From Mariprofundaceae bacterium (GTDB lineage Bacteria > Pseudomonadota > Zetaproteobacteria > Mariprofundales > Mariprofundaceae): a stretch of DNA of 37,346 nt. The notes beneath the pieces are model-generated. The model saw only the letters and a list, made by a program, of their open reading frames with translations, was not told the origin of the DNA and did no database searches. Below, one piece after another: positions 1 through 37,346 of this stretch. The stretch spans positions 1 to 37,346 of the forward strand of contig JAUZQO010000011.1 of the NCBI GenBank assembly GCA_030950925.1, read 5' to 3'. Every line of letters begins with the position of its first letter. Position 1 is the stretch's first letter. A program made the position numbers and the translations under genes.

Positions 1-111
1 AAGCACTTTACAACCAAAAAAGTGCCCGCTGTAGCTTTAGGGATCGTCGAAAAATCATTTTCTATCGCTCAGATGTTTAGAATGCAGGTGCTATCAACAC
101 CTCACCCATAA
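1..111 (+). CDS. C-terminal fragment of a probable DDE transposase
   Basis: The frame is open from base 1 and ends in TAA at 109-111, giving 36 residues. It contains KKVPAVALGIVEKSFSIAQM. This resembles the end of several DDE transposases, where a motif of the type TPAxAxGI follows the last catalytic region. The catalytic residues would lie upstream, outside the window. The position, right beside a truncated MerR gene, fits an insertion sequence. The family cannot be told from this short tail, and an unrelated protein C-terminus is possible. Confidence 0.4.
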   Translation, partial: KHFTTKKVPAVALGIVEKSFSIAQMFRMQVLSTPHP

Positions 112-140
112 ATCATATCAAACTCAACTGACCCAGTGCC
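1..140 (+). mobile_element. Right end of an insertion sequence (remnant, starts before the window)
   Basis: An open frame running in from the window edge stops at 111. About 30 bases later, near 140/141, recognisable MerR coding sequence on the other strand begins abruptly. Read from the junction inward on the - strand the element would begin GGCACTGGGTCAGTTGAG. The first seven bases equal the start of IS6-family ends (GGCACTG), but the rest differs, so the family is unassigned. No matching left end or target duplication can be seen because the other end lies outside the window. Confidence 0.45.
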
Positions 141-314
141 AAATCCTAAAGCTTTGGCATGGACGATAAATAACAAACGTTTGACATCTTTGGGCTGATA
201 AATTCGATAGCCCGATGCAGTACGCGAGACTTTGAACATCAAACCACGCTTTTCATAATAACGAATGGTATCGATATGGGTGTTGGCTTGTTTTGCCAGT
301 TCACTGATCTTCAT
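102..314 (-). pseudogene. MerR-family regulator, truncated after the DNA-binding domain
   Basis: The N-terminus is a clear MerR winged-helix domain: MKISELAK, then DTIRYYEKRGL, then SGYRIY. MerR proteins use this domain to bind and untwist promoters with overlong spacers. Family members are usually about 120-140 residues, with a dimerisation helix and a C-terminal effector site. Here the family match ends at AKALGF (about residue 58), followed by 12 unrelated residues and a stop. The break coincides with the probable insertion-sequence end at 140, so the sensor half is lost. It is divergent from the sulfur module and preceded by its own MerR-type promoter. It may once have controlled that module, but the lost effector was not necessarily a sulfur compound. 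Confidence 0.75.
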
Positions 315-321
315 GCCGCAA

Positions 322-352
322 GTTTAAAGCATGGAGCATACTCCAAGGTCAA
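322..352 (-). promoter_or_regulatory. MerR-type promoter/operator (19-bp spacer)
   Basis: On the - strand, TTGACC (352-347) is followed by a 19-base spacer and TTAAAC (327-322). The spacer carries the imperfect dyad TTGGAGTATGCTCCAT. A 19-20 bp spacer with a dyad between the -35 and -10 is the hallmark of MerR-regulated promoters. It faces the truncated regulator, so autoregulation is the simple reading. The predicted transcription start falls at or within a few bases of the ATG at 314, and no Shine-Dalgarno sequence is visible. Confidence 0.65.
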
Positions 353-370
353 CATATTTATGCTTATCCT

Positions 371-389
371 TATGTGACATTGTCACATA
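371..389. promoter_or_regulatory. Perfect 19-bp palindrome, candidate operator of the sulfur module
   Basis: TATGTGACA, one central T, then TGTCACATA: two perfect 9-base arms. It lies 67 bases before the first gene of the module and is followed by an AT-rich stretch (about 405-436) suited to a promoter. The half-site resembles CRP/FNR-like TGTGA, but the spacing between TGTGA and TCACA is 5 rather than the usual 6, so the binding protein is unknown. Confidence 0.5.
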
Positions 390-456
390 CAAATCTAAAC
401 CTGTATATTATTATTCGCTAATAATATTATATATTGAAGTTCAAAGGAGGTTTGAT

Positions 457-663
457 ATGAAGGGAAATGTAGGTGGTATTGATCGAATCGTACGAATTTT
501 AGGGGGTATTGGGCTGCTTATACTCGGTTTTGTTGCTGGTTTAAGTGAACCTTGGAACTATGTTGCTATGGGTGTAGGTGCTGTTTTTCTAGCAACAGGG
601 CTTATGAAGTTCTGTTTGCTTTATACAATACTTGGCATCAATAGTTGCCCAATGAAAAAATAA
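457..663 (+). CDS. DUF2892 (YgaP-type) inner-membrane protein
   Basis: This 68-residue protein has the DUF2892 pattern: an N-terminal GGIDRIVRILGG segment, then two hydrophobic helices (about residues 14-30 and 37-60) and a short basic tail ending in CPMKK. The ATG at 457 is chosen because AAAGGAGG lies 7 bases upstream; the frame extends further upstream but without support. DUF2892 segments occur alone or fused to rhodanese domains (as in YgaP), often beside sulfide-handling genes. Here it opens the sulfur module. Its biochemical role is unknown. Two cysteines (CLL and NSCPM) could bind sulfur or metal, which is speculation. Confidence 0.85.
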   Translation: MKGNVGGIDRIVRILGGIGLLILGFVAGLSEPWNYVAMGVGAVFLATGLMKFCLLYTILGINSCPMKK

Positions 664-675
664 CACATCCTGAAT

Positions 676-729
676 GCAAGTAATATTGTTATTGCACTTG
701 CCAATAACAAACAGGAAGTATGAACTTCC
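676..729 (+). other. Two small hairpins between the DUF2892 gene and sqr
   Basis: GCAAGT (676-681) pairs with ACTTGC (696-701), and GGAAGT (714-719) pairs with ACTTCC (724-729) around a 4-base loop. Neither is followed by a T-run, so they are not typical terminators. They could protect or separate messages. The remaining bases up to 799 show nothing else. Confidence 0.3.
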
Positions 730-799
730 CAAATGATGCCGTGTCCTCATGGTAATAAACAATGTGGGTATCCAACCCATCGATGTAATGGAGAGAGTA

Positions 800-2077
800 A
801 TGGCACATGTTGCAATTATTGGTGCTGGTATTGGCGGTATGCCAGCAGCCTATGAAATGAAAGAAGGATTGAAAAAATTAGGTGGTGAGCATGAAGTGAC
901 TGTGATTTCCAATGTGGATTACTTTCATTTTACGCCTTCCAACCCTTGGGTCGCTATTGGGTGGCGTGATAAAGAGCAAATTAGTTTTGAATGCTCCCCT
1001 TACTTGAATAAAAAAGGTATCAATTTTTTATCCTGTGGTGTGGATGAAATTTTAGCAGATGAAAATAAATTGCGTTTGGGTACTGGAAAATTTCTTGAAT
1101 ATGATTACCTGATTATTGCTTCTGGTCCGCGCTTGGCCTTTGAATTGGTGCCAGGCATGGGGCCTGAAGGGCATAGTCACTCTATTTGCCATGTGGATCA
1201 TGCGGTCGAGACATTTCATGCTTTTGAAGAGTTTTGTAAAAACCCTGGACCTATTGTGGTCGGTGCAGTGCAAGGTGTTTCATGTTACGGACCTGTCTAT
1301 GAATACGCTTGTATTTTGGATACAGAACTGCGCCGCCGTAAAATTCGTGATCAAGTTCCGATGACGTTGATTACACCTGAACCCTATATTGGTCATTTGG
1401 GTCTGGGTGGTGTGGAAGATTCCAAAGGACTGTTGGAGTCTGAACTTCGCAAGCGTGATATTAAGTTTATCACCAATTGTAAAACCAATGCCGTACATGA
1501 ACACACGATTGATTATGAAGAGGTGGATCGAAACGGCGATGTGATTGCTTCGGGTAGTTTAGAACACAAATTTGCCATGTTGATGCCACCTTTCCGTGGT
1601 GCTGGTCCTGTTGCCAACTGTGAAGCGATTGTAAATCCATTGGGCATGGTGAAAATCAATAAATTTCAACAAAGCCCAGACTTTCAAAATATTTATGCCA
1701 CTGGTGTGATTGTTGCGATACCACCTGTGGAAAAATGTCCGCTTATGGTAGGCACACCCAAAACAGGCTTTATGATTGAATCGATGACCACAGCAATTGT
1801 GCATAATATTGTGCATGATTTGAAAGGTGAAGAACCTGAAAAATGTGGTACATGGGGCGCTATTTGCTTGGCAGACTTTGGTGATGGCGGTGTTGCATTG
1901 GTTGCTTATCCTCAAATTCCACCACGCAATATGGTCTGGGCAAAAGGTGGTAAATGGGTGCATATTGCCAAGGTTGGCTTTGAAAAATATTTTATACGCA
2001 AGATGAAAACTGGACAATCCGAACCGTGGTTGGAAAAAATGTTCTTGAAGCAGTTGGGTATTGAACGTTTGAAGTAA
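800..2077 (+). CDS. sqr: Sulfide:quinone oxidoreductase
   Basis: A 425-residue flavoprotein of the FAD disulfide-oxidoreductase fold. It oxidises sulfide at the cytoplasmic membrane and passes electrons to quinone, giving polysulfide or a persulfide. The dinucleotide-binding motif GAGIGG is at residues 8-13. Cysteines 130 (SICHVDHA), 162 (GVSCYGP) and 356 (GAICLADFGDGG) match the three conserved cysteines of well-studied SQRs such as the Acidithiobacillus enzyme (128, 160, 356). The segment VGTPKTGFMIESM is also typical. ATG 800 is chosen because GGAGAG sits just upstream and the FAD motif then starts at the usual distance; an upstream ATG at 749 would add 17 atypical residues. The cytochrome and persulfide dioxygenase follow directly. 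Confidence 0.92.
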   Translation: MAHVAIIGAGIGGMPAAYEMKEGLKKLGGEHEVTVISNVDYFHFTPSNPWVAIGWRDKEQISFECSPYLNKKGINFLSCGVDEILADENKLRLGTGKFLEYDYLIIASGPRLAFELVPGMGPEGHSHSICHVDHAVETFHAFEEFCKNPGPIVVGAVQGVSCYGPVYEYACILDTELRRRKIRDQVPMTLITPEPYIGHLGLGGVEDSKGLLESELRKRDIKFITNCKTNAVHEHTIDYEEVDRNGDVIASGSLEHKFAMLMPPFRGAGPVANCEAIVNPLGMVKINKFQQSPDFQNIYATGVIVAIPPVEKCPLMVGTPKTGFMIESMTTAIVHNIVHDLKGEEPEKCGTWGAICLADFGDGGVALVAYPQIPPRNMVWAKGGKWVHIAKVGFEKYFIRKMKTGQSEPWLEKMFLKQLGIERLK

Positions 2078-2087
2078 TCGGTCACAT

Positions 2088-2115
2088 TCACGGTGGGAGC
2101 TTGCTCCCTTCGTGA
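2088..2115 (+). other. Strong intercistronic hairpin after sqr
   Basis: TCACG (2088-2092) and GGGAGC (2095-2100), then a TT loop, then GCTCCC (2103-2108) and CGTGA (2111-2115). The two stems are separated by a symmetrical 2x2 internal loop. No T-run follows, so RNA processing, stabilisation or attenuation between sqr and the cytochrome gene is more likely than full termination. Confidence 0.55.
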
Positions 2116-2146
2116 TATGCTTTATGCAATATAAACTGGAGGATAT

Positions 2147-2620
2147 ATGTGTCAGTGCAAAAGAACCCCATGGGTGATTGTTGCGGTACTTTTAACGATT
2201 ATCATCGGCTTTGCTGTAAAATTTATGGTTCTTGGTAGTACGGCGACCGCAGAAGATGGGCGTACCCAAGTTTTATTAAATACCAGTGAACGCGCCCAAG
2301 TGTTGGGTGAAATGCGTCAACTGTTGGCATCCACGCAACAAGTGGTGGAAGGTTTATCCGAACAGGATTTGAAGAAAGTTGTTGAAGCTGCCTCAAAAGT
2401 GGGCATGCAAGCGACAAGCACGATGGATGTTACGCTGAAGGCGAAGCTTCCCATGGATTTCAAAAAACTGGGTTTTGCAACCCATCAAGCCTTTGATGAT
2501 ATTGCGAGAATGGCACAGGAAGGCAAGTCTGTGCAAGCGATTCAAGCCAAGTTAGCGCGCACCATGAACCAATGTGTGGCATGTCATGCTAGTTTTCAAC
2601 TTCCTGTTCTAAAGCCATAA
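2147..2620 (+). CDS. Membrane-anchored c'-like monohaem cytochrome
   Basis: A 157-residue protein with an N-terminal hydrophobic helix (about residues 9-27) that acts as signal anchor, a helical middle, and a single haem motif CVACH at 143-147 near the C-terminus. A CxxCH at the end of a predicted helical bundle is the layout of cytochrome c'/c-556 (Cytochrom_C_2) proteins. It should face the periplasm. GGAGG lies just before the ATG. Its place between sqr and the persulfide dioxygenase suggests a role in sulfide oxidation or in binding a small ligand, but no partner can be proven. c'-type cytochromes often have an open haem face that binds NO or CO, so protection of respiration is an alternative. 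Confidence 0.75.
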   Translation: MCQCKRTPWVIVAVLLTIIIGFAVKFMVLGSTATAEDGRTQVLLNTSERAQVLGEMRQLLASTQQVVEGLSEQDLKKVVEAASKVGMQATSTMDVTLKAKLPMDFKKLGFATHQAFDDIARMAQEGKSVQAIQAKLARTMNQCVACHASFQLPVLKP

Positions 2621-2644
2621 CACAAATTATTTGGAGGTAAGTAT

Positions 2645-3328
2645 ATGTTTTTTCGACAGTTCTTTGATGAAAATACATGGACATATAGTTATTTGCTCGC
2701 TGATTCTGAATCGGGTGAAGCATTGTTGATTGATCCTGTTTTTGAGCAAGCCGAACGTGATCTTCATTTTTTAAATGAGCTTGGTTTAAAGCTTATTTAT
2801 ACTGTTGATACACATGTTCATGCCGATCATATTACAGGAAGTGGTGTATTGCGTGAAAAAACGGGCTGCCAAATTGGTGTTTCAGTGCATGCAGGCATAT
2901 TAAATGCTGATGCAGCATTAAAAGATGGTGATGTTTTACATATCGGAAGATATGATGTCCAAGTCTTAGAAACGCCTGGACATACCCATACTTGCTTATC
3001 ATTTGTGTGTGATAACCGTGTGTTTACAGGTGATGCTCTATTGATTCGAGGATGTGGGCGAACGGATTTTCAACAGGGTGATGCCGAACAACTTTACGCT
3101 TCAATTACAAATAAATTGTACACCCTACCGAATCAAACCTTGGTCTATCCTGGGCATGATTATAAAGGTATGACGGTGTCGAGTATTGCTGAAGAAAAAA
3201 CAAATAACCCAAGGGTTTCATTGGGTTGCAAAAAATTTATTCACCTTATGAACAACTTAAATTTACCACAGCCCAAACGTATCCACGAAGCAGTGCCTGC
3301 GAATATGGTATGTGGCTGCATGGATTGA
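2645..3328 (+). CDS. ETHE1-type persulfide dioxygenase (metallo-beta-lactamase fold)
   Basis: A 227-residue protein matching the ETHE1/Blh persulfide dioxygenase branch of the metallo-beta-lactamase fold. These Fe(II) enzymes oxidise glutathione persulfide to sulfite. Visible metal-site elements are THVHADH (His57, His59, Asp61, His62), TPGHTHT (His113), FTGDALLIRGCGRTDF (Asp130) and YPGHDY. By homology the iron ligands should be His57, His113 and Asp130. The ATG has GGAGG 9 bases upstream. Lying after SQR and before a sulfite-type exporter, it fits the second step of sulfide detoxification. A glyoxalase II role is less likely because the iron-type GCGRTDF segment is characteristic of ETHE1. 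No rhodanese domain is fused. Confidence 0.9.
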   Translation: MFFRQFFDENTWTYSYLLADSESGEALLIDPVFEQAERDLHFLNELGLKLIYTVDTHVHADHITGSGVLREKTGCQIGVSVHAGILNADAALKDGDVLHIGRYDVQVLETPGHTHTCLSFVCDNRVFTGDALLIRGCGRTDFQQGDAEQLYASITNKLYTLPNQTLVYPGHDYKGMTVSSIAEEKTNNPRVSLGCKKFIHLMNNLNLPQPKRIHEAVPANMVCGCMD

Positions 3329-3353
3329 TAAGTTGTTTAACACGGTTTTGGTT

Positions 3354-3440
3354 CACAAAGAAAGACTGTCCTCCCCTCCCTTTGTGTGCCAAATGATGGA
3401 CTGTTTTCACCGCCCAACCTCCCCTATGATGGGCGGTGAA
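3354..3440 (+). other. Two hairpins in the gap before the TauE/SafE gene
   Basis: CACAAAG (3354-3360) pairs with CTTTGTG (3380-3386). TTCACCGCCCA (3406-3416) pairs perfectly over 11 bases with TGGGCGGTGAA (3430-3440) around a 13-base loop. No T-run follows the second stem. This may be a partial terminator, a processing site or an operator. It splits the module into an upper part (DUF2892 to dioxygenase) and a lower part (exporter onward). Confidence 0.5.
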
Positions 3441-3469
3441 TTCAGTAACTTCATTCAATATATTTGTTG

Positions 3470-4276
3470 ATGATAGATATGATGGTATTGGGCTGGTTGG
3501 GTGCTTTAGGTGTGGGGCTAACACTGGCCTTATGTGGTGCTGGCGGTTCTATTTTAGCCGTGCCTATTTTGGTCTATTTGATGGGCGTTCCTGCAACTGA
3601 TGCAACGGTCTACTCATTGTTTATTGTAGGTGTCACAGCTGCCATCAGTGCCTATAGTTATTATCAAAAGAAGTTGATTGATTTTCCAGTCGCAGTCGCT
3701 TTTATTGTCCCTTCTTTGCTAAGTATTGAGCTTGTTCGTGCATGGTTGTTACCCATCATACCCCATGTTTTATATCAATCCCAGCATTGGGTATTACATC
3801 GTGATACACTCATCTTATTGATTTTTTCAATGATTATGCTTGGTGCGGCACGCGCCATGTTGCGCCCCGCTCCCACGCAAGAAAATTCAATAGCTGTTCG
3901 ACCTTGGTCTAAAATTATGGGGCAAGGTTTATGGTTGGGTTGCATGGTTGGTCTTGTGGGTGCAGGTGGTGGATTTCTTATTGTTCCTGCATTGGTCACA
4001 TGGGTGGGCTTATCCATGGCAGCGTCTGTGGGTACATCACTGTTAATCATCACCATCAATGCCATGTTTGGTTTTGCAGTAGGGATACAATCAGGAAGTG
4101 AGATTGATGTTTCTTTGATATTGATGTTTACAGCTTTATCTTTATTGGGTGCATGGATAGGCACACGTTTGGCATACCGTGTGAATGAAAAAACGTTAAA
4201 AATTGGTTTTGCCTATATGATTATCCTTATTGCGGTAAGTATGGGGGTACATAGTCTTTGGAATCTTCAAGTATGA
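3470..4276 (+). CDS. TauE/SafE-family anion exporter
   Basis: A polytopic membrane protein of 268 residues with about eight hydrophobic helices in two repeats. Each repeat begins with the family glycine motif: GAGGSILAVPILV near the N-terminus and GAGGGFLIVPALV in the middle. TauE/SafE proteins move sulfite, sulfoacetate or related sulfur anions. After a persulfide dioxygenase the likely cargo is sulfite, which is an inference from context. The start is uncertain because no good ribosome site is seen. TTG 3464 and ATG 3470, 3479 and 3482 are all in frame, and ATG 3470 is taken. Confidence 0.85.
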   Translation: MIDMMVLGWLGALGVGLTLALCGAGGSILAVPILVYLMGVPATDATVYSLFIVGVTAAISAYSYYQKKLIDFPVAVAFIVPSLLSIELVRAWLLPIIPHVLYQSQHWVLHRDTLILLIFSMIMLGAARAMLRPAPTQENSIAVRPWSKIMGQGLWLGCMVGLVGAGGGFLIVPALVTWVGLSMAASVGTSLLIITINAMFGFAVGIQSGSEIDVSLILMFTALSLLGAWIGTRLAYRVNEKTLKIGFAYMIILIAVSMGVHSLWNLQV

Positions 4277-4319
4277 ATGTTCATCAAGCTAAGAAGTGTT
4301 GTATATCAAGGAGTGATTG

Positions 4320-5120
4320 ATGTTAAAATATATGGTATGGTGGGCGGTCTTGCTCGGAAGTTTTTCGAATATCGCCATGGCCAAAACGCTACCTTTTCAA
4401 CTGAGTATTCAAGGCGCTGATGTTAGCATACAACAAACATTCACATTGCGTGATGTGAATGAAGGTAACCATGTGATACATTTAAATTTCCAAGATCATC
4501 ATCACCATGATTATACCTTGGATGTGAGCTATCAAGCACTGCCAAGTAATCGTTCTTACCCCATGCACTTGGATGTTACGTTAAAAAATAAACAGGGAAA
4601 AAAATTAGCTTATTTATTTTTTGCGAACAATGGTCTTGCTGCGCTAAAAAGAATCGGTACTTTGGGTGTTGCAGTCAATATTAACGGCAAACTGATGGAT
4701 ATTCGTTTGCGTTTTGATGAGAAAAAACAAGGAACACTTGCACTATCTGATGTAAATCATGAACGTTTTATTCAAGATACCTTGGTTCCTGCATTTCATT
4801 TCCAAATGATTCGCCCAGTGATTGTGCCTTGGGTTGCCAAAGGATTACGCTCTCAAACATATAGCCTTGATGCGCATCCTTATGCTGTGAATTATAGCAT
4901 TCAAGATTTGGGGCATGGTGTGCTTGAATTTCAACATCATTTGTATCGCAGTGAGGATGGTAAAAAAACCTTATTAGAGCGTGTTTATTTTTATGCCGAT
5001 AGTTTATCAATATTGCGCGAAGCGATGTATGCTGCTAAATATTTTGATCGTAAAAATGGTACGTTTAAATTGGTTTTTTATCCTGCTTTAGGGCAAACAG
5101 AGCCGCCAAAAATACGATGA
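4320..5120 (+). CDS. Secreted protein of unknown function with a histidine cluster
   Basis: A 266-residue protein with a cleavable signal peptide (hydrophobic residues about 4-17, likely cut after AMA). The mature part looks rich in beta strands and includes DHHHHDY at about residues 58-64, which could bind metal. I do not recognise a family. ATG 4320 is used because AAGGAG ends 6 bases upstream; an in-frame TTG immediately before it is less likely. Its stop overlaps the next start (ATGA), so the two are probably translationally coupled. A periplasmic or outer-membrane-associated role within the sulfur module is inferred only from position. Confidence 0.6.
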   Translation: MLKYMVWWAVLLGSFSNIAMAKTLPFQLSIQGADVSIQQTFTLRDVNEGNHVIHLNFQDHHHHDYTLDVSYQALPSNRSYPMHLDVTLKNKQGKKLAYLFFANNGLAALKRIGTLGVAVNINGKLMDIRLRFDEKKQGTLALSDVNHERFIQDTLVPAFHFQMIRPVIVPWVAKGLRSQTYSLDAHPYAVNYSIQDLGHGVLEFQHHLYRSEDGKKTLLERVYFYADSLSILREAMYAAKYFDRKNGTFKLVFYPALGQTEPPKIR

Positions 5121-5710
5121 TTGATAGCATTGTATGGATATGGTTGACAGGTGCTTTGTTTGCTTTGTTTCATAGCTTCACGGCTTCACAAGGCTGTAAA
5201 CAGTGCTTATATGGCTTGGGCTTAAAAGAACCGCATTATCGTTTAACGTATTCTACTGTTTCCTTGCTGACCACCTTATTATGGGCTTGGTATATCCATC
5301 ATTTAGCCGATGTGCCGTTGTATCATATCGAAGGTTGGCTGGCATGGTTCTTTATTGGTGTTCAAATCATTGGAGGCTTGATCGCATTGGCTGCATTTGC
5401 ACCCATTGACGGCTTGGTTTTTTTGGGTCTTCGTAAAGGTATCGAACATGATGATCCCTTTGTCGTACGTGGTATTTATCGCTGGGTACGTCATCCCATG
5501 TATACGGGTGCGATGTTGTTTTTACTCGCCATGCCAGAGCAGACATGGAACGGTTTGAATTTTACGTTGGTGTTGTGTCTATATTTTATCATAGGTTCAC
5601 GATTGGAAGAAAAACGTATGCTGAAAATTCATCCCAGTTATGCCGTATATCAACGCACAGTACCAGCATTTATACCTAAACGCCCCAGTGCTAAAAAGGA
5701 GAATAAATAA
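5117..5710 (+). CDS. ICMT/NnrU-type membrane methyltransferase
   Basis: A 197-residue protein with four to five hydrophobic helices and the C-terminal signature of the isoprenylcysteine/phospholipid methyltransferase family: GIYRWVRHPMYTGAML, then SRLEEKRMLKIHPSYAVYQ. The RHPxY and EE pairs form the S-adenosylmethionine and substrate site in this fold. Bacterial members include lipid methyltransferases, NnrU-like proteins and MddA, which methylates methanethiol and sulfide. It is shorter than MddA, so the substrate stays open. The start overlaps the preceding stop, and its TAA overlaps the next ATG. With the TPMT-like gene downstream, it raises a thiol-methylation hypothesis for this operon. 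Confidence 0.7.
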   Translation: MIDSIVWIWLTGALFALFHSFTASQGCKQCLYGLGLKEPHYRLTYSTVSLLTTLLWAWYIHHLADVPLYHIEGWLAWFFIGVQIIGGLIALAAFAPIDGLVFLGLRKGIEHDDPFVVRGIYRWVRHPMYTGAMLFLLAMPEQTWNGLNFTLVLCLYFIIGSRLEEKRMLKIHPSYAVYQRTVPAFIPKRPSAKKENK

Positions 5711-6222
5711 TGGAAATTCAGGATGTTTTTAAGCAATTACTTGAGGCTCGTGTTGCACATTTAGGCTGGGTGGCTAGAGCAGAAGCGTTGGTTGAAGGGC
5801 TGCCTTTAGATAAAGAACAAGTTCCCCTTTTGGCAACAAATTGTGATTTTGGGCATTGGTATTTAGGAGGAGGTCGCGCCTTACGTCATTTGCCTGCTTA
5901 TGATAGGGTCGCTCCTCCCCATGAACGGCTGCATCATATTTATTCGGATATTTTTTCGATATTGTATAGCGAAGAAGAACGCTTCAATATTTTACAATGG
6001 CTAGGCATTCAACGCCGCATGAATCAACCCAATCGAGATAAAGCACGCGCATTATTGCCTAAACTTAAACTTGCATCTCAAGAAGTATTAGAATCACTTT
6101 CGCATCTGACTTTTGAGTTAAATCAATATATTAAACGTAAAAACATTCAAAAAAATACGCCTTTGAGTGATTTGGAAAAACTATACAATGATTTAGAAAA
6201 TATGGGATATACAGGAAAGTGA
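5710..6222 (+). CDS. Stand-alone CZB-domain zinc-binding protein
   Basis: A 170-residue soluble protein whose first 80 residues match the chemoreceptor zinc-binding (CZB) domain: His17 (ARVAHLGW), Cys45 in TNCDFGHWYLGGG, His71 and His75 (APPHERLHHIY). The three-His/one-Cys set is the known zinc site, and the cysteine is a thiol redox switch in CZB-regulated diguanylate cyclases and receptors. The C-terminal half is charged and helical, with no receptor or GGDEF domain. AGGAG precedes the ATG. In this setting it could sense zinc, hypochlorite-like oxidants or reactive sulfur species; the last is inference. Confidence 0.7.
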   Translation: MEIQDVFKQLLEARVAHLGWVARAEALVEGLPLDKEQVPLLATNCDFGHWYLGGGRALRHLPAYDRVAPPHERLHHIYSDIFSILYSEEERFNILQWLGIQRRMNQPNRDKARALLPKLKLASQEVLESLSHLTFELNQYIKRKNIQKNTPLSDLEKLYNDLENMGYTGK

Positions 6223-6227
6223 TAACA

Positions 6228-6812
6228 ATGAATCAAGACATTGCTTGGGAAGATTTATATCAACAAGGGGATACAGGTTGGGATCGTGGTGAGATTAGCC
6301 CTGCCCTCACCCACTGGCTTGAATCTGGATTAAATAAAGAACAGCGCGTATTGATTCCAGGCTGTGGTCGCGGCTATGAAGTGATTGTGTTGGCACGTTT
6401 AGGCTTTGATGTCACCGCTTTGGATATCGCGCCTTCTGCCATTGAATCCCTAAAAAATGCACTAAAGAAGGAAGATTTACATGCAACACTGGTGTGCCGT
6501 GATTTGTTCGATTATCAGACTACCACGCCGTTTGATGTGATATATGAGCAAACATGCCTGTGTGCTTTACCCCTTGAGCTTCGTTCAGCTTACGCCTCCC
6601 ATATCAAAGCATGGCTTAAGCCCCAAGGCATCTTTTATTTTTCGATGATGCAAACAGGGGAAAAAGAAGGCCCACCATTTCATTGTGATTGGGCTGATAT
6701 GAAACGCTTATTTGCTGCCGAAGATTGGTTATGGCAAGAGCAAGCACCCTTGCTAATACCAAGACCCAAAGGCAAGCGTTTTGAATTAGCATTTCGCTTG
6801 ATTGGGAGGTAA
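6228..6812 (+). CDS. TPMT-family S-adenosylmethionine methyltransferase
   Basis: A 194-residue class I methyltransferase of the thiopurine S-methyltransferase family. It shows WEDLYQQGDTGWDRG, the SAM loop VLIPGCGRGYE, the acidic strand-2 end VTALDIAP, and the family mark YEQTCLCALPLELRSAY. TPMT relatives methylate small thiols and anions; plant HOL/thiol methyltransferases act on halide, thiocyanate and bisulfide. The ATG at 6228 lies 8 bases after AGGAAAG. An in-frame GTG at 6219 overlapping the previous stop is an alternative. In this operon sulfide or a low-molecular thiol is an attractive substrate, but nothing in the sequence proves it. Confidence 0.75.
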   Translation: MNQDIAWEDLYQQGDTGWDRGEISPALTHWLESGLNKEQRVLIPGCGRGYEVIVLARLGFDVTALDIAPSAIESLKNALKKEDLHATLVCRDLFDYQTTTPFDVIYEQTCLCALPLELRSAYASHIKAWLKPQGIFYFSMMQTGEKEGPPFHCDWADMKRLFAAEDWLWQEQAPLLIPRPKGKRFELAFRLIGR

Positions 6813-6815
6813 TTT

Positions 6816-7046
6816 ATGAAGTGGCTCGATGATATGTCGTATATATTTCTTATAGCTGCATTGATCTTGATGGCGATGATGCCTTTTCAACCTGAACCCC
6901 ATTTGCTTGAAAAATATTATATGTGGCAAGCAGGTAAATTACATCGTTTATTGGACATCTTTGATGTTTTTTGGCATTTGCTTCCCGCTTTTTTACTTCT
7001 TTTAAAAATATCGCGCAATGTCATGCAACATAAAGGTAGATCATGA
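6816..7046 (+). CDS. Small two-helix membrane protein, unknown
   Basis: 76 residues with two hydrophobic segments (about residues 8-23 and 50-64) separated by a polar loop with PEPHLLEKYY. GGGAGG is well placed before the ATG. It starts 3 bases after the TPMT-like gene and its stop overlaps the next gene (ATGA), so it belongs to the same transcript. I do not recognise a family. Confidence 0.6.
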   Translation: MKWLDDMSYIFLIAALILMAMMPFQPEPHLLEKYYMWQAGKLHRLLDIFDVFWHLLPAFLLLLKISRNVMQHKGRS

Positions 7047-7468
7047 AATTACTTGGGATGTTACTCTTATTGATGGCAAATGGTGATGCTGCGATGGCAG
7101 ATCCATTTGATGCGGATGAGGGCTATGTGAATAGAGGCGCACCTGATATGTTGGGTTATGCAGGTTTGGCTATGTTGATGCTGAACTATGTATTGTTTGG
7201 CATTGCTGCGGTTGTTTTTGGTAAAGGTTTGGCAAAGAAAACCCCGTGGTTGTTACATATTAGCCGAATTTTTGCGAAACCTTGGTCATTCGGTATGCAA
7301 AAAGAAGTGCGTGATGATCGACACTGGGCAGACATTCCCCTCACCGTGGTGATCATGGTGTTGTGGATTTTTCTATGTCAGTGGTTCAATGAGTTCGGTT
7401 TGGGTGCTGTGGCTATGATTGGTTTGGCTTTGATGGCTGTTTTGGTACTTCATATGTTAAAAGATTAA
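7043..7468 (+). CDS. Membrane protein with signal peptide, unknown
   Basis: 141 residues. The N-terminus is a signal peptide (MKLLGMLLLLMANGDAAMA), followed by an acidic loop DPFDADEGYV and about three hydrophobic helices (residues about 40-60, 100-115, 120-138). The start overlaps the stop of the preceding small membrane gene, suggesting a coupled pair that may form a complex. No family is recognised. It is the last tightly coupled gene of the sulfur module; the next small gene is 118 bases away. Confidence 0.6.
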   Translation: MKLLGMLLLLMANGDAAMADPFDADEGYVNRGAPDMLGYAGLAMLMLNYVLFGIAAVVFGKGLAKKTPWLLHISRIFAKPWSFGMQKEVRDDRHWADIPLTVVIMVLWIFLCQWFNEFGLGAVAMIGLALMAVLVLHMLKD

Positions 7469-7586
7469 GCGGAATTCTTGATGTCATTATTTTATCAAGG
7501 GAGACTTTTCTTTGTGTTTAGAAAATGCCTTGTTAAGCTTCGTTGTATGGCATTTTTAGCCAAATATTTATGAAAATGGTGAATAT

Positions 7587-7760
7587 ATGAACGTCGATCA
7601 ACATTTGAAAGTAGCACAATGGCACATGGAACAAGCGCGTTTGCATGCAACAACACAGCATTCTTGCGGTTGCCCTGTGAACGAACATTACCAAAATATT
7701 ATCAACGAAGTTGAATCTGGTAAAATTGAAGAAGAATTGGTTTGTTCAACCGAAAAGTAG
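7587..7760 (+). CDS. 57-residue soluble protein with a CGC motif, unknown
   Basis: A small open frame from ATG 7587 to TAG 7760. The protein is helical and polar, with His and Cys clusters: QWHMEQARLHATTQHS, then CGCP, and a third cysteine near the end (LVCSTEK). The ribosome site is weak (GGTGA just upstream). Codon use resembles neighbouring genes, and the frame ends about 25 bases before a strong intrinsic terminator, which supports a real final gene of the module. The Cys/His content suggests metal or sulfur binding, but this is not proven. Confidence 0.5.
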   Translation: MNVDQHLKVAQWHMEQARLHATTQHSCGCPVNEHYQNIINEVESGKIEEELVCSTEK

Positions 7761-7785
7761 GTCTTTTCTCGTAAGTTCGCTTACG

Positions 7786-7827
7786 CAACCCTCCCCAACA
7801 TTGGATTGTTTGGGAGGGTTTTTTTTA
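7786..7827 (+). terminator. Rho-independent terminator closing the sulfur module
   Basis: AACCCTCCC (7787-7795) pairs with GGGAGGGTT (7812-7820), extended by weaker A-T pairs toward the loop, and is followed by a run of eight or more T. It ends the + strand transcript. The - strand side lacks an equal T-run next to rlmE. The 105 bases from 7828 to the rlmE stop show no further feature. Confidence 0.88.
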
Positions 7828-7932
7828 TGTCGCTTGTATTTGCATCCGTTGATAAGCTTAAAATGTCCAACAATTCGCATCCTTGGCTTCAATTTTGGAA
7901 ATAAAGCATGAAACTCAAGCTGTGGCATACTG

Positions 7933-8583
7933 TTATTTGGATTCGCCTCGAAAACCTTGTCCCAATAAGAAAAACTCTGCGGATGTTTTACGACTGGCAG
8001 CGGGTTTGATATTTTTAATTTTCTGGAATTGTTTCCCCAATTGTTTGCGGAATTCTTCATAGCCTATGCCCATGAATGTTTTCATCAAAACATGACCACC
8101 TTGACGTAAATGGAGTGAAGCAAAGTGTAAGGTCATCTCATTCAAACCGATCATACGCATTTGATCGACCAATTTATTGCCACTCATTTCAGGTGCCATA
8201 TCGGATACCACCACATCCACAGCGCGCCCTGCCAATGCTTTCTGTAGTGATTTTTGCCCTTCAGGCGAATCAAAATCCGCTTGAATCAATGTCACACCTT
8301 CAATGTTTTGGAGTGGTAATAAGTCAATACCAATGACCAGTCCTTCTTTGCCCACATAGCGCACCAGCTCTTCACTCCAAGATCCTGGAGCGCAGCCCAA
8401 ATCAACCACAACGGAACCCTTTTTGATATTTAAACCATGCTTATCCAACACTTCGGTGAGTTTGAATACAGCACGCGAGCGTTTTCCCTCACGTTTGGCT
8501 TGTTTCACATGTGCATCATTTACATGCTTATAATACCACGCGGATGTTTTGCGGTCTTTTTTGCTTTTTGATTGATTTGCCAT
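7933..8583 (-). CDS. rlmE: 23S rRNA 2'-O-methyltransferase RlmE
   Basis: 216 residues, close to the normal RlmE (FtsJ/RrmJ) size. It methylates the 2'-hydroxyl of U2552 in 23S rRNA late in 50S assembly. Landmarks are the basic N-terminus with SRAVFKLTEV (catalytic Lys), the SAM loop VVDLGCAPGSWSEEL, VIGIDLLPL, the catalytic Asp in VVVSDMAPEMSG and the Lys in HVLMKTFMG, giving the family K-D-K-E layout. It starts 15 bases after the ABC permease stop and is likely the last gene of the erpA operon. In many proteobacteria rlmE instead sits beside ftsH, so the neighbourhood is unusual. Confidence 0.93.
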   Translation of the reverse strand: MANQSKSKKDRKTSAWYYKHVNDAHVKQAKREGKRSRAVFKLTEVLDKHGLNIKKGSVVVDLGCAPGSWSEELVRYVGKEGLVIGIDLLPLQNIEGVTLIQADFDSPEGQKSLQKALAGRAVDVVVSDMAPEMSGNKLVDQMRMIGLNEMTLHFASLHLRQGGHVLMKTFMGIGYEEFRKQLGKQFQKIKNIKPAASRKTSAEFFLLGQGFRGESK

Positions 8584-8598
8584 ATCAGTTTTAACGTC

Positions 8599-9369
8599 CT
8601 AATCCTTCAATTTCCAACCGATTCTCCATAAATACCAAGCAAGGGTGACCGATGATAAGGTCACCACCACCACCATCCCTACAGCTCTGACAGGATCACT
8701 ATCCCCTGTGGCAATAAAGCCATGACGAAAACCATCAATCAAATAAAAGAAAGGGTTCCATGCGTTCAGTGCTTGCCATATGGGTGGCAGTTGTGTCACC
8801 GAATAAAAAACACCCGATAAAAAAGTCAAAGGCATAATGACAAAATTGGTGACCATCGACATATCATCGAAAGTTTTTGACCACATGCCTGCAATCAAGC
8901 CCAATGCCCCCATGATTAAACTACCACACACGCCGTAAAATAAAATCATCCAAACATGGGTGATATGTAAATCTGAAAAAGGTAAAAGCACCAACAACAA
9001 GACACTACCCACCACCAAAGCGCGCAACACCGCTGCCGATAAAAATGCTATCATGGCTTCAATGGGTGAAATCGGTGCCATCATTAAAAACACATGTGTA
9101 TTCATAATTTTACCCATAATCATGGAGCTCGATGTATTGGCAAAAGCATTTTGTAACATCGCCATCATCATCAAGCCAGGGATTAAAAAAGTGAAATAAT
9201 TCACATCCAAACCTGGTACTTGCCGCTCGCCCATCGCATAACGAAAAACAATCAAATATAACACCGCAGTTAAAGCAGGAGCGACAATAGTTTGCATTTT
9301 CACACGCATAAATCGCTTGCTTTCACGTTGAAAAAGCGTCCAAGTTCCCAATATATTCATGCTTCTCAT
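8599..9369 (-). CDS. ABC-2 type transporter permease
   Basis: About 256 residues with six hydrophobic helices and the ABC-2 membrane fold, including VNYFTFLIPGLMMMAMLQNAF and MPLTFLSGVFYSVTQLPPIWQ, as in the YadH family. It pairs with the ATPase encoded just upstream; the start ATG (9369) overlaps its stop as ATGA, with AAGGA 6 bases before. A longer upstream frame exists but would overlap the ATPase by over 80 bases. YadGH-type exporters are often linked to lipid or polysaccharide export or drug efflux. The substrate is not known. Confidence 0.88.
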   Translation of the reverse strand: MRSMNILGTWTLFQRESKRFMRVKMQTIVAPALTAVLYLIVFRYAMGERQVPGLDVNYFTFLIPGLMMMAMLQNAFANTSSSMIMGKIMNTHVFLMMAPISPIEAMIAFLSAAVLRALVVGSVLLLVLLPFSDLHITHVWMILFYGVCGSLIMGALGLIAGMWSKTFDDMSMVTNFVIMPLTFLSGVFYSVTQLPPIWQALNAWNPFFYLIDGFRHGFIATGDSDPVRAVGMVVVVTLSSVTLAWYLWRIGWKLKD

Positions 9370-10295
9370 GCTGTATCCTTGTGGGTCAATCGCAGAAAAA
9401 CATCTTCTAAATTTTCTTGCCGCATATAAGTATCCAAAGGCGCACCCAAACATTGACGAGTAGCTTGATATGCCGCATCAAAATTGGAATGTTGCCCTTG
9501 ATGTTGTAAATTTAAACATAACACACCATCACATACCCTTGGCGCAAAGGCTTGCAAGGCTTGTTCCTGTGATTCTGAAAGTTCCACTGCTTGTTCATAT
9601 CGAAAACATAAACTTGAAGATGCGACATCTCCCAATAAGGACTGCATGGATTGTGAGGCAATCAGGCGACCTTGATTGATAATCGCCACTTGATTGCATA
9701 ATTCTTGCGCTTCCTCTAAATAATGGGTGGTTAACAAAATCGTTGTGCCTTCGGCATTCAATTCACGAATAAAATCCCATAAACGTTTGCGTAATTCCAC
9801 ATCCACACCTGCTGTCGGTTCATCCAAAATTACCACTTTAGGACGGTGAACCAAGGCTTGTGCCACCAATAGGCGGCGTTTCATACCACCTGATAATTGG
9901 CGGGTTATTTTATTGGCATGTTCTGCCAGTTCAAGCCGCTCTAATAAAGCATCCACCCAAACTTCATCCCTACTTTGCCCATACATGCCACGCGTAAAGT
10001 GTAAAATCTCACGTGGAGAAAAAAAGGGATCAAAGGCAATTTCTTGCGGAACGACACCCAAATGACGTTTACCCCAAGCGCGTTCCATCAATAAATCATG
10101 CCCAAGTAGTTGCACCGAGCCTGATGAAGCTCGCACCGTATCCGCCAAAATATTGATGAGTGTAGATTTACCCGCCCCGTTGGGACCAAGCAAGGCAAAA
10201 AATGCCCCTTCAGGCACACATAAAGAAACATCTTGCAAAGCTTGCTTACCATTCTCATAAACCTTGCTGAGGTTCTGTATATTTAATGCTGTCAT
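9366..10295 (-). CDS. ABC transporter ATPase (YadG-like)
   Basis: 309 residues. The nucleotide-binding domain has Walker A GPNGAGKST (about residues 38-46), signature LSGGMKRRL, Walker B VVILDEPTAGVD and the H-loop LTTHY. A C-terminal extension of about 90 residues (from about 220) is typical of ABC-2 export ATPases such as YadG. It energises the adjacent permease. It follows erpA by 12 bases on the same strand. The substrate cannot be read from the sequence. Confidence 0.9.
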   Translation of the reverse strand: MTALNIQNLSKVYENGKQALQDVSLCVPEGAFFALLGPNGAGKSTLINILADTVRASSGSVQLLGHDLLMERAWGKRHLGVVPQEIAFDPFFSPREILHFTRGMYGQSRDEVWVDALLERLELAEHANKITRQLSGGMKRRLLVAQALVHRPKVVILDEPTAGVDVELRKRLWDFIRELNAEGTTILLTTHYLEEAQELCNQVAIINQGRLIASQSMQSLLGDVASSSLCFRYEQAVELSESQEQALQAFAPRVCDGVLCLNLQHQGQHSNFDAAYQATRQCLGAPLDTYMRQENLEDVFLRLTHKDTA

Positions 10296-10307
10296 AACAA
10301 AATGACC

Positions 10308-10700
10308 TTAATAGGCCGCGTGACCACAACCTTGCCCAGCATCTGCGGGTGTAAATGATTTACCACAACCACATGTTGAAGCAGCATTGGGATTTTTAAT
10401 CACAAAGGACTCACCTTGCAGTGATGTTTTATAATCAATTTCTGCACCTTTTAGCATACCCATACTCATTTGATCCACCAGTAATTTTACGCCATGATTT
10501 TTAACCACCGTATCATTGTCTTTGATGTCATCATCAAAGGTGAACCCATATTCAAAGCCTGAACAACCACCGCCTGAAACAAAAACCCGTAAATTTAAAT
10601 CTTTATTTTCCTCTTGCGCCAATAAACTTTGAATTTTTGTCGCTGCATCCTCCGTTAAAGAGACTTCACCGGGTGAAACTGTTGTTAATTCAATAGACAT
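10308..10700 (-). CDS. erpA: A-type iron-sulfur cluster insertion protein (ErpA-like)
   Basis: 130 residues from ATG 10700, which has GAGG 7 bases upstream; a longer frame upstream would add 25 atypical residues. The HesB/IscA/ErpA fold shows the three cluster cysteines Cys46 (SGGGCSGFEYGF), Cys110 and Cys112 (STCGCGKSF). A-type carriers hand 4Fe-4S clusters to apo-proteins. The GEVSLTEDAATKI start and overall length favour ErpA over IscA, and no isc operon is adjacent. The tail GQGCGHAAY adds a fourth cysteine not needed by the family. It heads the operon with the ABC exporter and rlmE. Confidence 0.85.
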   Translation of the reverse strand: MSIELTTVSPGEVSLTEDAATKIQSLLAQEENKDLNLRVFVSGGGCSGFEYGFTFDDDIKDNDTVVKNHGVKLLVDQMSMGMLKGAEIDYKTSLQGESFVIKNPNAASTCGCGKSFTPADAGQGCGHAAY

Positions 10701-10848
10701 CACAAACCTCACATTTTTTTTTAGAGTTGGTGAGTATCTGTTTTTCTGTCGATAGTACAAGTTAGTGAGAAACATTAAAAAATTATGAATAGCCGAAGGG
10801 TGGTCAAATAGTTATCATACCAAACTGATATTTTCAGGGAGGAAATCT

Positions 10849-12114
10849 ATGTCCGATGTACAGATAGAACGTAATATTAGTCGACTCACAGCCAATACAG
10901 TCGCCTTGGTTCTGGCAGGTGGTAAAGGTTCAAGATTGAAAGCATTGACAGAATGGCGAGCCAAACCAGCAGTGCCATTTGGTGGAAAATTTCGCATCAT
11001 TGATTTTCCATTGTCCAATTGTATCAACTCGGGTATTCGCAAAATTTCAGTGGTAACGCAATATAAATCACATTCCTTACAACGTCATTTGCAACGCGGC
11101 TGGGGATTTTTATCAGGTCAATTTGGTGAATTTGTGGAAGTTCTTCCTGCGCAACAACGGACAGGGGATGGCTGGTATGCAGGTACAGCCGACGCAGTTT
11201 TTCAAAACCTCGACATTATTCGTCATTATAATCCTGAATATATTTTGGTCTTGGCTGGTGACCATGTTTATAAAATGGATTATGGAAAAATGATTGCAGC
11301 CCATGTTGCCAAAGGTGCAGACATCACTGTCGGTTGTATTCCTGTTCCCTTAGACGAAGCCACGGCTTTTGGTGTCATGGCGATTGATGATGAAGAGCGC
11401 ATTGTGGAGTTCGCTGAAAAACCTGAAAACCCCAAGACGATGCCCAATGATGAGACCCAAGCCTTGGCTTCCATGGGTATTTATGTTTTTTCTACAAAAT
11501 ATTTACGTGATCGTTTGGTGGTGGATGCGGAAGACCCCAAATCGACCCATGATTTTGGACATGATTTGATTCCCCATGCGATTGAACATGCCAATGCCTT
11601 TGCCTTCCCATTTTTAGATGGCAATACCAGTGCTTCAGGTTATTGGCGCGATGTCGGCACCATTGATGCCTACTGGGAAGCCAATATCAACTTGGCAAGT
11701 TTAGAACCAGAACTGAATATGTATGATAAAAATTGGCCTATTTGGACAGAACAAGAACAATTGGCACCAGCCAAATTTGCTTTTGATGAAGATGACCGTC
11801 GTGGTATGGCAGTTGATTCATTGATTTCAGGCGGTTGCTTGATTACAGGCTCAACCGTGCGTGGTTCAATTCTATTTTCCAATGTTCGTGTCCACTCTTA
11901 TTCGATCATTGAAGAGAGTGTCATCTTACCTGATGTTGAGATTCGCCGTGATTGCCGTATCAAAAAGTGCGTCATTGATAAAGGTACGGTGATTCCTGAA
12001 GGTACAGTGATTGGTGAAAACCATGAAGATGATGCCAAACGCTTTGAAATTTCCGAAGGTGGCGTAGTTTTGGTCACCCCTGAAATGATGGGGCAAGCTT
12101 TACATAGCGTTTAA
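10849..12114 (+). CDS. glgC: Glucose-1-phosphate adenylyltransferase (ADP-glucose pyrophosphorylase)
   Basis: 421 residues, normal for bacterial GlgC. It makes ADP-glucose from glucose-1-phosphate and ATP, the committed step of glycogen synthesis. Visible are the nucleotide loop [11 protein letters not shown] with [18 protein letters not shown], the catalytic region [13 protein letters not shown], the sugar-phosphate site [23 protein letters not shown], and a C-terminal left-handed beta-helix. The ATG has AGGGAGGAA upstream. It is followed by its own terminator and then by GH57 and malQ. The allosteric N-terminal Arg/Lys residues (ALTEWRAKP) are present, so effector control is plausible. Confidence 0.96.
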
Positions 12115-12137
12115 AAATATTTTTTGATTGAAATCAT

Positions 12138-12172
12138 CAAAGCCCTTGGTTCAATACCGAGGGCTTTTTTTT
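12138..12172 (+). terminator. Rho-independent terminator after glgC
   Basis: AAAGCCCTTGG (12139-12149) pairs with the CCGAGGGCTTT side (12157-12167, one G-T pair), with a short TTCAATA loop, followed by a T-run to 12172. It separates glgC from the GH57 gene, which therefore needs its own promoter or readthrough. Confidence 0.88.
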
Positions 12173-12234
12173 AATGTTTTATTCACTGAATGTTACGCAT
12201 TTGTTTAAAATATATGATTAGCCTCAACAACGTC

Positions 12235-12300
12235 CCCTCGAATGCTTGTGTCGAGGGTCTGTGGATAAGCTAGGAGATTCCAGACACAAGCACTCTGGAA
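12235..12300. repeat. Pair of palindromic repeats with a constant loop (copies 1 and 2)
   Basis: Copy 1: CCCTCGA (12235-12241), loop ATGCTTGTG, TCGAGGG (12251-12257). Copy 2, on the opposite strand: TTCCAGA (12278-12284), loop CACAAGCAC, TCTGGAA (12294-12300). The copy 2 loop is the reverse complement of GTGCTTGTG, so the two loops can pair (GCTTGTGT with ACACAAGC). Stems differ while loops match. A third copy is at 28711. No T-run follows. Together with the upstream terminator this fills most of the glgC-GH57 gap. Confidence 0.8.
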
Positions 12301-12400
12301 TGACGTGGCTGGGAAGCTTTGGAATGATGCTATTTTTTTGATAAGGCGCGTAACATCCGTTAATATTTTATTTATTTTTTAAAAAATCGAGGTCACACCC

Positions 12401-14095
12401 ATGAGTCAAAAACTTTCTATTGTATTTTATTGGCATATGCACCAGCCTTTTTATCGCGCCGCAGATACAGGAAAATATCACCTTCCGTGGGTCTATCTGC
12501 ATGCCATGAAAGATTATACGGATATGGCAGATATTCTTGAGCACCTTCCTGAAGCGCGTGCTGTCATCAATTATGTTCCGTCGTTGACTGTTCAAATTGA
12601 AGATTATGCCACACAACTTAGAGCCTTTTTGAATGGCGAAAATAAAACCATTCAAGATCCCCTACTGGCTTCATTGATTCATAAAAATGGTGATTATACT
12701 GCCAAAGAACAACGGTTTCTTTTAAACAGTTGTTTTCGCCTGAATCATGAACGTAATTTACATCGTTACCCACATTTTTCTCGTTTATGGAATATTTCCG
12801 AACAAATGCAATCTCATCAAGCCACCGCTTATTTGGGAGGTGACTATTTCACTGATTTGGTAACATGGTATCATTTGGCATGGTTGGCCGAAACGGTACG
12901 AAAGAAAAACTACGTCGCTCAGCGTTTGATTGAAAAAGGCTGCCATTTTAGTTATCAAGATCGTCGTGATTTACTCACACTGATTGCTTCTTTGCTTGAT
13001 GAGTTACCCAAAACTCATCAACGCCTTCTTGCCGAAGGTAAAATTGAACTGACCACCACACCCTATGCCCATCCAATTATGCCGTTGATGTTGGATTTTG
13101 AAACCGCCCACGAAACCATTCCTCATGCCTTGATTCCTAAAGAATCCTATCCTGATGGTCGCGCACGCGCCCAAGAACATATTGATTTGGCATTGAAATC
13201 CCATCAAGCTTATTTCCATGAAACGCCCAAAGGTTGCTGGCCTTCGGAGGGTGCAGTATCGACCGAAACATTGAAATTATTGGGTCAATCAGGCTTTGAT
13301 TGGTGTGCTACAGGTGAATCCGTTTTACACCATTCTTTGGGGTATAACTTGCGTGAACAACACCCTTATAAATTGTATCAACCTTGGTTGGTCGGCGAAG
13401 GTGATGAACAAATCACCTGTTTTTTCCGTGATGACCATCTTTCCGATTTGATTGGTTTTGAATATTCCAAATGGCAAACCCATGATGCTGTGAATAATTT
13501 TATGTATGAATTGGCTGGCATCAAACACCGCACGCAGAATATTGAACATGCGATTGTGCCTATCATCATGGATGGTGAAAATGCTTGGGAACATTTCCAC
13601 GAGAATGGCGTGCCTTTTTTAACTCAGTTGTATCAAGCCATTATCAATCACCCCGATTATGATTTGACCACATTCAGTGATTATTTATCAGAACACCCCG
13701 CGCAAACAGCCTTGAAAAAAATGGTCGCAGGATCTTGGGTCTATGGCAACCTTTCCACATGGATTGGCGATGCAGCCAAAACACGCGCTTGGGAATTGTT
13801 GATTGAAGCTAAAAAAACATTGGATCTTCATATTCAAGATTTGGATGACGATGCGGTAGAAGAAGCGCGTGAACAACTGCGTATTTGCGAAGGTTCTGAT
13901 TGGTGCTGGTGGTTTGGTGATTACAATCCATCCGATGCTGTCCGTGATTTTGATAAACTATACCGCCAACATTTGAAAAAACTTTATCAACTCTTGGGTG
14001 CTGATGTTCCAGCCAGCTTGAGCCAATCCATTTCACACGGTGGTGGTGATGCTGAAGGCGGCGGTGCGATGCGGCGCGGTGGTGCAGGAGCATAA
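12401..14095 (+). CDS. Glycoside hydrolase family 57 amylase-type enzyme
   Basis: 564 residues. The N-terminus has the GH57 mark FYWHMHQPFYR, followed by LTTTPYAHPIMPLM, the presumed nucleophile region GCWPSEGAVS, and the presumed acid region IIMDGENAWEHF. These favour the alpha-amylase/4-alpha-glucanotransferase side of GH57. The branching-enzyme form of the fourth region is not seen. It should cleave or rearrange alpha-1,4-glucans such as glycogen in the cytoplasm; no signal peptide is present. GAGGT lies before the ATG. The last about 20 residues are a Gly/Ala-rich tail (HGGGDAEGGGAMRRGGAGA) outside the catalytic fold. malQ follows 2 bases after the stop. Confidence 0.88.
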   Translation: MSQKLSIVFYWHMHQPFYRAADTGKYHLPWVYLHAMKDYTDMADILEHLPEARAVINYVPSLTVQIEDYATQLRAFLNGENKTIQDPLLASLIHKNGDYTAKEQRFLLNSCFRLNHERNLHRYPHFSRLWNISEQMQSHQATAYLGGDYFTDLVTWYHLAWLAETVRKKNYVAQRLIEKGCHFSYQDRRDLLTLIASLLDELPKTHQRLLAEGKIELTTTPYAHPIMPLMLDFETAHETIPHALIPKESYPDGRARAQEHIDLALKSHQAYFHETPKGCWPSEGAVSTETLKLLGQSGFDWCATGESVLHHSLGYNLREQHPYKLYQPWLVGEGDEQITCFFRDDHLSDLIGFEYSKWQTHDAVNNFMYELAGIKHRTQNIEHAIVPIIMDGENAWEHFHENGVPFLTQLYQAIINHPDYDLTTFSDYLSEHPAQTALKKMVAGSWVYGNLSTWIGDAAKTRAWELLIEAKKTLDLHIQDLDDDAVEEAREQLRICEGSDWCWWFGDYNPSDAVRDFDKLYRQHLKKLYQLLGADVPASLSQSISHGGGDAEGGGAMRRGGAGA

Positions 14096-14097
14096 GC

Positions 14098-15582
14098 ATG
14101 ACTTCCTTATCACAACGTCAATCAGGTGTTTTACTCCATGTTACCTCACTACCAGGCCCTTTTAAGCACGGTGTTTTGGGTCAAGAAGCCTTACAGTTTA
14201 TAAAGCATATTCAATATGCTGGCTACCGCGTCTGGCAATTCCTTCCCCTTGGTCCGACCCATGCTCACGGCTCTCCCTATGAGTCGCTTTCTTCTTCTGC
14301 TGGCAACCCCGAACTGATTGATTTACGCCAAGTCTCACAACACGGCTGGTTATCGGATAGGCATGTGCAACGGGTGATATCAGGTGAACTATTGCCATGC
14401 ACAGCTAGAGCTAAGGCTGCTTTAAAATTTTATAAGCAGCTTGAAGGTGATACTGAACTAAGCCAACAACTGACTGATTTCAAGCAGCAACAAGCTTCTT
14501 GGTTGGATGATTATGCGTTGTTTACATCATTAAAAATCGTCCATGAAGGTATGCCTTGGTGGAAGTGGTCCGTTGCTTTGCGTGATAAACAAACGGCAGC
14601 GATAAGATCTGCCAAAGAAACTTTATCTGCCCACATTCAACAAGTGGTATTTGAACAGTTTATGTTTCATCAACAATGGCAACGGATCAAAGAACATGCT
14701 GAACATTGTGGTGTTCAACTTTTTGGGGATTTACCGATTTATGTCGCCCATGATTCATCGGATGTCTGGGCAAACCGTGAGTATTTCACTGTGAATGATG
14801 AGGGTTTCTGTGATGAAGTCGCAGGTGTGCCACCTGATTATTTTTCAGAAACAGGGCAGCGTTGGGGTAACCCACTGTATGTATGGGATACCTTGCAAGC
14901 ATCTGGATTTGAGTGGTGGATTGAGCGCATTGAAGTTCAAATGCAACGTATGCACATCATCCGTATCGATCATTTTCGAGGTTTGGAAGCTTTTTGGTCC
15001 ATCCCTGCCCATCGTGATGATGGTATTGAAGGTAAATGGCGCAAAGCTTTGGGGCGGGAGTTATTGCAAGCCTTATCTGATCGCTTTGGGAAACAATTAC
15101 CCTTCATTGCTGAAGATTTAGGCTTAATTACACCAGAGGTGACCGCTTTACGTCAAGACTTCGGACTACCTGGTATGAAAATTTTGCACTTCGCCTTTGG
15201 CGGTGATGCCAGCAACCCTTACCTACCCCATCAACATACCCAAGATATGGTGGTTTATACAGGCACCCACGATAACGATACCACATTGGGTTGGTGGCAA
15301 GCTGCATCCGACCATGAACAACAACATATTCAATCTTACCTCGGTATGGATGGACATGATGTGGTATGGTCAATCATTCGTACAGCACTCGCCTCACCCG
15401 CCAATTTGAGCATGATTCCTATGCAAGATTTATTGGCACTGGATACTTCGGATCGTTTCAATACACCAGGCACTTTGGATGGTAACTGGTCTTGGCGAAT
15501 GAATGCATTACCTGATATGGAAAATGATTGTTGGGTGCGTTCAAAAGAAATGAACCGTTTGTATGGTCGTTCTTGCAAATAA
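14098..15582 (+). CDS. malQ: 4-alpha-glucanotransferase (amylomaltase)
   Basis: 494 residues, a typical GH77 enzyme that disproportionates maltodextrins and releases glucose. Landmarks are SGVLLHVTSLPG, WQFLPLGPTHAHGSPYES, the nucleophile Asp in IIRIDHFRGLEAFW, the acid Glu in FIAEDLGLITPEV, and the third acidic site in YTGTHDNDTTLGWW. It begins 2 bases after the GH57 stop, so the two form a glycogen or dextrin breakdown pair. Glucose set free could feed the ROK kinase encoded at 23253-24179. Confidence 0.96.
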   Translation: MTSLSQRQSGVLLHVTSLPGPFKHGVLGQEALQFIKHIQYAGYRVWQFLPLGPTHAHGSPYESLSSSAGNPELIDLRQVSQHGWLSDRHVQRVISGELLPCTARAKAALKFYKQLEGDTELSQQLTDFKQQQASWLDDYALFTSLKIVHEGMPWWKWSVALRDKQTAAIRSAKETLSAHIQQVVFEQFMFHQQWQRIKEHAEHCGVQLFGDLPIYVAHDSSDVWANREYFTVNDEGFCDEVAGVPPDYFSETGQRWGNPLYVWDTLQASGFEWWIERIEVQMQRMHIIRIDHFRGLEAFWSIPAHRDDGIEGKWRKALGRELLQALSDRFGKQLPFIAEDLGLITPEVTALRQDFGLPGMKILHFAFGGDASNPYLPHQHTQDMVVYTGTHDNDTTLGWWQAASDHEQQHIQSYLGMDGHDVVWSIIRTALASPANLSMIPMQDLLALDTSDRFNTPGTLDGNWSWRMNALPDMENDCWVRSKEMNRLYGRSCK

Positions 15583-16092
15583 TTGACCTCATCAACAAAG
15601 AATGTCTTTGGGAACATACCTTTGAAACATACCTTTGAAACATTAGGGGAAACTGTCCATAAACATAACATCATCGTTATGAACATGCTCATTACATTGA
15701 TCGGAATACTATTTTCAATCACCATCACTGTGATGGTGATTGTTTGGTTGAATGTTGATGATTTTACTATCGGTATATGGTTATCGTTGGTCACCCCTTT
15801 ATTTGGGTCGCCCCCCATTACTCATATTTTTTTAAAGCTATTGGATCGTATGCATACCATCAATCACAAGCTTCAAGAAACCCAGTTGGAAGTGAAGAAA
15901 TACAGGGATTTATTGCCTATTTGTGCTAATTGCAAGGATATTCGTGATGAGCAAGGAAGCTGGAAAAGAATAGACACTTATATTGCTCAACATAGTGAGA
16001 TCAATTTTACACACTCTATTTGCCCTTCATGCTCTGAACATCTTTACGGTGATTTTCTAAAGCAGAATAAACCCAAGTCAAAAACCGTTTAG
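15583..16092 (+). CDS. Membrane protein with C-terminal four-cysteine domain of sensor proteins
   Basis: Up to 169 residues. Two hydrophobic helices (about 33-57 and 63-83) are followed by a short coiled segment (MHTINHKLQETQLEVKKYRD) and a Cys domain: LLPICANCKDIRDEQGSW, then SICPSCSEHLYGD. This CxxC-CxxC domain is common at the end of PAS, GGDEF and response-regulator proteins, where it may bind metal; its function is not settled. No kinase or cyclase domain is present. The start is unsure: TTG 15583 abuts the malQ stop, while ATG 15679 or 15685 would start just before the first helix. A 13-bp tandem repeat lies in the doubtful 5' part. pepN follows after 9 bases. Confidence 0.6.
   Translation: MTSSTKNVFGNIPLKHTFETLGETVHKHNIIVMNMLITLIGILFSITITVMVIVWLNVDDFTIGIWLSLVTPLFGSPPITHIFLKLLDRMHTINHKLQETQLEVKKYRDLLPICANCKDIRDEQGSWKRIDTYIAQHSEINFTHSICPSCSEHLYGDFLKQNKPKSKTV
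15614..15643. repeat. 13-bp tandem repeat, 2.3 copies
   Basis: The unit ACATACCTTTGAA occurs twice in direct succession and is followed by ACAT, the start of a third copy. 13 is not a multiple of three, so gain or loss of a unit would shift the reading frame from TTG 15583 but would not affect a start at ATG 15679. It may be a slippage-prone site. Confidence 0.85.
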
Positions 16093-16101
16093 GAGAAAAC
16101 T

Positions 16102-18702
16102 GTGGCACAAACCATTCATCTTAAAGACTACCAATATCCCCCTTATATTGTTCAAGGGGTAGAGCTTACATTCAAATTGGATGCTCATAAAACTTTGGTC
16201 ACTGCAAAGGTTGTGTATCAACGCCAAAATCAAGATGCCACTTCTTTACACTTGGATGGTGAGCATTTGACTTTGCTTGATATTGCCATGAATGGCACGC
16301 GCATGAATGCACAAGATTATCGCTGTCATGAACATGGTTTGGAAATTTTCAATCCACCTGAAAGCTTTGAATTAACCATCATCACATGCATCAACCCCAA
16401 AGATAATAAGGCGTTGGAAGGGCTTTATCAATCCAGTGGTAATTATTGCACACAGTGCGAAGCTCAAGGCTTTCGACGCATCACCTATTATCAAGATCGA
16501 CCCGATGTGATGGCTGAATTTTATGTGCGTATTGAAGCTGAGGAAACAAACAACCCCGTGCTTCTTTCCAATGGCAACCCGATTGCCCGTGGAGAACTGG
16601 ATGATGGTTGGCATTTTGCTGAATGGCATGATCCTTTTGCTAAGCCATGCTATTTATTTGCTCTGATTGCGGGTGATTTAAGTCATGTTGAAGATCATTT
16701 CACCACACAATCTGGACGCAAGGTAACACTTCGTATTTTTACCGAAGCCCACCATATTCATCAATGTGACCATGCCATGGCATCATTAAAGCGTGCCATG
16801 CGTTGGGATGAACAGCGGTTTGGTCTCGAATATGATCTTGATCTGTTTATGATCGTGGCGGTCGATGATTTCAATATGGGAGCGATGGAAAACAAAGGTT
16901 TAAACATTTTCAACGCTAGACTTGTGTTTGCCAGCCCTGAAACGGCAACGGATGATGATTATATGGCTATCGAAGCGGTGATTGGTCATGAATATTTTCA
17001 CAACTGGACCGGTAACCGCATCACCTGCCGTGATTGGTTTCAGCTCAGCCTCAAAGAAGGTTTAACGGTGTTTCGAGATCAAGAATTCACGGCTGACATG
17101 CATTCAAGCGCGGTAAAGCGCATTGAAGATGTTCGCTTACTTCGTACCCATCAATTTGCCGAAGATGCCAGCCCTATGAGCCATCCAGTTCGGCCCGTTT
17201 CCTACATGGAAATTAATAATTTTTACACCGTCACTGTGTATGAAAAAGGTGCTGAAGTGGTACGCATGTATCACACCTTATTGGGTGAAAAAGGCTTTCA
17301 ACAAGGCATGAGCTTATATGTTGAGCGGCATGATGGACAAGCTGTCACCACAGACGATTTTTTAGCTTCCATGGGTGATGCTAATGGTATGGATTTATCG
17401 CAAATGCAGCACTGGTATGAGCAAGCAGGTACCCCCACCCTATCTGTTCAAATGGATTACGATGCAGTACAAAAAACATGCACATTACATTGTCAGCAAT
17501 CATGCCCAAGCACACCTGAATGTGATGATAAACAAGCCTTTTTTATTCCTTTTAACTTTGGCTTATTGCTACAAGATGGCAGTGAAACACCACTTCAATT
17601 AGAAGGTGAAAGCCAAGCACAAGGGGTCACGCGTACTTTGTGTATCACTCAAAAAGAACAGTCGTTTACCTTTATCCATATCCCTGAACAGCCTGTTCCA
17701 TCCCTACTCCGTCATTTTTCTGCCCCAGTTCACTTGAAATATAAAAGTTCGGAACAAGAATTGGCATTTTTAATGGCACATGATTCCGATGCATTTAACC
17801 GTTGGAATGCTGCTCAAACATTGGCTATGAACACCATGCTTTCCATGCTCAATGATGACACAGCCTCCTCTGATGTATTGATTCATGCTCTGCGTCAATT
17901 ATTAAATGATAAGCAGCTTGATGCTGCACTTAAAGCTGAAGCCCTGGTTATGCCTGCTGAAAACGATGTGTTGGAAGCCTGTAAGCCTGCCAACCCTGTA
18001 AGCATTCATCGCATACGTGAGCAGCTTCGATCAGCCATTGGCAACGCTTTATATGATGATTTTTTATGGTTATATCTATCATGTCATACTGTGATGGGCT
18101 TGGATGATAAAGCCATGCAACAACGTAAACTTAAAGCAGTTTGCCTTGGCTATATGATGGCAACATCACGGCAACATGCGATTGATATATGTTATTTACA
18201 ATTTCAAAGTGCAAAAAACATGACAGATCAATATGCCGCACTTGCTTTGCTTGCTTCATCTGATTGCCCTGAACGCATACTTGCTTTGCAAGCTTTTGAG
18301 CAACAATGGCAAGATGATACGAATGTCATGGATAAATGGTTTGCAGTGCAAGCCTCATCATCGTTAAGCCATACACTTGAATCTGTTCAATCCTTGATGC
18401 AACACCCACAGTTTCATATCAACAACCCCAATAAAGTACGCGCACTTATTGGAGGCTTTGCCATGCGTAACCCTGCACAATTTCATCAAGATGATGGGAA
18501 GTCTTATGCTTTTCTTTCTCAACAAGTATTACAATTGGATGCCATCAACCCACAAATGGCAGCACGTATGGTGCGAGCTTTGATGCATTGGCGAGATCTT
18601 GAACCTACACGCTCAAACTTGATGCATGAACAACTCAAAAGCATCGCTAAACATCAATGTTTATCAGCTGATGTTGTTGAAATTGTAAGTAAGAGTTTAT
18701 GA
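16102..18702 (+). CDS. pepN: Aminopeptidase N (M1 family)
   Basis: 866 residues from a GTG start with AGGAG 7 bases upstream, close to the 870 of E. coli PepN. It is a cytoplasmic zinc metallopeptidase that removes N-terminal residues from peptides. The substrate-anchoring motif NMGAMENKGLNIFN is near residue 260, and the zinc site GHEYFHNW begins near 295, with the third ligand in LKEGLTVFRDQEF. The C-terminal helical domain is complete, ending ADVVEIVSKSL. It is the last gene on the + strand before a bidirectional terminator. Confidence 0.96.
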   Translation: MAQTIHLKDYQYPPYIVQGVELTFKLDAHKTLVTAKVVYQRQNQDATSLHLDGEHLTLLDIAMNGTRMNAQDYRCHEHGLEIFNPPESFELTIITCINPKDNKALEGLYQSSGNYCTQCEAQGFRRITYYQDRPDVMAEFYVRIEAEETNNPVLLSNGNPIARGELDDGWHFAEWHDPFAKPCYLFALIAGDLSHVEDHFTTQSGRKVTLRIFTEAHHIHQCDHAMASLKRAMRWDEQRFGLEYDLDLFMIVAVDDFNMGAMENKGLNIFNARLVFASPETATDDDYMAIEAVIGHEYFHNWTGNRITCRDWFQLSLKEGLTVFRDQEFTADMHSSAVKRIEDVRLLRTHQFAEDASPMSHPVRPVSYMEINNFYTVTVYEKGAEVVRMYHTLLGEKGFQQGMSLYVERHDGQAVTTDDFLASMGDANGMDLSQMQHWYEQAGTPTLSVQMDYDAVQKTCTLHCQQSCPSTPECDDKQAFFIPFNFGLLLQDGSETPLQLEGESQAQGVTRTLCITQKEQSFTFIHIPEQPVPSLLRHFSAPVHLKYKSSEQELAFLMAHDSDAFNRWNAAQTLAMNTMLSMLNDDTASSDVLIHALRQLLNDKQLDAALKAEALVMPAENDVLEACKPANPVSIHRIREQLRSAIGNALYDDFLWLYLSCHTVMGLDDKAMQQRKLKAVCLGYMMATSRQHAIDICYLQFQSAKNMTDQYAALALLASSDCPERILALQAFEQQWQDDTNVMDKWFAVQASSSLSHTLESVQSLMQHPQFHINNPNKVRALIGGFAMRNPAQFHQDDGKSYAFLSQQVLQLDAINPQMAARMVRALMHWRDLEPTRSNLMHEQLKSIAKHQCLSADVVEIVSKSL

Positions 18703-18711
18703 AAAAATAAA

Positions 18712-18742
18712 GTTTGACGGGTAAATAAAACACCCGTCAAAC
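18712..18742. terminator. Terminator between pepN and the pil gene cluster
   Basis: GTTTGACGGGT (18712-18722) and ACCCGTCAAAC (18732-18742) form a perfect 11-bp stem around a 9-base loop. It is flanked by AATTTT on the + side and, read on the - strand, by TTTATTTTTTC, so it can serve both converging transcripts. Confidence 0.85.
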
Positions 18743-18752
18743 AATTTTCATA

Positions 18753-18886
18753 TTATTGTGGCGCATTGTTCATAAGCCCACGCACATTGGATGAGCCAAA
18801 GTTATTCACAACCCAATCAAGCTTAGCATCACATTATCTTGCAAGATCTTCGATGTACTGGATCCCAAATAGATGCGGCTTAACAT
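18753..18886 (-). pseudogene. Short frameshifted coding remnant after the last pilT-like gene
   Basis: An ATG at 18886 lies 2 bases after the stop of the preceding gene and opens MLSRIYLGSSTSKILQDN. The frame then leaves the protein-like track. Dropping two bases at a TGTG repeat (near 18832) joins it to DAKLDWVVNNFGSSNVRG, continuing to LMNNAPQ and TAA at 18755-18753. The joined product of about 43 residues reads like a natural soluble protein. It has no family that I recognise. It may be chance, or a decayed or truncated gene. Confidence 0.3.
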
Positions 18887-18888
18887 GA

Positions 18889-19986
18889 TTACTCTCGCCC
18901 CATTCGCATCGCAAAATCTTCACTATAAACAGAGTTTGCTAACCCCTCTTCATACTCAATCTGATTATTTTCAATCAAACGTTGCAAGTGCTGATCAAAG
19001 GTCTGACTACCGTACAAGGTATGTCCTTCTTCCATGGCTTTAGGGATTTCACGCCAGCGATTTGTATCCAAAATAAAATGGCGAATCACAGAGTTACACA
19101 CCATAATTTCAAGTGCTGCGACACGCCCCTTCCCCGTTTTCAATGGCATAAGTTTTTGCACAATAATGGCACGCAAGTTTTCAGATAAACGCTCACGAAT
19201 GGCATCTTGCTCATCCAAGCCAAAAGATGACATAATACGTTGCATTGTACCGATAGCAGTCGTGGCATGGACTGTTGCCATCACCAAGTGTCCTGTTTCA
19301 GATGCTTGTAACGCCAACTGAATCACTTCTTGATCACGCGCTTCTCCAGCAATGATAATATCGGGTGCTTCTCGCAAAGCATCCGTTAAACCTTGTGAAT
19401 AAGATACCACATCACTACCCAATTGACGCTGACACACGGTGCCCTTGTGTATTGTGCTGTATTTAAATTCAACAGGATCTTCAATCGTGACCACATGCAC
19501 TGGCTTTTGCTCAATAATATAATTAATCATTGCAGCCATCGTTGTACTTTTCCCAGATCCAGTGGCACCTGCCACCAAAATTAATCCATTTCGTGTACGG
19601 TTACATAAGTCTTGAATCACAGGGGGTAAATGTAATTCCTCAAATGTGGGTATTTTTTTAGGTATAATACGCGCTACAATACCAAAATTATCATGGGTTC
19701 TCATCACATGGACACGAAAGTGAGCAATCATTTCCAATGAATATTGAAAGTCTTCACTTTGTATGGCTTCAATATCAATATTGCGAGCGTTTTTTCTCAA
19801 TAGGTGCGCAACCATATCCTTAACCAATTGACGTGTCGGTGGTGATATTTTATCTGGAGAAATCGTCACCACGGAACCATTGATACGCATGCGCACCCTA
19901 TCATCCGTACGAATCATTAAATCAGATGCCCCGTGCTTTTGCGATGCCAACAACAAATCATCAATGAGATGCCAATCATCACTCAT
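18889..19986 (-). CDS. PilT/PilU-family ATPase, divergent third copy
   Basis: 365 residues with the PilT-like layout: an N-terminal PAS-like domain (GASDLMIRTDDRVRMRINGSV) and a RecA-like ATPase with Walker A GATGSGKST (about 138-146), the Asp box VTIEDPVEFKY, the Walker B region DIIIAGEARDQEVIQLAL and the His box MATVHA. Family members usually have GEMRD or GEIRD, so GEARD is a departure. The PilT AIRNLI motif is replaced by VIRHFI. It starts inside the stop of the preceding gene (TAATG), so translation is coupled. It probably aids type IV pilus retraction as a PilU-like accessory, but a different filament system is possible. Confidence 0.85.
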   Translation of the reverse strand: MSDDWHLIDDLLLASQKHGASDLMIRTDDRVRMRINGSVVTISPDKISPPTRQLVKDMVAHLLRKNARNIDIEAIQSEDFQYSLEMIAHFRVHVMRTHDNFGIVARIIPKKIPTFEELHLPPVIQDLCNRTRNGLILVAGATGSGKSTTMAAMINYIIEQKPVHVVTIEDPVEFKYSTIHKGTVCQRQLGSDVVSYSQGLTDALREAPDIIIAGEARDQEVIQLALQASETGHLVMATVHATTAIGTMQRIMSSFGLDEQDAIRERLSENLRAIIVQKLMPLKTGKGRVAALEIMVCNSVIRHFILDTNRWREIPKAMEEGHTLYGSQTFDQHLQRLIENNQIEYEEGLANSVYSEDFAMRMGRE

Positions 19987-21140
19987 TATATTTTCAATTC
20001 TGAAGATGATGATGAAAGACTATCAATACTATTCTCTGAATCATCATCACTTTCTAGCCGCGACATTTTCATTCTTAAACGTAAGTCATTGACCGCATCG
20101 GCTTGCACCAAGGCTTCATCTTCAGATACAAAGCCATCCTTCCACAACTGTAACAAACATTGGTCAAAGGTTTGCATGCCATAGTTTTTACCTGCTGCCA
20201 TGGCTTCCTTGATTTCACCAATATCCCACTTTTCAATCAAATCTGCGATACGCGGTGTATTCATCAAAATTTCAATCGCCGCTTTACGCCCACCCGATGG
20301 CGTTTTCACCAAACGTTGCGATAAAATGGCTTTCATATTCATGGATAAATTCAAACGTATTTGTGGGTGCACTTCTTCAGGGAAAAAATTCAAAATACGT
20401 TCCAAGGCTTGATTTGAATTGTTTGCATGCAGCGTTGCCATACAAAGATGTCCAGTTTCTGCGAATTCAAGGGCATGTTCCATGGTTTCACGATCTCGAA
20501 TTTCCCCAACAAGAATCACATCAGGCGCTTGTCGCAGTGTATTCTTCAATGCTGCTTTGAAGGATTTAGTATCAGTCCCGACTTCTCGTTGAGTCACCAC
20601 ACTACGGCGATGCTGATGAACAAACTCCACGGGATCTTCAATGGTAATAATATGACCTGCTTGCGTACGGTTACGATGATCAATCATCGCCGCCAATGAA
20701 GTTGATTTACCCGAACTGGTTGCCCCCACCATGATGACCAGACCACGTTTATTCATCATAATGTCTTTGAAAATTTCAGGTAGTCCCAATTCATCCAGTG
20801 TTGGCACTTCGGTGGTGATTTTACGAATCACCATCGCTACATCGCCCCGTTGACGAAGAATATTGACACGAAATCGCCCCATGCCTTCATACGCCAGAGC
20901 AAGGTTCATTTCCATTTCTGTGGCAAATTCAGCCCGCTGCTTTTCACTCATACAGGCATTCGCCAATTGCTCTGTTTGCACCCCATTCAAAGGCGGTTGT
21001 TTTAAAGGCTTGACCACATTATTGATACGATAAGCGGGTGCCATACCTGATGTGATATACACATCCGAAGCATCTTGCTTGACCATAATCATCAACAATT
21101 GTCGAATGGATAATTTCTTGGGTTCGTTGGCGCTCATCAT
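19986..21140 (-). CDS. pilU: Twitching motility ATPase PilU-like
   Basis: 384 residues. Landmarks are DASDVYITSGMAPAYRIN, Walker A GATSSGKST (TSS rather than TGS, as often in PilU), the Asp box ITIEDPVEFVHQ, Walker B DVILVGEIRDRETMEHAL and the His box MATLHANN. PilU boosts PilT-driven pilus retraction and depends on PilT. The C-terminus is a long acidic, Ser-rich tail (ESDDDSENSIDSLSSSSSE) beyond the usual KMSRL end. AGGAG precedes two consecutive ATGs; the second (21137) has the better spacing. It lies 36 bases after pilT. Confidence 0.88.
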   Translation of the reverse strand: MMSANEPKKLSIRQLLMIMVKQDASDVYITSGMAPAYRINNVVKPLKQPPLNGVQTEQLANACMSEKQRAEFATEMEMNLALAYEGMGRFRVNILRQRGDVAMVIRKITTEVPTLDELGLPEIFKDIMMNKRGLVIMVGATSSGKSTSLAAMIDHRNRTQAGHIITIEDPVEFVHQHRRSVVTQREVGTDTKSFKAALKNTLRQAPDVILVGEIRDRETMEHALEFAETGHLCMATLHANNSNQALERILNFFPEEVHPQIRLNLSMNMKAILSQRLVKTPSGGRKAAIEILMNTPRIADLIEKWDIGEIKEAMAAGKNYGMQTFDQCLLQLWKDGFVSEDEALVQADAVNDLRLRMKMSRLESDDDSENSIDSLSSSSSELKI

Positions 21141-21176
21141 GCATCTCCTAAAGTTTCATTCTTGGGTATATTCCCT

Positions 21177-22232
21177 TTAACTCGTGCCACCAAATATTTT
21201 TTTATTGTTACACTTTTCCAATGCCGCTTCCAGCGTAATTTTTCGTGTTTTTACCAATTGTTGCAAGTTTGAGTCTAAGGTATGCATACCTTCTCGCGCA
21301 CCTGTTTGCATCACCGAAACCATTTGAGGGATTTTATTTTCACGAATAAGGTTACGAACGGCCGGTGTACCCAACATGATCTCATGCGCTGCAATACGTC
21401 CTTTTCCATCTGCTGTTTTCAACAAAGCTTGTGAAATGACAGCTTTCAATGATTCCGACAACATCGCTCGTACCATATCTTTTTCAGCCGCAGGAAATAC
21501 ATCAATCAAACGATCAATGGTTTTGGGGGCTGATGATGTATGCAAGGTTCCAAATACCATGTGACCTGTTTCAGCCGCCGACAATGCCAAGCTAATGGTT
21601 TCCAAATCACGCATTTCACCCACCAAAATTACATCAGGATCTTCGCGCAAAGCCGCTTTCAGGGCGTTGGCAAACGATTTGGTATGCGGGCCTAGCTCCC
21701 GTTGAGAAACCAAACATGCTTTGGATTGATGGACAAATTCAATGGGATCTTCAATGGTTAAAATATGACCTTTCTCATTTTCATTGCGATAATTCATCAT
21801 CGCCGCCAAGGTGGTTGATTTACCCGAACCTGTCGGCCCTGTTACAAGACAAATACCGCGCGGTAACATGGCAAGGGTTTTAAAAATTTCAGGGCATTTC
21901 AACTGCTCTAGGGTCAATATTTCAGTGGGAATCACACGAAATACAGCACTCATTCCCCGATGTTGTTTAAAACAGTTGACACGAAAGCGAGCGATGTCCC
22001 CCAAAGAAAACGAGAAATCAAGCTCCAAATGTTCTTCAAACACTTTGCGTTGTTGATCGTTCATGATGTCATACACCATGGTTTGCACATCACGGGCTTC
22101 AATATTTGGCATTTTAATTTTGGTCATATCACCATTGATACGAATCATGGGGGGTTCACCCGATGATAAATGTAAATCTGATGCGCCATTTTTCACCGTA
22201 AACGCAAGTAGTTCTGAAACATCCATTGTCAT
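21177..22232 (-). CDS. pilT: Type IV pilus retraction ATPase PilT
   Basis: 351 residues, the normal PilT size. It shows the N-terminal GASDLHLSSGEPPMIRINGD, Walker A GPTGSGKST (about 130-138), the Asp box LTIEDPIEFVHQ, Walker B DVILVGEMRDLETISLAL, the His box GTLHT and the AVRNLIRENKI version of the PilT-specific AIRNLI motif. It forms a hexamer at the base of the pilus and drives retraction. AGGGG sits 7 bases before ATG 22232; ATG 22226 is an in-frame alternative. It follows apbE by 50 bases on the same strand, so it may share the glgA transcript. Confidence 0.93.
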   Translation of the reverse strand: MTMDVSELLAFTVKNGASDLHLSSGEPPMIRINGDMTKIKMPNIEARDVQTMVYDIMNDQQRKVFEEHLELDFSFSLGDIARFRVNCFKQHRGMSAVFRVIPTEILTLEQLKCPEIFKTLAMLPRGICLVTGPTGSGKSTTLAAMMNYRNENEKGHILTIEDPIEFVHQSKACLVSQRELGPHTKSFANALKAALREDPDVILVGEMRDLETISLALSAAETGHMVFGTLHTSSAPKTIDRLIDVFPAAEKDMVRAMLSESLKAVISQALLKTADGKGRIAAHEIMLGTPAVRNLIRENKIPQMVSVMQTGAREGMHTLDSNLQQLVKTRKITLEAALEKCNNKKIFGGTS

Positions 22233-22282
22233 AAATCATCCCCTCATCACTCTTCTTATGGGGCAGCATAGACAGGCTTTTT

Positions 22283-23260
22283 CTATTGAACAAGCATCTC
22301 CCAACCCTCACTTTTAAAAATTTGCCCACCTTCACCCACCCATAAAACTTGCATCGCCTGTTTATTAACCAAGTCCACACCTTTCTTGCCCAACACAAAC
22401 ACCGCTGTACTCCAAGAATCTGCCAGCATTGCTTGTTTCGCAACCACTGTAACACTTTGACTTTTTACGCTTGGGTACCCTGTTTGAGGGTTCAAAATAT
22501 GATGATAACGCTTACCATTTTCCATAAAGAAACGTTCATAATCACCCGATGTCACCACACTCACATCACCTTGCAAGTGTAAAACACCCAGCATTTTCTT
22601 GGCATCACGCGGATTTCGAATACCAATGCGCCAAGCTTTCTCACCATGTTGCCCAATCAGTCGTAAATCTCCACCAGCATCAATGATAGCATTCTGAATA
22701 CCATGTTCTTTCAATATTTTGATGCCTTGGTCAATCGCATAGCCCTTGGCAATCGCACCAAAATCAAGCTGGCATTGTTCTGAATCACGCCACCACCCTT
22801 CTGTACTTTCATGCACGCAATGTCTTAAGCCTTGACGTTTTTTTTCAATCATATTTTTATCGGGAGGGTGTGTCGGGGAAGGTGTTTGTGAAAAACCCCA
22901 AAGTTTATTTAACGCTCCCAAAGCTGGGTTGAATGCCCCATGACTTTGTTGCTGAACCTTTAATGCGATGTGTAAAAGCATGTTCACTTCATCACTGAGC
23001 TGGATGCGCTGCCCGACAGGGGAACGATTAAAATGTTTCACTTCATTATCTACCGAACCATAAATCGTAAAAGCATCTTCGATTCGTTGCATTTCATTGG
23101 TGGCGGCATGAATCGCAGCTTCAGCTTGATCCTTTTCAACACCAACCAGAGTAAAGGAAACCAATGTCCCCATCATAAATCGTGTTTCATGCACATCTTT
23201 AGATGCCATTGAACACGCTGAACATAAACCAAGCAACAGTATCGTAAAATATTTAGTCAC
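22283..23260 (-). CDS. apbE: FAD:protein FMN transferase (ApbE), lipoprotein
   Basis: About 325 residues. ApbE attaches FMN covalently to Thr/Ser of extracytoplasmic flavoproteins such as NqrB/C and RnfG. Visible are ETRFMMGTLVSFTL, the substrate region GAFNPALGALNKLWGF, LDFGAIAKGYAID, NAIIDAGGDLRLIG, VVTSGDYERFF and HHILNPQTGYP, with the metal-site Asp in LADSWSTAVFVLG. The GTG at 23260 is taken as start because it gives a lipoprotein signal (ILLLGLCSAC). A frame from ATG 23308 would place extra basic residues ahead and overlap the kinase gene more. No target flavoprotein gene is in the window. Confidence 0.9.
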   Translation of the reverse strand: MTKYFTILLLGLCSACSMASKDVHETRFMMGTLVSFTLVGVEKDQAEAAIHAATNEMQRIEDAFTIYGSVDNEVKHFNRSPVGQRIQLSDEVNMLLHIALKVQQQSHGAFNPALGALNKLWGFSQTPSPTHPPDKNMIEKKRQGLRHCVHESTEGWWRDSEQCQLDFGAIAKGYAIDQGIKILKEHGIQNAIIDAGGDLRLIGQHGEKAWRIGIRNPRDAKKMLGVLHLQGDVSVVTSGDYERFFMENGKRYHHILNPQTGYPSVKSQSVTVVAKQAMLADSWSTAVFVLGKKGVDLVNKQAMQVLWVGEGGQIFKSEGWEMLVQ

Positions 23261-24179
23261 ATTCTGCCAAAGCCATCGCTGCTGCACCCAAAATACCCGC
23301 CGCATCATTTAACGTCGAAGGCAACACCTTTACCTTTCCCTTCAGAGGTGAAATCACATGCTGGTTCAATGCTTCCATCAAAGCTGGATGAAATATGCCC
23401 CAAGCCCCCAACAGACCACCACTGATGGTAACAGTATGTATATCCAATAGTTTCACTGCTTCGGCTATCGCTTGACCCAACGATGCCCCAGCCTCTTCAA
23501 ACACACATCTTGCCACTGCATCACCTTCACAAGCACGTTGGTAAATCACTTTTGTCGTCAGTATTTCACCCTTCAACTCAGCATATATCGCTTGAATCGC
23601 TGTGGATGATGCATAAGCCTCCACACAACCCAGACCACCACAGCCGCAACGGCGTGCAGATACACCTGTTTGAACACGCAAGTGCCCAAACTCCATCGCC
23701 ATGCCTGATTCACCTGTATAAGCTTGGTGGTGTAAAATTAGACCGCCGCCCACACCTGTCCCCAATGTAATATGAAGAAGGTTTGCCTCTCCCTTGGCAG
23801 CTCCGAAGCGTTGTTCGCCCAACGCCGCACACAAGGCATCATTCTGTACCAATACAGGTAATGAAAGCATATTGGACAACTGCTCTGCCAAAGCAACATC
23901 AAGAAGTTGGGGTAAATTGGGGGAAGCAGCAAGCACCCCAGAATCACCCAGAAAAAACCCTGGGAAACCCAAACCAATGGCTTGAATACCAGCTATGTCA
24001 TCCAAATATGCTTGAAAGAAATCAGCCAATATGCGAATCAAATCGGCTTCACCCACATCATCACGGCTTAAATCAGCTTGAATGCGTCGTTCATCCCCTA
24101 TATTGCCCAAATCATCGACCCATGCTGCGCGAATATTGGTGCCACCGACATCCGCAGCCAACACACGTGACTTATGCAT
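23253..24179 (-). CDS. ROK-family sugar kinase (probable glucokinase)
   Basis: 308 residues from ATG 24179. The ATP/phosphate loop is LAADVGGTNIRAA, followed by GLGFPGFF, the sugar and catalytic Asp region VLVQNDALCAALGE, LGTGVGGG, MEFGHLRV with the zinc motif CGCGGLGCVEAYAS, and TISGGLLGAW. ROK glucokinases phosphorylate glucose to glucose-6-phosphate. The gene overlaps the glgA stop by 8 bases, supporting a glycogen/glucose role together with MalQ. Fructokinase or N-acetylhexosamine kinase activity cannot be excluded. No DNA-binding domain is present, so it is not a ROK repressor. Confidence 0.9.
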   Translation of the reverse strand: MHKSRVLAADVGGTNIRAAWVDDLGNIGDERRIQADLSRDDVGEADLIRILADFFQAYLDDIAGIQAIGLGFPGFFLGDSGVLAASPNLPQLLDVALAEQLSNMLSLPVLVQNDALCAALGEQRFGAAKGEANLLHITLGTGVGGGLILHHQAYTGESGMAMEFGHLRVQTGVSARRCGCGGLGCVEAYASSTAIQAIYAELKGEILTTKVIYQRACEGDAVARCVFEEAGASLGQAIAEAVKLLDIHTVTISGGLLGAWGIFHPALMEALNQHVISPLKGKVKVLPSTLNDAAGILGAAAMALAECD

Positions 24180-25626
24180 GGGCAAGTAATGCCTCATATA
24201 AATGCACATAGGCTTTGGCTGAAGCATCCCATGAAGAATCGCGTTTTAATGCACGGGTGCGAATGGCTGCCCATGTGCGTGGTGTGCGAAATACAGCCAC
24301 AGCTTCTTCCACAGCCACGTCAAAGGCTTCAGGCGTGGCATCTTGAAAGTGAAAGCCTGTCGCTCCTTTTTCAGGGTAAGGTGTCACGGTGTCGGATAAA
24401 CCACCTGTGGCGCGTACCACAGGCACATTACCATAACGCATCGCCATCAATTGCCCCAAACCACATGGCTCAAAACGCGATGGCATCAAGAATATATCAC
24501 CACCTGCATAAATTTGACGTGCCAATGTTTCATTAAAACCACGCCAAAAATACATCTGTGTTGGATGTGTCTTCGCCCATTGATGCAAATCATGTTCGCT
24601 GCGTGCATCACCAGAACCCAACACCACAAGCTGATAACCACGTTCAAGCCACTTCGTTACATTGGCAAGCAACAAATCAATGCCTTTTTGATCTGCCAAA
24701 CGTGAAATCAATGTCATCACAGGTATTTTTTCATTGACTGTTAATCCACATGCTTGCTGCAAGGATTTTTTACATTTTTTCTTGCCCGCAATTTTACCCA
24801 CACCGTAGGTCACTTGCAAAGTATCATCCGTTGAAGGATCCCATTGTAGCAAATCCAACCCATTGACAATGCCCTGCAATTTACGCGCATGATTTTGTAA
24901 AAAACCTTCCAGTTCACAACCATATTCTGAGGTTAAAATTTCTTTGGCATAGGTTGGACTCACCGTCGTGATCGCATCAGCTTGATCGATACCTGCTTTC
25001 ATGCAGTTAATTTGACCATGAAATTCAAAACCATCAGGATGAAAATGATGTGTCGGCAAACCCAGACGACTCATCCATTCAGGTGGAAAGACACCTTGAT
25101 AAGCCAAGTTATGAATGGTGAAAACTGTTTTTGCTTGGGCAATATTGGGGCAATGTTGATATTGTGTTTTCAACAATACTGGAATCATACCCGTCTGCCA
25201 ATCATGGCAGTGAATGATGTCCGTTTTATGCGGTAAACGTGCAGCAGCTTCAAGTGCGACACGATCAAACAACACATAACGTAATAAATTATCTTCATAA
25301 GCACCGCCAGCAGGGCCATAAATACCTTCACGGGCATAAAGATCATCTTGCTCAACTAAAATGAAATTTAAACCATCCACTTCAGCATGGTGCAGAGGAC
25401 AAAAACGTTGACAACCATCACCCCACATTTCCACACTTTCACCTGTCGGTGTAATGGTTGTATCCAATTGATCAATATATGCACGATAATAAGGCATAAT
25501 GACCGTGACCTGATGATTTAAGTGACGCAAAGCTTGAGGTAATACCCCAGCAACATCTGCAAGCCCCCCTGTTTTTGCCAAAGGTGCTGCTTCTGAAACG
25601 ATAAATACGACATTGAGTTGGGACAT
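24172..25626 (-). CDS. glgA: Glycogen synthase (ADP-glucose type)
   Basis: 484 residues, GT5 family. It adds glucose from ADP-glucose to glycogen chains. Marks are VVFIVSEAAPLAKTGGLADVAG (KTGGL binds ADP-glucose), DIIHCHDWQTGMIP, VFTIHNLAYQG, TTVSPTYAKEI, NGLDLLQWDP and the C-terminal FEPCGLGQLMAMRYGNVPVVRATGGL. ATG 25626 has GGAGG 6 bases upstream; a longer frame would add 11 residues without support. It heads an apparent - strand operon with ROK kinase, apbE and three pil ATPases. No GH13 branching enzyme (GlgB) or phosphorylase is in the window. Confidence 0.95.
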   Translation of the reverse strand: MSQLNVVFIVSEAAPLAKTGGLADVAGVLPQALRHLNHQVTVIMPYYRAYIDQLDTTITPTGESVEMWGDGCQRFCPLHHAEVDGLNFILVEQDDLYAREGIYGPAGGAYEDNLLRYVLFDRVALEAAARLPHKTDIIHCHDWQTGMIPVLLKTQYQHCPNIAQAKTVFTIHNLAYQGVFPPEWMSRLGLPTHHFHPDGFEFHGQINCMKAGIDQADAITTVSPTYAKEILTSEYGCELEGFLQNHARKLQGIVNGLDLLQWDPSTDDTLQVTYGVGKIAGKKKCKKSLQQACGLTVNEKIPVMTLISRLADQKGIDLLLANVTKWLERGYQLVVLGSGDARSEHDLHQWAKTHPTQMYFWRGFNETLARQIYAGGDIFLMPSRFEPCGLGQLMAMRYGNVPVVRATGGLSDTVTPYPEKGATGFHFQDATPEAFDVAVEEAVAVFRTPRTWAAIRTRALKRDSSWDASAKAYVHLYEALLAHA

Positions 25627-25657
25627 CAAAGCCTCCAAATAATAAGAATGATGGCGC

Positions 25658-25666
25658 AATATAGCA
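25658..25666 (-). promoter_or_regulatory. Candidate extended -10 promoter of glgA
   Basis: On the - strand TGCTATATT provides a TG extension and a -10-like TATATT about 32 bases before the glgA ATG. No good -35 is present 17 bases upstream, in keeping with an extended -10 promoter. Confidence 0.35.
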
Positions 25667-25697
25667 TTTCATCTGGAAAACCCCACATAAGCCGAAC

Positions 25698-25725
25698 TTG
25701 AATCATCGCGTATTCTTCATATTCT
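25698..25725 (+). promoter_or_regulatory. Candidate promoter of ettA
   Basis: TTGAAT (25698-25703), a 16-base spacer and TATTCT (25720-25725) lie 26 bases before the ettA start. It is divergent from the glgA promoter within a 125-base gap. Confidence 0.35.
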
Positions 25726-25751
25726 GTGCTCACTAATTTCAGGGGTGGTTC

Positions 25752-27422
25752 ATGGCAGATTATCAGTACATCTATTCAATGCAGGGCGTCGGCAAAATTG
25801 TCGATGGTAAAAAAGAAATTTTAAAAGATATTTACCTTTCTTTTTATCCAGGTGCAAAGATTGGTGTGTTGGGCTTGAATGGTTCAGGTAAATCCACACT
25901 GCTTAAAATTATGGCAGGCATTGATACGGATATTTTGGGTGAGGCACGACCTGCGCCACGTATTAACATTGGTTATTTATCCCAAGAACCAGAGCTGGAT
26001 GAAAGCAAAGATGTACGTGGCAATGTTGAAGAAGCTGTTCAACCCATGAAAAATGCTTTGGCAGAACTTGATGCAGTCTATGCTGCTTATGCAGAACCAG
26101 ATGCAGACTTTGATGCCATTGCCAAGAAGCAAGCGCAGTTGGAAGACTATATTGATGCTGGTGATGGTCATAATTTGGATCGAAAACTTGGTATTGCTGC
26201 CGATGCTTTGCGTTTGCCCGATTGGGATGCTGATGTAAGTAAACTATCAGGTGGTGAGCGTCGTCGGGTAGCCTTGTGTCGCTTACTTCTTTCCAATCCC
26301 GATATGTTGCTTTTGGATGAGCCGACCAACCATTTGGATGCAGAATCTGTGGCTTGGTTGGAGCGGTTTTTACACGATTTTACAGGGACGGTGGTGGCTG
26401 TCACCCATGACCGTTATTTCTTGGATAATGTGGCAGGTTGGATTTTAGAATTGGATCGTGGTCGTGGTATTCCCTTTGAAGGTAATTATTCCTCTTGGTT
26501 GGAACAGAAAGAAAAACGGCTTGCTACGGAAGAAAAACAAGAATCCTCGCGCCAAAAAGCCATCAAACAAGAATTGGAATGGGTGCGAGCAGGTAGTAAA
26601 GGGCGACATAGCAAATCCAAGGCACGCTTAAAAGCATTCGATGAGCTTGCCAATGTGGATGTGCAAACACGTAATGCCACCAAACAAATTTTCATCCCAG
26701 TTGCTGAACGCTTGGGTGATATTGTGATTCAAGCAGAACACGTGAAGAAATCCTATGGTGATCGTATTTTATATGATGATTTGAATTTTAATTTACCTCG
26801 TGGTGGTATTGTGGGGGTGATTGGTGCGAATGGTGCAGGTAAAACCACACTATTTCGCATGATTACGGGACAAGAAAAACCTGATTCAGGCACACTGACC
26901 ATTGGTGAAACCGTTCAACTGGCTTATGTCGATCAATCCCGTGATGCCTTGGATGGTCAAAAAACCGTGTGGGAAGAAATATCAGGCGGTTCAGATACCA
27001 TGATGTTGGGTAATCAAGAGGTGGCTTCACGCGCTTATTGTGGTCGCTTTAACTTCAAAGGTGCTGACCAGCAAAAACAGATGGCCCACTTATCTGGTGG
27101 TGAACGCAACCGCGTCCATTTGGCGAAGATGCTGAAAGAAGGTGGCAATGTATTGCTACTCGATGAGCCGACCAATGATTTGGATGTGGAAACATTGCGC
27201 GCGCTTGAAGAAGCCTTGCTAGATTTTGCAGGTTGCGCTGTTGTTATTTCGCATGATCGCTGGTTCTTGGATCGCATTGCGACACATATTTTGGCTTATG
27301 AAGATGAAGGGCATATCGAATGGTTTGAAGGCAATTTTGCCGAATACGAAAAAGATAAAGAACGGAGACTTGGCAAAGATGCAAGCCAGCCTCACCGTAT
27401 CAAATACAAGAAAATTGTATAG
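25752..27422 (+). CDS. ettA: Energy-dependent translational throttle protein EttA
   Basis: 556 residues, an ABC-F protein with two ATPase domains. Domain 1 has [21 protein letters not shown] and [19 protein letters not shown]; domain 2 has [24 protein letters not shown] and [19 protein letters not shown]. The start [12 protein letters not shown], the arm region with [16 protein letters not shown], and the linker [18 protein letters not shown] are EttA-like. It binds the ribosomal E site and gates translation by ATP level. GGGGTGG precedes the ATG. A ParA-like gene follows after 12 bases. Confidence 0.95.
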
Positions 27423-27434
27423 AGAGGTCTAGGC

Positions 27435-28091
27435 ATGCGAGTCATCACATTGATGAATCAAAAAGGTGGTGTAGGAAAAACAACCCTCACCTTATCATTG
27501 GCTGCCCGTTGGCATTTGGCTGGTTTTTCAGTCGCTGTGATTGATTGTGATCCACAAGGTTCTTCCGTCTATTGGAAGAAACAACAGGTTGAAAATAGCC
27601 CATTAAAAGGCATTAAAGTCTATGCCGTTAACCTTCCCTCTGAAATTCGTGCATGTCGCAATTTGGATGTGGATTACATTTTATTGGATACACCTGGTAC
27701 GGATAAATCAACGGTTCGCGCCGCCATTCATGCATCCGATGCTTTGATTATCCCAGTGCAACCTTCTGCCATTGATATTGATGCTTCCTATGCTTCATTG
27801 GAAGCAGGTTTGGATGCGGATAAACCCATAGCCTATATTCTTAACCGTTATATCCAACAAAGCCTTCTTGGTGATGATACAAAAAAAGCCTTAAAAAGCA
27901 CACCTGCTACAGTCATTGGCAAGGTGATGAATCAATACCAAGATTTCCCTCGCGCAATTGGTGCTGGAGAAACACCGGCTACCATGTTTCCTGGGCAAAA
28001 AGCGGCACAAAACATTGAAGCCATTGGTCAAGCAGTGGATGAATGGCTTATCCAATGTGAGCAACAAAAAGAAGCACGTATTACAGCATAA
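27435..28091 (+). CDS. Orphan ParA/MinD-like partitioning ATPase
   Basis: 218 residues. It has the deviant Walker A QKGGVGKTT near residues 10-18, the Walker A' region VIDCDPQGSS, and the Walker B DYILLDTPGT. It resembles short ParA/ParF-type ATPases that position DNA or protein cargo by ATP-driven dimerisation on the nucleoid. No ParB gene or obvious centromere-like repeat is next to it, so it may place a protein complex, such as a chemotaxis or pilus array, rather than DNA. GAGG lies before the ATG. It is probably co-transcribed with ettA and the redoxin gene. Confidence 0.85.
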   Translation: MRVITLMNQKGGVGKTTLTLSLAARWHLAGFSVAVIDCDPQGSSVYWKKQQVENSPLKGIKVYAVNLPSEIRACRNLDVDYILLDTPGTDKSTVRAAIHASDALIIPVQPSAIDIDASYASLEAGLDADKPIAYILNRYIQQSLLGDDTKKALKSTPATVIGKVMNQYQDFPRAIGAGETPATMFPGQKAAQNIEAIGQAVDEWLIQCEQQKEARITA

Positions 28092-28106
28092 ATAAGGAGT
28101 TTAACC

Positions 28107-28661
28107 ATGGCACTTGTCGCATCCATTCACGTTGATTTGGGTTGGAAATTACCCCAAGCACAATTGCAAGATACATCATTAAACACAGTCATTTTACAGG
28201 ATTTCATGGGTGAAAATGGGCTATTGATTGCCTTCACTTGCAACCACTGCCCCTATGCCATTGCTGTTTGGCCACGTCTGATTCGACATGCTAAAACATT
28301 ACATGCACAGGGTATCAATACCATCGCCATCAATCCCAATATCCACCCTGATTTCCCAGAAGATGCGCTTCCTGCCATGCAAGAAAAAATCAAGGAATGG
28401 GGTATTGATTTCCCTTATTTAGCCGATGAATCTCAAAGTGTTGCTAAAGCCTTTGATGCCCAATGCACCCCTGATTTGTATTTATTCAAAAATGATGCAA
28501 GTCTATACTATCATGGTCGCATTGATGATTATTGGAAAGATGAAAGCAAAGTGACCGTTGAAGAACTTTTGCCTGCTACACAAGCCATGCTGAAGGGTGA
28601 AGCTTCCCCAAAAATTCAACATCCAACCATTGGCTGTTCGATTAAATGGAAAGATGCGTAA
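28107..28661 (+). CDS. Thioredoxin-fold (AhpC/TSA-type) redox protein
   Basis: 184 residues. The active-site segment LIAFTCNHCPYAIAVWPRL has a CxxC pair in a thioredoxin fold, followed by VAKAFDAQCTPDLYLFKND, which includes the cis-proline loop (CTPDLYLF). This subgroup, with NHCPYA, is widespread but poorly characterised, and the substrate is unknown. No signal peptide is seen, so it should be cytoplasmic. AAGGAG lies upstream of the ATG. It converges on sthA with only 16 bases between stops. Confidence 0.85.
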   Translation: MALVASIHVDLGWKLPQAQLQDTSLNTVILQDFMGENGLLIAFTCNHCPYAIAVWPRLIRHAKTLHAQGINTIAINPNIHPDFPEDALPAMQEKIKEWGIDFPYLADESQSVAKAFDAQCTPDLYLFKNDASLYYHGRIDDYWKDESKVTVEELLPATQAMLKGEASPKIQHPTIGCSIKWKDA

Positions 28662-28677
28662 CGCCTTATAAATATAG

Positions 28678-30144
28678 TCAATCATGCATTGATTGAGCGT
28701 TATTATCATCGTCACCCTCGCGTGCTTGTGTCGAGGGTGACGGAGTGTGTAACATCAGTGAATCATTCAACTGGTTACAACAATCTAGGGCAGCAATTTT
28801 GTAACATTCTGCCAAGGTTGGATAATTGAATACATGCATTGCCAACGCATCCACCGTACCATCAAGGTTCATCACCATTTGTCCAATATGAACCAATTCA
28901 CTTGCCAGTTCTCCAACAATATGAACACCCAATATCTTTTTACTTTCTTTCTCCACCAAGAGCTTTAACAAACCATTGGCATCACCAATAATTTGCCCAC
29001 GTGCTGTTTCTCGATAAAGACCATGTCCAACCACATAATTCACTTGCGCCGCATCCAGTTCAGCGGTTGTTTTCCCCACCCATGCCACTTCGGGAATAGT
29101 GTACACTGCCATGGGCAAATGATTGGTTGTGATATTGGCTTTGGCATCACAGGCATGCATGGCCGCGATACGACCTTGTTCCATACCTGTCGCAGCCAAT
29201 GCTGGTGAACCGACCAAATCACCGACCGCATAAATATGTGAAAGATTGGTTTGAAAATGTTCATTCACGCGAACCCATCCACGAGCTTGCATATCAATAC
29301 CCAGAATTTCCAACTTCAAACCTTCGGTATTGGGTACTCGTCCCAAAGCATAGAGCAAACAATCACTTTCCAAGGTTTGATCGTTGAGTTCAACAGCAAC
29401 CTTGTCATCCAAACGTGTAATTTTGCCAATATTTTGTTCCATCAACATTTTAATACCCATATTCCTCATGCAATGACTGAGGTTTTCAGAAATATCTTCA
29501 CATAAAAAACCAAGTACTTTAACATGTGAATCCACAATTGTGACTTCCACGCCCAGCGAGGCATAAATGGTAGCAAATTCACAGGCAATCACACCACCGC
29601 CCAAAATCGTCAATGTTTGGGGCAAGCGTTCCATGTGCAGTATGGATGTGGAGTCCAATACACGTTTCTTATCAAAAGGTACATCCTCTGGGCGACGCGG
29701 ACGTGAACCCGTGGCTAAAATCATATGGTCTGCATGAAGCGATACGGTTTGACCGTTTGGACTCAACACTTGCAAGGTATGTTCATCCAAAAAACTGGCC
29801 TCGCCTGGAATTAAAGTCACACCATTGCGCATCAACTGGTTGAGAAATACAGACTCTTGTTTGTCGATAATAATATCTTTCTTGCGAATAGATTCACTTA
29901 GAAAATTGTGTTGTCGGGTAATGTCTGGATAGCTATTCCGCATGCCATGACTCGCACCAATGGTACAAGAATATGCAATTTCACGCAGAGATTTACTTGG
30001 AATCGTACCTGTTTGCAGCCCCGCCCCACCAATATGCGGTTTGCGCTCGATCAAACCGACTGTTTTCCCATGTTTGGCAGCCTGAATCGCCGCTCGTTGC
30101 CCAGCAGGTCCTGATCCCACCACCAATAAATCATAATGACGCAT
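28678..30144 (-). CDS. sthA: Soluble pyridine nucleotide transhydrogenase with added C-terminal tail
   Basis: 488 residues from ATG 30144 (TAGGAG upstream). It is an FAD enzyme that exchanges reducing equivalents between NADPH and NAD+. Marks are DLLVVGSGPAGQRAA, GAGLQTGTIPSKSLRE (the redox cysteine pair of lipoamide dehydrogenases is absent, as in SthA), GGGVIACEFATIYA, YALGRVPNTEGL, IYAVGDLVGSPALA and the dimer domain ending YPTLAECYKIAALD. E. coli SthA has 466 residues. The last about 20 here (PSPSTQAREGDDDNN and on) are encoded by a palindromic repeat and the sequence after it, so the original stop was probably lost. Confidence 0.92.
   Translation of the reverse strand: MRHYDLLVVGSGPAGQRAAIQAAKHGKTVGLIERKPHIGGAGLQTGTIPSKSLREIAYSCTIGASHGMRNSYPDITRQHNFLSESIRKKDIIIDKQESVFLNQLMRNGVTLIPGEASFLDEHTLQVLSPNGQTVSLHADHMILATGSRPRRPEDVPFDKKRVLDSTSILHMERLPQTLTILGGGVIACEFATIYASLGVEVTIVDSHVKVLGFLCEDISENLSHCMRNMGIKMLMEQNIGKITRLDDKVAVELNDQTLESDCLLYALGRVPNTEGLKLEILGIDMQARGWVRVNEHFQTNLSHIYAVGDLVGSPALAATGMEQGRIAAMHACDAKANITTNHLPMAVYTIPEVAWVGKTTAELDAAQVNYVVGHGLYRETARGQIIGDANGLLKLLVEKESKKILGVHIVGELASELVHIGQMVMNLDGTVDALAMHVFNYPTLAECYKIAALDCCNQLNDSLMLHTPSPSTQAREGDDDNNAQSMHD
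28711..28741. repeat. Palindromic repeat with constant loop (copy 3), inside sthA
   Basis: GTCACCCTCG (28711-28720), loop CGTGCTTGTGT, CGAGGGTGAC (28732-28741): a perfect 10-bp stem. The loop core TGCTTGTG and the inner stem CCCTCG match copy 1 at 12235-12257. It sits at the 3' end of sthA and supplies about ten codons. It may also act as the transcript-end structure between the converging sthA and redoxin genes. Confidence 0.8.
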
Positions 30145-30268
30145 GAAAACTCCTATTTTGGCATAATTCTCTCTTGTTATCGTGTGGAATGAAGGCTGTA
30201 AGGTCAAACAAGTACAAGGAACAAGCAAGAGAGGATGTAAAAGAGTGGTTCCCCTTTCAAAGCATAGA

Positions 30269-33200
30269 TTATGCCTTCATCAACGCATCCAAAAATGCCG
30301 CGCATCCTTTCAAGCGTTGTAACGGTTCAGGATCATCCCAAGCCACGGTTAAATGACCATCTGGGGTGAGTTTGAAACGCTTGGGTTCTTGTTGCACACG
30401 CATCATCATGTTCACAGGGTCAATGGGTGATTCAGGTGTGAAGTGAAAGCGCATCCCAAACGATGTGCTACGCATAGCCGACATGCACAACTGTTGACCA
30501 CGCCAATGCAGCCGTGCGACCTCTAAGGTAAGTCGTGCTGTTTCTGGCATTTTTCCAAAACGATCCGTCATTTCTTCAAACAATAGGCTAATGTGTTCAT
30601 CAGAATCAGCCCGTGCAATACGGCGGTACAATGCCAAACGCTCACCCGATTGCGGAATATAATCAGGTGGTAAAATTGCATTCATACCCACACGCATATC
30701 CAAAGCTTTCTTTTTCAACGCTTGCCCATTGCCACGCGCTTCTGCCACTGCATCGGATAGCATATCCATATACATATCCAAACCAATATCTTCAATCTTA
30801 CCGCTTTGTTCAGCACCCAGAAGGTTACCTGCACCACGAATTTCCATATCCTGACGCGCCAATAAAAAACCTGCACCCAACTCCGTATGTTCGGCGATGG
30901 CTTGCAAACGTTCGCGTGCATCACGGCTCAAGGATCTGGCATCGGGTGTGAACAAATAGGCATAGGCTTGGCGATGACTTCTCCCCACACGCCCACGAAT
31001 TTGATGCAGTTGCGCCAAACCCAACATATCGGCTCGCTCCACAATCAAGGTATTGGCATTGGGGACATCCAAGCCAGACTCCACAATCGTGGTACATACC
31101 AAAACATGTAAACGACCTTCATAAAAATCCATCATTTGACGATCCAGTTGTGCCGCAGGCATTTGTCCATGGGCAATGCCAATTTCAGCTTCTGGCACTT
31201 CATCACGCAGCCGTTTGGCAATGCGTTCAATACTTTTAACATGGTTGTGCAAATAATAAATTTGCCCACCGCGATACAACTCACGGCGTATGGCTTCATT
31301 GGCAACATGGGCATCAAAGCTTGTCACCATCGTACGAATGGCTTCGCGTTCTGCTGGCGGTGTACTGATAATCGAAACGGTGCGTAAACCTGCCAAGGTT
31401 TGGTGCAGGGTCCGTGGAATGGGTGTGGCTGTGAGCGTGAGCAAGTCCACACTGGCATGCATGGCTTTGAGTTTTTGTTTGTGTTTCACACCAAAACGTT
31501 GTTCTTCATCGACAATCACAAGGCCCAAATCAGCAAATTGAAAGGTATCACTGAGTAAACGGTGCGTTCCCACAAGTATACGAATATCACCATTTTTCAG
31601 TTCACGAATGATACGATCACTGTCTTTCTTGCCTTGCAAACGAGAAATGAGTTCTACTTTTAACCCCAAGCCCGAAAAACGCTCTGAAAAACTACTAAAA
31701 TGTTGATTGGCAAGCACCGTGGTGGGCGCAAGCAACGCCACTTGCCGACCTGAAGCCGCGACAGTGAAAGCGGCACGCATCGCCACTTCTGTTTTACCAA
31801 AGCCAACATCACCACAAATCACCCGATCCATGGGGCGAGGTTTGCTCAAATCATCCAATACCGCATCAATAGCAGCGGCTTGATCATCGGTTTCTTCAAA
31901 AGGAAAACGTGCTGAAAATTCATCATAACGTTCCAACAAATCGCCTTCCAAATAAATCGGTGGTCGTGTGGCATGGTTGCGCTCGGCTTCGGTTTCAATC
32001 AATTCATGCGCCATGGATAATAAATCACGCTGCACACGTTCACGTGTTTTTTTCCACTTCTCTGAACCCAATTTGTTCAAGACGGGTGAGTCATCCCCCG
32101 TGTAACGATGCAAACGTGCCAAATCTTCCACGGGGATAAAGACTTGTGCATCCCCTGCATAGGCAATTTTGATAAAGTCCGCTTGCTCATCGACTTCACC
32201 CATACTTTCTAAACCAAGGTAACGTCCAATACCATGATCCTCATGCACCACAGCATCGCCCTGCTTCAATTCCGCCAAAGAGGTGAATACATCTGCCCTT
32301 AGAATCGTTGAACCTTTACCGCGTTTACGCGGTAGGCGTTGCCCCAATAACTCTCGTCCTGTGAGAATCAGAAGCTTATCGGATGTGCGTAAAAAACCAG
32401 ATTCCAAACTACCGATGATGCAAGCGATGCCAGTGTTTGGCATGTCAGACCAACGATCAAGATGAGAAATTTTCTCCTGTACGTGGTGCAAAGCTTCACA
32501 CATGCGTTCTTGTTGCCCCAAACCATGTGCCACCAAAAGAATACGACCACCATCATTGACATGCTGTTGCAATATATCTTGTAAATGATGAAGGGGTTGC
32601 GTGTACTCTTGGAAATCAAGCAAGGAAGGTGCGGATTGAATATCAGGATGCTGCTGAATAGTTTGATATGCAAGCTTCGATTCAATGGCAAACAATTCTT
32701 GTGGTGCAATGCTTGGTTCACGGTTGCTACGCACCATATCAAACTGACTACGCACTTGATTGGCAAACGCATCACGGCGTTGTTGCATATCTTTTGTGGC
32801 TAAAATTTGGCTATTTGAGGGTAAGTAATCCAATAAGCGTACGGATGTATCATAAGCCAACGGTAACAAAGCTTCAATCCCTGGATGAGGGCGACCTGCT
32901 TGGACAGCCGTTAAAATAGGATGGGTTCGATACTGCGGAAAACGGGCGCGAAAAGCGGCTGTAAATGTTGCTTGTCCATGGGCATCTAAAATCACTTCAC
33001 GTACAGGTACGGAGGTAAAATGGGTTAAACGCTCACCCGACCGCTGGGTTTCAGGATCAAATCGTCGAATGGATTCAATCTCATCACCAAACAAATCAAT
33101 ACGCAATGGCTGATCTTCTGTGGCGGGCCAAATATCAAAAAGCCCACCACGTGCGGCAAACTCCCCCACCGCCAACACCCGTTCACTGGGCATCATGCCT

Positions 33201-33625
33201 GCTTCGGTCAACTTTTCTTTCAGTGTGCTAATGTCCAAAGTATGCCCAATGTTTAACTGCCAAACATGCGCAGCCACCGATTCAGGTGGTGCAATACGCT
33301 GCAACCAAGCGGGCAATGCTGTCAAAACAATGCCTTGGGGGTTGGGGGTATTGAGTAAGCGCCCCAAGGTGGCAAAGCGTTCCCCCACAATACTGTGGTG
33401 TGGCGAGACACGATCATAAGGCAGCACTTCCCACGCAGGAAAACGCCAGAATAATTCAGGCTTATCGTGTAAAAAAAACGCCAATTCTTCAGCTAAAGCC
33501 CGATAACTTCGAACATCGGGGCAAATATAAACATGCAAACCTGATTGTTGGGCGAGTTCAGATAGTTGCCAAGCTAAACCCATGGTTTGGGATGATAATG
33601 GAGGGGAGGAAGCAGATACAAGCAT
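30269..33625 (-). CDS. mfd: Transcription-repair coupling factor Mfd
   Basis: 1118 residues (E. coli 1148). Mfd removes stalled RNA polymerase at DNA lesions and recruits UvrA. An N-terminal UvrB-like region (FPAWEVLPYDRVSPH) is followed by the polymerase-interacting domain (ADVFTSLAELKQGDAVVHEDHGIGRYLGL), the RecG-like motor with Walker A GDVGFGKTEVAMRAAF, VIVDEEQRFGVKHKQ, TLTATPIPRTLHQ, VESGLDVPNANT and QIRGRVGRS, and a C-terminal TRCF domain. No clear ribosome site precedes the ATG at 33625. The frame is intact throughout. Confidence 0.96.
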   Translation of the reverse strand: MLVSASSPPLSSQTMGLAWQLSELAQQSGLHVYICPDVRSYRALAEELAFFLHDKPELFWRFPAWEVLPYDRVSPHHSIVGERFATLGRLLNTPNPQGIVLTALPAWLQRIAPPESVAAHVWQLNIGHTLDISTLKEKLTEAGMMPSERVLAVGEFAARGGLFDIWPATEDQPLRIDLFGDEIESIRRFDPETQRSGERLTHFTSVPVREVILDAHGQATFTAAFRARFPQYRTHPILTAVQAGRPHPGIEALLPLAYDTSVRLLDYLPSNSQILATKDMQQRRDAFANQVRSQFDMVRSNREPSIAPQELFAIESKLAYQTIQQHPDIQSAPSLLDFQEYTQPLHHLQDILQQHVNDGGRILLVAHGLGQQERMCEALHHVQEKISHLDRWSDMPNTGIACIIGSLESGFLRTSDKLLILTGRELLGQRLPRKRGKGSTILRADVFTSLAELKQGDAVVHEDHGIGRYLGLESMGEVDEQADFIKIAYAGDAQVFIPVEDLARLHRYTGDDSPVLNKLGSEKWKKTRERVQRDLLSMAHELIETEAERNHATRPPIYLEGDLLERYDEFSARFPFEETDDQAAAIDAVLDDLSKPRPMDRVICGDVGFGKTEVAMRAAFTVAASGRQVALLAPTTVLANQHFSSFSERFSGLGLKVELISRLQGKKDSDRIIRELKNGDIRILVGTHRLLSDTFQFADLGLVIVDEEQRFGVKHKQKLKAMHASVDLLTLTATPIPRTLHQTLAGLRTVSIISTPPAEREAIRTMVTSFDAHVANEAIRRELYRGGQIYYLHNHVKSIERIAKRLRDEVPEAEIGIAHGQMPAAQLDRQMMDFYEGRLHVLVCTTIVESGLDVPNANTLIVERADMLGLAQLHQIRGRVGRSHRQAYAYLFTPDARSLSRDARERLQAIAEHTELGAGFLLARQDMEIRGAGNLLGAEQSGKIEDIGLDMYMDMLSDAVAEARGNGQALKKKALDMRVGMNAILPPDYIPQSGERLALYRRIARADSDEHISLLFEEMTDRFGKMPETARLTLEVARLHWRGQQLCMSAMRSTSFGMRFHFTPESPIDPVNMMMRVQQEPKRFKLTPDGHLTVAWDDPEPLQRLKGCAAFLDALMKA

Positions 33626-33717
33626 CGTGAATGTCTATGTTTCCATACAAAAAAAACAAGTAGAAAATTCATGCAACCTGAATACCGAGAGAACTTCACG
33701 AAGTATGCTGCCTACAA

Positions 33718-35580
33718 TCAATGCTGTTGTTGCAAGATCATCTGAATACGCGCTAAATTTTGTTGTGCCATGGTAAAATCAGGTAAAATATTCACCGCAC
33801 GTTGAAAAGCCTGACCTGCTTCCTCATATTGATGGTTCATCAAATATGCCGCACCCAAAAGGTTGAGTGCTGGTGGATTATAAGGATAAATCGTCTCAAA
33901 GTGTTGCAAATAAACCACTGCATCAGCAAAACGCTTTTGCTGATAAGCTGCTTGTGCAACACCAAAGACCGCTCTAAAATTATCCTTATCCCAAGCATAG
34001 GCTTTCTGGTATTCCATGTTGGCAATGCTGGGTTGACGCATGTGAGACATGGCAGAACCTGCATACCATTCAGAAATTAACCAACGTGTCGGCAAAATAC
34101 TGAGCAATAAAGCGGCAAGTACACAGCTTACTGCCATAGGTCGTATATATGGTGAAGGAACAGTCCATACATCGCCAAACCTAGGCAATGCTTTCATTGC
34201 TCCCCACCATCCACCTGCAAAGATGGCAAAGATAAACATGCTGGCAGGATTGAAAAACACATGATTAAACATCGCATCAAATAATGCGGCTGTGACACCC
34301 ATACAACCCATCGCTAACCATGTGTCCCACTGTTTCCAAACATAAACAAGCAAACGTCCCCAAAAGAATAATAATAAACCGATAAAAATAATCGCAGCGG
34401 GAATCCCTTGCTGTGTGGCTATTTGAAACACAATATTGTGTGGGTTGGTCGTAAAGGTTCGAGCGCTACTCAAAGCATCCCTAAAATCAGGATAATGGTT
34501 GCTAAATACGGGATAAACCGTAAAAAAATTACCTGTTCCTTGACCCAGTATCGGAGCATCCATCACCATGGCAGTGGCAGAGCCATAGATGGTCACACGA
34601 TCTGCCCCCAAAACAGGTGTCAATGCATGCCACATTTCTGCCAAAGGTGGTTGTGGAACATTGGGTGTGAGTGGTTTCATAGCTTTATCTTCAACAGCAC
34701 TACCCACGGATGCCGAAAGACGCGCTAAATCACGATAATGATAGGGCAAAAGCTCATAGGTGATGAAGGATGCCAGCAAGGCACTGATGAGAAGCCCAGC
34801 AGGAACCCAGGTCAGACTTGATTTCCATGCCAATGATCGGAAATAACGATGGTGGCGTAACATCAAGGTGAGGGTTAGCAAAGCACCCAAGGTCACGCCG
34901 CCCAAAGCACCACGGCTAGAAGCCACCAGCAGAATTGCTCCCAGTGTAGCAACAGAAAACCAGTTCAATACACGAAGAATGCCATGGTTTTCGCTGATTA
35001 AAAGGTAGATAAGCACGGGTAAAAGAATAATTAAGGCATCACCTGTGAAATTCACATGTCCAATGGGTGAAAAAAGCACGCTGAAGTTATAGTTGGGCGT
35101 GCCATAATCCAAAAAGTAGCCTTTCCAATAATGCACAGAAAAAACAAAACTACCCAGTGATATCAACCATTTCCATACGTTATGGAAGCGTGATTCATAT
35201 CTCCAAGCCCATACAGTGCTTAGAAATATTGCCAAAGATGCCAACCAAAAAGAAAAACGAATCCAACCTTCGGTGGTGTTGGGTCCAATAAAAATACCGA
35301 TAGCGAGCAAGCCGTAGAATAAAAAAAGAGCCAAGCCTGACCGCGTCCATGATAATGTAAGTGTCTTTTTTTGTTGCCAAAGTGCATAGGCACCTGCCAA
35401 TGCAATCCAAACCCCACATAAAATGAGAAGTCCCCATTTGGGCTCCTCATTGGGTGCAATCATCGGAAACAAACGAACATTGATCATCAATGGAAAAATG
35501 AACACAGGCGCAAGTAAGCATAACCATAAGGCAAGTGAAGTGCTTGACTGGACTGTTGAAGTTGTTTGATGTTTTTTCAT
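33718..35580 (-). CDS. O-antigen ligase/Wzy-type membrane protein with C-terminal TPRs
   Basis: 620 residues. About ten or more hydrophobic helices span residues 15-440, with the Wzy_C/O-antigen ligase region including a periplasmic loop and GTGNFFTVYPVF and TTNPHNIVFQIATQQGIPA. The PHN-type histidine is typical of these ligases. The last about 120 residues hold TPR-like repeats (YQKRFADAVVYLQHFETIYPYNPPALNLLGAAYL, given here only as the repeat region). Members join glycans to lipid A, polymerise O-units or glycosylate pilin (PilO/PglL type). Given pil genes nearby, pilin glycosylation is a possible role, but no direct evidence exists. It starts 6 bases after the rlmL stop. Confidence 0.8.
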   Translation of the reverse strand: MKKHQTTSTVQSSTSLALWLCLLAPVFIFPLMINVRLFPMIAPNEEPKWGLLILCGVWIALAGAYALWQQKKTLTLSWTRSGLALFLFYGLLAIGIFIGPNTTEGWIRFSFWLASLAIFLSTVWAWRYESRFHNVWKWLISLGSFVFSVHYWKGYFLDYGTPNYNFSVLFSPIGHVNFTGDALIILLPVLIYLLISENHGILRVLNWFSVATLGAILLVASSRGALGGVTLGALLTLTLMLRHHRYFRSLAWKSSLTWVPAGLLISALLASFITYELLPYHYRDLARLSASVGSAVEDKAMKPLTPNVPQPPLAEMWHALTPVLGADRVTIYGSATAMVMDAPILGQGTGNFFTVYPVFSNHYPDFRDALSSARTFTTNPHNIVFQIATQQGIPAAIIFIGLLLFFWGRLLVYVWKQWDTWLAMGCMGVTAALFDAMFNHVFFNPASMFIFAIFAGGWWGAMKALPRFGDVWTVPSPYIRPMAVSCVLAALLLSILPTRWLISEWYAGSAMSHMRQPSIANMEYQKAYAWDKDNFRAVFGVAQAAYQQKRFADAVVYLQHFETIYPYNPPALNLLGAAYLMNHQYEEAGQAFQRAVNILPDFTMAQQNLARIQMILQQQH

Positions 35581-35586
35581 GGGTGT

Positions 35587-36717
35587 TTAATCCTTGTATG
35601 CAGACACTTCTTGCTGACTCACATCCAACGCATCCAACCATATTCCCCCATGACGTACCTTGAGACGACGACGTACAGGCATACCCAAAGCGCGTTCATG
35701 CTTCCAGCTTGGGCAAATCACCATGATTCGCCAACCGTTGAAGGATTTTTTCAAGATGCTTCCAAGCATTTGATAAAAGGCTTCACCTTCAGATTCAATC
35801 CGTAAGCCATAAGGTGGATTACACATGATAAGTCCAACTTCTTCATCTTGTGGTTGAAGCTGGCGTATATCTTGTTGCGATAGACATAAATTTGATAACA
35901 CCCCTGCCCTTTTAGCATTGCTTTCGCATGCCTTAAGCGCACCTTGTTGTAAATCAGATACATAAATTTTGCAACTTGCTTCTTTTTTCATCGCTTGTGT
36001 ACGTTCTAAAACCCGTTGCCAGCGTTTCTCCTTAAAAATATCCCAATCACAAAAGGGAAAGTTATGCTCGATATTGGCTGCTATATGTTGACTCATTTGC
36101 GAAGCTTCAATCGCAAAGGTGCCAGAACCACACATGGGAATACGTAAGGTTTCCTCTGATTTCCAACCCATCCACTGTAATAAGCCTGCGGCTAAGGTTT
36201 CACGAATGGGCGCTTTCGCAGATGCCAAGCGATAGCCACGGCGATCCAGTCGTTCACCTGAACAATCCACACGGATATCACAATGGTTATTTGTGATATG
36301 GATGTAGATGGTTTGTTGGCTTTCACCAGGTTTCTGTAATCGTTTCCCCAGAGCCTGACGAATACCACCTTCAACAGCTTCAGCAATATGTTCCGAATGT
36401 GTTAATTTTGAATGTTCACTGCTGGCTTTGACCGCAATCCTTGCACCTTGCGGTATGACATGTTCCCAGCGCATATGGGCAATCTGATGTTCAAGTTCAG
36501 CTGCTGACATCGCATGACACTTTCCCACCCTTAATAAAATACGGGTGATAGATCGGACTCTCAAACTGATGCGATAAAGAATGTCTAAGGTGCCTGAAAA
36601 ATGTACACCCCCTTCATCTTCACGAATATCATGAGCAGATAAATGGCTAAGTTCTTGGGCTGCGATGATTTCTAAGCCTGGTAATACGACTGCATAAAAC
36701 TGGTAAGGATTTCTCAT
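35587..36717 (-). CDS. rlmL: 23S rRNA (guanine-N2) methyltransferase, RlmL-like
   Basis: 376 residues. An N-terminal ferredoxin-like and THUMP region (to about residue 150, ending near IHITNNHCDIRVDCSG) is followed by a Rossmann methyltransferase with LRIPMCGSGTFAIEA and the catalytic MCNPPYGLRI. This is the layout of RlmL/YcbY N-terminal halves, which make m2G2445 in 23S rRNA. The RlmK half of the E. coli fusion is absent, as in many bacteria that carry the stand-alone form. The related YpsC form is equivalent. It heads the - strand set with the ligase-like gene and mfd. Confidence 0.88.
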   Translation of the reverse strand: MRNPYQFYAVVLPGLEIIAAQELSHLSAHDIREDEGGVHFSGTLDILYRISLRVRSITRILLRVGKCHAMSAAELEHQIAHMRWEHVIPQGARIAVKASSEHSKLTHSEHIAEAVEGGIRQALGKRLQKPGESQQTIYIHITNNHCDIRVDCSGERLDRRGYRLASAKAPIRETLAAGLLQWMGWKSEETLRIPMCGSGTFAIEASQMSQHIAANIEHNFPFCDWDIFKEKRWQRVLERTQAMKKEASCKIYVSDLQQGALKACESNAKRAGVLSNLCLSQQDIRQLQPQDEEVGLIMCNPPYGLRIESEGEAFYQMLGSILKKSFNGWRIMVICPSWKHERALGMPVRRRLKVRHGGIWLDALDVSQQEVSAYKD

Positions 36718-36836
36718 GCCCCGAATTTAATCAGAAAACCCACGAAACACACCTTTTCACTGTTATTTATTTTTGTCTACTTACTTTCAAGGTCATCTTT
36801 CTGCTGATTATTATCTTCTTTTGAGATTCTGACATG

Positions 36837-37034
36837 TTAAATGGCTTGATCCACAACCATTGATAATGGTTTTCTATCATTTCTATCATCGGGCATAATT
36901 GAGTAAAGAAGGTGAATCGCACTTTCAACAACATCCTGTTTTGTTGCCATGCCCTGACCTTCAATAATACTTATTTGGCATTTTGTTTCATTTGAAAGTT
37001 TTAAGCCCTTGGCGGACTCAAAGTATAAGTGCAA
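36837..37034 (-). CDS. Small protein, possibly ribbon-helix-helix, cut by an insertion sequence
   Basis: The open frame is 65 codons from a TTG inside the presumed IS30 end. The part outside the element begins LKLSNETKCQISIIEGQGMA and continues TKQDVVESAIHLLYSIM. This resembles the strand and first helix of CopG/ParD-type ribbon-helix-helix proteins, which are DNA-binding antitoxins or regulators, but the match is weak. The native start was probably displaced by the insertion. After the TAA at 36837 the same frame stays open for about 20 hydrophilic codons (HVRISKEDNNQQKDDLESK), so the stop may be a mutation. No toxin gene is visible. The 119 bases between it and rlmL hold nothing else that I can support. 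Confidence 0.35.
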   Translation of the reverse strand: MHLYFESAKGLKLSNETKCQISIIEGQGMATKQDVVESAIHLLYSIMPDDRNDRKPLSMVVDQAI

Positions 37035-37346
37035 CAGCGATTGAGGTTAAATTGCTGGCATGGGAAAATACTATACACACTTAACGATTGAAGAGCGAAG
37101 TTTGATACAAGTGAGTTTGGAACTGGGTCAATCACCATTTGATATAGCAGGAAAGTTGAACCGTCCACGAAGCTGTATCAGTCGCGAGCTTGCACGCAAT
37201 GGCTAGAAGAATCCTTCCATACAACCACGTTCACGAGGTCGCCCAGATATCGCTGGTGGCTACCCGTTCAATAGAGGCTAGCCAACGCGCTAAAGATAAG
37301 CTCACGCAAGCTCGTAACCCCAAGCGACTGATTGAGGGGAATATGC
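37012..37346 (+). mobile_element. IS30-family element, left part, decayed (continues past the window)
   Basis: A broken IS30-type transposase begins at 37060. The GGCGGACTCAAAGTATAAGTG segment just upstream is the likely left terminal repeat, in line with the short 5' leader of IS30 elements. The exact end and the matching right repeat cannot be checked here. It interrupts the small ORF on the other strand. Confidence 0.7.
37060..37346 (+). pseudogene. IS30-family transposase, broken by a stop and a frameshift, partial
   Basis: ATG 37060 opens GKYYTHLTIEERSLIQVSLE, then GQSPFDIAGKLNRPRSCISR and ELARNG: the N-terminal helix-turn-helix of IS30 transposases. TAG at 37204-37206 sits where the family normally has Trp (NGWK), so a single TGG-to-TAG change explains it. 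The same frame continues KNPSIQPRSRGRPDIAGGY, then is lost. A one-base shift after GGY restores RSIEASQRAKDKLTQARNPK and RLIEGNM to the window edge. With two lesions it is unlikely to give an active enzyme. The catalytic DDE domain lies outside. Confidence 0.85.

Follow-up and report, generated by a model that had tools for sequence, protein, structure and literature searches.

A gene for a methyltransferase-like protein of the TPMT fold is paired with genes of sulfide oxidation in a contig of an uncultured member of the Mariprofundaceae (Zetaproteobacteria), a group of marine iron oxidizers, and there is strong evidence that this pairing recurs across relatives. What the window (the whole analysed stretch of 37,346 nucleotides) contains is probably the downstream portion of an island with which marine iron-oxidizing Zetaproteobacteria detoxify sulfide and persulfide. 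Such an island would dispose of (per)sulfide by two exits, oxidation through SQR, ETHE1 and TauE and S-methylation by the TPMT-like enzyme; this explanation as a whole is given a probability of about 0.6.

Table 1. Genes of the module and its surroundings in the window
Feature	Position	Strand	Evidence
YgaP-like transmembrane protein, DUF2892 type	457..663	+	PF11127 74 bits; 5' of SQR in many relatives
Type-I sulfide:quinone oxidoreductase (SQR)	797..2077	+	1e-142 to A. ferrooxidans SQR; three conserved Cys kept
c'-like cytochrome, membrane-anchored, CVACH	2147..2620	+	PF01322 24.3 bits, just below cut-off; homologues in other islands
ETHE1-type persulfide dioxygenase	2645..3328	+	1e-79 to 4ysb, 3e-78 to human ETHE1
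TauE/SafE exporter (sulfite/sulfonate; putative)	3464..4276	+	PF01925 130 bits
Secreted protein, family unassigned	4317..5120	+	Conserved in Ghiorsea islands, apart from the His run
ICMT-fold membrane methyltransferase-like protein, own clade	5117..5710	+	MddA model 64 bits (cut-off 270), NnrU 40.8 bits; tree; model and fold search
Stand-alone CZB protein (zinc-binding sensor type)	5710..6222	+	PF13682 41 bits
TPMT-fold S-methyltransferase-like protein, YEQTCLCA clade	6219..6812	+	PF05724 119 bits; tree; AF2 pLDDT 92; fold matches
Small membrane protein (76 aa)	6816..7046	+	Motif PF.PEPHL..K..ml..G.L....D.FD..WH..P; 31 rows, no Pfam match
Small membrane protein (141 aa), partner of 76-aa protein	7043..7468	+	15 rows, no family
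CGC-containing ORF, 57 aa	7587..7760	+	Sister genome only, among loci mapped

As seen in Table 1, all the genes named in the initial annotation are present on one strand, and their families (SQR, ETHE1, TauE, ICMT fold, CZB and TPMT fold) are confirmed. For the path from sulfide to sulfite that it had described, the SQR, ETHE1 and TauE families are borne out by profile or similarity scores. The SQR belongs to type I according to its full-length similarity to the A. ferrooxidans enzyme and its three cysteines, which align with the conserved ones at SIC, SC(Y/F)GP and AxC and which we take to be those that matter. Its start was set at 797, as in homologues, and the longest open reading frame begins at 749. 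The dioxygenase is close to solved ETHE1/PDO proteins and carries the metal motif THVHADH (in THVHADHITG), which places it among the ETHE1 persulfide dioxygenases. The c'-like cytochrome is only partly upheld, with CVACH present but a PF01322 score that remains under the cut-off of 26.5 bits.

The genes had also been described as mostly overlapping or separated by tiny gaps. This is true of the block formed by the secreted, ICMT-like, CZB, TPMT-like, 76-aa and 141-aa proteins, which is joined by overlaps of 1-4 bases or a gap of 3 bases, but not of the 5' side, where 133 bases separate YgaP from SQR, 69 SQR from the cytochrome, 24 the cytochrome from ETHE1 and 135 ETHE1 from TauE, nor of the 118 bases before the CGC frame. 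Promoter and terminator scans returned no more sites than in shuffled sequence, and the PADLOC output consisted of one generic methyltransferase match. The module is truncated at its 5' side by the start of the contig. In the nearest relative (L231), the stretch before YgaP contains an RND pump, a DUF2892 protein, three rhodaneses, a DUF302 protein, a Crp-type regulator and what appear to be mer genes.

Linkage to sulfur genes was compared among the Zetaproteobacteria loci that had 3 kb or more of upstream sequence. In 27 of these 34 loci, a gene for SQR, ETHE1, rhodanese, OsmC, DUF302 or TusA lies no more than 5 kb from the TPMT-like gene and on its strand; M. ferrooxydans PV-1 and M. erugo P3, both isolates, are among the linked cases. 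The linkage is thus conserved across genera; confinement to this genome, which the initial annotation had named as an outcome contrary to its proposal, was not observed. Type-I SQR and the TPMT-like gene occur together in 17 genomes of the family and lie within 5 kb of each other in 9 of them (naive binomial p ~5e-17, a value not to be taken literally because the genomes are related). The gene immediately 5' of the TPMT-like gene varies, and may be ICMT-like, CZB, SQR, OsmC, rhodanese, TauE, TusA, c'-cytochrome, AhpD-type or a small protein; since the linkage to sulfur genes persists while this neighbour changes, it has outlived rearrangement. Outside the Zetaproteobacteria the same linkage was found in 1 of 28 loci. 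ETHE1/rhodanese genes directly 5' of the TPMT-like gene in a Nevskiales and a Blastopirellula locus are rare independent cases, and plasmid homologues adjoin phenol hydroxylase or unrelated genes.

In the tree, the TPMT-like protein forms its own clade (support 99/95), marked by the motif YEQTCLCA, on the side of the halide/thiol methyltransferases. Its AF2 model has the HOL/TMT/halide methyltransferase fold, with the halide/thiol methyltransferases 9h09, 8ajp and 3lcc as best Foldseek matches (E down to 2e-16), so that tree and fold agree with the kinship to plant HOL suggested earlier. Plant HOL1/TMT and the fungal and Paraburkholderia halide/thiol methyltransferases (3lcc, 9h04, 9h0d, 8ajp) are the best matches in both sequence and fold. 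However, identity is about 25%, and YEQTCLCA and MQTG..GPPFHC stand in place of DY.FFCA, which sets the protein apart from the characterised HOL/TMT clade. Identity as a thiopurine methyltransferase was rejected, as the TIGR03840 score of 77.5 bits is far under the curated cut-off of 223.2, the protein lies outside the TPMT clade (100/99), and the arginine corresponding to human R152 is absent. At this active-site position stands Gln111, invariant throughout the YEQTCLCA clade. Cys113, Cys115 and Cys156 are likewise clade-specific, and all four residues are candidates for holding the sulfur substrate.

Gene content, linkage, clade and fold are established; the reactions, substrates and division of labour that follow are inferred. 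SQR would convert sulfide to a low-molecular persulfide, whose sulfane sulfur would be turned into sulfite by ETHE1 and rhodaneses (located 5' in relatives, past the contig edge here) and exported through TauE. In parallel, the cytosolic TPMT-like enzyme would methylate excess HS-, polysulfide or persulfide with SAM as donor, and methanethiol or a methylated persulfide would then leave the cell. Methylation might thereby serve as a non-oxidative exit upon shortage of oxygen or oxidized quinone. The TPMT-like enzyme probably methylates reactive sulfur; methanethiol is one option for its end product, and a methylated form of polysulfide or of glutathione persulfide is just as possible. The ICMT-fold protein may have a second substrate, either a hydrophobic compound or a thiol, with methanethiol as one possibility. 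No SBP56 methanethiol oxidase was found in the 61 genomes searched, suggesting that a methylated product would more likely be lost than re-oxidized by the SBP56 route.

The two-exit reading is favoured by the conserved sulfur linkage, by the phylogeny and fold on the halide/thiol side, by the ArsR-type repressor with which the Ghiorsea islands start, and by a human precedent. According to a 2026 study, human TPMT methylates HS-, HSS-, HS4- and GSS-, HS- and GSS- are branch points with SQOR/ETHE1, and R152 is needed for reactive sulfur (PMC13089183). The superfamily fold and the proposed branch between SQR/ETHE1 oxidation and methylation are thus shared; in contrast, the human genes are unclustered and the bacterial enzyme belongs to another clade. 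Against the two-exit reading stand the replacement of R152 by Gln111, the scarcity of linkage outside the Zetaproteobacteria, the occurrence of the gene alone in several Mariprofundus (three loci), and the promiscuity of halide/thiol methyltransferases.

In another explanation, sulfide is handled by oxidation alone, and the TPMT-like protein, encoded in the same stress island, methylates halide, thiocyanate or a metalloid (Se/Te) instead. Its nearest structures are indeed named halide methyltransferases, and it gives weak matches to the TPMT_Se_Te and TehB models; thiocyanate could come from the rhodaneses, halides are abundant in seawater, and the sister genome has what look like mer genes on the upstream side. 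This explanation is nevertheless considered unlikely, as the linkage is specific to sulfane-sulfur genes, including TusA-methyltransferase gene pairs in Mariprofundus, and no recurrent halide or metalloid gene was seen in the mapped neighbourhoods.

An equally doubtful alternative is full volatilisation beside oxidation, in which the TPMT-like enzyme would form methanethiol from sulfide and the ICMT-like one would form dimethyl sulfide from methanethiol. In roughly 17 of the 47 Zetaproteobacteria loci, at most a CZB gene stands between the two, another ICMT-like copy lies between rhodanese and TauE in one locus (L168), and the best curated model for the membrane protein, which has the ICMT-type membrane fold, is MddA (NF045656). 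Yet the score is far under the MddA cut-off, about 50 N-terminal positions of the model are missing, and the protein stands in its own clade (100/98) apart from MddA (99/95), although the deep branching order is not settled. In most genera with the TPMT-like gene, the ICMT-like gene is elsewhere or absent. Identity as MddA was rejected on score and clade. The NnrU identity was rejected as well, despite a score over the PF07298 gathering score of 24.7, because the protein falls outside the NnrU clade (100/100); PEMT/ICMT was also matched, but protein-S-isoprenylcysteine O-methyltransferase (NF040696) gave 25.8 bits against a cut-off of 160 and its clade (99/99) excludes the protein. Of the combined oxidation and volatilisation first proposed, the sulfide genes and the conserved methyltransferase linkage stand, whereas the MddA identity of the ICMT-like protein does not, and a second step forming dimethyl sulfide becomes conjecture.

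That the cluster serves to conserve energy from sulfide and not to detoxify it appears quite improbable. SQR feeds the quinone pool and cytochrome bd genes occur in three islands, but sulfide does not support growth of cultivated Mariprofundus strains that have SQR (PMC5513912), which favours detoxification. Least probable is a modification of a membrane lipid or quinone by both methyltransferase-like proteins to give SQR a suitable quinone pool. The membrane protein is akin to PEMT/ICMT, and in several genera the TPMT-like gene is followed by a gene for an RquA-like rhodoquinone methyltransferase (167 bits, cut-off 175), but small nucleophiles are the substrates of TPMT/HOL-fold enzymes and the window cluster has no RquA-like gene.

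Compared with bacterial sqr-pdo-rhodanese operons, the islands share the SQR, ETHE1 and rhodanese set, and in Ghiorsea they begin with an ArsR-type repressor, nearest to BigR among sulfur sensors and with conserved cysteines in 'vlChL' and 'iYC'; they differ in adding methyltransferase(s), OsmC, DUF302, AhpD-type and small membrane proteins. MddH, MddM1 and MddM2 likewise represent soluble SAM-dependent detoxification of H2S/MeSH in bacteria, but are described as UbiE/UbiG family in PMC12904073, whose consulted passages make no mention of SQR/ETHE1 linkage. In the open-access literature, no paper was found on a cluster joining persulfide dioxygenase, rhodanese and S-methyltransferase. Methylation of reactive sulfur has so far been argued from separate, unlinked animal enzymes and single bacterial Mdd enzymes, and the genome organisation described here links this branch to SQR/ETHE1 in a lineage of iron oxidizers from deep-sea and coastal sites, some of them cultivated. 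A second, non-oxidative route of sulfide disposal is now open to test. If it exists, iron-oxidizing mats join the possible sources of methanethiol or dimethyl sulfide, and YEQTCLCA is a subfamily-level marker to look for. It is a speculative and rather unlikely extension that the YEQTCLCA clade is a new bacterial family of (per)sulfide S-methyltransferases, with linked two-exit disposal in Zetaproteobacteria (under a BigR/SqrR-type sensor in Ghiorsea) and an MddA-independent second methylation to a volatile product by the ICMT-like protein.

Among the smaller proteins, the secreted one had been called His-rich; its HHHH run is not kept in homologues, so that only the description as a secreted protein of unknown family stands. 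The 57-aa CGC frame, earlier counted in the module, is probably not part of it, given its restricted occurrence. The CZB gene adjoins the ICMT-like gene in L062, L064 and L235.

The TPMT-like gene (a TPMT-fold S-methyltransferase-like protein) and its sulfur-gene neighbours form a real and biologically sensible arrangement, which is conserved past a single genome. The initial annotation had left this gene order to be searched for elsewhere, and neighbourhood maps of 29 regions taken by place and 80 named loci extend the linkage beyond the window's genome. Orthologues (E below 1e-50) were found in most genomes of the family Mariprofundaceae. Counting same-strand SQR, ETHE1, rhodanese, OsmC, DUF302 or TusA genes up to 5 kb upstream or up to 3 kb downstream, linkage was observed in 27 of the 34 Zetaproteobacteria loci having at least 3 kb upstream, and, among 28 loci of bacteria outside this class, in only 1. 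Type-I SQR and TPMT-like genes are no more than 5 kb apart in 9 of 17 family genomes possessing both. Ghiorsea and its relatives share the order ArsR, DUF2892, rhodaneses, ETHE1, TauE, OsmC, (secreted protein), ICMT-like, TPMT-like and 76-aa protein. The order in other genera is RND, DUF2892, rhodaneses, (TauE), DUF302, Crp, YgaP and SQR, followed by AhpD-type, 76-aa, further small membrane proteins, TPMT-like and RquA-like, and M. ferrooxydans PV-1 (L092) and M. erugo P3 (L103) display SQR, OsmC and TPMT-like. Because the direct upstream neighbour varies between loci, the association has been retained across rearrangements. Exceptions occur in some Mariprofundus (L083, L097, L112), where TPMT-like stands alone near thiG/hemE-like genes; other Mariprofundus carry a TusA-TPMT-like pair. 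Outside Zetaproteobacteria, ETHE1/rhodanese-linked copies exist in Nevskiales (L121) and Blastopirellula (L118), and in Thiotrichales (L115) YgaP lies directly upstream.

Within the window, which is contig C3 in full, from a draft genome of 1.97 Mb, gene calling and profile or sequence comparison recovered all the named genes on the forward strand in the order claimed. The closest relatives, judged by the TPMT-like protein, are Mariprofundaceae/Zetaproteobacteria MAGs, such as NORP31 (90% identity). The SQR belongs to type I and aligns at all three cysteines of its A. ferrooxidans counterpart; ETHE1 closely resembles persulfide dioxygenases of known structure. The reported tight packing holds for a six-gene run with the secreted protein at one end and the 141-aa protein at the other, whose members overlap or nearly touch, but gaps of 24-135 bases separate the genes upstream. 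The label "His-rich" for the secreted protein proved accidental, homologues having other residues at the HHHH run, and the CGC ORF probably lies outside the conserved module, as its conservation among mapped loci stops at the sister genome. Neither a tRNA gene nor a composition change marks the module region as foreign; promoter and terminator scans gave no more sites than shuffled sequence does.

The nearest relative (L231, genome G005) displays a fuller order: RND pump, DUF2892, three rhodaneses, DUF302, Crp-type regulator, apparent mer genes with MerR, YgaP, SQR, c'-cyt, ETHE1, TauE and secreted protein, where the contig ends; a separate contig carries on with CZB, TPMT-like, 76-aa and 141-aa. 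Therefore, the window starts inside the island, and the module exceeds the window. In this sister genome the island is broken up by merR and further genes that look mercury-related, and by comparison the MerR reading frame in the window is truncated. Over roughly its first 120 bases the window contig departs from the sister sequence, indicating a rearrangement or an assembly end.

In a 60-row tree, the TPMT-like clade (support 99/95) is separated from thiopurine methyltransferases (100/99) and also from sampled HOL/TMT/fungal halide methyltransferases (99/96), yet it falls on the side of the latter, "side" in this unrooted tree meaning separation from TPMT proper by a long, well-supported branch. 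The suggested kinship stands for the halide/thiol methyltransferase side, but the clade is its own, outside sampled HOL/TMT and TPMT. Its motifs are YEQTCLCA and MQTG..GPPFHC; among 42 clade sequences Gln111 and Cys115 are invariant, His155 and Cys156 nearly so, and Cys113 is Ser in a few. That the cysteines might hold persulfide is only a suggestion. The best fold matches of the AlphaFold model (pLDDT 92) are halide/thiol methyltransferases (9h04-9h09, 8ajp, 3lcc), with further enzymes for thiols or tellurite, and TPMT, ranking next. Human TPMT needs Arg152 for reactive sulfur, whereas the aligned residue here is Gln, so substrate recognition must differ.

For the membrane methyltransferase, labelled ICMT/NnrU-type, the initial annotation had pointed to MddA of the ICMT-like family. 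MddA is the best curated model for the ICMT-like protein (an ICMT-fold membrane protein), but 64 bits is far under the cut-off of 270, and the protein belongs to a separate Zetaproteobacteria clade (100/98) outside MddA (99/95), NnrU (100/100) and ICMT (99/99), in a tree whose deep branching order is not settled. The likeness of the protein's structural model to eukaryotic ICMT is weak (E 0.04). The gene adjoins TPMT-like, or has CZB between, in the window genus and Ghiorsea; in most other genera it is located elsewhere. DMS formation by this protein is possible but conjectural.

The human TPMT enzyme accepts hydrosulfide, polysulfides and glutathione persulfide as methylation substrates, and HS- and GSS- are presented as branch points shared with SQOR and ETHE1 (PMC13089183), a direct precedent for the proposed TPMT-like role. 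S-methylation of H2S and MeSH by MddA, MddH and MddM is established in bacteria (PMC12904073), and SQR-bearing Mariprofundus strains do not grow on sulfide (PMC5513912). From these three lines we read the island as probably a detoxification system with two exits, one by oxidation and one by methylation. The analysis establishes its gene content, linkage, clade and fold, whereas the reaction, the substrate and the regulation are inferred. No description of the combined arrangement was found in the open-access literature searched, although counterparts are known for each of the activities.

Features of the window and of mapped loci in other genomes (L numbers)
Feature	Coordinates	Further loci
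Truncated MerR frame	window 1-314; compare L231 oriented 5740-7744	
Secreted protein	window 4317..5120	
ICMT-like	window 5117..5710	
CZB	window 5710..6222	
TPMT-like	window 6219..6812	
Small membrane protein, 76-aa (further loci: small-protein group)	window 6816-7046	L047, L046, L051, others
Small membrane protein, 141-aa (further loci: small-protein group)	window 7043-7468	L047, L046, L051, others
CGC ORF	window 7587..7760	
TusA-type carrier, directly upstream of TPMT-like (Mariprofundus)	L054:9455-9676	L055, L057, L113
RquA-like, directly 3' of TPMT-like	L047:10393-11109	L041, L051, L045, L084, L088
AhpD-type	L047:7794-8138	similar loci
Large RND pump, 3-8 kb before TPMT-like		L034, L044, L046, L048, L052
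Peroxidase-like and/or haemoglobin-like, before ICMT-like		L036, L037, L039, L065, L066, L074, L109, L166

Two or three small membrane proteins recur in the islands and have no match in Pfam/NCBIfam; one contains a strongly conserved motif, PF.PEPHL..K....G.L....D.FD..WH..P (31 rows). The RquA-like (rhodoquinone methyltransferase) gene, present in several genera, reaches 167 bits, short of the 175-bit cut-off. The RND pump, a frequent neighbour, is accompanied in some loci by membrane-fusion and outer-membrane genes. The NCBIfam selenoprotein MduS model gave weak matches, TPMT-like for the N-terminal half and AhpD-type for the C-terminal half. Di-heme cytochrome c peroxidase-like and truncated haemoglobin-like genes often precede ICMT-like, hinting at a redox-stress link. 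The ArsR of the Ghiorsea islands keeps two cysteines, presumably at BigR/SqrR-like positions; BigR is its best sulfur-sensor score, at 62.9 bits against a cut-off of 155, and by that cut-off it is no BigR member.

Follow-up and report, generated by a model that had tools for sequence, protein, structure and literature searches.

The window, the whole 37,346-nt stretch analysed, is contig C3 of a draft genome of 1.97 Mb that shared elements place near the Zetaproteobacteria MAG NORP31. Its glgC gene (10849-12114) is followed by the Rho-independent terminator of glgC (12139-12167, + strand), then by a pair of hairpins within a 176-bp MITE-like insert (12185-12360), and then by a gene for a glycoside hydrolase of family 57 (GH57; 12401-14095). 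The first hairpin, REP 1, reads CCCTCGA-ATGCTTGTG-TCGAGGG on the + strand (12235-12257; 7-bp stem, 9-nt loop), with a CGTC tag just outside its stem (12231-12234). A spacer of TCTGTGGATAAGCTAGGAG type (12258-12276), like those at C14:65521, C49:10349 and C55:29872, separates it from REP 2 (12277-12301; 8-bp stem, 9-nt loop), which reads ATTCCAGA-CACAAGCAC-TCTGGAAT on the + strand and ATTCCAGA-GTGCTTGTG-TCTGGAAT on the - strand, and whose - strand CGTC tag appears as GACG on the + strand (12302-12305). The tags face outward, making this a head-to-head pair, and the initial annotation rightly described two different stems that share a loop, inverted in one relative to the other (12231-12305). 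The complementarity between the loops, which it put at 8 bases, is slightly longer, at 10 bases including flanking stem bases (TGCTTGTGTC, 12243-12252, with GACACAAGCA, 12283-12292), and sits in a 13-nt inverted repeat (92%). The insert is bounded by outer ends (TIR2) ACTGAATGTTACGC on the left (12185-12198, + strand), an end whose consensus, ACTGATGTTACGC, is shared by at least 8 units, and GCGTAACATCCGT on the right (12348-12360, - strand). Rfam gave no match in the window at gathering score. A role for the hairpin pair as an intrinsic terminator was considered and rejected, as only 12139-12167, upstream of both hairpins, combines a GC hairpin with a T run.

The hairpin family and its distribution

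The motif RTGCTTGTG occurs 178 times in the host genome, compared with 22 occurrences of a reversed control pattern; this and the other genome counts reported here are pattern-based and come from draft genomes, and the patterns fix part of the stem in advance. Of 165 non-redundant matches, 85 have stems in which 7 or all 8 of the positions pair, against a mean of 27 and a maximum of 41 when the 3' arms were re-dealt, so that a genome-wide search did yield the further loop copies with compensating stems that the initial annotation had predicted. Both sides change at five of the eight stem pairs among 24 distinct hairpins, and the covariation score of these hairpins is 0.462, compared with 0.221 when shuffled (0 of 500) and at most 0.22 when slid. 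This dispersed family with compensated stems, and the separate terminator at 12139-12167, are in agreement with the proposal that the pair is unlike an ordinary terminator or a simple duplication. The companion proposal, that stems vary with compensation while the loop is kept, held for the stems and only in part for the loop. A loop-free search returned 203 hairpins in the genome (101 and 102 on the two strands; none in the reversed control), with loops including RTGCTTGTG, RTGCTTGTA, AATCTTTTA, AATCTTGTA, ATGCGTGTG and more. As this search yields a range of loops, the loop is less special than at first sight, and its apparent conservation is partly a matter of ascertainment, the searches having begun from the loop.

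Just outside the stem, the 85 family hairpins carry the tag CGTC in 73 cases, TGTC in 8 and CCTC in one, and both window hairpins are tagged; the GTAG tag of RAYT-associated REPs and REPINs is not found on the family hairpins. The outermost stem pair is A-T in 21 of the 24 distinct hairpins and the second is C-G or T-A, and an AT rule for the first and second pairs is followed wholly only by ATTCC/ATCC stems. Loop length is 9 nt nearly throughout the family. Among the matches listed for the host genome and its congener G005 there are 65 head-to-head pairs, which are mostly heterodimers.

CGTC-tagged hairpins number 203 in the host genome, 255 in G005, 67 in G010 and 0-17 in other members of the genus; outside the genus, five were found in one genome of another genus (G011) and none in the rest of the 41 genomes. 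Only a few species within the genus show the expansion. In a wider scan of contigs, the same type of hairpin was found mostly in the Zetaproteobacteria NORP31, the Thiotrichaceae NORP24 and a small number of other MAGs, the remaining matches being mostly chance occurrences without stems. A kindred hairpin, TTCCCGA-ATGCTTGTG-TCGGGAA, is present in SZUA-229 and NORP24 MAGs (Gammaproteobacteria, Thiotrichaceae; L033, L052, L054, L070 and L075), and as such the loop type extends beyond the Zetaproteobacteria.

Association with transposon ends

The REP pairs are often the whole core of units of 129-139 bp with ends TATAGTSNTTYAAGTAT. Counts of the TATAGT end motif are 106 in the host genome, 110 in G005 and 0-7 in the other genomes searched; 11 sites carry one and the same 129-bp sequence, and a REP pair lies inside 37 of the 42 listed TATAGT units, a few long listed units being nested or spanning neighbours. 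Flanks joined with a single TA match intact sequences elsewhere (62 of 62 nt twice, 98% once), which demonstrates insertion at TA with duplication. Bounded by terminal inverted repeats and devoid of coding capacity, with TA duplication and empty sites, these units have the properties of MITEs, and the REP pair would spread as the core of such TATAGT-ended MITEs inserting at TA. Across 12 genomes (the genus and G011), the number of REPs tracks that of TATAGT terminal inverted repeats, with a rho of 0.74 that is not corrected for kinship. A resident IS630-type element with TATAGT ends (C29:1284-2231, L302) has its transposase in two frames, an HTH part of 115 aa and a DDE part of 168 aa; this split may reflect programmed frameshifting or decay, and the transposase is possibly inactive. 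IS630 elements here and in relatives have TATAGTGATTCAAG-type ends, such as TATAGTGATTCAAGAATAG and TATAGTAGTTTAAGAATTG, and it is most likely, judging from the sequences, that an IS630-type transposase moves the TATAGT units. REPs lacking TATAGT ends occur in G001 (17 REPs, no terminal inverted repeat) and G002, and the MITE would therefore explain the expansion of the REPs and not their origin, appearing to be neither their sole nor their original carrier.

The ends of the window copy are of ACTGATGTTACGC type, not TATAGT. Eight distinct units have such ends, seven of them with a CGTC hairpin match, and exact 5-bp direct repeats border four of the eight (chance 0.3% each); no target duplication was seen at the borders of the window insert. 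The window copy lies within another MITE-like element, this one older and bounded by ends of that type. The glgC-GH57 site has no insert in G007, G005 and more distant members of the genus, and among the other genus members read only G010 has one, with the same ends and an unrelated interior. This G010 site (L276, G010:C138, 1254-1448) contains an interior palindrome, GAAGTGCGGCTTTAGCCGC / GGCTAAAGCCACACTTCC. The window element is an insertion specific to its lineage, placed downstream of the glgC terminator and with a changing interior. A conserved regulator of glgC and the GH57 gene was also considered, and is ruled out by the empty sites in close relatives.

A second, single CGTC REP hairpin lies elsewhere in the window (28706-28741), followed by GTGTAACATCAGT (to 28760), which resembles the right end of a ACTGATGTTACGC-type element. 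An ORF on the - strand (28678-30228), for a pyridine nucleotide-disulphide oxidoreductase, reads through the stretch 28706-28760, which supplies its C-terminal tail ...TPSPSTQAREGDDDNNAQSMHD; an insertion here seems to have rewritten the end of that protein.

Alternative explanations

The initial annotation envisaged selection on a functional RNA in which two hairpins kiss through their loops. The perfect 10-base loop complementarity of the window copy would suit such an RNA, as would the covarying stems and the commonest type of MITE, which pairs ATGCTTGTG with GTGCTTGTG and supplies 16 of the 65 dimers. Partner loops, however, match no better than re-paired loops, with a mean of 6.05 of 9 positions against 6.12 in the 65 head-to-head pairs listed for the host genome and G005 (P=0.79), and 5.53 against 5.76 of 9 in 40 distinct pairs (P=0.97); the many pairs that join RTGCTTGTR to AATCTTTTA-type loops match mostly at 3-7 of 9 bases. 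The lowest-energy fold predicted for the window RNA is also a single long hairpin, at -33.1 and -32.0 kcal/mol on the two strands, compared with -19.6 kcal/mol for the two-hairpin form, a figure that leaves out the loop-loop (kissing pseudoknot) energy. The 85-nt RNA has a folding z of -3.4, one of 200 shuffles being as good, and for DNA of the same strand the minimum is two hairpins and the centroid is the long form. As a single strand, the pair can fold into two hairpins or into a long one whose 'loops' pair with each other, the long hairpin being the form predicted to be stabler for RNA. Given also that the glgC-GH57 site is empty in close relatives, a kissing RNA with loop sequence under selection is extremely unlikely, and selection of the loops to kiss is not supported by these data. 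The complementarity of the loops follows from the two REPs belonging, in inverted orientation, to a single family. For the compensated stems, the likelier cause would be descent from few stem types together with template switching in replication, which can restore palindromes according to a published account (PMC8794818), and selection at the RNA level is not required.

The initial annotation also looked to a RAYT, the HUH tyrosine transposase that moves REP/REPIN systems, and the paired-palindrome anatomy is indeed as in REPINs and BIMEs. The host genome has one RAYT-like gene with the HxH motif PNHIHGI (C54 1993-2559, L347), to which a gene of G005 (C34 1563-2099, L348) is 78% identical. The host gene nevertheless scores 63 against the NCBIfam cut-off of 80 bits and has no flanking REP, one side having none in 1.9 kb and the other being cut off by the contig end; the REP pair closest to the RAYT-like gene of G005 is beyond the pseudopilin gene that adjoins it. 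The tags are CGTC, not GTAG, the number of RAYT-like genes shows no relation to that of REPs (rho 0.31, P 0.33, in the genus and G011 and not corrected for kinship), and the other Y1 matches in the host genome resemble pieces of IS200/IS605 TnpA. The association with a RAYT was thus not borne out, and we consider it very unlikely that these REPs form a system moved by one; a RAYT acting in trans on CGTC REPs is likewise unlikely. A separate question is whether the REPs serve MITEs chiefly as favoured landing sites instead of being moved as cargo. TATAGT MITEs have inserted repeatedly at the spacer TA of other REP pairs in the host genome, giving nested copies (L010, L024, L100 and L147), as a landing site would predict, but the 129-bp unit moves whole with its REP pair and is identical at 11 sites, and this explanation too is unlikely. 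The roles of cargo and landing site are compatible, since MITEs that carry pairs can also insert into pairs.

In both the host genome and G005, the RAYT-like HUH gene adjoins type II secretion pseudopilin-like genes.

Discussion

The two hairpins downstream of glgC are very probably a head-to-head heterodimer of CGTC-tagged REPs, spread as the core of small non-autonomous elements. CGTC-tagged REPs are a known REP superfamily (Di Nocera et al. 2013, PMC3733652) with no known transposase. The explanation that the initial annotation had set against its own, a known family without constraint on the loop, largely applies in the form of these REPs, and the dispersed family with compensated stems that it foresaw was itself borne out.

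The link of REP pairs to MITE ends is the less expected result, and the most interesting part of this analysis lies, rather than in the loops, in the association of these pairs with transposon ends of two kinds. We tentatively suggest, as a possibility that falls somewhat short of probable, that CGTC REPs in head-to-head pairs travel as a self-contained passenger, which in a single genus has come to form the core between two or more unrelated types of transposon ends: TATAGT, with duplication of TA, and ACTGATGTTACGC, with duplication of 5 bp. The pairs would then spread by means of borrowed transposases with none of their own. If so, the heterodimer form would persist because it offers a strong hairpin without a long perfect palindrome. 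Carriage by MITEs is a plausible route by which CGTC REPs could move. How CGTC REPs multiply is a stated open question, and it can now be addressed by a simple transposition assay, since pairs are carried whole inside elements whose ends, target duplications and exact empty sites are identified, and a candidate for the transposase is present. Our data also emphasize the need for caution with loop complementarity and compensated stems, which are usually taken as signs of selection on RNA and which here would come from inverted arrangement and repeat descent.

The MITEs have TATAGT-type ends in common with IS630/Tc1-mariner insertion sequences and show TA duplication; unlike those insertion sequences, they have no transposase gene, and the likeness of the ends extends over only about the first 14-17 bases. 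The Correia elements of Neisseria (CREE/NEMIS) are, like the units described here, small, non-autonomous elements of high copy number with TATAGT ends and insertion at TA, and differ in that the present units have a CGTC REP pair as their core and in the ends beyond TATAGT. The GTAG-15 dimers of Anabaena variabilis, which lie in TATAGGA...TCCTATA palindromes, are likewise REP dimers inside terminal inverted repeats starting with TATA; they belong to the GTAG superfamily and not to CGTC, and the available text of their description names no transposase or target duplication (PMC3733652). In the open-access literature we found no account of the present repeats in Zetaproteobacteria. With the CGTC REPs described in the same paper (PMC3733652), the repeats share a CGTC/TGTC tag outside an 8-bp stem that starts with A-T, variable compensated stems, an unpaired tail of short length, an arrangement as head-to-head heterodimers around a structured spacer that is conserved, and a high copy number at intergenic and at times intragenic sites. 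The four families published there have loops of 4-5 nt, in contrast to the 9-nt RTGCTTGTG-type loops found here, and the paper mentions other loop lengths in some species; the tail here is CTA instead of CCA, the host belongs to the Zetaproteobacteria, and many pairs lie inside MITE ends. Because the 9-nt loop and CTA tail match none of the four published families, these repeats are a further family of the CGTC superfamily.
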